The notes beneath the pieces were generated by a model, which saw only the letters and a list, made by a program, of their open reading frames with translations, searched no databases and was not told where the DNA came from. Shown one piece after another: positions 1 to 45,031 of a stretch of 45,031 nt of DNA (its first letter is position 1; each line of letters begins with the position of its first letter). The stretch lies in contig JAFUVZ010000029.1 of assembly GCA_017471185.1 (NCBI GenBank), forward strand, positions 1 to 45,031. The letters are read 5' to 3'. Origin of the DNA: Bacteroidaceae bacterium. Lineage in GTDB: Bacteria > Bacteroidota > Bacteroidia > Bacteroidales > Bacteroidaceae. Both the position numbers and the translations under genes were made by a program.

Positions 1-327
1 ACAATGGAAATACAACCTCTTGAGGGTGCGAACAGCGACAGGGCTGACAGCTATCATTCATGGAGTGGTGGCTCTCATTGGATGGTGTTCAGCAGCAGAA
101 GGATAGACGGGTATTATTCAAGGCCATACATTACATATATTGATGACGATGGAAAAGCATCTAAACCTTTTTTGTTACCTCAACACAATCCTCATAAGTT
201 CTACAATGACCAAATGATGAGTTACAACCTGCCTGAACTGGTGAATGGGGAAGTGCAAGTCAGTCAGCGAAAGATTGCGTTGGCGTTGAATAATCGACAA
301 GGGGTAAATATGTCTTTCAAGAAATAA
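1..327 (+). CDS. C-terminal end of a WD40/PD40-like propeller protein (partial)
   Basis: The reading frame is open from the first base of the window and stops at 325-327, so this is the 3' end of a longer gene whose start lies upstream; the ATG at base 4 is probably internal. The visible residues contain a repeat of the PD40 (TolB-like propeller) type, SWSGGSHWMVFSSRR, followed by RPYITYIDDDGKASKPFLLPQ. In Bacteroidales, large exported or periplasmic TPR plus PD40 proteins end this way and are often annotated as TolB-like or cytochrome c biogenesis proteins. The role of the whole protein cannot be judged from this fragment. The gene ends about 10 bp before the promoter of the Rpn-like gene. 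Confidence 0.6.
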   Translation, partial: TMEIQPLEGANSDRADSYHSWSGGSHWMVFSSRRIDGYYSRPYITYIDDDGKASKPFLLPQHNPHKFYNDQMMSYNLPELVNGEVQVSQRKIALALNNRQGVNMSFKK

Positions 328-337
328 TTCTATTATC

Positions 338-368
338 TTTTGCAATTCAAAAAAAACACCTATCTTTG
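338..368 (+). promoter_or_regulatory. Bacteroidetes-type promoter of the deleted rpn gene
   Basis: TTTG at 338-341, a 19-bp spacer, then TATCTTTG at 361-368. Both elements match the Bacteroidetes vegetative consensus (TTTG, 19-21 bp, TAnnTTTG). The same elements with the same spacing precede the second rpn copy at 44227-44257. Confidence 0.75.
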
Positions 369-417
369 TCATCGATAACTATATTATTAAATTTTAATCA
401 TTCATAACTTTACCACT

Positions 418-846
418 ATGGCTAAATTTGTGAACCCCTTTGTGGACATGGCTTTCAAGCGCATTTCCGGGCGTGAGGAGAGCAAGAGACTGATGATTGA
501 CTTCCTGAATGCGGTGATTGGCGACAAGAACCCTGTGCTGGTTGACTTAGAGAATGCAGCTACCCGTCTTGGTATGACCTTCGACGAAGAGGTAGCTTAC
601 CAGCGTGCTTTAAAGCGCATGTGGGACTATGATGCCGTGATGGAAGGCGAGCGTGAATATGCGAGGGCAAAAGGCCTTGAGGAAGGGCTGGAACAAGGTC
701 TTGCAGAAGGAAGAGAGAAAGGTCTTGCAGAAGGAAGAGAAGAAGAGAGACTCAGTATGGCTATGAGCCTTAAGTCATTAGGTGTTGATGTGGAAACAAT
801 AGCCAAAGCCTCAGGGCTCTCAATCGAAAAGATTGAATCTTTATAA
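418..846 (+). CDS. Rpn/PD-(D/E)XK nuclease-transposase family protein with internal in-frame deletion
   Basis: The 142-residue product starts MAKFVNPFVDMAFKRISG and later has YQRALKRMWDYDAVMEGE. Both blocks match the gene at 44304, where they lie near residues 1-31 and 218-235. Here they are separated by about 30 residues, so roughly 155 residues are missing. The missing part includes the aspartate (D63) and ExQ (E77) of the nuclease core, so catalysis should be lost. The junction aligns with two DRK-encoding stretches of the long copy. The C-terminal tail is intact: Gly/Glu-rich repeats (EGLEQGLAEGRE) and a final helical SLGVDVETIAKASGLS segment, both typical of the family. It has a good promoter and terminator, so it may still be expressed. 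Full-length relatives are linked to RecA-independent recombination. Confidence 0.8.
   Translation: MAKFVNPFVDMAFKRISGREESKRLMIDFLNAVIGDKNPVLVDLENAATRLGMTFDEEVAYQRALKRMWDYDAVMEGEREYARAKGLEEGLEQGLAEGREKGLAEGREEERLSMAMSLKSLGVDVETIAKASGLSIEKIESL
697..744 (+). repeat. Two tandem 24-bp repeats in the rpn tail
   Basis: Bases 697-720 and 721-744 are near-identical 24-mers, each starting GGTCTTGCAGAAGGAAGAGA. They encode GLAEGREK and GLAEGREE. A unit of 8 codons keeps the frame, so the charged tail can lengthen or shorten without frameshift. Confidence 0.8.
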
Positions 847-852
847 TTATAG

Positions 853-880
853 AGAGGTGAACCTAAAATGGCTCACCTCT
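853..880. terminator. Terminator between the rpn copy and ridA
   Basis: AGAGGTGA (853-860) pairs perfectly with TCACCTCT (873-880) around a 12-nt loop and is followed by TTAT. It lies 6 bp after the rpn stop and between convergent genes, so it probably ends the rpn transcript and may also serve ridA. Confidence 0.7.
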
Positions 881-913
881 TTATCTTACTAACCCCTATC
901 CGAAGAATGATTC

Positions 914-1291
914 CTATCTTGCAGCAATACACTCTATCTCTACCATAGCGCCTTTGGGCAAGGTCTTGACAGCCACCGCGGAACGAGCCGGGAACGGAGC
1001 CTTGAAATAGGAAGCATACACCTCATTCATGGCAGCGAAATCATTCATGTCTGCCAGGAAAACGGTGGTCTTCACTACATTGTCAAGCGACAGGCCTGCT
1101 TCTTCCAAAATAGCCTGAGCATTGAGGATGGACTGACGAGTCTGCTCCTGGATGCCTCCCTCTGGGAACTGGCCTGTAGCAGGATCTATAGGTAACTGAC
1201 CAGAGGCATATACGAATCCGTTGGCCTCAATAGCCTGACTGTAAGGTCCGATAGCTGCCGGAGCCTTTTCTGTACTAATCACTTTCTTCAT
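914..1291 (-). CDS. ridA: RidA family reactive enamine/imine deaminase
   Basis: A 125-residue RidA/YjgF/UK114 protein, the usual family length. The family hydrolyses reactive 2-aminoacrylate and related enamines released by PLP-dependent dehydratases, giving 2-keto acids and ammonia, in the cytoplasm as a trimer. Visible signatures are IGPYSQAI (14-21), [10 protein letters not shown] (28-37), PARSAV (101-106) with the substrate-binding arginine at R103, and [10 protein letters not shown] (114-123) with the conserved glutamate E118. A longer open frame to 1360 exists, but homologues start at MKKVIST and a good promoter lies between 1305 and 1336, so ATG at 1291 is preferred. It is monocistronic and divergent from hpt. 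Confidence 0.93.
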
Positions 1292-1304
1292 ACTTTTTTT
1301 ACAG

Positions 1305-1336
1305 CAAAAATATGAATAATCTTCTACTTTAGCAAC
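1305..1336 (-). promoter_or_regulatory. Promoter of ridA
   Basis: On the minus strand, GTTG (1336-1333), a 20-bp spacer and TATTTTTG (1312-1305) match the Bacteroidetes consensus. The -7 element ends 13 bp from the chosen ATG, inside the longer open frame, which supports the shorter start. Confidence 0.6.
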
Positions 1337-1407
1337 TTTTATTACCAATACTATAGCCATATCTCAAAAAAAAACACTAATTTTGCCACATTCTTAAAAC
1401 TATCATC

Positions 1408-1944
1408 ATGGAAAAGATACATGTAAAGGACAGAGATTTCAAGATTTTCATCAGTAGCGAGGAGATTCTGAAAGAGGTGGACAGAGTGGCAGACAGCCTG
1501 AACAAAGACCTTGTTGACAAGGAGCCTTTGTTTCTGAGTGTACTCAACGGCTCGTTCATGTTTACTGCCGACCTGATGAAACGCATCACCATACCTTGCG
1601 AAGTACAGTTCGTAAAGGTGGCTACCTATGAGGGAATGGGCTCCACAGGTAAGATGAAGGAACTGATTGGCGTGGGTGATGAGATCAAGGGGCGAACCGT
1701 CGTGATTGTAGAGGATATTGTGGATACAGGCTTCACGATGCAGCAACTGATAGAGAGCCTCAAGGCCAAACAGCCAAAGGAAATTCATATCTGCACTTTA
1801 CTGGTGAAACCTGACAAGCTGAAGGTAGATCTGGACATAGAGTATGTGGCGATGAAGATTCCAAATGGCTTCATCGTGGGCTATGGCCTTGACTATGATG
1901 GATTCGGGAGGAACTATCCTGACATTTATACAGTAATTAAATAA
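1408..1944 (+). CDS. hpt: Hypoxanthine phosphoribosyltransferase
   Basis: A 178-residue type I phosphoribosyltransferase converting hypoxanthine (and usually guanine) plus PRPP to the nucleoside monophosphate in purine salvage. The PRPP loop is VVIVEDIVDTGFTM (98-111). The N-terminal LFLSVLNGSFMFTADLMKRI and the GMGSTGKM flexible loop (77-84) are characteristic of bacterial Hpt. Length matches the family. It is followed after 13 bp by adk, so the two nucleotide-metabolism genes are probably one operon. A TAATTTTG at 1378-1385 could be its -7 element, but I see no good -33 partner. Assignment is secure from motifs. Confidence 0.95.
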   Translation: MEKIHVKDRDFKIFISSEEILKEVDRVADSLNKDLVDKEPLFLSVLNGSFMFTADLMKRITIPCEVQFVKVATYEGMGSTGKMKELIGVGDEIKGRTVVIVEDIVDTGFTMQQLIESLKAKQPKEIHICTLLVKPDKLKVDLDIEYVAMKIPNGFIVGYGLDYDGFGRNYPDIYTVIK

Positions 1945-1957
1945 AAACTATAATAGT

Positions 1958-2530
1958 ATGTTGAATATCGTTATTTTCGGTGCTCCCGGCTCTGGCAAGG
2001 GAACACAAAGTGAGAAGATTGTAGAGAAGTATGGCATCAACCACATCTCAACAGGTGATGTGCTTCGTGCAGAGATTAAGAATGGTACGGAACTGGGCAA
2101 GACTGCTAAGGGTTACATTGATCAGGGTCAGTTGATTCCTGATTCTCTGATGGTGGATATCCTGGCTGCTAAGTTCGACAGCTTCGAAGATAGCAAGGGC
2201 GTTATTTTCGACGGTTTCCCACGCACCATCCCACAGGCAGAGGCTCTGAAGCAAATGCTGAAGGACCGTGGTCAGGAAGTAAGCGTGATGCTGGACCTGG
2301 AAGTGCCAGAAGACGAGCTGATGACTCGCCTCATCAAGCGTGGACAGATGAGCGGTCGTGCTGACGACAACGAGGAGACTATCAAGAAACGTCTGGTTGT
2401 TTATCACTCACAGACCTCTCCACTGATCGACTGGTATAAGCAGGATGGCAAGTATCAACATATCAATGGTCTGGGTGAGCTTGACCGCATCTTTGCTGAC
2501 ATTTGCGAAGCAATCGATAAAGTTTTATAA
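1958..2530 (+). CDS. adk: Adenylate kinase
   Basis: A 190-residue adenylate kinase (ATP + AMP to 2 ADP), cytoplasmic and essential in most bacteria. It has the P-loop GAPGSGKGT (8-16), the AMP-binding STGDVLR segment, FDGFPRT (about 82-88) and the LID-flanking arginines in LIKRGQMSGRADDNEETIKKRL-type sequence. The LID is short and has no four-cysteine zinc site, giving about 190 residues as in other Bacteroidetes instead of about 214 in E. coli. It sits 13 bp downstream of hpt and 88 bp upstream of obgE, with a heptamer-repeat spacer in between. Confidence 0.96.
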   Translation: MLNIVIFGAPGSGKGTQSEKIVEKYGINHISTGDVLRAEIKNGTELGKTAKGYIDQGQLIPDSLMVDILAAKFDSFEDSKGVIFDGFPRTIPQAEALKQMLKDRGQEVSVMLDLEVPEDELMTRLIKRGQMSGRADDNEETIKKRLVVYHSQTSPLIDWYKQDGKYQHINGLGELDRIFADICEAIDKVL

Positions 2531-2543
2531 ATTATTGAACTGG

Positions 2544-2620
2544 AGGATTGAGCATTAATCATTACCCTATGGTAATCTTTAATGCTCAATGTTTAACGTT
2601 CAATGTTCAATGTAAATAAT
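2544..2620 (+). repeat. Heptanucleotide repeat spacer with stem-loop between adk and obgE
   Basis: From 2581 the sequence reads in 7-bp steps: AATGCTC, AATGTTT, AACGTTC, AATGTTC, AATGTAA. The same periodicity can be traced back to about 2544 (AGGATTG, AGCATTA, ATCATTA). The left part also forms a stem: GAGCATTAA (2550-2558) pairs with TTAATGCTC (2579-2587), and after a 2-nt mismatch ATTACC (2561-2566) pairs with GGTAAT (2571-2576) around a CTAT loop. The array runs up to the obgE start codon. It belongs to the same heptamer family as the spacers at 28606, 39447 and 43392. Confidence 0.75.
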
Positions 2621-3782
2621 GGCAGATTCTAATTTCGTTGATTATGTAAAGATCTATTGCCGCTCTGGAAAGGGTGGCAAAGGCTCTACCCACATGCGTC
2701 GTGTAAAGTACATCCCTAAAGGCGGACCAGACGGAGGCGACGGAGGACGTGGAGGCAGTGTGATATTGCGTGGTAACCGCAACTACTGGACACTGCTTCA
2801 CCTGAAGTACAACCGTCATGTGATAGCCGGCAATGGAGAGCATGGTTCCCGTAACAAATCTACAGGCAAGGCTGGAGAGGATAAGTATATCGAGGTGCCT
2901 TGCGGTACTGTGGTCTATAATGCGGAGACAGGCGAATATGTTTGCGACGTGACGGAAGACGGGCAGGAGGTGGTATTGCTCAAAGGTGGAAGAGGCGGTT
3001 TGGGCAACTGGCATTTCGCTACCGCTACCCGTCAGGCTCCTGATTTTGCGCAACCAGGAGAGCCAGAAACGGAAATGACTGTCATTATGGAGTTGAAACT
3101 ATTGGCAGACGTGGGGCTCGTAGGTCTGCCCAACGCTGGCAAATCCACATTGTTATCTGTGGTTTCGGCCGCTAAGCCCAAAATCGCCAACTATCCTTTC
3201 ACTACTTTGGTACCCAACATCGGTATTGTTTCTTATCGTGACAACCAGTCATTTGTGATGGCTGACATACCTGGCATTATTGAAGGTGCCAGCGAGGGTA
3301 AAGGTCTGGGATATCGTTTCTTGCGTCATATAGAGCGAAATTCCCTGCTATTGTTCATGGTGCCAGCTGATGCTGATGATGTGACACAAGAATTCAAGCT
3401 ATTACTCCGTGAACTGGTAAACTTTAACCCTGAACTGGCTGACAAACAGCGTGTATTGGCCATCACTAAGTGTGATATGCTCGACGAGGAGTTGATGGCA
3501 GAGATGGAGAAGACCTTGCCAGATGATGTGCCTCATGTTTTCATCTCCTCCATCACAGGTTTGGGAATCCAGACTTTGAAAGACCTGCTTTGGAGTGAAT
3601 TGCAAAAGGAAATTCCTGTGGCTAACGATACCTTGGTGCATCGTCCGAAGGAAATCACTTACCTGCAACAGGAAATGGAAGAGGAAGGTGAGGATGAAGA
3701 TATTACTCCTACCACCATCTTCATGGATGAAGAGGAAGAGGATTGGCACGACTTTTATGACGAAGACGAAGAGGCCAACTAA
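2619..3782 (+). CDS. obgE: GTPase ObgE/CgtA, ribosome assembly
   Basis: A 387-residue Obg-family GTPase that acts in 50S maturation and stress or growth control. The N-terminal glycine-rich Obg fold (about 1-157) contains [12 protein letters not shown] (35-46) and GGRGGLGN. The G domain has G1 GLPNAGKS (169-176), the switch segment NYPFTTL (191-197), G3 DIPG (216-219) and G4 TKCD (283-286). The C-terminal tail is strongly acidic (EEEGEDED, then [19 protein letters not shown]), as in Bacteroidetes ObgE. The start ATG at 2619 lies directly after the heptamer array. Its stop codon overlaps the stop codon of the convergent methyltransferase gene (shared 3779-3782), leaving no intergenic terminator. 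Confidence 0.96.
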
Positions 3783-5209
3783 ATCACATCAAACTTTTCT
3801 GGGATATAGCTGCTTCTGATTCTCCATTCCTGGGGATAGAGGTTGTTGGCTCTATTGCCCAAATTCTTAACAAAGCCAATCGGTAGTTTCCTATAAGTCA
3901 GCAAGACATACCCCTTGGGGGCATCAGGTGGCAATACCACCGACTCTTTGCGAAGGTAGGCAATGGCCTGTGTATAACTTACCTCCTGACAAGCAAAAGC
4001 AACTGTATTAAGTTGGGTACTCATGGCCAAAGGATGCGCAGGAATAGGTTCCGTCCCTTTCAAGACGGCAACCTGAACGCCAGCTTCTTGTATTTTCAAT
4101 CCATTCGCCTTTCCCCACAGATAAAACGATGCCAATGATAGCGGCAAAGCCCGCACACCTTCCTCAGAAACTTGCCAAAAATAATACTCAGGATGAATCA
4201 CCCATCGCTGAACTTCTCGTAGGATATCCTTAATAGGTAAAGACAGCTGTCTCTTATCTTTTTTCTTTTTCTTGTTTTTTTCAAAGGCTGACACATCTGG
4301 CAAACGGAAAGGTCTGAATCCTGGTTCTTCCGGTTTGCGAAGCACTGCCATGAAAAAACCTTCGCCTTTCACCCTGTGCTGCATAAAATGATAGACAGGG
4401 AAATCATCTCCTATCAAGTTACCCAACACATCACATCCCTCAGGAACAACAACTGGTAGAACACTCGCCCCGAACTCCTGCATAATCCAAGAGACATTAT
4501 GTTCATCTTCTTCCGCATTGTAGGTACAGGTACTGTATATCAGTAAACCACCAGGCTTCAATGCACTCCATATATTATATATAAGATGTCGTTGGCGTTC
4601 TGCGCACATCTGCACATTGTCAAGACTCCAACAGGCAATCGCCTCATCATCCTTACGGAACATACCCTCTCCTGAGCAAGGCACATCTGCGAGAATCAAA
4701 TCAAAGCAATTGGTGCAATCCGCAAAATCCTCAGAGGCATTGTTGGTAACCATCATATCGGGATGGCCCCACTTTACCAGATTCTCCGCCAGAATCTGGG
4801 CACGGTTACGCATAATCTCATTACAGACAAGCATACTTCCTTCTGGCAACACAGAGCGTAACAAGGTGGATTTACCACCAGGAGCGGCACATAAGTCGAG
4901 CGCAAAAACAGGTTTGTCAACATACTGGCGTATAGCCTGACTGACGAACATTGAGGATGCTTCCTGCACATAATAGCAGCCTGCATGAAGCAAAGGATCG
5001 AAAGTAAACTGAGGACGTTCCTTGAGATATCTGCCTTCCTCGCACCAGAGCACACGTTCCAACATATCCTCACCTTTCATCTTCAAAGGATTAAGTCGGA
5101 TACTGACAGGTTGTTCCGCCTGCATGGCATTTACCAGCTGCTGGCATGCATCTTTTCCTAAAAGGGAATCCATCTGAGATATGAATTCTGAAGCGAGTTC
5201 TTTCATCAT
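3779..5209 (-). CDS. RsmF/NOL1-NOP2-Sun family RNA cytosine-C5 methyltransferase
   Basis: A 476-residue SAM-dependent m5C methyltransferase of the RsmB/RsmF type, acting on rRNA (possibly tRNA) cytosines. Motifs are clear: SAM-binding [12 protein letters not shown] (about 105-115), motif [10 protein letters not shown] (175-182) with C178, and motif VI YSTCTY (225-230) with the catalytic C228. The N-terminal SIRLNPLK is the usual family signature. The roughly 180-residue C-terminal part, ending [16 protein letters not shown], resembles the RsmF (YebU) C-terminal domains rather than RsmB. Start could be either of two adjacent ATGs (5209 or 5206). It is convergent with obgE and divergent from the DUF6249 gene. 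Confidence 0.88.
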
Positions 5210-5211
5210 TC

Positions 5212-5243
5212 TTGCTTTTTATGCATGCAAAATTATAACTTTG
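5212..5243 (+). promoter_or_regulatory. Promoter of the sigma-factor operon
   Basis: TTG at 5212-5214, a 21-bp spacer and TAACTTTG at 5236-5243. The distance to the first ATG (5340) leaves a leader of about 90 nt. Confidence 0.55.
5228..5235 (-). promoter_or_regulatory. -7 element of the methyltransferase promoter
   Basis: TAATTTTG read on the minus strand (5235-5228), 18 bp from the ATG at 5209. It abuts the plus-strand -7 element at 5236-5243, so the two divergent promoters overlap. The -33 partner is only a T-run. Confidence 0.45.
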
Positions 5244-5339
5244 CAAGGAAATAATGAAAAAAAACACACTCAGATGCAACTTTTAACGCTTTGAGCTGCG
5301 TCTAATGTACAAAATAACGAAATAAAAACAATTGCAGAT

Positions 5340-6032
5340 ATGAGAAGAATCATGATGACACTGGCGGTAGCAACAATGGGAATGACCGCCATGATGGCGC
5401 AAAGCCATGAAGTAACTACCACCGACAAAGACGGCAACAAGGTGGTGTATGAGATTAGCGATGCAGCAGCAACCAAAGGTGACACGCTGAGCATAACGAC
5501 CTTTGATCCGAAAAGCGTTGCCAAGAGCGACAGCATCAACAATGCGAACAAAGGAGAGGATTATGAACTCACGAAAGAAGACATCAGGTCTATTATGCAT
5601 GAAATGGACATTGACACAGGGTTATCTAGCGCTTTGGGATTCATTATTTTAAGCATCTCACTTTGTGTGATATTACCTATCGTATTTGTCCTGGCAGTGT
5701 TATTATACCGCTACTACAGCCGCAAGAAGAAGTATGAGTTGGCACAAAGAATCGTGGATAGCGGACAGCCCTTGCCAGATAACTTCCTGAACGAATTGAA
5801 GGAAGAATACCGTGAAGACGCAGGACTGTTTGAGAAGGGCGTTAAAAATGTGGCGATAGGTATTACTTTGACCATCTTCCTCTGGTTAATGACCGGCGAA
5901 GCCTTTCTTGCCAGCATCGGCCTGTTTGTGGTAGCCAACGGTGCAAGCCAGCTCCTTTCGTACTACCACCACAAAGGCAAAATCTTTAAAGAGGACAGCA
6001 TTAAGAATATTGATACTAACAGCAACGACTAA
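5340..6032 (+). CDS. DUF6249-type exported membrane protein
   Basis: A 230-residue protein with an N-terminal signal peptide (MRRIMMTLAVATMGMTAMMAQ, cut near 21). A polar periplasmic stretch of about 85 residues follows (KDGNKVVYEISDAAATKGD). Then come a strong membrane span near 99-125 and a short cytoplasmic KKKYELAQRIVDSGQPLPDNFL segment. Two further hydrophobic segments end the protein (near 170-205, VAIGITLTIFLWLMTGEAFLA). The RIVDSGQPLP motif and topology fit DUF6249 proteins, commonly encoded beside sigma factors in Bacteroidetes. It ends 7 bp before the sigma gene. Molecular function is unknown; involvement in signalling to the sigma factor is inferred from position only. Confidence 0.6.
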   Translation: MRRIMMTLAVATMGMTAMMAQSHEVTTTDKDGNKVVYEISDAAATKGDTLSITTFDPKSVAKSDSINNANKGEDYELTKEDIRSIMHEMDIDTGLSSALGFIILSISLCVILPIVFVLAVLLYRYYSRKKKYELAQRIVDSGQPLPDNFLNELKEEYREDAGLFEKGVKNVAIGITLTIFLWLMTGEAFLASIGLFVVANGASQLLSYYHHKGKIFKEDSIKNIDTNSND

Positions 6033-6039
6033 CTGAGAG

Positions 6040-6585
6040 ATGATTAATTCACTGAGTGATATATCACTGGTGACCCAAGTAGTGGTATTGCACAATAAAA
6101 GTGCGTTCGACCAACTGGTCAGGAAGTACCAGTCGCAAATGCGACGGTTCTTCCTGAACCAGACTTGTGGAGACAAGGAGCTCAGTGATGACCTGGCACA
6201 AGACACATTCATCAAGGCATATACAAGCCTGACCAGCTTCAAAGGAGCGGCAAATTTTACAACTTGGCTCTATAGAATTGCATATAATGTTTTTTTTGAT
6301 TATATTCGCAGTCAGAAACCTACTTCTGATTTAGAGGTGGTGACAACGGATGCCGACTATAGTCATGAGCAGCAGGACATCGGTAAGAAGATGGATGTCT
6401 ATGCTGCCTTGCAACAATTGAAAGAGGCAGAAAGAACCTGTATCACCCTCTTTTATATGGAGGAGTTGGAGATCAAGAAGATTGCCGAGATTACAGGGAT
6501 GGCAGAGGGAACGGTGAAAAGCCATCTGAGCCGTGGAAAAGAAAAGATGGCCAACTATTTAAAACAAAACGGATATGGAAGATAG
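6040..6585 (+). CDS. ECF-type RNA polymerase sigma factor
   Basis: A 181-residue sigma-70 family protein with only regions 2 and 4. Region 2 covers about 22-90 (FDQLVRKYQ, DLAQDTFIKAYTSL, FTTWLYRIAYNVFFDYIR). Region 4 covers about 125-178 (LKEAERTCITLFYMEELEIK, then the helix-turn-helix IAEITGMAEGTVKSHLSRGKEKM). It directs RNA polymerase to a specific set of promoters. It follows the DUF6249 gene by 7 bp and overlaps the next gene by 11 bp, so the three are translationally linked. No zinc-finger anti-sigma gene or FecR gene is adjacent; the small membrane protein downstream takes the usual anti-sigma position. Confidence 0.9.
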   Translation: MINSLSDISLVTQVVVLHNKSAFDQLVRKYQSQMRRFFLNQTCGDKELSDDLAQDTFIKAYTSLTSFKGAANFTTWLYRIAYNVFFDYIRSQKPTSDLEVVTTDADYSHEQQDIGKKMDVYAALQQLKEAERTCITLFYMEELEIKKIAEITGMAEGTVKSHLSRGKEKMANYLKQNGYGR

Positions 6586-6898
6586 TGACAAGTTGATAGA
6601 GCAGTTTATGAAGCAGAATCGGCAGGAGATATCCGACAATGGCTTCACGGAACGGGTGATGCAGACTTTGCCCGACGGCAAGGCTCAGCGAGACTGGCTG
6701 CCTACAGTTTGGAATGCAGTCATGATGGCGGTAGTGGTCATACTGTTCTTCGTATTCGGTGGGGTGAGTCGGGTAGAAAATGCTCTTTACCAGTATCTTG
6801 ACGGAGTTTTAACACAAGGCATAGACATGAGGGTGATATTCGCGTTAATGTGCGCCTTCGTATTCTACATATCCCGAAAGACGTTACAGGAAGCTTGA
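6575..6898 (+). CDS. DUF5056-like small membrane protein, possible anti-sigma partner
   Basis: A 107-residue protein whose ATG lies inside the 3' end of the sigma gene (11-bp overlap). It begins with a soluble segment of about 45 residues, MEDSDKLIEQFMKQNRQEI, then ISDNGFTERVMQTLP. Two hydrophobic spans follow, near 47-65 (AVMMAVVVILFFVFGG) and 85-103 (MRVIFALMCAFVFYIS). The N-terminal pattern, a short helix plus NGFTERVM, resembles DUF5056 proteins of Bacteroidales that sit directly after ECF sigma genes. A cytoplasmic sigma-binding head anchored in the membrane would fit an anti-sigma factor, but that is inference; there is no HxxxCxxC zinc motif. Confidence 0.6.
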   Translation: MEDSDKLIEQFMKQNRQEISDNGFTERVMQTLPDGKAQRDWLPTVWNAVMMAVVVILFFVFGGVSRVENALYQYLDGVLTQGIDMRVIFALMCAFVFYISRKTLQEA

Positions 6899-6928
6899 TG
6901 AATGTTGAATCTTTAAATATTTAGAATT

Positions 6929-7168
6929 ATGGGAATTATCATTAGCATTATTATCGGATGTGTATGCGGTTTCTTAGCAGGCAAGATTATGAAAGGTGGA
7001 GGCTTTGGTTTCTTAATCAACCTGCTATTAGGTATCGTTGGTGGTGCCGTTGGCAGCTGGCTCTTCAGTCTGGTAGGCATTAACTGGGGTGGTCTGTTCG
7101 GTGAGATTGGTACAGGAACCATCGGTGCCATCGTAGTGCTCTACATTGCTTCCTTGTTTAAAAAATAA
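6929..7168 (+). CDS. GlsB/YeaQ/YmgE family stress membrane protein
   Basis: A 79-residue, glycine-rich, wholly hydrophobic protein with three predicted spans: MGIIISIIIGCVCGFLAGKI, GFLINLLLGIVGGAVGSWLF and GTGTIGAIVVLYIASLF. This is the GlsB/YeaQ/YmgE (transglycosylase-associated) pattern, a small inner-membrane protein induced by general or envelope stress in several bacteria. Its biochemical role is unknown. It lies 30 bp after the DUF5056-like gene in the same direction, so it may be part of the sigma-factor operon. The next gene has its own operator region. Confidence 0.85.
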   Translation: MGIIISIIIGCVCGFLAGKIMKGGGFGFLINLLLGIVGGAVGSWLFSLVGINWGGLFGEIGTGTIGAIVVLYIASLFKK

Positions 7169-7183
7169 GGTTTCAAAGTGACA

Positions 7184-7202
7184 TTTGCAACCAGGTTGCA
7201 AA
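7184..7202. promoter_or_regulatory. Perfect 19-bp palindrome upstream of the metal ATPase
   Basis: TTTGCAACC (7184-7192), a central A, and GGTTGCAAA (7194-7202) form a perfect inverted repeat. It ends 11 bp before the -7 element and 44 bp before the ATG, covering the -33 region. Size and position suit a dimeric repressor such as a Fur/Zur-type or other metal sensor. The regulator's identity is inference. Confidence 0.7.
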
Positions 7203-7212
7203 ACTATTGCCA

Positions 7213-7220
7213 TACTTTTG
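7213..7220 (+). promoter_or_regulatory. -7 element of the metal ATPase promoter
   Basis: TACTTTTG matches TAnnTTTG and lies 26 bp before the ATG at 7247. The -33 position falls inside the palindrome at 7184-7202, so a bound protein would block polymerase. Confidence 0.55.
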
Positions 7221-7246
7221 TAGCGGAAATAAAAAACTACAAGAGT

Positions 7247-9220
7247 ATGGCAAATCATTTGCATGAACATCATCATCACGAGCATGGCCATGAACATGGC
7301 TGTGACTCTTGCTGCTCACATGAGCATCATCACCATGACGGACTGAAAGGTCAGATAACGCAGATAATCATCACAATTGCGTTACTCATTGCAGCTGTAT
7401 ATATAGAACATCATTTTCAATTACCCACCTGGCAACTGCTACTGGTCTATCTGATACCTTATTTATTAATAGGGCATGAGACTTTGCATGAAGCCATCGA
7501 GGGCATAGTTCATGGTGACGCCTTCAACGAGCATTTCCTCATGTCAATCGCCACCATTGGTGCCTTGTGCATCGGCTTCTTGCCAAATGCAGAGACAGAA
7601 TTCCTGGAAGCTGTTTTCGTCATGCTTTTTTTCCAGGTTGGAGAATTGTTTGAAGGCTACGCGGAAGGCAAAAGCCGTGAAAGCATTGCTCACCTGATGG
7701 ATATCAGACCTGACCTGGCACATGTGGAAAGAAACGGAAACTTGTCGGATGTTTCTCCAGAGAATGTGAAGATTGGGGAGACCATCGTTGTGAAACCTGG
7801 TGAGAAAGTGCCACTCGACGGTCTTGTCTTAGAAGGCAATAGCGCTTTAAATACCATAGCCCTTACTGGAGAAAGCCTGCCGCGTGATATACAGAAAGGC
7901 GACGAGGTGATATCTGGGTGTGTAAACCTGTCTGGCGTCATCAAGGTAAGAGCCACTAAAAGTTTTGGAGAAAGTACTGTTTCAAAGATTATCAATTTAG
8001 TGGAGCATGCCAGCGAACGGAAATCGAAGAGCGAGACCTTCATCACCCGCTTTGCCAGGATATACACTCCTATAGTAGTATTTGCGGCAATCGCCTTAGC
8101 CATATTGCCTCCATTGATCAGTGGCGACTTCCTGACTACATTCCCTACCTGGCTATACAGAGCCTTGTTGTTCTTAGTAGTGTCTTGCCCATGCGCCTTG
8201 GTCATCAGTGTGCCGCTCACCTTCTTTGGAGGCATTGGAGGGGCGTCACGCAAGGGCATCCTTATCAAGGGAGCCAACTACATGGATATACTTTCGAAAA
8301 TTGATACGGTAGTGTTTGACAAGACGGGAACACTGACTCACGGACAATTTGCCGTTGAGGCAGTTCACCCTGATATGTTCGATGAGCACCACCTGTTGCA
8401 TTTGGCAGCCCATGTTGAACATTACTCCACCCACCCCATTGGAGCAGCTTTGCGAGATGCTTTCCCTGATGAAGCTACAGATGGTTGTATTGTAAGTGAT
8501 ACCGAGGAAGTAGCCGGACAAGGCATTCGTGCCAAGGTCGGAAATGTCCTTGTTTGCGTAGGCAACACAAAGATGATGGATGCCATTGGAGCGAAATGGC
8601 ACGATTGCCACCATGTAGGCACTATCATCCATGTGGCCATCAATGGCGAGTATGCAGGACACATTGTCATAAATGATAAGATTAAAGAAGACAGTGCTTC
8701 TGCTATTCAAATGCTGGAATCACTGGGTGTACATCGGACAGTGATGCTTACAGGTGATCGGAAAGAAGTGGGCGAAGATGTGGCAAAGAAGTTACATCTT
8801 GCCGAATACCATGCAGGATTGTTGCCTAATGACAAGGTGGACATTGTAGAAATGTTGCTTAAGGAAAAAGGCAATGACAAGACTCTTGCCTTTGTGGGTG
8901 ATGGCATCAATGACGCTCCTGTGCTGGCTCGCGCAGATGTGGGCATTGCCATGGGAGGCTTAGGAAGCGATGCAGCCATCGAAGCAGCGGATGTGGTGCT
9001 GATGGACGACAAGCCTTCAAAAATACCACTTGCCATTCGCATAGCCCGAAGGACGCTCGGTATAGCCCGTCAGAACGTATGGTTCGCCATCGGCGTTAAG
9101 ATAGCGGTACTCATACTGGCAACCTTTGGCCTCGCCACCATGTGGATGGCTGTATTTGCCGATGTAGGTGTCACTGTATTAGCTGTGTTCAACGCCATGC
9201 GGGCATTGCGGGTAAAATAG
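7247..9220 (+). CDS. Zn/Cd-type heavy-metal P1B ATPase with His-rich N-terminus
   Basis: A 657-residue P1B ATPase exporting soft divalent metals. The first 30 residues hold 14 histidines plus C19, C22 and C23 (HEHHHHEHGHEHGCDSCC) and replace the usual HMA metal-binding domain. Then follow TGES (207-210) in the actuator domain, the membrane CPC site (314-316), the phosphorylation site DKTGT (D358), STHPIG in the nucleotide domain, and GDGINDAP. CPC with STHPIG and no MxCxxC suggests the ZntA/CadA (Zn2+, Cd2+, possibly Co2+) group over CopA; this is inferred. A longer frame opens at 7178, but it would cross the palindrome and promoter, so ATG 7247 is chosen. Confidence 0.9.
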   Translation: MANHLHEHHHHEHGHEHGCDSCCSHEHHHHDGLKGQITQIIITIALLIAAVYIEHHFQLPTWQLLLVYLIPYLLIGHETLHEAIEGIVHGDAFNEHFLMSIATIGALCIGFLPNAETEFLEAVFVMLFFQVGELFEGYAEGKSRESIAHLMDIRPDLAHVERNGNLSDVSPENVKIGETIVVKPGEKVPLDGLVLEGNSALNTIALTGESLPRDIQKGDEVISGCVNLSGVIKVRATKSFGESTVSKIINLVEHASERKSKSETFITRFARIYTPIVVFAAIALAILPPLISGDFLTTFPTWLYRALLFLVVSCPCALVISVPLTFFGGIGGASRKGILIKGANYMDILSKIDTVVFDKTGTLTHGQFAVEAVHPDMFDEHHLLHLAAHVEHYSTHPIGAALRDAFPDEATDGCIVSDTEEVAGQGIRAKVGNVLVCVGNTKMMDAIGAKWHDCHHVGTIIHVAINGEYAGHIVINDKIKEDSASAIQMLESLGVHRTVMLTGDRKEVGEDVAKKLHLAEYHAGLLPNDKVDIVEMLLKEKGNDKTLAFVGDGINDAPVLARADVGIAMGGLGSDAAIEAADVVLMDDKPSKIPLAIRIARRTLGIARQNVWFAIGVKIAVLILATFGLATMWMAVFADVGVTVLAVFNAMRALRVK

Positions 9221-9274
9221 AGGATTTAGACTTAAATAGTCTTAACGGATAGCGTCTTTATATCTAACATTTGC

Positions 9275-9282
9275 TATATTTG
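9275..9282 (+). promoter_or_regulatory. Probable -7 element for the DUF6624/TPR operon
   Basis: TATATTTG matches TAnnTTTG and lies 13 bp before the ATG at 9296. I see no clear TTTG at the -33 distance. Confidence 0.4.
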
Positions 9283-9295
9283 TCAAAAAAAGGAT

Positions 9296-10204
9296 ATGAA
9301 GACGCTGATTGTTTTGATAGGGTTATTGATGCCATCGTTGACGTTCGCTCAGTATAACAAACGGTATTCGGAACTGACGATGCAAGCCGACTCATTGTTT
9401 ATGGAGGGCGATTACGAGGCGGCAAGCCGTGCCTTTGGCGAAGCAGTTGCCATGACCGACTTTGTGCAAGGCGTGCATCTGTATAACGGGGCTTGCGCAG
9501 CAGCATTGGCGGGTGACACAGAAACGGCCTTCAATCGTCTATATGCCCGTCTGAATCTTGAAAGGAACTGGTACTCTGACAATATAGAGCATGACGACGA
9601 TTTGGCTTCCTTGAAAAATGACGGACGATGGGTAGTTCTACTCGACAGCCTCAATACGAGGAAGCGCCGTATTGAAGCAAACTTTGACAAGCCTTTGCGA
9701 CGCAGACTCCAGATGATCATGAAGACTGACCAAGAGGTGAGGATAGCCTTCATGGCGGCTCGTAACCAAATGCCTTATGATAGCATAGCAGTAGCAGAAG
9801 CGGAGAAAGAGATGCAGCGGGTTGATAGAATCAACCAAGAGCAGATTTGCAAGATTCTCGATACACGTGGATGGGTAGGCTGTGATAAGGTGGGCAATGC
9901 CGTAGGTGCTTACTGGGCAGTCATCCAACACGCAGGTCTGGAAGTCCAGAAGAAATATTTCCCTTTATTCCAGGAGGCAGCCTTGAAAGGGGATATTGCC
10001 AGAGAAGGATTGGCCATGATGGAAGACCGCATCAACTTGTTTGAGGGCAAACCTCAACGCTATGGTTCGCAAATCGTGGATGATGATAAGGGTGGGAAGA
10101 TGGTCTATCAATTGCTGGATGCCCAGCAGGTGGATAAATGGCGGAGTGAGATGGGCATGGAGCCTTTAGAGGATTATCTCAAGAGAATGGACGCACATAG
10201 ATAA
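9296..10204 (+). CDS. DUF6624 domain exported protein with N-terminal TPR
   Basis: A 302-residue protein with a signal peptide (MKTLIVLIGLLMPSLTFAQ, cut near 19). A TPR-like region of about 80 residues follows (YSELTMQADSLFMEGDYEAA, then HLYNGACAAALAGDTETAF). The C-terminal half has the DUF6624 pattern: ILDTRGWVG, GAYWAVIQHA, YFPLFQEAALKGDI, LAMMEDRINLFEGKPQRYGSQ. DUF6624 proteins are common in Bacteroidetes and have no assigned activity. It is followed by a second TPR gene after 12 bp, so the two are probably co-transcribed and exported to the same compartment. Confidence 0.7.
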   Translation: MKTLIVLIGLLMPSLTFAQYNKRYSELTMQADSLFMEGDYEAASRAFGEAVAMTDFVQGVHLYNGACAAALAGDTETAFNRLYARLNLERNWYSDNIEHDDDLASLKNDGRWVVLLDSLNTRKRRIEANFDKPLRRRLQMIMKTDQEVRIAFMAARNQMPYDSIAVAEAEKEMQRVDRINQEQICKILDTRGWVGCDKVGNAVGAYWAVIQHAGLEVQKKYFPLFQEAALKGDIAREGLAMMEDRINLFEGKPQRYGSQIVDDDKGGKMVYQLLDAQQVDKWRSEMGMEPLEDYLKRMDAHR

Positions 10205-10216
10205 ATCATAAGTTAT

Positions 10217-11341
10217 ATGAAAAGATTCTTACTATATATAGTGTTGCTTTGGGGAAGCTTCTCCATCGCTTGGGCACAAAACACGGCTCAACCCTCAGAC
10301 TGGCAGGGTTTATGGCAACAGGGATTGAAGTTTAAGGACAATGGCAACAACAAGAAAGCGTTGAAGCTGTTGGAACAAGCCTACGAGTTGCATCCATCGG
10401 ATAGCATCAAGCGTGACATTGCCAGTGTGTATTACGAACGTGGCGTGTATCGCAGGAGCATCAATATCAGCCAGGAACTGTTGAAGGCAGACAGCCTGGA
10501 AGCCGATCTGGTGCTGATTGCGAAGAGTCACGAGAAACTGAACAATGCAGACTCTGCTCTGGTATTCGAAAAGATTATCGCCCAGAAGAACATAGAGAAT
10601 GCCAATAACATCATCAACTTGGCGAAGAACTACGAGGACAGGGAACAGCTGGATTCCGCTTTGTTAGTACTCGATGATTTCTGCATCTATGACAACGAGA
10701 ACATGGCAGTAAACGGGCTGAAAGCTTACCTGCTCTACCAGACGGGCAACTACGAAGAATCTTTGGATGAATACCGAAAACTAAGGGATGCAGGCGACAA
10801 CTCAACCACCACCAATTATTATATGGGCTTGGCATACGCCCGTGTGGATAGTCTGTGGGAAGCCTACGACTGCTTGAAGGTAGCGGCTCGTAAAGACCGA
10901 TACAAGAACCAATATATCCAGGCACAATATGGCATCGTGGCTTCCAAGTTGAATGGTAATGAAAAGGAAGGAGTAAACATGATCAGTCAGGCCATCGAAA
11001 AGATACTTCCTGATGAAACGCTCATGTGGTCGCTCTATAATACACGCGCCAATGCCTATATCCGGCTACTGAAATTCGAGGAAGCGATAGACGATTTCAA
11101 GCGTTCGCTAACCTACAAGCCTGACCGTTTGACAGATATTTACCATATCGCCTATCTATATACCATCATACACGACCGTGCCAATGCCGACCGTCATTTC
11201 CAGATGTTTATCAACAATGCGCAGAAGAGTGCTAATCCTGACAGGTATAGACGATGGATTGAAGCTGCTGAAGGTTATCTCAAACGTAGCAAAGAAGAGC
11301 ATTTCTTCCAAGGGGATGACGAGAATCTGAAAGATTTTTAA
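10217..11341 (+). CDS. Exported TPR repeat protein
   Basis: A 374-residue protein with a signal peptide (MKRFLLYIVLLWGSFSIAWAQ) and helical repeats through almost all of the mature part. Recognisable TPR units include NNKKALKLLEQAYELHPSD (about 42-60), GVYRRSINISQELLKADS, GNYEESLDEYRKLRDAGDN and LKFEEAIDDFKRSLTYKPD near residue 300. No catalytic domain is visible. TPR proteins of this type act as protein-binding scaffolds in the periplasm. It is 12 bp from the DUF6624 gene and 86 bp from the glycine-repeat gene. The partner is unknown. Confidence 0.75.
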   Translation: MKRFLLYIVLLWGSFSIAWAQNTAQPSDWQGLWQQGLKFKDNGNNKKALKLLEQAYELHPSDSIKRDIASVYYERGVYRRSINISQELLKADSLEADLVLIAKSHEKLNNADSALVFEKIIAQKNIENANNIINLAKNYEDREQLDSALLVLDDFCIYDNENMAVNGLKAYLLYQTGNYEESLDEYRKLRDAGDNSTTTNYYMGLAYARVDSLWEAYDCLKVAARKDRYKNQYIQAQYGIVASKLNGNEKEGVNMISQAIEKILPDETLMWSLYNTRANAYIRLLKFEEAIDDFKRSLTYKPDRLTDIYHIAYLYTIIHDRANADRHFQMFINNAQKSANPDRYRRWIEAAEGYLKRSKEEHFFQGDDENLKDF

Positions 11342-11427
11342 AGTTAAAAACCTAAGATTGTTTCAGTTTTCAAATTATTCTGCGTATATTTAGGGCAGAA
11401 TATGTTTAATCTCTAAATCATAAAGTT

Positions 11428-11925
11428 ATGGGAGACTTATTAGGTAACATCTTGAATTCCGTGACATCAGGTGGCGCAGCCAGCGGTGCATTGGGAGACA
11501 TTCTGGGACAAGTATTAGGCGCACAGACAGCGGGCAAAGGCAAAAGCCAAGGGAATACTGTCAGCAAGCCCAAGCAGATACCTGCCCAGAACAAAGGTAT
11601 TGACATTGGAAAAGAGCTGGATGCCATAACAGGCACAGACAGCAGTTCAAGCAGCCAAGGCGGAGGCATTGACCTGGGCAGTGTATTAGGAGCCGCAACA
11701 GGTGGCAAAGGTGGCATTGACTTAGGCAGTGTGCTGGGTGCAGTAACAGGTGGTAAAGGAGGTGGTCTTGACCTCGGCAGCATCTTAGGTGCAATGGTAG
11801 GTGGTTCACAGCCAAGTGGTGGCCTTGCCGGCAATCTGGCTGGTGCGAATATCGGAGAAATAGCTCAAAGTGTAATATCTGTCATCGGCATGGCTTCCAG
11901 TGCTTTCGGTGGCTCAAACAAATGA
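11428..11925 (+). CDS. Glycine-rich repeat protein (YidB/DUF937-like composition)
   Basis: A 165-residue, low-complexity protein rich in Gly, Leu, Ala and Ser, without signal peptide. The centre holds three near-copies of a 16-17 residue unit: GIDLGSVLGAATGGKG, GIDLGSVLGAVTGGKGG, GLDLGSILGAMVGG (about 85-130). A related GIDIGKELDAITG sits before them. The N-terminus MGDLLGNILNSVTSGG followed by LGDILGQVLGA resembles the start of DUF937/YidB-type proteins, but the fit is only in composition. It is 6 bp upstream of a TerB-like gene, so the pair is probably one translational unit. Function unknown. Confidence 0.65.
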   Translation: MGDLLGNILNSVTSGGAASGALGDILGQVLGAQTAGKGKSQGNTVSKPKQIPAQNKGIDIGKELDAITGTDSSSSSQGGGIDLGSVLGAATGGKGGIDLGSVLGAVTGGKGGGLDLGSILGAMVGGSQPSGGLAGNLAGANIGEIAQSVISVIGMASSAFGGSNK

Positions 11926-11931
11926 ACGATT

Positions 11932-12306
11932 ATGGATAAGAAAGAACCTATTGAAAAAGTCATCAAGCTGGTAGCGAAGACTGGCTTGTTTTTTGCGCAT
12001 GCCGACGGCAAATATGACGCTCGTGAAAAGAGATACATTCAGTATTTCATTGATAAGCTGTCAGAGATCGGTCCTGTTGACGAGGTATTGGAAAAGGAAA
12101 TCACAGGCAGCCTAAACAAAGAGTATTCACTGCAAGAGATTGTTGATGAGACCAAAGACTTGCTGAAGAACTTCAATGAGCCAGAGCAAGATGTCATCAA
12201 GCTCACTTTGAAGCAGTTTGTGACCAATGTCATCAATTCCGACTGTGTGGAGAACAATGCAGAGAAGGAAAACTTCAATGCTTGGCAGAAAGCTTTGGCA
12301 GAATAA
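11932..12306 (+). CDS. TerB-like (tellurite resistance) helical protein
   Basis: A 124-residue, all-helical, acidic protein. The segment FFAHADGKYDAREKRYIQYF (about 24-43) carries the HADG...E pattern of the TerB superfamily, and the C-terminal VTNVINSDCVENNAEKENF fits the second conserved helix pair. TerB domains bind divalent metal and occur both in tellurite-resistance operons and fused to DnaJ-like proteins. No other ter genes are nearby, so tellurite resistance should not be assumed. It follows the glycine-repeat gene by 6 bp; the two probably act together. Confidence 0.7.
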   Translation: MDKKEPIEKVIKLVAKTGLFFAHADGKYDAREKRYIQYFIDKLSEIGPVDEVLEKEITGSLNKEYSLQEIVDETKDLLKNFNEPEQDVIKLTLKQFVTNVINSDCVENNAEKENFNAWQKALAE

Positions 12307-12313
12307 GTTATGA

Positions 12314-12400
12314 ATAATAGATTACTGCGAAGAACTCCAGTATATCGGAGTCCCTACGCTGAATATCGACAAGACGATTGAGTACAGTGAGAAAATATAA
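12314..12400 (+). pseudogene. Possible C-terminal gene remnant
   Basis: Between the TerB-like gene and the terminator, one frame free of stops runs from 12314 to a TAA at 12398-12400. It reads as a protein-like tail (YCEELQYIGVPTLNIDKT, then IEYSEKI) with no start codon or upstream domain. The composition looks like the end of a real cytoplasmic protein, but I cannot name the family, and the piece is short enough to be chance. Confidence 0.3.
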
Positions 12401-12405
12401 AAAAG

Positions 12406-12433
12406 AGAAGGTAGTCCGTTCGGACTACCTTCT
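12406..12433. terminator. Strong bidirectional terminator
   Basis: AGAAGGTAGTCCG (12406-12418) and CGGACTACCTTCT (12421-12433) form a perfect stem; with a GTTC loop, 12 pairs remain. On the minus strand the stem is followed by CTTTTTT, which ends the oxidoreductase transcript. On the plus strand TTCTTAT follows, serving the TerB-like operon. Confidence 0.85.
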
Positions 12434-12457
12434 TTCTTATCTATCAGATCGTATGAT

Positions 12458-13939
12458 TTAGAACTTAGGCAGCTCCCAACCATGACGATACTCGCGGCGG
12501 AAGAACTGATTTGCCTCAGGCAGGTTGGTAATCTGCATCTTGTTGGCATCGTATTCCAGCGTGATGTGACGCTGCTGTGACAAAACTGCGATGTTAGTCA
12601 GCAACATAATCTCAGTCAGCTTAGCAGCTACATCGAAGTTGTTGGCAGCCTGACGCTTCTCCTTGATAGCCTCAACCCAGTCAACATAAATGTTCTTAGG
12701 ACGTGGCAGCGTCTTAGCAGGTTCCTTCCATCCCGGACGAGCAGGGATGAACTCAGGAGTTGCACCGTGAGTACCATGCATCAACATACCCTTTGTACCA
12801 ATGTACAAGCACTCGCGCAACTGGCGGTTAGCTTCCAGTTCCTTTGGACGAGACAGCTTGATACCACCGTCAGTCCAGTAAACAGTAACCTCAGGCATCT
12901 TCTTGCCATCAACAGTACGGGCAGGGAAGTGGTACTGGCAGAGTTCAGTGATAGGCAGATACTCATCGTTGAACGGAGTGGTAGTTGCCTGGATCTTGTC
13001 AGGCATACCCAGACCTAAAGCCCAGATAGGAGCATCGAAAGTGTGAGCACCCATATCACCCATAGCGCCTGTACCATAATCCCACATACCACGCCAAGCG
13101 AAGTGAGTAGTCTGATGGTTATAAGGCTTCAGAGGAGCCGGACCTAACCACAGATCATAGTCCAGGTTCTTAGGTATAGCCTCACCTTCAGGACGCTGGT
13201 AATCACCCTGACGCCATACAGGACGGTCTGACCACATATGAACCTCAGTTACATCACCGATAGCACCGCTGCGAATCCACTCAACAGTCTGGTAAGTACC
13301 TTCGATGTTGTGCCCCTGGTTACCCATCTGAGTAACAACACCAGTCTTCTTTGCTAAATCACGCAGGTAACGAACCTCTTCGATAGTCTTAGCCATAGGC
13401 TTCTCTACGAATACAGCCTTGCCCTGGAGCATAGCGTAAGCAGCGATGATAGCGTGGGTATGGTCAGGAGTACCAATCAATACGCCATCGATCTCCTTGC
13501 CACAGTCATCCAGCATCTTGCGGAAGTCCTGATACTTCTTAGCCTTTGGATAGCCAGCCATGATATGGCCTGCATAGTCAAGGTCAACATCGCACAGAGC
13601 GTACATGTTAGCATGATGAATAGGCTGCTTGCCAGCGTCACCCATCTGTACGCCCTGGTCAACCATTCTTCTCTCTGGACGCAAGCCTGCGAAGTTAGGA
13701 GAAACCCAACCACCATATTTACGCCCATTATCTGGTCTGCGACCAATCTTCTCATCTGGGTCAGCGATATTCTGGATATCGCCACCGCCCTGACTACCTA
13801 CACCGACAGCTGCGATGTTTGGAAGATCACTTGGGGCATTGTGTCCATGAGACTTACCCAAGATTGTGTTAGGAGCAATAGTAAAACCTGCAACGGCAGC
13901 TGCTCCTGTCTTCAAAAAGTTTCTACGAGTGATGTTCAT
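12458..13939 (-). CDS. Tat-exported Gfo/Idh/MocA family oxidoreductase (copy A)
   Basis: A 493-residue NAD(P)-dependent oxidoreductase with a twin-arginine signal (MNITRRNFLKTG, then AAAVAGFTIAP), so it folds in the cytoplasm before export. The Rossmann segment is NIAAVGVGSQGGGD (about 41-54). The family lysine lies in EKPMAKT (179-185). The C-terminal substrate domain has WDYGTGAMGDMGAHTFDAP. Family members oxidise or epimerise sugars and glycosides, some with tightly bound cofactor in the periplasm. It is closely related to the gene at 15223, sharing runs such as KKTGVVTQMGNQGHN. ATG 13939 is chosen so that the signal peptide is at the N-terminus. It is separated from the TIM-barrel gene by a terminator. 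Substrate unknown; 3-keto-glycoside chemistry is a reasonable guess. Confidence 0.88.
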   Translation of the reverse strand: MNITRRNFLKTGAAAVAGFTIAPNTILGKSHGHNAPSDLPNIAAVGVGSQGGGDIQNIADPDEKIGRRPDNGRKYGGWVSPNFAGLRPERRMVDQGVQMGDAGKQPIHHANMYALCDVDLDYAGHIMAGYPKAKKYQDFRKMLDDCGKEIDGVLIGTPDHTHAIIAAYAMLQGKAVFVEKPMAKTIEEVRYLRDLAKKTGVVTQMGNQGHNIEGTYQTVEWIRSGAIGDVTEVHMWSDRPVWRQGDYQRPEGEAIPKNLDYDLWLGPAPLKPYNHQTTHFAWRGMWDYGTGAMGDMGAHTFDAPIWALGLGMPDKIQATTTPFNDEYLPITELCQYHFPARTVDGKKMPEVTVYWTDGGIKLSRPKELEANRQLRECLYIGTKGMLMHGTHGATPEFIPARPGWKEPAKTLPRPKNIYVDWVEAIKEKRQAANNFDVAAKLTEIMLLTNIAVLSQQRHITLEYDANKMQITNLPEANQFFRREYRHGWELPKF

Positions 13940-14045
13940 AAAATTTACTTTATATTTAGATGAAACATTTAGTTTGTCTTTATACAAATTTGGTGTAAAT
14001 ATAATAAATATTTTTTATACCCTCACCATTCATAGACATTTTAAC

Positions 14046-14077
14046 AAAAAAACCTCCTGTTTTTTTACATCAGGAGG
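14046..14077 (-). terminator. Rho-independent terminator after the TIM-barrel gene
   Basis: On the minus strand CCTCCTG (14077-14071) pairs with CAGGAGG (14059-14053) and is followed by TTTTTTT (14052-14046). It lies between the TIM-barrel gene and oxidoreductase A, so most transcripts from upstream should stop before copy A. Confidence 0.85.
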
Positions 14078-14112
14078 CCAAAAATAAAGACAAATTGAAT
14101 GGTTAATTGGCT

Positions 14113-15162
14113 TCAGAGCAGAATCTGACGTGCATAGTTCACGCAGGTCTTTACTTCCTTAACAGCATTAGACCACGGCTTCACATCATACTCCAGCTCA
14201 ATGTCGCAATAAATAGGATATTTCTTTTCTTTAATATAGTTCAGCACTTCAGCCAAAGGCATCTGTCCCTGCCCCCATACCTGATTCTGGTTAGGAGTCG
14301 GGTCAGTATTAGGCCCGGTCTTGTCCTTAATGTGCATACTTACGATGCGGTCGTGATATTTCTCAATCATCTCAATAGGATTACGGCCTGTCGAACCGAA
14401 GAAGTGGCCTGCATCAAAATTCAGCATCACATTCGGTGATACAGCCAGTACAGGATCGCAGATGGTTGGGTTCTCAGCATACTGCATGTGGTTGTGATAG
14501 ATGGTATATATACCATACTTCTCAGCAAATGGAGCGGTCTTCTTAGCAGCTTCCAAGTTCAGCTCATCAGATACGCCCTTGGCACCCATTGCCTTAGCTA
14601 CCTTGAAAGCATAGTCAATCTGGTCATCCTCCCAGTTTCCTGGAGAGAATTTCACGACATGTGCCTCGATGCCGTTATCATCCAAATATTTCTTAGCTGC
14701 TGCGACCTTATCCATATCAATATTCTTACGCCATTCCTTAACATCTGCGTTATACTTGTCAATCTCAGCCTGCTGTTCAGGAGTGAACGTAGGACGCTGA
14801 CGAGGTGCGTCAGGAGCTGGTGCAGGCATATTCTTCATAGCCTCCTGCATGATGCGTCTCATCGGACTTTCTGGAATACCCAGATAAGCTTCCAGGTCAT
14901 TGCTCATCAGCTCGACAGTGCTGATTCCCGCTTCCCTGCAATATTTCACGACATTTTCCAAACCGCCTGGCATAGAGCGGAAACTATATGTAATGGTACC
15001 GATAGCCACACCATTGAAGACAGAGTTAGGTTTGCCGTCAGAAGCTGGAGTGGCTGGCTTACTTGATGCGCCAGCACAAGATGAGAACAATGATGGTGCC
15101 AAAGCGGCAGCACCGATTGCTGTGAATGATTTGCCTAAAAAGGCTCTTCTTGACTTATCCAT
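14113..15162 (-). CDS. Exported TIM-barrel sugar isomerase/epimerase-like lipoprotein
   Basis: A 349-residue protein of the xylose-isomerase-like TIM-barrel superfamily (AP endonuclease 2 fold). The N-terminus has a twin-arginine start (DKSRRAFLGKSF, R5-R6) and a likely lipidation cysteine (LFSSCAG, C29), so it is probably a Tat-exported lipoprotein. Metal- and substrate-site segments are STVELMSND (E84), IYHNHMQYAE, LNFDAGHFFG, SMHIKDKTG and the terminal YCDIELEYD. Relatives isomerise, epimerise or dehydrate keto-sugars. It lies between two paralogous oxidoreductases, 60 bp from copy B, which suggests oxidation of a sugar followed by rearrangement or elimination in the periplasm. The exact reaction is inferred, not shown. 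Confidence 0.82.
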   Translation of the reverse strand: MDKSRRAFLGKSFTAIGAAALAPSLFSSCAGASSKPATPASDGKPNSVFNGVAIGTITYSFRSMPGGLENVVKYCREAGISTVELMSNDLEAYLGIPESPMRRIMQEAMKNMPAPAPDAPRQRPTFTPEQQAEIDKYNADVKEWRKNIDMDKVAAAKKYLDDNGIEAHVVKFSPGNWEDDQIDYAFKVAKAMGAKGVSDELNLEAAKKTAPFAEKYGIYTIYHNHMQYAENPTICDPVLAVSPNVMLNFDAGHFFGSTGRNPIEMIEKYHDRIVSMHIKDKTGPNTDPTPNQNQVWGQGQMPLAEVLNYIKEKKYPIYCDIELEYDVKPWSNAVKEVKTCVNYARQILL

Positions 15163-15222
15163 TATTCTTTGAAATTAAAGAGAGGGAAACGAGTCCCCTC
15201 TCAGGAAAAGATACTATTAAAA

Positions 15223-16740
15223 TTAGAGAGCCGGCAACTCCCAACCCTTACGATATTCGTAGTGGAAATAATTGTTAGCTTCCTCACAGTTGGTGATTCT
15301 CATATTAGCGGCATCATATTCCAAGGTAATATTGGTATTCTGTGCAGCCACTGCAATGTTAGTCAGCAACATGATTTCGGTCAGCTTAGCAGCAATCTCG
15401 AAGTCATTGGCAGCTTTGCGACCTTCCTTGATAGCCTCAACCCAGTCAACATAAATATTCTTAGGACGGGTAATCACTTTTGCAGGCTCCTTGAAGTTAG
15501 GACGGTTAGGGACGAGCTCAGGACTTGCGCCATGGGTTCCGTGCATCATCATGCCCTTGTCACCCACATAGAGGCACTCACGCAATGCCCGGCCATTCTC
15601 CAGTTCAAACGGACGATAAGGCTTGATACCACCGTCAGACCAAGTGACAATGCACTCAGGCATCTTGATCTTCTTCTTGCCATCCAAAGTAGGCACCTCG
15701 CGAGCCGGGAAGTGATACTTCACAGCCTCAGCCTGTGGCAGATATTCGTCATTATAAGGAGTTGTGGTAGCCATAATCTTGTCAGGCATACCCAGACCCA
15801 ATGCCCAGATAGGAGCATCGAAAGTGTGAGCACCCATGTCACCCATGGCACCCGTACCATAGTCCCACAAGCCACGCCAAGCGAAGTGCAATGATGCCTC
15901 GTTGTATGGCTTCTCTGGAGCAGGACCTAACCACAAGTCATAGTCAAGGGTCTGTGGAATGGTCTGTGCAGGCAAACGATCGAAGTAGCCCTGCTTCCAC
16001 ATTGGGCGGTTTGACCACATGTGAACCTCAGAAACATTACCAATGAGACCACTGCGTATCCATTCTACTGTCTGATAAGTTCCTTCAACGTTGTGACCCT
16101 GGTTACCCATCTGAGTCACTACACCAGTTTTCTTAGCCAGGTCGCGCAGGTAGCGAACCTCCTTGATGGTCTTTGCCATAGGCTTCTCAACGAACACAGC
16201 CTTACCTGCCTTCATGGCGGTAGCGGCAATGATAGCGTGAGTATGGTCAGGAGTAGCGATCAGATAGCCATCCACATCCTTTTCCTTCTCAATCAGTTCA
16301 CGGAAATCTGTATATCTCTTAGCTTTATAGTAAGCATTGAAAATAGGAGCGCCATATTCGGTATCCACATCACAGAGCGCATAGATATTAGCATGGTGGA
16401 TAGGCTGACGTCCAGCATCACCCATCTGTACGATACTGTCAGAAGCACGGCGTTGACGCTGAATACGGATACCTGCGTATGGCTGGTTAGTAGCCCATCG
16501 CATACCACCCAGACCTTCACGCTTTACAGGAGCATCAGGATCTGCAATGTTCTGCAAGTCGCCAGCGCCCTGGTTGCCGAAACCAATACCAGCGATATTA
16601 ATCTGATCACTTGGGGGTACATGACCGTAAGTCTGACCCAGAATTACATTAGGAGCGATGGTGAATCCTGCCACAGCAGCTGCTCCTGTCTTCATGAAGC
16701 TCCTACGGGAGAACATCATGGAATCATTGGATTTACTCAT
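15223..16740 (-). CDS. Tat-exported Gfo/Idh/MocA family oxidoreductase (copy B)
   Basis: A 505-residue paralogue of copy A. It has a Tat signal (SRRSFMKTG at 11-19, then AAAVAGFTIAP), Rossmann GIGFGNQGAG (51-60), catalytic-lysine motif EKPMAKT (185-191) and the shared WDYGTGAMGDMGAHTFDAP block. Compared with A it has a different segment between about 68 and 105 and an insert near VPTLDGKKKIKMPE. The duplication with divergence suggests different substrates or opposite half-reactions. It is the first enzyme gene after the regulator, with a 220-bp control region. In the B. thetaiotaomicron glycoside locus (BT2156-BT2160, recalled from memory) similar oxidoreductases make 3-keto-glycosides; a DUF1080 lyase present there is absent here. 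Confidence 0.88.
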   Translation of the reverse strand: MSKSNDSMMFSRRSFMKTGAAAVAGFTIAPNVILGQTYGHVPPSDQINIAGIGFGNQGAGDLQNIADPDAPVKREGLGGMRWATNQPYAGIRIQRQRRASDSIVQMGDAGRQPIHHANIYALCDVDTEYGAPIFNAYYKAKRYTDFRELIEKEKDVDGYLIATPDHTHAIIAATAMKAGKAVFVEKPMAKTIKEVRYLRDLAKKTGVVTQMGNQGHNVEGTYQTVEWIRSGLIGNVSEVHMWSNRPMWKQGYFDRLPAQTIPQTLDYDLWLGPAPEKPYNEASLHFAWRGLWDYGTGAMGDMGAHTFDAPIWALGLGMPDKIMATTTPYNDEYLPQAEAVKYHFPAREVPTLDGKKKIKMPECIVTWSDGGIKPYRPFELENGRALRECLYVGDKGMMMHGTHGASPELVPNRPNFKEPAKVITRPKNIYVDWVEAIKEGRKAANDFEIAAKLTEIMLLTNIAVAAQNTNITLEYDAANMRITNCEEANNYFHYEYRKGWELPAL

Positions 16741-16867
16741 AATTGTTAGATTTTAATATATTGCACTATTAACCTTAACCAGCACGAAGTGATTCGCATC
16801 GGCAACGCTAATATAGCACACCCTATACAAACTGAAAATTAATAAGTATTTAAGGGCTTGTTAACAC

Positions 16868-16886
16868 AGGGCTAACTTAGGACTAA
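16868..16886. promoter_or_regulatory. Two 11-bp-spaced direct repeats in front of the oxidoreductase operon
   Basis: AGGGCTAA (16868-16875) and AGGACTAA (16879-16886) are 8-mers differing by one base, with starts exactly 11 bp apart. They lie in the 220-bp gap between the regulator and copy B. A third AGGGCTAA (16957-16964) overlaps the regulator's stop codon. Tandem repeats spaced one helical turn apart are typical binding sites of SARP/OmpR-type winged-helix proteins, the class encoded next door. Assignment is inference. Confidence 0.4.
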
Positions 16887-16960
16887 TTAAATATTTAAAG
16901 TGCTATAATACAGGGAGTGAAAAAAAATAAAAAATAATCGTAAGATTTTTCAGCGAAGGG

Positions 16961-19588
16961 CTAATTTTCGCCTACTTTAATATCTGAAGCCACCTCTTCA
17001 AAGCTCATCTTGAAGTCTTCGCCATAGGTTTTCTTGTATTCCGCACAGAAACTTTCATATACATAATGTGCCTGCTTGGTGTTGTTGCGACTCAGCATTG
17101 CCTTCGTCAGATACTGCAATGCCTCCTCATTGCATGGATCGTTTACCAGCATCTTCCGGGCGATATCAATCACCTTGTCAGCATCCTCGTCCACACGATA
17201 GTCGCTAATAAAGTGAGCCATCACATCCACAGCACTGTTGCTGATGAAGCTCTTGTCGTCATCCAACCAATCGAAAGACTCTCCCTCAAAGGCTTCTCCC
17301 CGTTTCACGATATCAAAGAAACGTTCGAAAGTCTGCCGGTCTTTCACTTGTTTCTTCTCCAACATAGCCAAGCACTGCAAATAGTCGCAATAAATGCTTC
17401 CATTCATCACAACCGCATACTTATTGACATTGAAAGAAATCTCTACATGGTCAAGACGTTCCAGTATCTTACGGAGCTTCAACACAGACACACTTCGCAG
17501 GCTCTTGGCATTCTTGCTGTCTTTCCCCCAAATGTAATCACACATCTCACTGCCTTTGATACCAGACTTCCCCCGTGTAGAGTTCACCAGGATTAAGATA
17601 AACAATCGCTTTAGCTTAGGTGTAAACAATGCGGTGATGTCTTCACCATCCTTATCTATCACTTCAAATGGTCCAAACAGCCGGATATAGTTCTTTTCTG
17701 GTTGTTCAGCAGGCATATTGGTCGTAACATTGGGTTCGCTAACAGCCATTTGCGTCTGTCCATCCTCCAATCGTATATCGTCTGCTATCTCATGACGTCT
17801 TCTACGTCTGTGTCCAAACACCAATACAGACATCAAAATGATAGCCAAGACAATAGCCACAGTCCATCCTCTGCCTTCCCACAGAGATGTACGCTGAGAC
17901 AGACGGAGTTCAATCACCTGATTGCTCAACCCCAATATCTCTTTCTCACTCAAGACCCTTGACCAGATGGCGATATTATCGAGTGTACCAGAAAAGTAAG
18001 AAGACTGGTTGAAGCCCGTAAAGCCCACATAAAGGCTGTCACTGCCCATATATCCGGGTCTGCTGGTAGCAATGGCATCCAGCTTTCCGTTCACGAATAT
18101 TGCCTGTTCCCCATTCTGCTTGTTGTACCTCCAGGTAACATTATACCACCTGTTGGGTTCTATCTGTGTATTTCCCTCGATATCATTATTATAGAAACCC
18201 ATATAAGGTTTACCATTACGAATTAGAAGATGCAATGCCTGCTGGTAGGCACTGCTCTTGGAGCCTAACACACAATAATCATTCTTGTCATCGGCATATT
18301 TAGGAATCTTGAGCCATACCTGTACGGTGAAATCATGATCTCTCAGACTCAGGTCCTGAGAGGTAGGCAGGTTAATCCTGCTATGACCATCGAAAGAAGC
18401 GGCCTGCCCATGATCCATCTCAAAAGAATCGACAACACCCTGGTTACCAATGGGATATTTATGCAATGAATGGTCATCCACATCACCGTTAAACGGCAAG
18501 AACACTTCCAGACTCTCGTCAATATCAATAGGTATGGCCTGGAACATATCCATCATAATGCGTTTCTGATTTCCCTTGGCGTACAATTTTTCCGGTTGAA
18601 CCCTGTAGCCTGGCACAATAGGACTCAGCATCAGCTCCATGTCATTCTCCAACGGAAAGCAATAGATGCCTGGTGTGGAATTGGCCATGCCCTCCCAATT
18701 CACATAATTCACCAGTTCGTTATTACTAACTACAGCCCCATATACCAAGTTGAAATTGCGGAGATTCCTCACAGTACTCTCCACCCAAGTGTCATATTTG
18801 TCAACCACAATAAAGTTGGGCATCCTGCCTTCGTTGCTCCAGGTGTCCCTCACGAGATTCACAAGATAGGGCGTGTATCGAGCCGTCTCATACAGCGTGC
18901 CTCCCCTGAGCCTCATGGCCTCCACATTCTTGAAGCCATTGAACATAGACAATGTCTTTTTCACCCTATCTTCCTGAATCTCCACTGAATTACGGGCATT
19001 ACTCCAGTCGGGGTCTGTATGCTCCACAAACTCATTCATGTTATGCAGCCATGCAGGACTGCCAACATGCTCCTGCACCTCAAACACAACGAGTCTCTTG
19101 TCCTCATCCATCATTTCTTTCAGTGCAGGCCAAACCGTACGTTCCCCATGTATATATAGATAAGGTGCTAGACCAGCTTCCTCGAACACAGGCACCAGGC
19201 CTATATTCACATTGAAATCCAGGAAAAGAGTCATGAACTGGTGGGGATTGGCTTCCAATGACAGCCTGATAGCGTCAAGCGCTCCCTTCAGTGGGATGAA
19301 AGTGCCATCCGATTTTCTCAGCATGATGGCTTTGGATCGGTTGTCTTCCTTCAGATAGAAATAGAAACCTTCTGTCTGACGCTGCAGCAATTCCGGCACA
19401 GATGCCGTTTCATGGGAAAAGCTATTTGTGCATGAGAAGTTAGACACGATGAAGAAACACTCGTTATAGCCAAGTCCGACATCTACATCCGCTATCCTTT
19501 GGGAATAATTCTGCTGCGCTTGCAACGTACCCCAGCTAAGGGTTATCAGCAAGCACACTAATGACCATATTATCCTCGTGTTTCTCAT
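16961..19588 (-). CDS. Transmembrane one-component regulator: PLC-like and LamG sensor, winged-helix/BTAD output
   Basis: An 875-residue single-protein signalling system. A signal peptide (1-25) precedes an extracytoplasmic domain (about 30-335) that resembles the PLC-like phosphodiesterase fold (TLFLDFNVN, YLYIHGERTVW, GVVSNNELVN-like C-part). It seems degenerate: the usual first catalytic His motif reads SNFSCTNSF. Next is a LamG/concanavalin-like jelly roll (about 360-550; FTVQVWLKIP, LDNIAIWSRVLSEKEI). One membrane span follows (574-592), with a stop-transfer HRRRRR. The cytoplasmic part has an OmpR-like winged helix (about 635-730; SVSVLKLRKILERL) and a BTAD-like helical bundle to the end. 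It lies upstream of, and co-directional with, the oxidoreductase genes, which it probably controls in response to a glycan or glycoside. Confidence 0.78.
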   Translation of the reverse strand: MRNTRIIWSLVCLLITLSWGTLQAQQNYSQRIADVDVGLGYNECFFIVSNFSCTNSFSHETASVPELLQRQTEGFYFYLKEDNRSKAIMLRKSDGTFIPLKGALDAIRLSLEANPHQFMTLFLDFNVNIGLVPVFEEAGLAPYLYIHGERTVWPALKEMMDEDKRLVVFEVQEHVGSPAWLHNMNEFVEHTDPDWSNARNSVEIQEDRVKKTLSMFNGFKNVEAMRLRGGTLYETARYTPYLVNLVRDTWSNEGRMPNFIVVDKYDTWVESTVRNLRNFNLVYGAVVSNNELVNYVNWEGMANSTPGIYCFPLENDMELMLSPIVPGYRVQPEKLYAKGNQKRIMMDMFQAIPIDIDESLEVFLPFNGDVDDHSLHKYPIGNQGVVDSFEMDHGQAASFDGHSRINLPTSQDLSLRDHDFTVQVWLKIPKYADDKNDYCVLGSKSSAYQQALHLLIRNGKPYMGFYNNDIEGNTQIEPNRWYNVTWRYNKQNGEQAIFVNGKLDAIATSRPGYMGSDSLYVGFTGFNQSSYFSGTLDNIAIWSRVLSEKEILGLSNQVIELRLSQRTSLWEGRGWTVAIVLAIILMSVLVFGHRRRRRHEIADDIRLEDGQTQMAVSEPNVTTNMPAEQPEKNYIRLFGPFEVIDKDGEDITALFTPKLKRLFILILVNSTRGKSGIKGSEMCDYIWGKDSKNAKSLRSVSVLKLRKILERLDHVEISFNVNKYAVVMNGSIYCDYLQCLAMLEKKQVKDRQTFERFFDIVKRGEAFEGESFDWLDDDKSFISNSAVDVMAHFISDYRVDEDADKVIDIARKMLVNDPCNEEALQYLTKAMLSRNNTKQAHYVYESFCAEYKKTYGEDFKMSFEEVASDIKVGEN

Positions 19589-19610
19589 GCCTCATTGTCT
19601 CAAGATAGCA

Positions 19611-19618
19611 CAAAAATA
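19611..19618 (-). promoter_or_regulatory. -7 element of the regulator gene
   Basis: TATTTTTG on the minus strand (19618-19611), 22 bp before the ATG at 19588. The -33 region has only TTTATG-like sequence. Confidence 0.45.
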
Positions 19619-19734
19619 AGGTTTTATTGTGAAATTGCCATAAAAAAAAGCAAGAAAACGAGTTTTCACAAATTAAAATCGTATATTCGCAGAAACGACT
19701 GAATGTTTTTAATTTAAATAAATATCTTTAATCT

Positions 19735-21192
19735 ATGAGTACGATTCTGGATTTAGCCCCCCAAGGGGTATGGAAAAACTTCCATGCGCTTACACAGATT
19801 CCCCGTCCTTCCGGACACTGCGAGCAAGTAAGCGAATATTTAGTGAACTTTGGCAAGAACCTGGGTCTTGAGTCTTTTATCGATAATGCTGGAAATGTGG
19901 TAATCCGCAAACCTGCCACTCCAGGTATGGAGAACCGCAAGGGTGTGGTGCTGCAGGCACACATGGATATGGTGCCTCAGAAGGTAGCTGACGAGGAGCA
20001 CAATTTCACCAAAGACCCTATCCAGACTTGGATTGATGGCGATTGGGTTCGTGCAAAGGGTACTACTTTAGGTGCCGACGACGGCTTGGGCGTTGCTGCC
20101 ATCATGGCAGTTTTGGAATCGAAGGACATCAAGCACGGACCTCTGGAGGCACTGGTCACCAAAGATGAAGAGACCGGCATGTTCGGAGCTTTCGCATTAA
20201 GTCCTGACACATTGAAGGGCGAGATTCTGCTGAACCTCGACTCAGAGTCTGAAGGCGAGCTATACATAGGTTGTGCCGGAGGTCTTGACATCACTTCCAG
20301 CATGCAATACCAAGAGGTGGCTCCCACACCGGGTTTCATCGCCAAGAAGATTGTACTGAAAGGCTTGCGTGGTGGTCATTCAGGTATGGAAATCAATGAA
20401 GGACGTGCGAATGCTATCAAGCAGCTGGCGCGTGTAGTTCACGACCTGTTGGTAGAGTTTGATTGCGAGCTTGCTTGCTTCAGTGGCGGCAATATGCGCA
20501 ACGCCATTCCACGTGAGGCACAGGCTGTCCTGCTGTTCAATCCGGATGACATGGAAGGTCTTGACACTTACATTCAGGAGTATGAGGCTCAGCTCAACGA
20601 AGAGTTCACTCCTATCGAGAAAGACATCTACCTGAAGATGGAAGATACTGAGGTGCCTGCAACCAAGGTGCCTGAAGAGATTCAAGACAACATCATTGCA
20701 GTCATCATGGCTTGCCAAAATGGTACAATGCGTATGATTCCGACAGTACCTGATACCGTTGAGACTTCTTCAAACTTAGCTATAGTGAATGTAGGTGGAG
20801 GCAAGGTGGAAATCAAGATCCTTGCCCGTAGTTCTAATGATGCGATGAAGGATTATCTGGCAGACTGCTTAGAGTCTTGCTTCAGCATGGCAGGTCTGAA
20901 GACCGAGACAAGTGGCGGCTACTCAGGCTGGACACCTGACGTTAACTCTCCTATCCTGGCAGCAATGCGCAAGAGCTATAAGGAGCAGTTTGGCAAGGAG
21001 CCACTGGTAAAAGTGATTCATGCAGGACTGGAGTGTGGCATCATCGGAGCCATCTATCCGAAGATGGATATGATTTCCTTCGGTCCTACCCTGGAGTCTC
21101 CTCACACCCCAGGCGAACGCGCTTATATACCAAGCGTACCGAAGTTCTACGACTTCCTGGTAGCTACGCTGGCACAAGTGCCTGAGAAATGA
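19735..21192 (+). CDS. pepD: Aminoacyl-histidine dipeptidase (PepD, M20 family)
   Basis: A 485-residue cytoplasmic M20 metallopeptidase that hydrolyses Xaa-His and other dipeptides (carnosinase). The N-terminus (GVWKNFHALTQIPRPSGHCE) is typical of PepD. The dinuclear metal site is visible in LQAHMDMV (H76, D78), GADDGLG (D115) and TKDEETGMFGA (E145, E146), with later ligands in NLDSESEGE and the C-terminal SFGPTLESPHTPGE. Full length. No signal peptide, so it acts on imported peptides. It is monocistronic, ending in a strong bidirectional terminator shared with the glucokinase gene. Confidence 0.95.
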   Translation: MSTILDLAPQGVWKNFHALTQIPRPSGHCEQVSEYLVNFGKNLGLESFIDNAGNVVIRKPATPGMENRKGVVLQAHMDMVPQKVADEEHNFTKDPIQTWIDGDWVRAKGTTLGADDGLGVAAIMAVLESKDIKHGPLEALVTKDEETGMFGAFALSPDTLKGEILLNLDSESEGELYIGCAGGLDITSSMQYQEVAPTPGFIAKKIVLKGLRGGHSGMEINEGRANAIKQLARVVHDLLVEFDCELACFSGGNMRNAIPREAQAVLLFNPDDMEGLDTYIQEYEAQLNEEFTPIEKDIYLKMEDTEVPATKVPEEIQDNIIAVIMACQNGTMRMIPTVPDTVETSSNLAIVNVGGGKVEIKILARSSNDAMKDYLADCLESCFSMAGLKTETSGGYSGWTPDVNSPILAAMRKSYKEQFGKEPLVKVIHAGLECGIIGAIYPKMDMISFGPTLESPHTPGERAYIPSVPKFYDFLVATLAQVPEK

Positions 21193-21199
21193 CAGAAAC

Positions 21200-21232
21200 A
21201 ACAAGGGGTTGCGATTTTCGCAACCCCTTGTT
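21200..21232. terminator. Bidirectional terminator between pepD and the glucokinase gene
   Basis: AACAAGGGGTTGCGA (21200-21214) and TCGCAACCCCTTGTT (21218-21232) form a perfect 15-bp stem with a TTT loop, between two convergent genes (8 and 20 bp from their stop codons). Confidence 0.85.
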
Positions 21233-21252
21233 CTATAATGTAGAAGTTCGGA

Positions 21253-22239
21253 TTATGCTTCCAGTTCCTTCAACTCCCAACCCAGTGCGCTTGCGCCTAA
21301 TACAGCAGCGTCAGCATCCTTCAGCTCACTCATCAGCAGCTTGGTCTTGCCCTTGAAGATTGGCATTACGTTAGCGTCAACTGTCTTGCGGATAGGCTCA
21401 AACAGCAGGTCACCTGCATGTGCCAGACCACCAAACAGAATGATAGCCTCAGGACTGCAGAATGCGATGAAATCAACGAAAGCCTCACCCAGCAGCTGGC
21501 CAGTGAACTCGAAGATTTCCTTTGCAATCTTATCACCCTTAACAGCAGCGTCGAACACATCCTTTGAAGTGATGTCATCCACTGGAATGTCACGCAGCAA
21601 GCTTGGTTCAGTACTCTGAGCCAACTTCTCACGTGCAGAACGAGCTACACCCGTAGCAGAGCAGTAAGCCTCCAGGCAGCCCTTGCGACCGCAACCGCAG
21701 AGACGACCATCACGACGGATAGTAACGTGACCCAACTCACCGGCGAAACCATCGCAACCATAAACCATCTGGCCGTTAATCACGATACCGCTACCGACAC
21801 CAGTGCCTAAGGTAATCATGATGAAGTTCTTCATACCGCGTGCAGCACCGTAAGTCATCTCACCGATAGCAGCTGCGTTAGCATCGTTAGTCAGAGCGGT
21901 AGGGATACCGATTCTTTCCTCAAACAAACGAGCCAGAGGGATGATGCCTTTCCAAGGCAGATTTGGTGCGAATTCAATTGTTCCCGTATAATAGTTACCG
22001 TTAGGAGCGCCGATACCGATACCCTTTACCTTGTCCTTGCCACCGTTCTTCTCAAGCAGTGCTTCCAGACCAGTGCATACTGCATCTACGTAATCCTCAG
22101 CTTTTTCGTACTTACCAGTCTTGATCTTGTCAACGTCAACCACAGTACCGCGAGCGTCAACCAAACCAAACACGGTGTTAGTACCACCGATATCAATACC
22201 CACTACATAGGGTTTCTCAACTTTTAAAGATGAATCCAT
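21253..22239 (-). CDS. ROK family glucokinase
   Basis: A 328-residue ROK-family sugar kinase, most likely ATP-dependent glucokinase feeding glycolysis. Visible are the phosphate loop GIDIGGTNTVFGLVD (about 14-28), the catalytic TNDANAAAIGE segment, TLGTGVGSGIV, and the ROK zinc signature GHVTIRRDGRLCGCGRKGC followed by LEAY. There is no N-terminal helix-turn-helix, so it is a kinase and not a NagC/XylR-type repressor. Bacteroidetes use such ROK kinases as their main glucokinase; activity on other hexoses cannot be excluded. It has its own good promoter. Confidence 0.9.
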   Translation of the reverse strand: MDSSLKVEKPYVVGIDIGGTNTVFGLVDARGTVVDVDKIKTGKYEKAEDYVDAVCTGLEALLEKNGGKDKVKGIGIGAPNGNYYTGTIEFAPNLPWKGIIPLARLFEERIGIPTALTNDANAAAIGEMTYGAARGMKNFIMITLGTGVGSGIVINGQMVYGCDGFAGELGHVTIRRDGRLCGCGRKGCLEAYCSATGVARSAREKLAQSTEPSLLRDIPVDDITSKDVFDAAVKGDKIAKEIFEFTGQLLGEAFVDFIAFCSPEAIILFGGLAHAGDLLFEPIRKTVDANVMPIFKGKTKLLMSELKDADAAVLGASALGWELKELEA

Positions 22240-22278
22240 GATATTATAATTTTAAAGTTAAAATGAAAAATCTGATTA

Positions 22279-22310
22279 CAAATGTACACAACTTTTGCTT
22301 ACACTGCAAA
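22279..22310 (-). promoter_or_regulatory. Promoter of the glucokinase gene
   Basis: Minus strand: TTTG (22310-22307), a 20-bp spacer, TACATTTG (22286-22279). Both elements match the consensus; the leader is about 35 nt. Confidence 0.75.
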
Positions 22311-22335
22311 ATAATTGAGCCATTTTTTGCAAAAA

Positions 22336-23169
22336 TCACACCATCAACAGTCCGTTATCAGTAATTTCTATAAGCCTGCGCTTATAAAGTTCACCCACAG
22401 CTTTCTTGAAAACCTTCTTGCTCACCTTGAAACGGTCGTATATTTCCTCTGCAGGACTTTTGTCGTGCAGGTAGCACCTTCCGCCGTTTCGCTCCATATA
22501 TTTTAATAAGGTGTCAGCAAAGTCAAGTGTCTGCTGGCGCCCGGCCTTTTGCAAAGAAACATCCACTTTACCGTCATCACGCACTTGCAGGATGTAGCCT
22601 TTGAGTTTATCTCCTATTTCCAGATGCTGGAACACCTGGTTTTCAAACACCAGGCCTTGATACTTATTGTCAATGATCACCTTATAGCCTAAGTTGGTAT
22701 GCTGCCATACCAGCACATCCACCTCATCATCAGGCTGATAGGGAGGCATATCCGTAGAGAGATATTTCTCAACCTTCGCAGAAGCCATGATGCGGAAGCT
22801 GTCTTCATCCACATGGGCATGGATAACGTATCTGCGCCCTACCTCCATTTTCCTGCGTTGCTCACGGAACGGACAGAAAAGGTCTTTCATCAGCCCCCAG
22901 TCGAGAAAAGCGCCATACTGGTTCACCCATGACACCTCCAGACAAGCGAACTCGCCCACCTGCACATAAGGTTTGAGCGTAGTAGCCACCAGACGCTCCT
23001 CATTGTCCAGATAGATGAACACATCAATCTTCTGTCCTATCTCATAACTATAAGGTACATAGCGTGAAGGCAGCAGAATTTCACCATCCTCCCCGCCATC
23101 CAGATACAGTCCGAAATCCACTTCCTTAACGATTTCGAGATTATTGAATTTTCCCAGTTCAATAGCCAT
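22336..23169 (-). CDS. CvfB/YitL-like S1 RNA-binding protein
   Basis: A 277-residue protein with tandem S1-like OB domains and a C-terminal winged helix, the CvfB architecture. The domains are at about 1-60 (VDFGLYLDGGEDGEILLPSR), 68-130 (LEVSWVNQYGAFLDWGLMKD) and 145-212 (VIIDNKYQGLVFENQVF, VRDDGKVDVSLQ). The final about 65 residues (PAEEIYDRFKVSKKVFKKAV, GELYKRRLIEI) form the winged helix. CvfB proteins bind RNA and affect virulence-factor expression in firmicutes; the role in Bacteroidetes is unknown. A TTG start two codons upstream (23175) is possible, but ATG 23169 is used here. Confidence 0.82.
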   Translation of the reverse strand: MAIELGKFNNLEIVKEVDFGLYLDGGEDGEILLPSRYVPYSYEIGQKIDVFIYLDNEERLVATTLKPYVQVGEFACLEVSWVNQYGAFLDWGLMKDLFCPFREQRRKMEVGRRYVIHAHVDEDSFRIMASAKVEKYLSTDMPPYQPDDEVDVLVWQHTNLGYKVIIDNKYQGLVFENQVFQHLEIGDKLKGYILQVRDDGKVDVSLQKAGRQQTLDFADTLLKYMERNGGRCYLHDKSPAEEIYDRFKVSKKVFKKAVGELYKRRLIEITDNGLLMV

Positions 23170-23198
23170 AGTCAAGTAATTTTGCAGCTAAGATACTA

Positions 23199-23206
23199 CA
23201 AAGATA
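23199..23206 (-). promoter_or_regulatory. -7 element of the cvfB-like gene
   Basis: TATCTTTG on the minus strand (23206-23199), 29 bp before the ATG. No clear -33 motif is seen. It lies back to back with the tRNA promoter at 23238-23268. Confidence 0.45.
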
Positions 23207-23237
23207 ACACAAAAACAAATTTTTTCTGATAATGACG

Positions 23238-23268
23238 TTTGCCGTATCGAAAAAACTCTTTATCTTTG
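23238..23268 (+). promoter_or_regulatory. Promoter of the tRNA operon
   Basis: TTTG (23238-23241), 19-bp spacer, TATCTTTG (23261-23268), a full consensus match 17 bp before the first tRNA. Confidence 0.8.
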
Positions 23269-23285
23269 CACCGCATTTAGCAGAA

Positions 23286-23358
23286 GGTGTCATAGCTCAG
23301 TTGGTAGAGCAAAGGACTGAAAATCCTTGTGTCCCCGGTTCGATTCCTGGTGACACCA
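23286..23358 (+). tRNA. tRNA-Phe (GAA)
   Basis: A 73-nt cloverleaf. Acceptor GGTGTCA pairs with TGACACC; D arm is GCTC-AGTTGGTA-GAGC; anticodon arm is AAGGA-CTGAAAA-TCCTT with anticodon GAA; T arm is CCCGG-TTCGATT-CCTGG. Discriminator base A. The 3' CCA is not encoded. Confidence 0.97.
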
Positions 23359-23372
23359 CTATTTGAAGGTAT

Positions 23373-23445
23373 CGGAAAGTAGCGCAGTTGGTAGCGCACT
23401 ACGTTCGGGACGTAGGGGTCGGGCGTTCGAGTCGCCTCTTTCCGA
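23373..23445 (+). tRNA. tRNA-Pro (CGG)
   Basis: A 73-nt cloverleaf 14 nt after tRNA-Phe. Acceptor CGGAAAG pairs with CTTTCCG; D arm is GCGC-AGTTGGTA-GCGC; anticodon arm is CTACG-TTCGGGA-CGTAG with anticodon CGG; T arm is GGGCG-TTCGAGT-CGCCT. Discriminator A; CCA not encoded. No second promoter, so it is processed from a dimeric transcript. Confidence 0.96.
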
Positions 23446-23453
23446 CCAGCAAA

Positions 23454-23483
23454 AGCAAGCGAGTCTTCTCACTTGCTTTTTTT
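23454..23483 (+). terminator. Terminator of the tRNA operon
   Basis: AGCAAGCGAG (23454-23463), a TCTT loop and CTCACTTGCT (23468-23477), with one C-A mismatch, followed by six further T residues. Confidence 0.85.
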
Positions 23484-23512
23484 ATTATAAGGTTCGGAAA
23501 AGTCCGAATATA

Positions 23513-23544
23513 TTTGGCTTATCTCTCGCTTAACCGTATCTTTG
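23513..23544 (+). promoter_or_regulatory. Promoter of the S15-type hydrolase gene
   Basis: TTTG (23513-23516), 20-bp spacer, TATCTTTG (23537-23544); leader about 20 nt to the ATG at 23570. Confidence 0.75.
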
Positions 23545-23569
23545 TACTATTAAAACAACTGTTAGAACG

Positions 23570-25468
23570 ATGAATACAAAGACAAGAAAGGTGGTAAGCA
23601 TGATTGTGCTGATGCTTATTTGCCTGAATATGACGGCACAGGATGTAACTCGCGAATGGGTAGAGCAGAACTACACGAAGCGGGAAGTGATGATACCGAT
23701 GAGGGACGGGATAAAGCTGTTTACGGCAATCTATGAGCCTAAAAACGCTACGAAGCTGACGCCTGTCATTATGCAACGCACTCCTTATCAAGCATCTCCA
23801 TACGGAGATGGATACTCTTCCAACCTGTGGGGCAAGATGCGCAACTACGTTCGCCAGAAATATGTGATTGTGCTGCAGGACGTGCGTGGAAGATGGATGA
23901 GTGAGGGCGATTTCGTAGATGTGCGTCCTTTCATCGAGAACAAGCGAAGCAATCAAGACATAGACGAGGCAAGTGATACTTACGATACCGCAGAGTGGAT
24001 TGTAAACAATGTGAAAACTAATGGTAACATAGGTGTACTGGGCACTTCATACCCAGGCTTCTATGCCACGATGGCGGCATTGAGCGGGCATCCTGCCATC
24101 AAGGCGGTGGCTCCGCAAGCACCTGTTACCGACTGGTGGATGGGTGACGACTATCATCATCACGGAGTGCTGATGATCACAGATATGCTGAACTTTGTGG
24201 CACAGACGTTCGGCAGGCCCCGTCCCGTGCCCACCAAAACACAGACCCGGATGAAACCCTTCTTCCTGGATGACGAATACACCTTCTTCCTGCGTCAGAA
24301 GACCTTGAAGAACATCACAAAGTTAGTGGGCGACAGCATCGCTTTCTGGAAAGACCTAATGGCACATCCCGACTATGACGCTTTCTGGCAGGCTCGTGAC
24401 CCTCGCCCACATCTGAAAAACGTGAAACCTGCGATGCTGGTTACAGGTGGCTTGTTTGATGCGGAAGACTGCTATGGTACCTGGGGTGTGTATAAGGCTT
24501 TGAAACACCAAAGTCCGCAAACGCAGACACAGTTCATCATGGGTCCCTGGTTCCACGGAGCTTGGGAGCGTGACAGGGGCAACCATCTGGGCGACATCTA
24601 TTTTGGAGCGAACACCTCAGACTATTACCTGCATGAGGTGGAGTATAATTTCTTCCAATATTATCTCAATGGCGAAGGTCCGAAGCCCGACCTTGACAAC
24701 CACATCTACATGTTTATCAGCGGTGCCAACGAGTGGAAGAAATTCAACCAATGGCCTCCGCAGGACAGCCATCCTGTCAACATTTATCTGCAGAAAGACG
24801 GCAAGCTCGGCATCAAGGCTCCAACAGAAAGCAGGTCATTCAGCTCTTACACCTCTGCCCCCGATCATCCAGTACCTTATACCGATGAAATCAACAGGGG
24901 CAAGACCCGCGAGTATATGACTCATGACCAAAGGTTTGCAGAACGTCGTCCTGACGTGTTGACTTTCCGTACAGAGACATTAGAGGAGGATATCACGCTG
25001 GTGGGTGAGATAACAGCCGACCTGCAAGTGGCCATCAGCACTACAGACGCAGACTTTGTGGTGAAGGTTATTGATGAGTTTCCTGAAGATTTCAAGTATG
25101 GAAAAGAGATTGAGGATAGGTTTAACGACGGCAAGCCGTTGACAAAGATTATGGGCAGCTATCAGATGCTGGTTCGTGGCGAGGTGATGAGAGGCCGTTA
25201 TCGCAACAGTTTCGCACATCCTGAGGGTTTCAAACCAGGTAAGCTGACACAGGTGAGGTTCTCCTTGCCTGACATCGCCCACTGCTTCCGGAAAGGACAT
25301 CGCATTGTCATTCAAGTCCAGAGCAGCTGGTTCCCTTTGAACGACCTCAACCCTCAGCAGTTTATCGACATCACGCAGGCTGACGAGCAGGATTTCATCA
25401 AATCAGACATCAGAATCTTCCACGAGAAGGCACACGCATCGAAGATTACAGTGAATAGACTGAAATAA
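23570..25468 (+). CDS. Secreted CocE/NonD (S15) family hydrolase, alpha-amino-acid ester hydrolase/acylase-like
   Basis: A 632-residue exported serine hydrolase with a signal peptide ending near MTAQ24. The alpha/beta-hydrolase domain has the nucleophile in GTSYPG (S160), the catalytic aspartate in GGLFDAEDCYG and histidine in GPWFHGAW. After about residue 430 comes a jelly-roll C-terminal domain (FRTETLEEDITLVGEITADL), as in X-Pro dipeptidyl-peptidase S15, CocE and alpha-amino-acid ester hydrolases. RTPYQASPYG and DVRGRWMSEGDF are typical of the ester hydrolase/glutaryl-7-ACA acylase branch, and so is the length. The natural substrate is probably a small acyl ester or amide, or a peptide, in the periplasm. 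It is monocistronic; another promoter follows. Confidence 0.88.
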   Translation: MNTKTRKVVSMIVLMLICLNMTAQDVTREWVEQNYTKREVMIPMRDGIKLFTAIYEPKNATKLTPVIMQRTPYQASPYGDGYSSNLWGKMRNYVRQKYVIVLQDVRGRWMSEGDFVDVRPFIENKRSNQDIDEASDTYDTAEWIVNNVKTNGNIGVLGTSYPGFYATMAALSGHPAIKAVAPQAPVTDWWMGDDYHHHGVLMITDMLNFVAQTFGRPRPVPTKTQTRMKPFFLDDEYTFFLRQKTLKNITKLVGDSIAFWKDLMAHPDYDAFWQARDPRPHLKNVKPAMLVTGGLFDAEDCYGTWGVYKALKHQSPQTQTQFIMGPWFHGAWERDRGNHLGDIYFGANTSDYYLHEVEYNFFQYYLNGEGPKPDLDNHIYMFISGANEWKKFNQWPPQDSHPVNIYLQKDGKLGIKAPTESRSFSSYTSAPDHPVPYTDEINRGKTREYMTHDQRFAERRPDVLTFRTETLEEDITLVGEITADLQVAISTTDADFVVKVIDEFPEDFKYGKEIEDRFNDGKPLTKIMGSYQMLVRGEVMRGRYRNSFAHPEGFKPGKLTQVRFSLPDIAHCFRKGHRIVIQVQSSWFPLNDLNPQQFIDITQADEQDFIKSDIRIFHEKAHASKITVNRLK

Positions 25469-25470
25469 TA

Positions 25471-25502
25471 TTTGGTAATATCAAAAGCATTGCTTATTTT
25501 TG
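25471..25502 (+). promoter_or_regulatory. Promoter of the glycerol-1-phosphate dehydrogenase gene
   Basis: TTTG (25471-25474), 20-bp spacer, TATTTTTG (25495-25502). Transcription would start near 25510, which rules out the in-frame TTG at 25507 and favours ATG 25528. Confidence 0.75.
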
Positions 25503-25527
25503 TTGGTTGAAAAAAACAGACAAGCTT

Positions 25528-26994
25528 ATGCAGAACTATGAGTTTTCACTGGAGTTTAATCCAGACATTATCCAACATATCTATTCCTTGATAAAGGAAG
25601 ACCCAGCATACACCCCACGCTTTTTCCGTGGAGGTATGCTACAGATGGAGCAGGCGTTACAGTCAATCAATGACACGCGTGCCATGCGCATTGGTGCCGG
25701 CATCATCGGGCAGGTAGGCGAACTGTTTGTCAAGCAGTTTCCTCACTCCAAAGCCCTGGTGGTGGCTGATACCAACACCTACCCTATTGCTGGCAAGAAG
25801 GTAGAGGAATCGTTGATGAAAGCGGGCGTTGTGGTAGAGGAACATCTGATTTATGAAGGTAAGAACCTGCACGCCAATTTCGACACAATGGGCATTCTGC
25901 TCGACCGTCTGAAGCAATTGCCTGTAGAGGTGATTCCCATAGCCGTAGGCGCAGGAACCGTCAATGACCTGACGAAACTTGCCTCTCACCTGGCAGGCAG
26001 ACATTATGCAGTGGTACCTACCGCAGCTTCAAACGGCGGATATACGGCTTACGGTGCAGCGATACGAATGAACGGCATCAAGCAGACTTTCCCTTGCCCT
26101 GGTCCGCAGGCTGTATTGACAGATACAGATATCATCATGCATGCGCCTACGGAGCTGAACCAGTCGGGTTATGCAGACTTGCTGGCTAAGATGACGGCTG
26201 GTGCAGACTGGATCCTGGCCGACTGGATGGGCATTGACCACATCAATGAAAAGGCTTGGAAGATGAGTCAGAACGGATTCCACGAGACATTGATGTCTGT
26301 GGAGAGAATTATGGCTGGCGAGCCCATTGATGAGCGTAAGAATATAGAGCGGATGATGGAAGGACTCTTGCTGAGCGGCTTGTCTATGCAGGTGGTTAAG
26401 AGTGACTTGCCAGCTTCTGGAGCAGAGCATCAGCTCACTGGCATCTGGGAGATGGAACGGGCAGTGAATGGCAAGGAGAAGATGCCTCACGGCAAGCTGC
26501 TGAGCATCGCCTTGCTGACAATCACTGCCATTTACAACAAACTGTTAGCCTGTCCGCTTGAAGAAGAGTTGGATGTGGATAAATGCGTGAAAGAATGGCC
26601 TACACTGGAAGCTTACGAGCGTCAGGCTCACGATGCATTGAGCAAGGTGGGTTTGCAGAAATTGGGTATGCAGGTGGCCGTTTCTAATTATGTAACCCCA
26701 GAACAGTTGAGCATCGAACTGCAGCAGCTGAAGGAATACTGGCCAGAGGTGAAGGAAAGATTGAGTCAGCAGATTATGCCTGTAAGGCAGCTGTATGATA
26801 TCTTGAAACTGGGAGGGCTGCCTGTAAGACCTATTGATGCCGGCATAAGTTGGGAGCATGTAAGGCAAACGGTAGAGTGCGTGCCTTACCTGAGCAAGCG
26901 TTTCAATGTGGTTGGTCTCGTATCCCGCACGGGCTATCTCACTTCCTGGCTGGATGATTTGTTCAAGAAGACCAAGAAGTTTGAGAGACTCTAA
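25528..26994 (+). CDS. sn-glycerol-1-phosphate dehydrogenase (EgsA/AraM-like)
   Basis: A 488-residue, iron-alcohol-dehydrogenase-fold protein of the AraM/EgsA group. This group reduces dihydroxyacetone phosphate to sn-glycerol-1-phosphate with NAD(P)H and bound metal. The nucleotide-binding motif is AVGAGTVNDLTK (about 148-159), followed by VVPTAASNGGYTA. Metal-ligand candidates are in LNQSGYADLLAK, SGAEHQLTGIWEME and MPHGKLLSIAL. The extra N- and C-terminal helices make it longer than archaeal EgsA (about 350 residues), as in Bacteroidetes homologues. In B. subtilis the product feeds heptaprenylglyceryl phosphate synthesis. The neighbour downstream is a glycerophosphodiesterase, so both genes concern glycerol phosphates. 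The partner prenyltransferase is not in the window. Confidence 0.82.
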   Translation: MQNYEFSLEFNPDIIQHIYSLIKEDPAYTPRFFRGGMLQMEQALQSINDTRAMRIGAGIIGQVGELFVKQFPHSKALVVADTNTYPIAGKKVEESLMKAGVVVEEHLIYEGKNLHANFDTMGILLDRLKQLPVEVIPIAVGAGTVNDLTKLASHLAGRHYAVVPTAASNGGYTAYGAAIRMNGIKQTFPCPGPQAVLTDTDIIMHAPTELNQSGYADLLAKMTAGADWILADWMGIDHINEKAWKMSQNGFHETLMSVERIMAGEPIDERKNIERMMEGLLLSGLSMQVVKSDLPASGAEHQLTGIWEMERAVNGKEKMPHGKLLSIALLTITAIYNKLLACPLEEELDVDKCVKEWPTLEAYERQAHDALSKVGLQKLGMQVAVSNYVTPEQLSIELQQLKEYWPEVKERLSQQIMPVRQLYDILKLGGLPVRPIDAGISWEHVRQTVECVPYLSKRFNVVGLVSRTGYLTSWLDDLFKKTKKFERL

Positions 26995-27033
26995 AGAGTA
27001 ACAAGTTTGGTAGTTTTTTTGAATTCAAGCATT

Positions 27034-27786
27034 ATGAAGAAACTTTTATTTATATTGGTGGCATTGTCGATTGTCAATTGTCAATTGTCAATCGCTCAAA
27101 AGGTGGTGTGCCATCGTGGCTTTTGGGAGACAGAGGGTTCTGCACAGAATTCCATCAGTTCTTTGGTGAAAGCTGACTCCATCCATGCATTCGGCTCTGA
27201 ATTCGATGTATGGATGACAGCTGATGGCGAACTGGTGGTGAACCATGACAAGGTATTCCATGGTGTGAATATGGAAACGTCCACATTTGAAGAGGTAAGA
27301 GCCATCACACTGAACAACGGTGAAAAACTGCCAACCTTAGATGAATACCTTGCCAAAGGCAAGCAGCTGGGTGTGAGACTGGTACTGGAAATGAAGTCGC
27401 TCTCCGACTTCAACCGTGAGGACGAGTGTGCCGCAAAGATCGTGCGTAAACTGAAGCACTATGGAGTGCTCGACCGTACTGACATCATTGCGTTCAGTAT
27501 CAACGCTTGCCTGGCATTCAAGAAATTACTGCCCGACACGAAGATTTATTATTTAGATAACGACTACACGCCCCGCAAGCTGAAGTCTTTGGGACTGGCT
27601 GGTCTGGACTACGAACAAAATGTACTTCGCCAGCATCCTGATTGGGTCAAGGAAGCTCACGATTTAGGACTGGAGGTCAATGTCTGGACGGTGAATGATC
27701 CTGAAGCTTTGCAGTATTTCATTGATTTAGGTGTTGATTACATCACCACCAATAACCCTGTCAAGTTGCAGGAGCTGCTGAAATGA
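27034..27786 (+). CDS. Exported glycerophosphodiester phosphodiesterase
   Basis: A 250-residue GDPD-family TIM barrel that releases glycerol-3-phosphate and an alcohol from glycerophosphodiesters. Catalytic and metal residues are CHRGFWETEGSAQN (H27, R28), GSEFDVW (E56, D58) and VNHD (H71). Later family blocks are LVLEMKS, IIAFSINAC and the terminal VNVWTVNDPEALQ with GVDYITTNNP. The signal peptide is MKKLLFILVALSIVNCQLSI, with AQ after it; its second half is encoded by a heptanucleotide repeat (27062-27096). ATG 27034 is chosen because the in-frame TTG at 27007 would put nine residues before the signal. It lies 39 bp after the G1P dehydrogenase. Confidence 0.9.
   Translation: MKKLLFILVALSIVNCQLSIAQKVVCHRGFWETEGSAQNSISSLVKADSIHAFGSEFDVWMTADGELVVNHDKVFHGVNMETSTFEEVRAITLNNGEKLPTLDEYLAKGKQLGVRLVLEMKSLSDFNREDECAAKIVRKLKHYGVLDRTDIIAFSINACLAFKKLLPDTKIYYLDNDYTPRKLKSLGLAGLDYEQNVLRQHPDWVKEAHDLGLEVNVWTVNDPEALQYFIDLGVDYITTNNPVKLQELLK
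27062..27096 (+). repeat. Heptanucleotide repeat inside a signal-peptide coding region
   Basis: Five 7-bp units: CATTGTC, GATTGTC, AATTGTC, AATTGTC, AATCGCT. They encode LSIVNCQLSIA of the GDPD signal peptide. Three ATTGTCA units make seven codons (I-V-N-C-Q-L-S) and give the same cyclic heptapeptide in every frame. The same repeat in the same sense encodes the DUF5020 signal peptide at 39386-39413. Confidence 0.8.
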
Positions 27787-27806
27787 GTTACAAGCTACGG
27801 GCAGTT
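27786..27806 (+). repeat. Heptanucleotide units after the GDPD stop codon
   Basis: AGTTACA, AGCTACG, GGCAGTT in consecutive 7-bp steps, starting at the last base of the TGA stop. The same AGYTACR units follow the uraA stop at 40867-40894. The rest of the gap to pyrH shows no clear continuation. Confidence 0.5.
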
Positions 27807-27892
27807 AATAAGCTTCCTTGCTCTTCGTTTACAAGATTGAAAGAGGAGTTAAAAAAGGAGCTATAAGTTTGAGAAATAAAACAAGATTATAT

Positions 27893-28603
27893 ATGGCAAA
27901 GTTTAAGAGAATCTTATTGAAATTAAGCGGTGAGAGCCTGATGGGGGCCAAAGGTCACGGCATTGACGAGATCCGCTTGGGTGAATATGCAGCACAGATC
28001 AAGGAGGTCCACGAGATGGGTGTGCAGATTGGCATCGTGATAGGCGGTGGCAATATCTTCCGCGGGCTGAGCGGCGCAAACAAGGGCTTCGACCGTGTGA
28101 AAGGCGACCAGATGGGTATGTTAGCAACCGTCATCAACTCTCTGGCATTGAGTAGCGCATTGACAGCCATCGGAGTGAAGAACCGCGTGCTGACGGCTAT
28201 CCGCATGGAGCCTATTGGCGAATTTTATACCAAATGGCGCGCCATCGAGTGTATGGAAGCAGGCGAGGTATGCATCTTCTCTTGCGGCACCGGTTCTCCA
28301 TATTTCACTACCGACACAGGCTCCAGCCTGCGAGGCATTGAGATTGAGGCAGACGTGATGTTCAAGGGTACCCGTGTGGATGGTGTCTATACAGCTGACC
28401 CAGAGAAAGACCCGGCTGCTACCAAGTTTGATGAAATCACCTATGACGAGGTGTTGGCCCGTGGTCTGAAGGTGATGGATCTCTCTGCTATCTGCATGTG
28501 TAAGGACAATAACCTTCCTATCGTTGTATTCAACATGGATGTGGTAGGCAACCTGAAAAAAGTCATCAGTGGCGAGAATATCGGAACATTGGTACACCCT
28601 TAA
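27893..28603 (+). CDS. pyrH: UMP kinase
   Basis: A 236-residue amino-acid-kinase-fold UMP kinase (UMP + ATP to UDP), essential for pyrimidine nucleotides. Signatures: LLKLSGESLMG (about 8-18), VIGGGNIFRG (about 49-58), GDQMGMLATVINSLAL, FTTDTGSSLRGIEIEADV and KGTRVDGVYTADP. Length matches family. The frame is open back to 27818, but homologues begin MAKFKRILLKLSGE, so ATG 27893 is used. It is followed by frr, the usual order in bacteria, with a spacer made of heptanucleotide repeats. Confidence 0.96.
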   Translation: MAKFKRILLKLSGESLMGAKGHGIDEIRLGEYAAQIKEVHEMGVQIGIVIGGGNIFRGLSGANKGFDRVKGDQMGMLATVINSLALSSALTAIGVKNRVLTAIRMEPIGEFYTKWRAIECMEAGEVCIFSCGTGSPYFTTDTGSSLRGIEIEADVMFKGTRVDGVYTADPEKDPAATKFDEITYDEVLARGLKVMDLSAICMCKDNNLPIVVFNMDVVGNLKKVISGENIGTLVHP

Positions 28604-28605
28604 TT

Positions 28606-28661
28606 AATGGAGAATGGAAAATGGAGAATGGAAAATGAATAATGAATAATGAATAATTGAA
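28606..28661 (+). repeat. Eight-unit heptanucleotide array between pyrH and frr
   Basis: Eight consecutive 7-mers: AATGGAG, AATGGAA, AATGGAG, AATGGAA, AATGAAT, AATGAAT, AATGAAT, AATTGAA. The array starts 2 bp after the pyrH stop and ends 5 bp before the frr ATG, so it makes up nearly the whole gap. Most units contain an ATG. On the coding strand it matches the array between azgA and the DUF5020 gene. Confidence 0.9.
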
Positions 28662-28666
28662 ATATT

Positions 28667-29227
28667 ATGAAAGACGTTAAGACAGTAGTGGCCGAAGCTC
28701 AGGAAGCCATGAGCATGGCCGTAGAGTATCTCGAAGACGCACTGGCTCACATCCGTGCCGGCAAGGCTGACATACGCCTATTAGATGGTATCAAAGTTAA
28801 TTCTTACGGCTCGATGCAGCCTATCCAGAACTGTGCATCAGTGACTACCCCTGATGCCAGAAGCATCGCTATCAAACCTTGGGACAAGAATATGTTCAAG
28901 GTGATTGAGAAGGCTATTATCGACTCTAATTTAGGCATCATGCCTGAGAACAACGGTGAGGTTATCCGCCTGGGTATCCCTCCTTTGACAGAGGAGCGTC
29001 GTGTACAGTTGACCAAGCAGTGTAAGGGTGAAGCAGAGAATGCCAAGATGAGCATCCGCAACGCTCGCCGTGACGGTATCGACGACCTGAAGAAGTCTGT
29101 AAAGGAAGGTCTGTCAGAAGACTTCCAGAAGGATGGCGAGGAAGAACTGAAGAAGCTGCACGACAAGTACATCAAACAAGTGGATGACGTGCTGGCAGTG
29201 AAGAACAAGGAAATCATGACGGTATAA
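28667..29227 (+). CDS. frr: Ribosome recycling factor
   Basis: A 186-residue RRF that, with EF-G, splits post-termination ribosomes. It has the long helical bundle (N-terminal [20 protein letters not shown] and C-terminal [20 protein letters not shown]) and the small beta domain (about 31-105: [37 protein letters not shown]). The usual RTGRAxP motif reads RAGKADI, a mild departure. It is the second gene of pyrH-frr-rsgA, with the rsgA start 4 bp after its stop. Confidence 0.97.
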
Positions 29228-29231
29228 AGCA

Positions 29232-30170
29232 TTGAGAGGACTTGTAGTCAAGAATACGGGAAGCTGGTACCTCGTCAAGACAGACGAGGGACCAACCGTT
29301 CCCTGCAAGATAAAGGGCAATTTCCGCTTGAAGGGCATCCGCAGTACGAATCCCGTGGCTGTGGGTGACTGGGTGCATATTGTCCTGAATCAAGAGGGTA
29401 CGGCCATGATTTCTGAAATAGAGGACCGCAAGAACTACATCATCCGCAAAGCATCCAACCTGTCGAAGCAGAGCCATATCATTGCCTCTAACCTCGACCA
29501 GGCTTTTCTTTTAGTCACAGTGAGTCATCCTGAGACGAACACCATCTTTATCGACCGCTTCTTGGCAACGGCAGAGGCTTATAGGGTACCCGTGAGCCTA
29601 TTGTTCAATAAGATTGACCTCTATGACGAAGATGAGAAACGCTTGCTTGACGGACTTATCAACCTTTACCAGACTATCGGCTATACCTGCTACCCAATGT
29701 CTGTGAAGACGGGTGAAGGCGTGGATGCCGTGAAGAGCCAGCTGCAAGGCAAAGTGACATTGCTCTCAGGCAACTCAGGAGTGGGCAAATCATCGCTTAT
29801 CAACCTGCTGTTACCAGAACTGGATTTGAAAGCCAAAACAGCTGAAATTTCATCTGCCCACTTGAAAGGTATGCACACCACCACCTTCAGTGAGATGTAT
29901 CCACTTCCTGATGGAGGCTATATCGTGGATACACCTGGCATCAAGGGTTTCGGCACCTTCGATATGGAGGTGGAGGAAATCAGCCATTATTTCCCGGAAA
30001 TCTTCCATACCTCTGTTGGCTGTAAGTATGGTAACTGCACCCATCGCAACGAACCAGGTTGTGCTGTGCGTGATGCCGTAGAGCAGCATTACATCAGTCA
30101 GAGCCGTTATGCCAGCTACCTGAGTATGCTGGATGATAAGGACGAAAAGAAATACCGTGAAGCATTCTGA
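29232..30170 (+). CDS. rsgA: Ribosome small-subunit GTPase RsgA, TTG start
   Basis: A 312-residue circularly permuted GTPase needed for late 30S maturation. An OB domain (about 1-75) is followed by the permuted G motifs: G4 NKID (126-129), G5 SVKTG, G1 SGNSGVGKS (179-187), G2 HTTTF and G3 DTPG (233-236). The C-terminal zinc knuckle has C264, C269, H271 and C277 ([14 protein letters not shown]). No ATG is available: the frame is closed by TGA at 29217, so translation must begin at TTG 29232, which gives the family N-terminus [13 protein letters not shown]. The stop of frr is 4 bp upstream, so re-initiation by terminating ribosomes is likely. Confidence 0.93.
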
Positions 30171-30187
30171 CTCAAGTCAGTCACGGA

Positions 30188-30206
30188 AAGCTCTGGAAAA
30201 GAGCTT
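30188..30206 (+). terminator. Weak hairpin between rsgA and hmuS
   Basis: AAGCTCT (30188-30194), GGAAA loop, AGAGCTT (30200-30206), followed by ATGATATTTT, which is not a good T-tract. It may be a partial terminator or processing site. No promoter motif is visible before hmuS. Confidence 0.4.
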
Positions 30207-30227
30207 ATGATATTTTAACCAATTAGA

Positions 30228-33200
30228 ATGAAAAGAAATATAGGATTATTGTGCGTCGCCCTCATGGCGATTTTTGTGGTATGGGCAGTTTACACCTGGT
30301 GGTTCTCACCTACCAGGATACTGGTAGTGAATGCCGCTGATGCTCAGCAAGCAGATTTCATACTTAACAACGACAGCCGTCACATCCACATCGAATGCAC
30401 AGAGACAGAGGGTTTGCAGGATGTGGGCAGCTATGATGCCATTATCCTCTATGGCAGGAACCTTTACCTAAACGATGAACAGACTGCCATGCTGCAAAAG
30501 GCTGGCAACAAAGGAACAGTGGTGTTTACCAAGAACGCCAGGCCATCAAACCCGCAGATTAGCCTGAATATCAGTGAAGCCCAGCAAGATACTCTCAAGC
30601 AGTACTTCGATTTCGGCAACCATCATAACATACGCAACGGACTACGCTACCTACGTCATCTCACAACTCCCCAGCGTTTGTACGACCAGGATTATGATCA
30701 GCCTGCCGAACTGCCTGTCAATATGTTCTATCACCGTGAGTATGGCAGGTATTTCAAGAATTCTGATGAGATAAAGGCTTATCTGCAAGAGAAAGGACTT
30801 TACCACGAAGGAGGACCTGCCATCGCCTTGATTGCAGGCCTGCAGTTCCCCATGGAAGGGAACCGTGCGCACATCGATACCCTCATCACCCTGTTGAGCG
30901 AACAAGGATTCAATGTCTATCCCTTAGCGGCATCAGGCAAAGCGAAAGAAAGGATGCTTCGCACACTGCATCCTGACGTAGTGGTCAACTTAGCGGTAGG
31001 CAGGTTAGGCAATGATACCCTCATCAACTGGCTTAACCAAGAGAACATCCTGCTGTTCAACCCCTTCCCATTGGCAACAGATCATACTGACTGGTTGGAT
31101 GATTCGAAGCCTTTAAGCACAGGCTCGCTCAATGCCCGAGTGGTCATCCCTGAAATCGATGGTGCATTAGCTCCTTTCTGCATCGCCACCCGCAACTCTG
31201 GACAAGGAGGATACCTTACCTATACGCCTGAGATGGAGCGCATCAAGGCTTTCCTCAAGAATATGCAGAAGCAGATAGCACTCAGAACGATGCCAAACGC
31301 ACAAAAGCATATCGCCATCGCCTATTTCAAGCATCCAGGCAAAGATGCCCTGTTGGCTTCTGGACTTGAAGTCATCCCTTCGCTGTATGCTTTCCTCCAA
31401 AGGCTGAAAGCTGAGGGATATGATGTGAGCGGATTGCCTGCCGGCCTCAACGAATTTGCCAGATTAATCAAAACAGAAGGTGTTGTATTAGGCTCATACG
31501 CCAGAGGAGCTCAAGAGGAATATATGCGGCAAGGTCATCCAGTCTGGATAGACAAGCACACATACGAGCAATGGGTACAAGAGACCTTGACATCAGAGAA
31601 ATACAGGGAAGTGGTTGAAAGATATGGAGATGCTCCTGGCAGTTTGCTGTCTAAAGGCGACAGCATCGCTGTGGCATGCCTCCGTTTCGGTAATATCCTT
31701 GTCTTCCCTCAGCCTCGCCCGGCATTGGGAGATGACGGTTTCAAGCTGGTTCATGGTGCCAAAGTAGCTCCACCCCACAGCTACATCGCACCTTATTTAT
31801 ATATGCTACACGGCTTCCAGGCAGACGTGCTGATTCATTTTGGCACCCACGGCAGTCTGGAGTTCACGCCTGGCAAGCAGGCCGCTCTTTCCGAATACGA
31901 TTGGGCGGAAGCATTGACTGGCAGTCTCCCTCACTTTTACTTCTATACCACAGGCAATATCGGTGAGGCAGTCATTGCCAAGCGACGCACACATGCAGAA
32001 CTGGTGACTTATCTCACCCCTCCTTATGCAGAGAGTGGACTGAGTCAGAAACTGCAACCCTTATTGAGTCTGATACATGAGGCGATAGAACATGGAGAAG
32101 GTGACAATCGCCTTGCCTTGCAAGTGAAACAAGCTGTAGTCAAGGCTGGCTATCATCGCGACTTGGGATTGGATTCGCTCTTAGACAAAGGATATACTAT
32201 TGAAGAATTAGAGCAACTTGATGCCCATCTGGAGGAGGTGGCTAATGAGAAGATGCAGGGAGCATACCGCACTTTAGGCACGCCTTACGACAGGCAGGAG
32301 CTGATACAGACAACACTCGCCATGTCGGCAGACCCATTAGCTTACGAGACGGCTAAGGCCGACCGCGATCAAGGCAAAATCACTACAGACCAGTTGCATG
32401 ACAAGGCTTTTATCGCTCACCACTACCTTCAACAAGCCAAGCGATACCTTACCGCTATGTTGCAGAATCCTCCTGCTGATTCTTCTGCCCTACCCGCTGC
32501 ATTGCGTCCTGCATGGATGTATAGAAAACAACTGCTGCAATCTGCAGAAGAAGAGATGGACCGAATGGTTGCCGCCTTGCATGGTGACAGGATTCATCCT
32601 GCCGCAGGAGGTGACCCGGTACTCAATCCCAATGTGCTGCCCATGGGTAGGAACATGTATGGCATCAATCCAGAGAATACTCCTACGGAACAGGCTTGGG
32701 AGAGTGGTAAACAACTGGCAGAGGAGACGTTAGAGAAATACAAGGCTTCCCATGGGGAATATCCCCGTAAGGTGAGCTATACTTTCTGGGCAGGCGAGTT
32801 TATCTCCACCCAGGGAGCCACTGTCGCGCAGGCGTTGTGGATGTTAGGCGTTGAACCAGTACGTGACGGCATGGGCAGAATAGACGATTTGCGTCTGGTG
32901 CCTTCGTCAGAATTAGGCAGACCTCGCATCAATATCTTGGTGCAGGTCAGTGGACAGCTGCGTGATATGGCTGGCAGCAGACTGCAGATGATCACGGATG
33001 CCGTGAAGTTGGCTGCAGGAGCAGAAGCTGACGAATATCCCAACTATGTAGCTGAAGGTAATCTGGAGCAGGAACGTTCGCTGGCAGAGAAAGGCTTGTC
33101 GCCCAAACGTGCCAGAGAGTTAGCATCCATGCGTGTGTTCGGACCTTTGAATAACGGTTATAGCACGGGCATCATGGGCTATATCGAGCATAGTGGTGAA

Positions 33201-34136
33201 TGGAATGACGAGACGGAAATTGCCCAAGGATACCTCAATAACATGGGGGCCGCTTACGGTGATGAGGCCTCATGGGGTGCTTTTGAGAAAGAGCTGTTGC
33301 CTGCAGCCTTGCAAGGTACGGACGTGTTGGTACAACCTCGCCAGAGCAATACTTGGGGCCCCGTCAGTCTGGATCATGTGTATGAGTTCACAGGCGGTCT
33401 CTCCTTAGCGGTCAAGACCGTTACGGGGAAAGAGCCGGAATCTTATATGGCAGACTATCGTAATCGTCATAACCATCGCCTGCAAGACACCCGTGAAGCC
33501 ATCGCTGTAGAGAACAGAGCCACCATCCTCAATCCTACTTATGTGAAAGAACGCATGAAAGGTGGAGAAGGCACGGCAGAGCAGTTCGGTAAAGTGTTCC
33601 GTAATATCTTTGGTTGGAACGTCACCCGTCCAGCTTCTTTAGACGAGCATCTGTATGATGATCTCTACAGTTTCTACATTGCTGACGAACAGCATCTGGG
33701 TATGCATGAGTATTTCCAGCAGACTGACCCTGCCGCTTATCAGACGATGACTGCCGTGATGCTGGAAAGTGCACGAAAAGGATATTGGAAACCTACAGAG
33801 GAACAGTTGCAGACTACCGCCTCCTTGCATGCCCAACTCACCCAAGAGAGTGGAGCAGCCTGTACGGAATTCGTATGTGACAACACTCAGTTGCAAAGTT
33901 TCATCGCCAGTCAGCTGGATGCTACACAGCAAGAAGCCTACCAACAGAAGATGGCTGATGTGAAAGAAAACACTTCAGGTCAGCGTGAGATGATTCTGAA
34001 ACAGCAGAACCACTCTCTCAACCAGACAGGACAAGACAACGACACCTGGTCGGGCACCCTCATCGCCATCGGTGTAGCCATCGCATTAGCCGTCATCATC
34101 CTGATACGCCTGAGGAGAGGCAGAGAAGAATCATGA
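30228..34136 (+). CDS. hmuS: HmuS-like membrane-anchored CobN-family (de)chelatase
   Basis: A 1302-residue protein of the CobN/BchH/ChlH chelatase large-subunit family, with membrane anchors at both ends (about 5-26 and 1273-1293). The bulk is periplasmic. The core motif IHFGTHGSLEFTPGKQ (H537, H541, K550) matches the CobN HxGxHGxxEWLPGK signature. Other blocks are FPQPRPALGDDGFKLVH, VLPMGRNMYGINPE and NILVQVSGQLRDM. Cytosolic CobN inserts cobalt into corrin rings with CobST; here no cobalamin genes are near. The adjacent ExbB- and DUF2149-like genes identify the hmuSTUV set of Bacteroidetes, where HmuS is associated with taking iron out of haem. hmuY and hmuR, usually upstream, are absent. 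Start overlaps none; hmuT overlaps its stop by 4 bp. Confidence 0.85.
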   Translation: MKRNIGLLCVALMAIFVVWAVYTWWFSPTRILVVNAADAQQADFILNNDSRHIHIECTETEGLQDVGSYDAIILYGRNLYLNDEQTAMLQKAGNKGTVVFTKNARPSNPQISLNISEAQQDTLKQYFDFGNHHNIRNGLRYLRHLTTPQRLYDQDYDQPAELPVNMFYHREYGRYFKNSDEIKAYLQEKGLYHEGGPAIALIAGLQFPMEGNRAHIDTLITLLSEQGFNVYPLAASGKAKERMLRTLHPDVVVNLAVGRLGNDTLINWLNQENILLFNPFPLATDHTDWLDDSKPLSTGSLNARVVIPEIDGALAPFCIATRNSGQGGYLTYTPEMERIKAFLKNMQKQIALRTMPNAQKHIAIAYFKHPGKDALLASGLEVIPSLYAFLQRLKAEGYDVSGLPAGLNEFARLIKTEGVVLGSYARGAQEEYMRQGHPVWIDKHTYEQWVQETLTSEKYREVVERYGDAPGSLLSKGDSIAVACLRFGNILVFPQPRPALGDDGFKLVHGAKVAPPHSYIAPYLYMLHGFQADVLIHFGTHGSLEFTPGKQAALSEYDWAEALTGSLPHFYFYTTGNIGEAVIAKRRTHAELVTYLTPPYAESGLSQKLQPLLSLIHEAIEHGEGDNRLALQVKQAVVKAGYHRDLGLDSLLDKGYTIEELEQLDAHLEEVANEKMQGAYRTLGTPYDRQELIQTTLAMSADPLAYETAKADRDQGKITTDQLHDKAFIAHHYLQQAKRYLTAMLQNPPADSSALPAALRPAWMYRKQLLQSAEEEMDRMVAALHGDRIHPAAGGDPVLNPNVLPMGRNMYGINPENTPTEQAWESGKQLAEETLEKYKASHGEYPRKVSYTFWAGEFISTQGATVAQALWMLGVEPVRDGMGRIDDLRLVPSSELGRPRINILVQVSGQLRDMAGSRLQMITDAVKLAAGAEADEYPNYVAEGNLEQERSLAEKGLSPKRARELASMRVFGPLNNGYSTGIMGYIEHSGEWNDETEIAQGYLNNMGAAYGDEASWGAFEKELLPAALQGTDVLVQPRQSNTWGPVSLDHVYEFTGGLSLAVKTVTGKEPESYMADYRNRHNHRLQDTREAIAVENRATILNPTYVKERMKGGEGTAEQFGKVFRNIFGWNVTRPASLDEHLYDDLYSFYIADEQHLGMHEYFQQTDPAAYQTMTAVMLESARKGYWKPTEEQLQTTASLHAQLTQESGAACTEFVCDNTQLQSFIASQLDATQQEAYQQKMADVKENTSGQREMILKQQNHSLNQTGQDNDTWSGTLIAIGVAIALAVIILIRLRRGREES

Positions 34137-34684
34137 GTACCGTCATCTCCATTCTCGCCTGCCTCATCTTCTTGAGTACCTGTCTGAAGTTGGGCTTCCT
34201 TTCCCAAAGGTACACACTGGGCATAGGAGTAGCTTACGCCATATTCACCTGGCTGGTCACCCCTTGGGTAACGGAGTTGCCAGGCTCCTGGCTCACAGAA
34301 TTCCTGGCAGTCAGAGACAATGCCCTCAACCTCTCAGTATGTGTCACGTTCGAAGCTACCATCCTGATAGCCTTTTGCTTCGAGAGTGCCGGTGAGGGGA
34401 AGCAAAGTCTTTTCAGAAGGATAGCCGACAAGGCGTTGGCCTATTATCCAGGTCTCCTGCTGGCAGGTGTCATTCCTTATGCCTTGCAACAACTGCTGCT
34501 CCATTTGCCAGGCGTTGATTTCACATGGATGCAATGGGGAGCATCGCTGGCAGTTTTAGTGCTCATAGGGGCAGGCACCTGGCTTTTGAAAGTCTTGGCA
34601 GGCAAACCATCCCAGCGTTTTGAACTGCTTTTCATCCTCAATCTGTTTATCGTGATATTAAGTGTAATAATAACTGGAGATTAG
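34133..34684 (+). CDS. hmuT: HmuT-like polytopic membrane protein
   Basis: A 183-residue integral membrane protein with about five hydrophobic spans: residues 2-23, 28-45, 68-84, 105-122 and 136-152, plus a C-terminal LLFILNLFIVILSVIITG. No catalytic motif is visible. Its ATG overlaps the hmuS stop (ATGA), and its own stop is 3 bp before the ExbB-like gene, so it is translated as part of the hmuSTUV unit. By position it corresponds to HmuT of the Porphyromonas/Bacteroides hmu operon (not the haem-binding HmuT of ABC systems). It probably docks the chelatase onto the motor. Function is inferred from context. Confidence 0.7.
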   Translation: MSTVISILACLIFLSTCLKLGFLSQRYTLGIGVAYAIFTWLVTPWVTELPGSWLTEFLAVRDNALNLSVCVTFEATILIAFCFESAGEGKQSLFRRIADKALAYYPGLLLAGVIPYALQQLLLHLPGVDFTWMQWGASLAVLVLIGAGTWLLKVLAGKPSQRFELLFILNLFIVILSVIITGD

Positions 34685-34687
34685 AAT

Positions 34688-35275
34688 ATGAATACCGTAT
34701 CAAACATCTTGTTCTGGATATCCAACGGACTGTTGGTGCCAGTAGTCATTTTACTATTGCTGTTTTTCCTGAAAGCCTTGCTCACCATCGTCAGCTTCTT
34801 TGGTGAATACTGGAGGCGTGTCAAGCAGCAACAGGCTGTAGGCAAGCTGTTGGAAGAAGCAAGCCCTGCCGATGTAGTGGAGAAGATGCAAGCCTTACCA
34901 GCCAAGGTGAAGAGCCCCATGCTCGCCTGCATGGGTAGCCTATTGGAGCATCGTGACAATCAGGCTTATTGCGAGCGTCTGCTGGCCAATTATGAGGTAG
35001 ATGCAGAGAAGGAATTAGGTCAATGCCGCAGCTTGCTCAAGCTCGGACCTATGTTAGGTCTGATGGGCACCTTGATACCGATGGGTCCTGCCTTGGTAGG
35101 ACTGGCTGCCGGCGACATCACCTCTATGGCTTACAACATGCAGGTAGCCTTCGCTACCACCGTTGTAGGTATCATGACAGCTGTGATCGGCATCATCACC
35201 TTGCAGGTGAAGCAACGCTGGTATGCCCACGAACTCAATGATTTGGAATACATCTATAAACTTTTGCACCCATGA
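34688..35275 (+). CDS. hmuU: HmuU-like MotA/TolQ/ExbB proton channel protein
   Basis: A 195-residue ExbB/TolQ-type protein. There is an N-terminal span (about 12-36), a cytoplasmic region with helical KQQQAVGKLLEEASPADVVE, and two C-terminal spans enclosing the family signature LKLGPMLGLMGTLIPMGPAL (117-136) and MAYNMQVAFATTVVGIMTAV (147-166). These three-span proteins form a pentameric stator that, with an ExbD/TolR partner, turns proton flow into mechanical work on a periplasmic or outer-membrane client. The partner is the next gene, whose ATG overlaps this stop by 4 bp. The likely client is the membrane-anchored chelatase and not TonB, since no tonB gene is present. Confidence 0.88.
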   Translation: MNTVSNILFWISNGLLVPVVILLLLFFLKALLTIVSFFGEYWRRVKQQQAVGKLLEEASPADVVEKMQALPAKVKSPMLACMGSLLEHRDNQAYCERLLANYEVDAEKELGQCRSLLKLGPMLGLMGTLIPMGPALVGLAAGDITSMAYNMQVAFATTVVGIMTAVIGIITLQVKQRWYAHELNDLEYIYKLLHP

Positions 35276-35595
35276 GAAGAAACAATATCCTGCATCAAGG
35301 CGACGATGACCCGATGGGTTCAGTAGCCAATCTTTTCGATGTGGCTATGGTGTTTGCCGTAGCACTCATGGTGGCGCTTGTCACCCGTCTGGGCATGACA
35401 GAGATTCTTGGCAGTGAAGATTTCACCATGATCAAGAACCCTGGTAAGGACAATATGGAGATCATCACGCGTGAAGGCACTGAAATCAAACGCTACACTC
35501 CGTCTGAAGACCAGCAGCAGAGCGGTAGTAAAGGCAAGCGCGTTGGCATCGCCTATCAGTTGGAGAATGGCGAGATCATCTATGTGCCGGAATAA
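35272..35595 (+). CDS. hmuV: HmuV-like DUF2149 protein (ExbD-like stator partner)
   Basis: A 107-residue DUF2149 protein: a short cytoplasmic N-terminus, one membrane span (about 21-40, NLFDVAMVFAVALMVALVTR) and a periplasmic tail (about 65 residues, ending IAYQLENGEIIYVPE). D23 at the start of the span corresponds in position to the proton-carrying aspartate of ExbD (Asp25 in E. coli), and DPMGSVANLFDVAMVF is the DUF2149 signature. ATG overlaps the hmuU stop (ATGA). It completes the motor. The operon ends here, followed 2 bp later by a strong terminator. Not to be confused with the ABC ATPase also called HmuV. Confidence 0.85.
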   Translation: MRRNNILHQGDDDPMGSVANLFDVAMVFAVALMVALVTRLGMTEILGSEDFTMIKNPGKDNMEIITREGTEIKRYTPSEDQQQSGSKGKRVGIAYQLENGEIIYVPE

Positions 35596-35597
35596 CC

Positions 35598-35639
35598 AAT
35601 GAAAATGAGCAGCCAAGTTAATGGCTGCTCATTTTCATT
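35598..35639. terminator. Strong bidirectional terminator after hmuSTUV
   Basis: Perfect 18-bp stem: 35598-35615 (AATGAAAATGAGCAGCCA) with 35622-35639, loop AGTTAA. It lies between the convergent hmuV and smr-like genes; TTTTCATT in the arm gives the T-rich end in both directions. Confidence 0.85.
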
Positions 35640-35669
35640 TCACATTCGTAACAACATCTATATGATAGC

Positions 35670-36728
35670 TCATAGATGAATCGTCACCTGGGTAGCCCCG
35701 AAGCCATACTCCTGGAAGCTGGCATCCTGCCATTTGCAACGGGGATACTTACGTCTAAGCTCATCGAGCACAGCTTTACGCAATACGCCCTCGCCCTTAC
35801 CATGAATGAATACGATGCGCTTGCCTTGCTGGTGCTTGTACTGCTCCATCACCTCCACGAACTTCTTGAGCTGGTATTGCAGCATATCGGCATTGCTCAG
35901 TCCATGCGTATTGTCCAACAGGGCATTGATGTGCAAATCTACCTCCAGCACGGCATTGCGTTCTTCCTTCTTCTGTACAGGTTTGCGGGCAGGCTGCACG
36001 TCTTTCTTCTGGAGCAGGGCTTGTTTCACATCATCCGCACTGACATAGAGCTGCTTGGCAGGCTGGTCGTTGCGAACGATGTCATACAGCAAGGCAGGCT
36101 CTTCAAAGAAATCATTCTCCTGGAAGGTGTGCAGCTTGTAGAATTTCACCACATCGATACGCAGTTCCACACCAACGGCAGGCTTCAAGACATAAGGCTT
36201 GCCATCCTTAAAGGCAATCAGTTGCACGGCGACACGTTCCAGGTCGTTCAACTGCGATTTCTCAAACCTGTCAAGCAGCATCTTGGTGTTAGGTTCAATC
36301 AAACCTTGCGAACGTACCATGCTCGATTGGTTCTCAATATTAGCATAGGTGAAATACAGGTAATAATTACTGTCGTTCACCAGATAGGTTTCAAAGGGTG
36401 TGGTGCTGACTTGCTTGATGTCAACAGGCACATAGGCAAGATAAACGTTGAGGATATCGCCACCCTTGATTTCGCTGGCAGTAGTCTTGCCACGATATGG
36501 AACGGCAACATCAGACTTGTCATGAGGAGTTTCTTCTGTCTTCTTCTGCCTTTGCTGTGGCATAGGAATGTTATACTCATCGGTCTGCACCACCACTAAC
36601 TCTTTTATCTGCATCGGAATTTCGAAGCCGTCAGCATCCTCTACCAATGCAATATCCTTACCTTGAAAACCCACTACTCTGCCCTCTCCTACTTCTGAGA
36701 GGAAACGCACTTTATCACCTATCTTCAT
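35670..36728 (-). CDS. DUF2027/Smr-domain protein (MutS2-type Smr endonuclease)
   Basis: A 352-residue protein. The N-terminus ([21 protein letters not shown]) is an SH3-like/KOW-like fold of DUF2027. A basic Gln-rich linker (about 55-75) and a beta-rich middle ([20 protein letters not shown]) follow. Another charged linker (KPVQKKEER) leads to a C-terminal Smr domain (about 260-352) with EVDLHINAL (LDLH-type motif) and [13 protein letters not shown] (HGxG motif). Smr domains cut or nick branched DNA or, in other proteins, stalled mRNA. The combination occurs in Bacteroidetes only as far as I recall, and its substrate is unknown. A terminator separates it from the secreted-protein gene upstream. 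Confidence 0.82.
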
Positions 36729-36747
36729 CTTATTATTTAATTAAAAC

Positions 36748-36775
36748 GATGGGAGAGCTTGGTGTCTCTCCCATC
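36748..36775 (-). terminator. Terminator after the secreted 624-residue protein gene
   Basis: GATGGGAGAG (36748-36757) pairs with CTCTCCCATC (36766-36775) around an 8-nt loop. On the minus strand CGTTTTAATT follows. It lies 11 bp past the stop of the upstream minus-strand gene. Confidence 0.7.
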
Positions 36776-36786
36776 TTCATTATTAT

Positions 36787-38661
36787 TTATTCATACTTGA
36801 ATGCCATATAAGAGTGAGGCTTCACCGTCATGGAGAACTTACTCATTGGCTTACGTGTATATTTTATCAAAATATCTTCCTGATTAGCATTTAGCACAGT
36901 ACCATCTTCGAGGTTAGTGAACTTCTTGAACTTGGTATCACCAACGAGCTTGATATCTACAGGTTCATCGTTGAAGTTCTCAACAATCAGCGTCTTGTTA
37001 TCATACATGAACAGACTGACCTTGGCAGGGCCTTCCATATAGAAGTCCATATCCTGGCTCATTACGCGGCGAATCTCGTTCAACGCAGCCTCCGGATAGT
37101 CATACAAATTGCCCTTATCATCTGGCACTGTCAGCACATAGAGGTATGCACCTGAATAGAGTGCCTTGTGCAGAATAGGATAACCTGACACACCACCTGT
37201 CAATGGACGACCAGCACTGATTACCTCCCAGCTGTCGTTGGTCTGGTAAAGCACCTGTGGAATGATGAACTCACGCTTGCTCTTGCCGAAACGACCGAAA
37301 TCGTTTACAATAGCCTTCAGGTCAGAGCAACGCAACTCACACACCTCGGCAATCTTCTCAGGAATAGCCTTCAGCAGACCGGTAGTGATAATCACATCAT
37401 GTCCACCTTGTATCTGCTTCTTGATCTTGGTCATTATGTCAGGGTCGCCAGCTGCCTGCTCGGTCAGCAGAACAATGTTCTGGTCGGTAGCAAATGTAGG
37501 ATACATATCCATTGGCAAGCCTATCATACCTAAGTAGTTCTGCAAGAAGTCCTCACCCAGCACGTGGAAAGGCTTATACGACTTGATGCCGATAGGGTTC
37601 CCCAGTTTGCCGCACAGTTCGTCAGCCTTGCGGAGCACCACATCAGCAATGCGAGCCATCGTTGATGGCGTAACAGTCTTGCCATTATTCTGGAAAGGAG
37701 CCTTCATCTCATCATAGTCCCAGGAAGTACCTGTGCCCTGCCAAGGGCCTCGGAACTCGTTTCTAAGTGGCACGTCAATCAGCTGATTGTAAGCGAAGAG
37801 CATCACGTCACGCCCTTTGGCGATAGCCGTCAGGTGAAGCTGCTCAGCATAGCGGTCCATGCTCATGTTGATACCACCGGAGTCAACCCATCCGCCTCCA
37901 TTATAGCCTGGACGCAGGTTTTCGAAGTAGCGCATAATGTTATAACTGAGGTAGTTCTGCAAGTGCTGGTCGCTACCTGGATCACGTGTCTCCGTACCAG
38001 TCCACACGCCATCAAAGATAGTCGGGCCATCTTGCAGGTTGAAGCCCAAACCTGCGAAATGGTCATACCAGTTAGGGTATTTGATGATGACCTTTACCTT
38101 GGGATTTACAGCCTTTGCAGGACCCACCACCAAGTTACGGCCAGCCTCATTCATCAGCTTCAGGCGATATTCAGTCCAAGTCATGTTGCCTTTGGCAGCA
38201 ATTTCTGCTGGACTCTTGCAACTTGTAAAGAAGAAGTCGTCGAGCAAGAACTCATCGAAATGCTTGGCAGTATGCTCGGCAATGTTCTGTACAATCTTCC
38301 TGTGTTCCGGGTCAGAGTAGCAGAACGTCTCGAAGTCATTGCTCTCATTGATGGTGTAAGTGATGCCACCAGCTACCTCCAGTCCTTGCTTGAGGAAGAA
38401 ATTCTTGGCTTTCTCCAAAGTAGCGTCATCCACAATCAGCAAGTCACGGTGAGTCTCCAGATAGATCTTGTCCACATCCAGCTGACTGGATATGGTTTTC
38501 CAAGTAGATTCCAGCCACTGAGTGTCTTTCATCTTGTCCACCTCGTAGGCGCGTACATAAACAGAAACCTTAAAGTTTCGGTGCTTTGCCTGTACGCTCG
38601 TCAGTGCGAAGCAGCATGCCAGCAGGCAAAGGCTCATCTTCAGCAAAAGGTTAGTCTTCAT
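36787..38661 (-). CDS. Secreted TIM-barrel-like protein of unknown function (glycosidase-like)
   Basis: A 624-residue protein with a signal peptide (MKTNLLLKMSLCLLACCFAL, cut near SVQA26). The mature N-terminal half reads like a (beta/alpha)8 barrel: VSVYVRAYEVDKM, VAGGITYTIN, FDEFLLDDFFF, KVIIKYPNWYDHF, GRDVMLFAYNQL. The acidic DEFLLDDFFF strand end (about residue 135-145) could carry catalytic carboxylates. A second region (about 415-500) looks Rossmann- or glutamine-amidotransferase-like (GGHDVIITTGLLKAIPEK), and a beta-sandwich ends the chain. This layout recalls beta-galactosidase-type glycosidases, but I do not recognise the family. It is last in a minus-strand cluster with a Tsx-like protein and nucleobase permeases, so nucleoside or nucleotide release is possible. 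Confidence 0.55.
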   Translation of the reverse strand: MKTNLLLKMSLCLLACCFALTSVQAKHRNFKVSVYVRAYEVDKMKDTQWLESTWKTISSQLDVDKIYLETHRDLLIVDDATLEKAKNFFLKQGLEVAGGITYTINESNDFETFCYSDPEHRKIVQNIAEHTAKHFDEFLLDDFFFTSCKSPAEIAAKGNMTWTEYRLKLMNEAGRNLVVGPAKAVNPKVKVIIKYPNWYDHFAGLGFNLQDGPTIFDGVWTGTETRDPGSDQHLQNYLSYNIMRYFENLRPGYNGGGWVDSGGINMSMDRYAEQLHLTAIAKGRDVMLFAYNQLIDVPLRNEFRGPWQGTGTSWDYDEMKAPFQNNGKTVTPSTMARIADVVLRKADELCGKLGNPIGIKSYKPFHVLGEDFLQNYLGMIGLPMDMYPTFATDQNIVLLTEQAAGDPDIMTKIKKQIQGGHDVIITTGLLKAIPEKIAEVCELRCSDLKAIVNDFGRFGKSKREFIIPQVLYQTNDSWEVISAGRPLTGGVSGYPILHKALYSGAYLYVLTVPDDKGNLYDYPEAALNEIRRVMSQDMDFYMEGPAKVSLFMYDNKTLIVENFNDEPVDIKLVGDTKFKKFTNLEDGTVLNANQEDILIKYTRKPMSKFSMTVKPHSYMAFKYE

Positions 38662-38686
38662 AATAACAAATCACTTATAAAAAAAA

Positions 38687-38700
38687 GTCAATTGTCAATT
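38687..38700 (-). repeat. Two heptanucleotide units between DUF5020 and the secreted-protein gene
   Basis: On the coding (minus) strand AATTGAC, AATTGAC lie directly behind the DUF5020 stop codon (TGA at 38704-38702) in the 40-bp gap. Confidence 0.5.
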
Positions 38701-38701
38701 A

Positions 38702-39448
38702 TCAAAAAGTCCACTTCGCAGCCAAGGTTGGTGTTACATAGAACTTATCGTTGGCTCCCTTGTCATTGAACACGAAGTTGTTGCTCACCTCCACCTCTGT
38801 ACCCAAGCTGAGATTCACGCCATCCATACCCTTCAGTGCATTCAGGTTCACCCAGAACTGCGGCTGGCTCAGCAAGATGAGCTTACCCTTCACGTCCGGA
38901 TCATACCACAGGTCGCAGAAGCCAGAGAAGGTTAGCAAACCTTGGGCGAAGTTAAGTCCCCAAACGGCAGTTCCCTGAAATCCGGCATAACCGTCACGTC
39001 CCATGCCATTGAAATACTGTTTGTACAGAGCCTGCAGAGAGAAAGTCCTGTTAAAGTCACTGCTTGCCCAGTTCCAGGCAAAACCGGTAAGGAACGCATG
39101 CTGGAAACGTGAAGCGATACTGGTATCCTTGATGCTGGTGGCGCCACCGTTATATTCCAGGTGGAAAGCCCATTGTTTGTTCTTCGAGATATCGAACTCA
39201 CGGGAAATCTCCCAATAGACTCCAGCGGCTCCATCGCCATAGTAGTTGATATCCGTAAACATAAAGGTATGTCCCCATTTGTCGGCCTTATAGAGTTCAA
39301 AGGTGGTAAACATCTTCGGACGGCCTTTCAAATCATCATACAAAGCATGACTCGTATTATAATGCAACTGAATGTTCTGAGCGTTGACAATTGACAATTG
39401 GCAATTGACAATTAATGCCACAAACAACAAAAATAAAACCTTCTTCAT
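38702..39448 (-). CDS. DUF5020 (Tsx-like) outer-membrane protein
   Basis: A 248-residue exported protein with alternating aromatic/polar beta strands ending in a C-terminal aromatic (LAAKWTF), as expected for an outer-membrane barrel. Family blocks: LHYNTSHALYDDLKGRPKMFTTFELY, GHTFMFTDINYYGDG, FLTGFAWNWASSDFNRTFSL and GFCDLWYDPD, matching DUF5020, a relative of the nucleoside channel Tsx. The signal peptide MKKVLFLLFVALIVNCQLSI, followed by VNAQ, is largely encoded by heptanucleotide repeats. The entire gap to the upstream purine permease gene is a heptamer array that supplies two bases of this start codon. Together with the permeases it suggests an uptake route for nucleosides or nucleobases. 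Confidence 0.78.
   Translation of the reverse strand: MKKVLFLLFVALIVNCQLSIVNAQNIQLHYNTSHALYDDLKGRPKMFTTFELYKADKWGHTFMFTDINYYGDGAAGVYWEISREFDISKNKQWAFHLEYNGGATSIKDTSIASRFQHAFLTGFAWNWASSDFNRTFSLQALYKQYFNGMGRDGYAGFQGTAVWGLNFAQGLLTFSGFCDLWYDPDVKGKLILLSQPQFWVNLNALKGMDGVNLSLGTEVEVSNNFVFNDKGANDKFYVTPTLAAKWTF
39386..39413 (-). repeat. Heptanucleotide repeat inside the DUF5020 signal-peptide coding region
   Basis: Four 7-bp units on the coding strand (AATTGTC, AATTGCC, AATTGTC, AATTGTC; 39413-39386), plus a related AACGCTC. They encode IVNCQLSIVNA. Same unit and same sense as in the GDPD gene at 27062-27096. Confidence 0.85.
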
Positions 39449-39523
39449 AAATTATTCATTATTAATTATTCATTCTCCATTCTCCATTATCCATTCTCCA
39501 TTATCCATTCTCCATTCTCCATT
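39447..39523 (-). repeat. Eleven-unit heptanucleotide array filling the azgA-DUF5020 gap
   Basis: On the coding strand, eleven uninterrupted 7-mers: AATGGAG, AATGGAG, AATGGAT, AATGGAG, AATGGAT, AATGGAG, AATGGAG, AATGAAT, AATTAAT, AATGAAT, AATTTAT. The first begins with the last two bases of the permease stop TAA. The last ends with the first two bases of the DUF5020 ATG. Nothing else is in the gap. The closest relative is the array between pyrH and frr. Confidence 0.92.
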
Positions 39524-40838
39524 AAAACAACGGTGCCACGTATTTCAGCACGAAAAACGCCGCCAATACATACATCACCCAAGACAGTTCCTTGCCCTTA
39601 CCTACCAGCACCTTTACAATCACATATGACAACATACCCAGCACAATGCCCTCTGAGATACTTGCGGTGAATGGCATCATCAAGATTGTAACGAAGCATG
39701 GCAAAGCCTCTGACATATCATGGAAGTCCAGTTTCGTAATTGGTCTAATCATCATCACACCTACCAATACCAATGCACTGGTAGTCGCTGCAGAAGGAAT
39801 TACCAAGAATAAAGGCGAGAAGAACAAGGCGAGCAAAAACAACATGGCAACAGAGAAGGCAGTCAAGCCTGTACGTCCACCTTCAGCAATACCTGTTGTA
39901 CTTTCAACATAGGTAGTAACTGTAGATGTACCACACAAAGCACCCACGGTAGTACCTACAGCATCGGCCATCAAGGCTTTATTCAAGCCATGTATGCGCC
40001 CGTTCTTATCGGCCATACCAGCACTGGTAGATGCACCGATCAAGGTGCCTAAGGTATCAAACAAATCCATAAACAACAGAGTAAACACCACAATCAGGTA
40101 TTCCACATCCAAAGCTATGAATCGTGAGAAATCAAACTTCAAAGCAACTGGTCCGATAGATGAAGGCAAACTCATCAAAGAGAAATCTTCAGGGATCTGA
40201 GTCACACCAAACGGGATGCCTATCAAAGTCATCAGTAAGATGGTAATGAACAAGGCACCTTTGACATTCAGCTTCAGTAAAGCAGCACCTATCAGAATAC
40301 CAGCCACAGCTACCAATGAAGTTGGTGTCCAGCTACAAAGTGATGTGATGGTGGAGTCGCTCGCCACAATCACACCGCCATTCTTCAAGCCGATATAAGC
40401 AATGAAGAGACCTATACCTACAGAGATAGAGTAACGAAGGTTCAACGGAATGGCATTCACGATAGCCTCACGTACCTTGAAGATGGTGAGCAAGATGAAG
40501 ATAACACCTTCAAATAATACAGCTGCCAAAGCTTCCTGCCAGGTATAGCCCATCACAGCCACCAACGTATAAGCGAAGAATGCATTTAATCCCATGCCTG
40601 AAGCCAATGCGAATGGCATCTTGGCATAGAATGCCATCACCAACGTGGCCACAGCTGCTGCTATTACAGTAGCTGAGAATACTGCTGCCTTATCCATACC
40701 TGCATCACCCAGAATCAAAGGATTGACAGCTAAAATATAACTCATAGTCAGGAAAGTTGTTACACCCGCTAACACTTCAGTCCTGATTCTGTGTTTTGAA
40801 TGGTCAAAGCCTAAAAAACTTAACAATTTATATTTCAT
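39522..40838 (-). CDS. NCS2-family guanine/hypoxanthine permease (AzgA/PbuG type)
   Basis: A 438-residue inner-membrane nucleobase transporter with about 13-14 hydrophobic spans. AzgA-branch signatures: EVLAGVTTFLTMSYILAVNP, ALASGMGLNAFFAYT, GVIFILLTIFKVREAIVNAI, LFMDLFDTLGTLIGAS, GALCGTSTVTTYVESTTGIA followed by EGGRTGLTA, and ISEGIVLGMLSY near the C-terminus. It imports purine bases with protons, feeding phosphoribosyltransferases such as the Hpt encoded at 1408. ATG 40838 (MKYKLLSFLGF) is preferred; an in-frame ATG at 40859 would add seven residues. It lies 51 bp downstream of the uracil/xanthine permease gene, in the same direction. Confidence 0.88.
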   Translation of the reverse strand: MKYKLLSFLGFDHSKHRIRTEVLAGVTTFLTMSYILAVNPLILGDAGMDKAAVFSATVIAAAVATLVMAFYAKMPFALASGMGLNAFFAYTLVAVMGYTWQEALAAVLFEGVIFILLTIFKVREAIVNAIPLNLRYSISVGIGLFIAYIGLKNGGVIVASDSTITSLCSWTPTSLVAVAGILIGAALLKLNVKGALFITILLMTLIGIPFGVTQIPEDFSLMSLPSSIGPVALKFDFSRFIALDVEYLIVVFTLLFMDLFDTLGTLIGASTSAGMADKNGRIHGLNKALMADAVGTTVGALCGTSTVTTYVESTTGIAEGGRTGLTAFSVAMLFLLALFFSPLFLVIPSAATTSALVLVGVMMIRPITKLDFHDMSEALPCFVTILMMPFTASISEGIVLGMLSYVIVKVLVGKGKELSWVMYVLAAFFVLKYVAPLF

Positions 40839-40866
40839 AGTCTTAAAATTAAAATCCATAAAGACT

Positions 40867-40894
40867 CGTAACCTGTAGCTCGTAGCTTGTTACT
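40867..40894 (-). repeat. Heptanucleotide units between the two permease genes
   Basis: Coding strand: AGTAACA, AGCTACG, AGCTACA, GGTTACG (40894-40867) in consecutive 7-bp steps. The first unit contains the TAA stop of the upstream permease. Same AGYTACR type as at 27786-27806. Confidence 0.7.
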
Positions 40895-42092
40895 GGTTTG
40901 CCTTTGCCGGCAGAATCAGGTTCAGCACCAGGCCCACGAGAGCAGCCAGTCCAATGCCTGACAAACTGAAAGAGCCGGCGGTCAGCACGGCACCACCGAT
41001 GCCTGTAGTCAGGATGATGCTGGCAATGATGACGTTACGTGTCTCACCGAAGTCCACTTTGTTACGCATCAGGTTCTGCACACCCACAGAGGCGATAGAG
41101 CCGAACAGCAGCAGCATGATGCCACCTAACACAGCCTGCGGGATGCCCTGCAGCAGAGCGTTTAGCTTACCTACCACAGAGAACAGGATAGCGGCAACGG
41201 CGGCGATGCGCAACACCTGCGGATGGGTAACGCGCGTTATCTGTACGGCACCGGTCACCTCACTATAGGTTGTAACAGGAGGACCTCCTAATAAGGAAGC
41301 GGCCAGACAAGCCAGGCCGTCGCCCAACATCGTGCGGTGCAAACCCGGGTTCTTCACGAAGTCTTTGTCTGCCACAGCACTGATGGCATAGATATCACCC
41401 ACATGCTCCACCACGGCTGCCAATGCCACCGGCATCATGAATATGAACGGCTCCCATTGGAAGGCAGGCAACTGGAAATGACGGATATGCTGGGGCAATG
41501 CGAACCAAGGTGCATCAGCCACAGGCTTGAAATCCACCTCGCCCAAGCAGATGGCCGCGATATAGCCCGCTATGATGCCGCATATCACAGGCAGCAGTTT
41601 CAGCAGGCCTTTGCCAAACATCAGCACAATCACTGCCACAGCCAGGGAAATGAGTGCCAGCAGCCAGTTGTTCTTCGCCATATCAACGGCAGTGCCGGAG
41701 AGCGACAGACCGATGAGCATGATTACAGGCCCAATCACAACAGGCGGGAACAGGCGGTCGAGCAGCTGCATACCCTTCCACTTGACGAGTGCGGAAACCA
41801 CGAAATACACCAGCGCCACACCGGCAAATCCTGCCAAGGTGCCTGGCATACCCCACTGCGCAGAGGCGGCGATGATGGGGGTGATGAATGCGAAACTGGA
41901 GCCTAAGAAGATAGGCACCAGACCTTTGGTAACCAAATGGAAGATGAGCGTGCCGACACCGGCAGAGAACAGGGCGGCTGACGGATCCAGACCAACCAGC
42001 AACGGCACCAGCACAGTGGAGCCGAATGCCACAAACAGGAACTGTACGCCCACAATAGTCTTCCTCATGGGGGATAGATTCAGGTCGTTCAT
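40890..42092 (-). CDS. NCS2-family uracil/xanthine permease (UraA type)
   Basis: A 400-residue inner-membrane proton symporter for uracil or xanthine. It has the UraA/NAT pattern: VGVQFLFVAFGSTVLVPLL, FLGSSFAFITPI (substrate-site region), FPPVVIGPVIMLIGLSL, PVALAAVVEHVGDI (E and H of the NAT signature), GDGLACLAASLLGGPPVTTY followed by SEVTGAVQITRV, and VLGGIMLLLFGSIAS. UraA-like sequence favours uracil, but xanthine cannot be excluded. The frame is open to 42149, but a promoter (42118-42150) lies there, so ATG 42092 is chosen. It is the first gene of the minus-strand uptake cluster and is divergent from queA. Confidence 0.88.
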   Translation of the reverse strand: MNDLNLSPMRKTIVGVQFLFVAFGSTVLVPLLVGLDPSAALFSAGVGTLIFHLVTKGLVPIFLGSSFAFITPIIAASAQWGMPGTLAGFAGVALVYFVVSALVKWKGMQLLDRLFPPVVIGPVIMLIGLSLSGTAVDMAKNNWLLALISLAVAVIVLMFGKGLLKLLPVICGIIAGYIAAICLGEVDFKPVADAPWFALPQHIRHFQLPAFQWEPFIFMMPVALAAVVEHVGDIYAISAVADKDFVKNPGLHRTMLGDGLACLAASLLGGPPVTTYSEVTGAVQITRVTHPQVLRIAAVAAILFSVVGKLNALLQGIPQAVLGGIMLLLFGSIASVGVQNLMRNKVDFGETRNVIIASIILTTGIGGAVLTAGSFSLSGIGLAALVGLVLNLILPAKANQ

Positions 42093-42117
42093 GTCACTAA
42101 CGGATTGATTGTTTATG

Positions 42118-42150
42118 CAAATATATGTATTTTTATTATCTTTGCACAAA
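42118..42150 (-). promoter_or_regulatory. Promoter of the permease operon
   Basis: Minus strand: TTTG (42150-42147), 21-bp spacer, TATATTTG (42125-42118). It overlaps the divergent queA promoter. Confidence 0.7.
42137..42144 (+). promoter_or_regulatory. -7 element of queA
   Basis: TATCTTTG, 20 bp before the ATG at 42165; TTTA at 42112-42115 is 21 bp upstream as a weak -33. It lies inside the spacer of the divergent permease promoter. Confidence 0.6.
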
Positions 42151-42164
42151 AATTAATAAAAAAT

Positions 42165-43400
42165 ATGACTCAAGACCCTAAACATATCAAGATTCAGGAC
42201 TTCAGCTATGACTTGCCAGACGGACGAATCGCTAAGTTCCCTTTGAAAGAACGTGACCGCTCAAAACTGCTGCTGTACATGAATGGTGAGGTCAAAGAAG
42301 ATATCTTCACCTCTCTGCCAAAGTACATAAATCAAGGCGAACTGATGGTGTTCAACAATACCAAGGTGATTCAGGCCCGCCTGCATTTCCGTAAGGAGAC
42401 AGGCGCGTTGATAGAGGTATTCTGTCTGGAACCTATCGAGCCTGCCGACTATGCGATGAACTTCCAGCAGACGGAACATGCCGCTTGGCTCTGCCTGGTG
42501 GGTAACCTGAAGAAATGGAAAGGTGAAGCATTGAAAAGGGAGATGATTGTCAAGGGCAGACTCATCACACTGACGGCAGAACGGCAGCAGGCCGTCGGCA
42601 CCAGTCATTGGGTGGATTTCAGGTGGAACAACAGGAAGGTGACTTTTGCCGATATCTTGGAAGTGTTTGGCGAGCTGCCTATCCCTCCTTATCTGAATAG
42701 GGAGACGCAGGAGAGCGACAAGGTGACTTACCAGACGGTATATTCCAAGATCAAAGGTTCAGTAGCCGCCCCCACCGCAGGTCTGCATTTCACCCAACGT
42801 GTATTGGATGCCTTGCGTGACAAGGGTGTGGATATGGAGGAGCTGACGCTACATGTGGGAGCAGGCACTTTCAAGCCGGTGAAGAGCGAGGAGATTGCAG
42901 GACATGAGATGCATACAGAGTGGATTTCCGTTAGAAAGGATACCATCGAGAGCCTCATCCGACATGGTGGAAAGGCTATTGCCGTAGGCACCACATCTGT
43001 ACGTACTTTAGAATCGCTGTACCACATGGGAGTGACGTTGATCTTGCATCCTGATGCTACTGACGAGCAACTGAAAGTGAAGCAGTGGCAGCCCTACGAG
43101 TTGCCTGCTGAAGCCGCAGGCATTTCTTCCGTGGATGCCTTGAATGCATTGTTGGCTTATATGAATCGTCACGAACTGGATACCTTGCACAGCAGTACGC
43201 AGATTATCATAGCACCGGGCTACACCTATCAGATAGTCAAGGCGATGGTCACCAACTTCCATCAGCCGCAGAGCACCTTACTGCTTCTTGTCTCAGCCTT
43301 CGTGCATGGCGACTGGCGCAAGATATACGACTATGCCCTGTCTCATCAATTCCGCTTCCTCAGCTATGGTGACTCTTCTTTTTTAATGCAGAATGAATAA
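42165..43400 (+). CDS. queA: S-adenosylmethionine:tRNA ribosyltransferase-isomerase
   Basis: A 411-residue QueA, which transfers the ribosyl part of SAM to preQ1 in tRNA, giving epoxyqueuosine at position 34. Characteristic blocks: FSYDLPDGRIAKFPLKERDR, LMVFNNTKVIQARL, LGELPIPPYL-like FGELPIPPYLNRE, YQTVYSKIKGSVAAPTAGLH followed by FT, VDMEELTLHVGAGTFKPV, and GTTSVRTLESL. At 411 residues it is longer than E. coli QueA (about 356), with an extended region around EPIEPADYAMNFQQTEHAAW as in Bacteroidetes homologues. The frame is open to 42105, but homologues and the promoter support ATG 42165. The 3' end merges into a heptamer repeat leading to the NUDIX gene. Confidence 0.95.
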   Translation: MTQDPKHIKIQDFSYDLPDGRIAKFPLKERDRSKLLLYMNGEVKEDIFTSLPKYINQGELMVFNNTKVIQARLHFRKETGALIEVFCLEPIEPADYAMNFQQTEHAAWLCLVGNLKKWKGEALKREMIVKGRLITLTAERQQAVGTSHWVDFRWNNRKVTFADILEVFGELPIPPYLNRETQESDKVTYQTVYSKIKGSVAAPTAGLHFTQRVLDALRDKGVDMEELTLHVGAGTFKPVKSEEIAGHEMHTEWISVRKDTIESLIRHGGKAIAVGTTSVRTLESLYHMGVTLILHPDATDEQLKVKQWQPYELPAEAAGISSVDALNALLAYMNRHELDTLHSSTQIIIAPGYTYQIVKAMVTNFHQPQSTLLLLVSAFVHGDWRKIYDYALSHQFRFLSYGDSSFLMQNE

Positions 43401-43426
43401 TGTTCAAAGGTCAAAGATGAAAGATA
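43392..43426 (+). repeat. Heptanucleotide units across the queA stop and NUDIX start
   Basis: AATGAAT, AATGTTC, AAAGGTC, AAAGATG, AAAGATA in consecutive 7-bp steps. The queA stop (43398-43400) spans the first two units, and the ATG at 43417 is in the fourth. Confidence 0.65.
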
Positions 43427-43947
43427 ATTTAAATGAAATGCTGCCTTTATGCGATGAGCAGGGCAATATCACGGGAGCTGCCACTCGAGGCGAATGTCAC
43501 AACGGGAGCAGACTGATGCATCCTGTGGTTCATCTACATGTGTTCAATTCCAAAGGCGAGCTGTACCTGCAGAAGCGTCCCGATTGGAAGGATATCCAGC
43601 CTGGCAAATGGGACACTGCCGTAGGGGGGCATGTGGATTTAGGGGAGAATGTAGAGCAAGCCCTAAAGCGCGAGGTGCAGGAGGAGATTGGAATCACCGA
43701 TTATTCTCCTGAGCTTATCATGACCTACGTATATGATTCCGTCAAGGAGAAAGAACTGGTGTTTGTCCACAAGACTGTATATGATGGCGAGATTCGTCCC
43801 AGCAACGAACTGGATGGAGGACGATTCTGGAGTCTTGCTGACATCAAGGCCAACATCGGCAAAGGCATTTTCACCCCCAATTTCGAGCAGGAATTCCAGA
43901 CCGTGTTTTGCAACGTCCAGTTGACATTGTGGAAGACGGTACATTAA
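43417..43947 (+). CDS. NUDIX hydrolase (isopentenyl-diphosphate isomerase-like subgroup)
   Basis: A 176-residue NUDIX protein. The NUDIX box GGHVDLGENVEQALKREVQE, followed by EIGI (about 75-98), fits GX5EX7REUXEEXGU. Before it lies GELYLQKRPDWKDIQPGKWD, and the N-terminus carries DEQGNITGAATRGECH, a combination found in the IDI-like/YfcD branch. These enzymes hydrolyse nucleoside diphosphates linked to other groups; the substrate here cannot be told. An ATG at 43393, inside queA, would add eight residues encoded by the repeat (MNNVQRSK). ATG 43417 is preferred because homology starts shortly after it, but the choice is not certain. Probably co-transcribed with queA. Confidence 0.85.
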   Translation: MKDNLNEMLPLCDEQGNITGAATRGECHNGSRLMHPVVHLHVFNSKGELYLQKRPDWKDIQPGKWDTAVGGHVDLGENVEQALKREVQEEIGITDYSPELIMTYVYDSVKEKELVFVHKTVYDGEIRPSNELDGGRFWSLADIKANIGKGIFTPNFEQEFQTVFCNVQLTLWKTVH

Positions 43948-44046
43948 AGCCTTGGGCTGTTGAAAGTGCTAACCGAGATAAAAAACTGATTTATGAAAGA
44001 ACCAATTAGAGACCGAGGAAGATTACAACCCTCACCCTTCTCCTAC

Positions 44047-44114
44047 TGTTCGCATACTCTTAGCAAGCATTTGGCTCGCTCAAGCAAGCTGTTTGAGCGA
44101 GCTGAGAGCGAACA
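44047..44114. repeat. Long imperfect inverted repeat after the NUDIX gene
   Basis: The core GCTCGCTCAA (44074-44083) pairs perfectly with TTGAGCGAGC (44093-44102) around a 9-nt loop. Outer arms TGTTCGC (44047-44053) and GCGAACA (44108-44114) extend the dyad. It could end the queA-NUDIX transcript, though no T-tract follows. It occupies much of the 356-bp gene-free stretch 43948-44303, together with the direct repeats and the rpn promoter. Confidence 0.65.
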
Positions 44115-44129
44115 TTGGGGTTATTACTC

Positions 44130-44182
44130 CCTCGTGAGGAAAAAATTTGTCCCTCGTGAGGGAAAAAAAAATTCCTCGTGAG
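44130..44182. repeat. Three CCTCGTGAG repeats at exact 22-bp spacing
   Basis: CCTCGTGAG occurs at 44130-44138, 44152-44160 and 44174-44182, starts exactly 22 bp apart (two helical turns). The first two extend to CCTCGTGAGG, a small dyad (CCTC/GAGG). The 13-bp spacers contain A-tracts (44140-44145 and 44163-44171), so the DNA may be curved. They lie 45-97 bp upstream of the rpn promoter. Confidence 0.8.
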
Positions 44183-44226
44183 AGAGATATAGGTAGTTAA
44201 ACTAGCAATTAAAAAAAGGGAATTAT

Positions 44227-44257
44227 TTTGTTTTTGAGACAAAATGCTATATCTTTG
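44227..44257 (+). promoter_or_regulatory. Promoter of the right-hand rpn gene
   Basis: TTTG (44227-44230), 19-bp spacer, TATCTTTG (44250-44257). Elements and spacing are identical to those of the left-hand copy (338-368), with a similar distance to the ATG (46 bp here, 49 bp there). Confidence 0.8.
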
Positions 44258-44303
44258 CACTGACAAGGATAATGATTAACTCATAAAATAACTTTGTACA
44301 GCT

Positions 44304-45031
44304 ATGGGAAAATTGATTAACCCCTTCACGGACTGGGGGTTCAAGAGGCTCTTCGGTAGAGAGGAGAGCAAGCCCGTGATGATTGACCTGTTGAACAGCA
44401 TACTGACTGATGACAGAAAGATTGTTGACATCCAGTATGACAACAAGGAACAGACTCCGGAAGGGGCTGACAACAGGACGGTGATTTATGACATCTACTG
44501 CACGACCTCCGACAACCGGCACATCATTGTCGAGATGCAGTATGGCAAGCAGTGGTATTTCAAGGAGCGAACCATCTTTTATGTGACACGCTCCATTGAG
44601 CAAGGCGGGAAGACTGGCAAATGGGACTATCAGTTTGACGAGGTGCTGCTGATTGGATTCATGAGGTTTGAGGATGGGAACATCTCCGGAAAGCTGCGCA
44701 CGGATGTCATGCTGACAGACATCGAGACCAATGAGGTCTTCTCCAACCGGTTGAGGTTTATCTACCTGCAGCTGCCTCTGGCAGAATCCATGAAAGAGGC
44801 TGACTGCGTTACGGATTTGGATTGTTGGATTTATAACTTGAACAACATGGATAAGCTTGACGAACTTGCATTTAAAGACCGTAAGCCCATCTTCAACGAC
44901 TTGGAGAAGATGGCGGGCATGAGATTCATGACATGGGACGAGAATGTCGCCTACCAGCGTGCACTGAAACGCATGTGGGACTATGACGCCGTGATGGAAG
45001 GGGAACGAAAGTATGCCAGAGAGCAAGGGAT
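44304..45031 (+). CDS. Rpn family recombination-promoting nuclease/putative transposase (3' end outside window)
   Basis: The frame is open from ATG 44304 to the window edge (242 codons). It has the Rpn/PDDEXK_2 pattern: MGKLINPFTDWGFKRLFGRE, the nuclease core IYDIYC (D63) followed by IIVEMQ (E77, Q79), YGKQWYFKERTIFYVTRSI, LIGFMRFEDGN, FIYLQLPLAE, and the late YQRALKRMWDYDAVMEGERK (218-237). The C-terminal charged repeat region should follow outside the window. The core residues fit the PD-(D/E)XK fold with an ExQ variant. Related proteins promote RecA-independent recombination in E. coli; a transposase activity for single genes of this type is not proven. It is an apparently intact paralogue of the deleted gene at 418. 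Confidence 0.9.
   Translation, partial: MGKLINPFTDWGFKRLFGREESKPVMIDLLNSILTDDRKIVDIQYDNKEQTPEGADNRTVIYDIYCTTSDNRHIIVEMQYGKQWYFKERTIFYVTRSIEQGGKTGKWDYQFDEVLLIGFMRFEDGNISGKLRTDVMLTDIETNEVFSNRLRFIYLQLPLAESMKEADCVTDLDCWIYNLNNMDKLDELAFKDRKPIFNDLEKMAGMRFMTWDENVAYQRALKRMWDYDAVMEGERKYAREQG

Follow-up and report, generated by a model that had tools for sequence, protein, structure and literature searches.

Arrays of tandem heptanucleotides have already been described in bacteria, and the class is therefore known (PMC4679880, PMC4692102, both in the excerpts available). Direct repeats of the heptamer TAACTGA occur in marine Beggiatoaceae, in Cyanobacteria and in five Bacteroidetes (MacGregor, 2015; PMC4679880). 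As presented in the available excerpts of that paper, they are intergenic 7-bp direct repeats, often near start codons and at lineage-specific sites, whose stop-free strand encodes a heptapeptide and which form long arrays in some Bacteroidetes, all of which resembles the arrays described here. The same excerpts give them one fixed unit, with near-variant repeats rare in the main genome, whereas the arrays studied here use a set of related AATNNNN units within one genome, extend into signal peptides and enzyme loops, and fall outside a class defined by the unit TAACTGA and by the rarity of near variants.

Heptameric intergenic arrays with strong variation in length and sequence, as here, are also found in Xanthomonas and Nostoc (GGGAATC and GGGGA(C/T)T). 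According to the excerpts of the source (PMC4692102), these G-rich heptamers are mostly flanked by the same genes in two related Xanthomonas, where their length and sequence vary, and they belong to a single quadruplex-forming type of unit, in contrast to the AT-rich units without G-runs found here. Mrazek et al. (2007), as cited in the excerpts of PMC4679880 and PMC4692102, proposed a polymerase slippage with a preference for 7 nt and reported heptanucleotides as the most abundant class of long SSRs in most genomes. Their class comprises perfect SSRs, whereas the arrays here are degenerate, and no Bacteroidetes are among the ten richest genomes named in those excerpts. In searches of the open-licence literature, no description of such heptamer arrays in Bacteroides or Prevotella was recognized, and neither a shared vocabulary of several units nor a repeated invasion of the same enzyme loops was found. 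The new part is this shared vocabulary together with the in-frame use in enzymes; heptanucleotide arrays, known in some bacteria, here extend into core enzymes and secretion signals.

The array that is the subject of this work lies in a window of 45,031 nt (the whole stretch of DNA that was analyzed) from a Bacteroidaceae bacterium. It fills the gap between a permease gene and a DUF5020 gene, and it probably grew by slippage, is nearly neutral and belongs to a genome-wide family of degenerate heptanucleotide arrays with a shared vocabulary.

An Eleven-Unit Array in the Permease-DUF5020 Gap

The array (39447..39523, minus strand; units AATGGAG, AATGGAT, AATGAAT, AATTAAT and AATTTAT) fills the gap between a xanthine/uracil-type permease gene upstream (39522..40859, minus strand; PF00860, 7.2e-45) and a DUF5020 gene downstream (38702..39448, minus strand; PF16412, 5.4e-85), the latter match bearing out the identity proposed in the first-pass annotation. 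Read on the coding strand from 39523 to 39447, it consists of AATGGAG twice, AATGGAT, AATGGAG, AATGGAT, AATGGAG twice, AATGAAT, AATTAAT, AATGAAT and AATTTAT. These 77 bases begin with the last two bases of the permease stop (TAA) and end with the first two of the DUF5020 start (ATG), and the earlier claim that the gap is made of eleven 7-mers and nothing else was confirmed.

The self-identity of the array was 0.86 at lag 7 (60/70 positions), 0.87 at lag 14 and 0.82 at lag 21, and did not exceed 0.41 at any of the remaining lags up to 24. In 20,000 mononucleotide shuffles, proposed beforehand as a control, the lag-7 matches averaged 24.6 with a maximum of 39, so that an equal periodicity was not reached and the 7-bp period typical of intergenic heptanucleotide tandem repeats (heptameric SSRs) is above chance. 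Tandem Repeats Finder gave scores of 85 for period 7 and 101 for period 21. Rfam returned no match in 39300-39650, and the RNA folding of the array was not unusual when compared with shuffles (z 0.29).

Four further heptad arrays were listed in the window. A second one, with AATTGTC units, lies within the DUF5020 signal peptide (39378..39415, minus strand) and encodes ...IVNCQLSIVNAQ. A common 7-bp phase of this array and the gap array was considered and rejected, the two being out of phase when this was worked out by hand. Another array with AATTGTC units is located in a signal peptide (MKKLLFILVALSIVNCQLSIAQ) at 27063..27098 (plus strand), and one with AATGTTC units at 2579..2616 (plus strand) stops 2 nt short of the next predicted start. 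Finally, a stop-to-start array of AATGGAG, AATGGAA and AATGAAT units (28601..28667, plus strand) extends from a kinase-family gene (PF00696) to the ribosome recycling factor gene (RRF, PF01765). We infer that the PF00696 amino-acid-kinase-family gene is pyrH. The kinase-RRF array folds less than its own shuffles (z 2.05).

Abundance of Heptad Arrays

The pattern (AATNNNN)x5-AAT had 306 matches in the genome of this organism (2.76 Mb), compared with 4 for the reversed pattern; these matches overlap, so that one long array is counted many times. Matches were present in 108 of 158 genomes of the genus, 207 of 399 in the family sample and 213 of 395 in the phylum sample, this genome being counted in each, and it had the highest count among the genomes listed. 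The reversed pattern was commoner than the forward one in several genomes (e.g., G101 and G138), which indicates that the units differ between genomes.

A search for 7-bp autocorrelation across the genome had been recommended in the first-pass annotation, and lag 7 was the leading signal: 717 kb of own DNA contained 52 segments at lag 7, 39 at lag 14, 27 at lag 21 and 21 at lag 22 (a different repeat), with 0–5 at the remaining lags from 2 to 23. In a sample of 397 kb, 36 lag-7 segments were detected vs. 0 in a Markov simulation. The set of 45 loci from relatives (44 shown; L058 was excluded, its match starting 6 nt into the contig) yielded 21 segments at lag 7, 15 at lag 14, 7 at lag 21 and 29 at lag 22, and 0–5 at the remaining lags up to 20. 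As in the described heptameric SSRs, the many arrays of this genome are mostly intergenic, 37 of the 52 being placed in gaps or at stretch ends.

Shared Unit Vocabulary and Array Growth

The 52 arrays use just 13 consensus units, while independent draws from local DNA would give about 50; each of 2,000 random sets taken from the non-array noncoding 7-mers of this genome had at least 42 units and at most five arrays per unit. The commonest units were AATGTTC, AATTGAC, AATGAAT and AATGGAG, with abundant variants, and the consensus units included AATGTTC (18 arrays), AATTGAC (9), AACGGTC (5), AATGGAT (5) and AATGGAG (4), plus others. In the relative G069 another unit, AATGGTC, dominates (8 of 17 arrays), and two of its consensus units are in common with the present genome, where they account for 14 of the 52 arrays. 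G065 has four of the consensus units (17 of the 52 arrays); therefore, the vocabulary is genome-typical but not private. Relatives thus differ in their commonest units, and how a short repeat gains a genome-wide dialect is a testable question.

Such a shared vocabulary implies either that sequence moves between sites or that the process favors certain units. If each array arose by independent slippage of its local 7-mer, sharing within a genome would not be predicted, unless certain units were strongly favored by slippage or selection. In the mechanism that we propose, the arrays would draw on their small genome-typical vocabulary by one of these two routes, passage between sites or unit preference.

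The similarity between units was analyzed in 48 of the 52 arrays, the four with fewer than five units being excluded. Adjacent units agreed at 5.57 of 7 positions, vs. 5.00 when units were shuffled within arrays, and the agreement fell to 4.55 at a distance of six units; identical units were in excess at distances one to three. Both observations fit tandem duplication of blocks of 7, 14, and 21 bp, through which the arrays would grow and change by replication slippage or unequal exchange. The earlier suggestion of a slippage-prone element is thus supported between species, as gap lengths vary (see below) and neighboring units are more alike than distant ones.

An alternative, which we consider unlikely, is that a templated process inserts arrays carrying the genome's own units at new sites, in the manner of a minimal mobile repeat. 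The use of 13 units by 52 arrays, the same in gaps and in enzyme genes, would agree with it, and so would the mixed three-unit blocks that were common to 27 locus pairs, compared with 7.6 in shuffles. Nevertheless, local growth accounts for the pattern within arrays. Four-unit blocks were common to 4 locus pairs vs. 1.1 in shuffles (maximum 5) and five-unit blocks to none, so that copying of long blocks was not seen; copying of short pieces fits this block sharing, but local duplication could also give it. Moreover, an unsystematic inspection revealed no enzyme, end sequence or target-site duplication, the threonine synthase and gap alignments being examined by eye for terminal repeats and such duplications.

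The Same Gaps in Related Genomes

The permease-DUF5020 gap was compared in five of seven relatives, with one genome per species (G063 and G097 had no usable pair); other gap pairs with doubtful starts, that is, with negative lengths, were excluded from the gap comparison. From stop to start the gap measures 73 nt in the present genome, 33 nt in G053, 22 nt in G099, 25 nt in G069, 39 nt in G065 and 19 nt in G082. When lag 7 was tested against 5,000 shuffles, G053 had 18/26 matches (3 shuffles as good) and G065 23/32 (none as good), and the heptads in these two gaps differ from those of the array in the window. No 7-bp periodicity was found in this gap in G099, G069 and G082, where 934, 3419 and 3447 of the 5,000 shuffles, respectively, were as good. 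In the comparison of orthologous gaps proposed in the first-pass annotation, the length thus varies (19–39 vs. 73 nt), and the periodicity is present in two of the five relatives and absent in three. Additionally, the locus L033 (67% protein identity) has, by eye, an unrelated permease-DUF5020 gap of about 33 nt.

The kinase-RRF gap measures 63 nt in the present genome, 34 nt in G053, 102 nt in G099, 64 nt in G069, 41 nt in G065 and 106 nt in G082. In G069 it has 40/57 matches at lag 7, with no shuffle as good, and the array is in the opposite orientation. The gap of G065 (L132) has a period of 8, CTTAAAAA, with 26/33 matches at lag 8, where the window has a period of 7. Other heptads are seen in G053 (by eye only), and G099 carries an insert of a dispersed repeat; periodicity was not found in this gap in G082. 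The length at the same site thus varies among relatives, between species, as it does in heptameric SSRs.

Arrays Inside Genes

Fifteen of the 52 arrays fall in predicted genes, and by reading they were assigned to 4 signal peptides, 4 other N-termini, 1 C-terminus and 6 internal positions. The four other N-termini belong to MurD, MurG, a PRAI-family protein and a protein with a membrane-anchored-looking N-terminus; the identities of threonine synthase, MurG, MurD and PRAI are backed by Pfam. MurD (L086:10821-12197) and MurG (L086:13581-14735) are encoded near each other, and both start with a heptad-encoded RSTVNGQ. By simple arithmetic, as 7 cannot be divided evenly by 3, an array of stop-free heptads encodes one heptapeptide in all frames. 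Rickettsia palindromic elements also occur in frame within protein genes, as the arrays here do; they are longer and palindromic, and are not 7-bp tandem arrays.

In threonine synthase, heptads occupy two loops whose length and unit vary by species (alignment read by eye), and a phmmer comparison with the Escherichia coli enzyme (1vb3) placed gaps at both of them. At loop 1, again by eye, the gene of the present genome is 21 nt longer than those of G053, G099, G069 and G082, G101 and G062 are shorter, and G065 has a far longer insert in which heptads are accompanied by a copy of a separate dispersed repeat. At loop 2, inserts resembling heptads, with different units, were seen by eye in the present genome, G069, G065 and G101, an insert without clear heptads in G082, and short loops in G053, G099 and G062. 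The N-terminus of MurG, inspected in the same way, is short in G101, G062 and G070, has heptads in the present genome, G069 and G065, and carries other extensions in G053, G063, G082, G097 and G099. The outgroups G101/G062 thus have a short loop 1 and a short MurG N-terminus, both of which are extended in the near clade; this would also agree with the insertion of arrays at new sites.

The dispersed repeat, GATGCTTGCATCGANNNNGNCGAGTCG, was found with two mismatches or fewer in 8 of 10 genomes, with 24 copies in G065, 5 in the present genome and none in G101 or G062. It is nested in the heptad insert within the threonine synthase of G065 (L182/L183), and it is also the repeat of the G099 kinase-RRF gap (L128).

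Heptads of the GTCAAT kind encode V-N-G/C/A-Q. According to the excerpts of PMC5837995, signal peptidase I cleavage in Bacteroidetes exposes a glutamine in most substrates (Q-rule), and it is plausible that the end of the second repeat in DUF5020, ...IVNAQ-N, is a signal-peptidase site. In G053, G099, G069 and G065, heptads with other units were seen by eye in the DUF5020 signal peptide. In a broader reading, which we regard as rather improbable, the heptad would be a minimal self-spreading repeat of Bacteroidota, with a 7-bp period and a genome-typical dialect as its only hallmarks, and a templated process would copy it into gaps, into signal peptides and into core-enzyme loops; since the GTCAATGGTCAA kind spells a V-N-G-Q Q-rule site, the arrays would be ready-made protein parts. 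For gene callers these arrays are a warning that repeats may be the origin of N-termini and loops in these genomes.

Placement Among Genes and Translation

Genes were predicted with a simple codon-bias script, and a gap was scored as positive when 15 nt or more of it belonged to an array. Among the gaps in the sample of the present genome, 24/364 co-directional, 5/55 convergent and 0/63 divergent ones were positive, and arrays covered 4.4, 5.0, and 0.07% of the gap bases, respectively. In three genomes together, the gaps with arrays were 39/563 co-directional, 10/93 convergent and 1/104 divergent (co-directional vs. divergent, p = 0.013; convergent vs. co-directional, p = 0.20). One array of the present genome (L088, 4291-4331) adjoins a divergent gap and was scored mostly as coding because the predicted start falls inside the array; when it is counted, the p-value for avoidance of divergent gaps changes from 0.034 to 0.15 in this genome and from 0.013 to 0.071 in the three genomes. 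Hence, arrays are rare in divergent gaps, with a modest and fragile statistical weight. The enrichment between co-directional genes that the first-pass annotation had envisaged holds, with this weight, against divergent gaps, but not against convergent ones. An earlier gene set (smaller sample, earlier caller) gave an agreeing placement.

Of the 27 co-directional arrays of this genome, 19 are separated from the stop by no more than 15 nt, and 15 are equally close to the start. A preference for the upstream stop was considered and rejected, as only 6 of 13 arrays were nearer the stop where the gap has at least 40 nt uncovered. Selection would set the sites where arrays survive, namely between co-directional and convergent genes and rarely in divergent, promoter-bearing gaps, and stop-free units would also survive in signal peptides, protein ends and enzyme loops.

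The first-pass annotation had suggested that the array could be a track for re-initiation or sliding; in this explanation, a ribosome ending the permease would re-initiate stepwise at overlapping stop-start pairs until it reaches DUF5020. Overlapping or adjacent stops and starts do form a chain from one gene to the other; nevertheless, shuffles of the unit order keep this chain in 29% of cases with the tightest window and in 63% with the loosest. In the kinase-RRF array no such chain forms with a window of 2 or 5 nt, and one appears only at 10 and 20 nt. As would suit such a track, 19 of the 22 scorable co-directional arrays of this genome (27 in total, 5 ambiguous) have the ATG on the coding strand, and 11 of the 27 have the stop as well as the start no more than 15 nt away. 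However, this orientation is not general, the ratio being 3:5 and 1:2 in two relatives (G069 and G065; 4:7 together, p 0.55). Convergent gaps, which have no downstream start, are equally rich in arrays, indicating that a downstream start is not needed, and three of the five relatives keep a short gap of 19–25 nt without an array. RNA folding lends re-initiation no support either. The array therefore does not qualify as a translational re-initiation (coupling) element, and we consider this explanation very unlikely.

It is also highly improbable that the individual heptads are binding sites of an RNA- or DNA-binding protein controlling translation or mRNA stability (e.g., a cold-shock or RRM protein, the RRM candidate being a suggestion of this analysis). 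The vocabulary shared within the genome would suit one binder, and the excerpts of PMC4679880 offer a precedent: for TAACTGA heptamers upstream of starts in Beggiatoaceae, a regulator of translation was proposed, the candidates including cold-shock proteins. However, close relatives have different units at the same locus, both orientations occur, and arrays also lie in enzyme genes and convergent gaps.

Returning to the slippage-grown, nearly neutral array, its presence at this locus is probably close to neutral for the permease and DUF5020. The sense bias of the present genome (19:3, p 0.0009) counts against a strictly neutral array, while the two relatives together gave the 4:7 ratio mentioned above.

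Other Repeats and a Conserved Gap in the Window

A 22-bp tandem repeat, TCCCTCGTGAGGAAAAAAAAAA, is located at 44128-44182 of the window. The 21 lag-22 segments in the 717 kb of own DNA and the 29 in the 45 loci from relatives indicate that there may be another repeat family, with a period of its own. A 48-bp repeat with 2.4 copies occupies 11665-11780, within the ORF 11428-11925. The gap at 36729-36786 contains a terminator-like hairpin and, by eye, no heptads; it measures 56–67 nt in seven of eight genomes and 8 nt in G063, a conserved gap beside variable ones.
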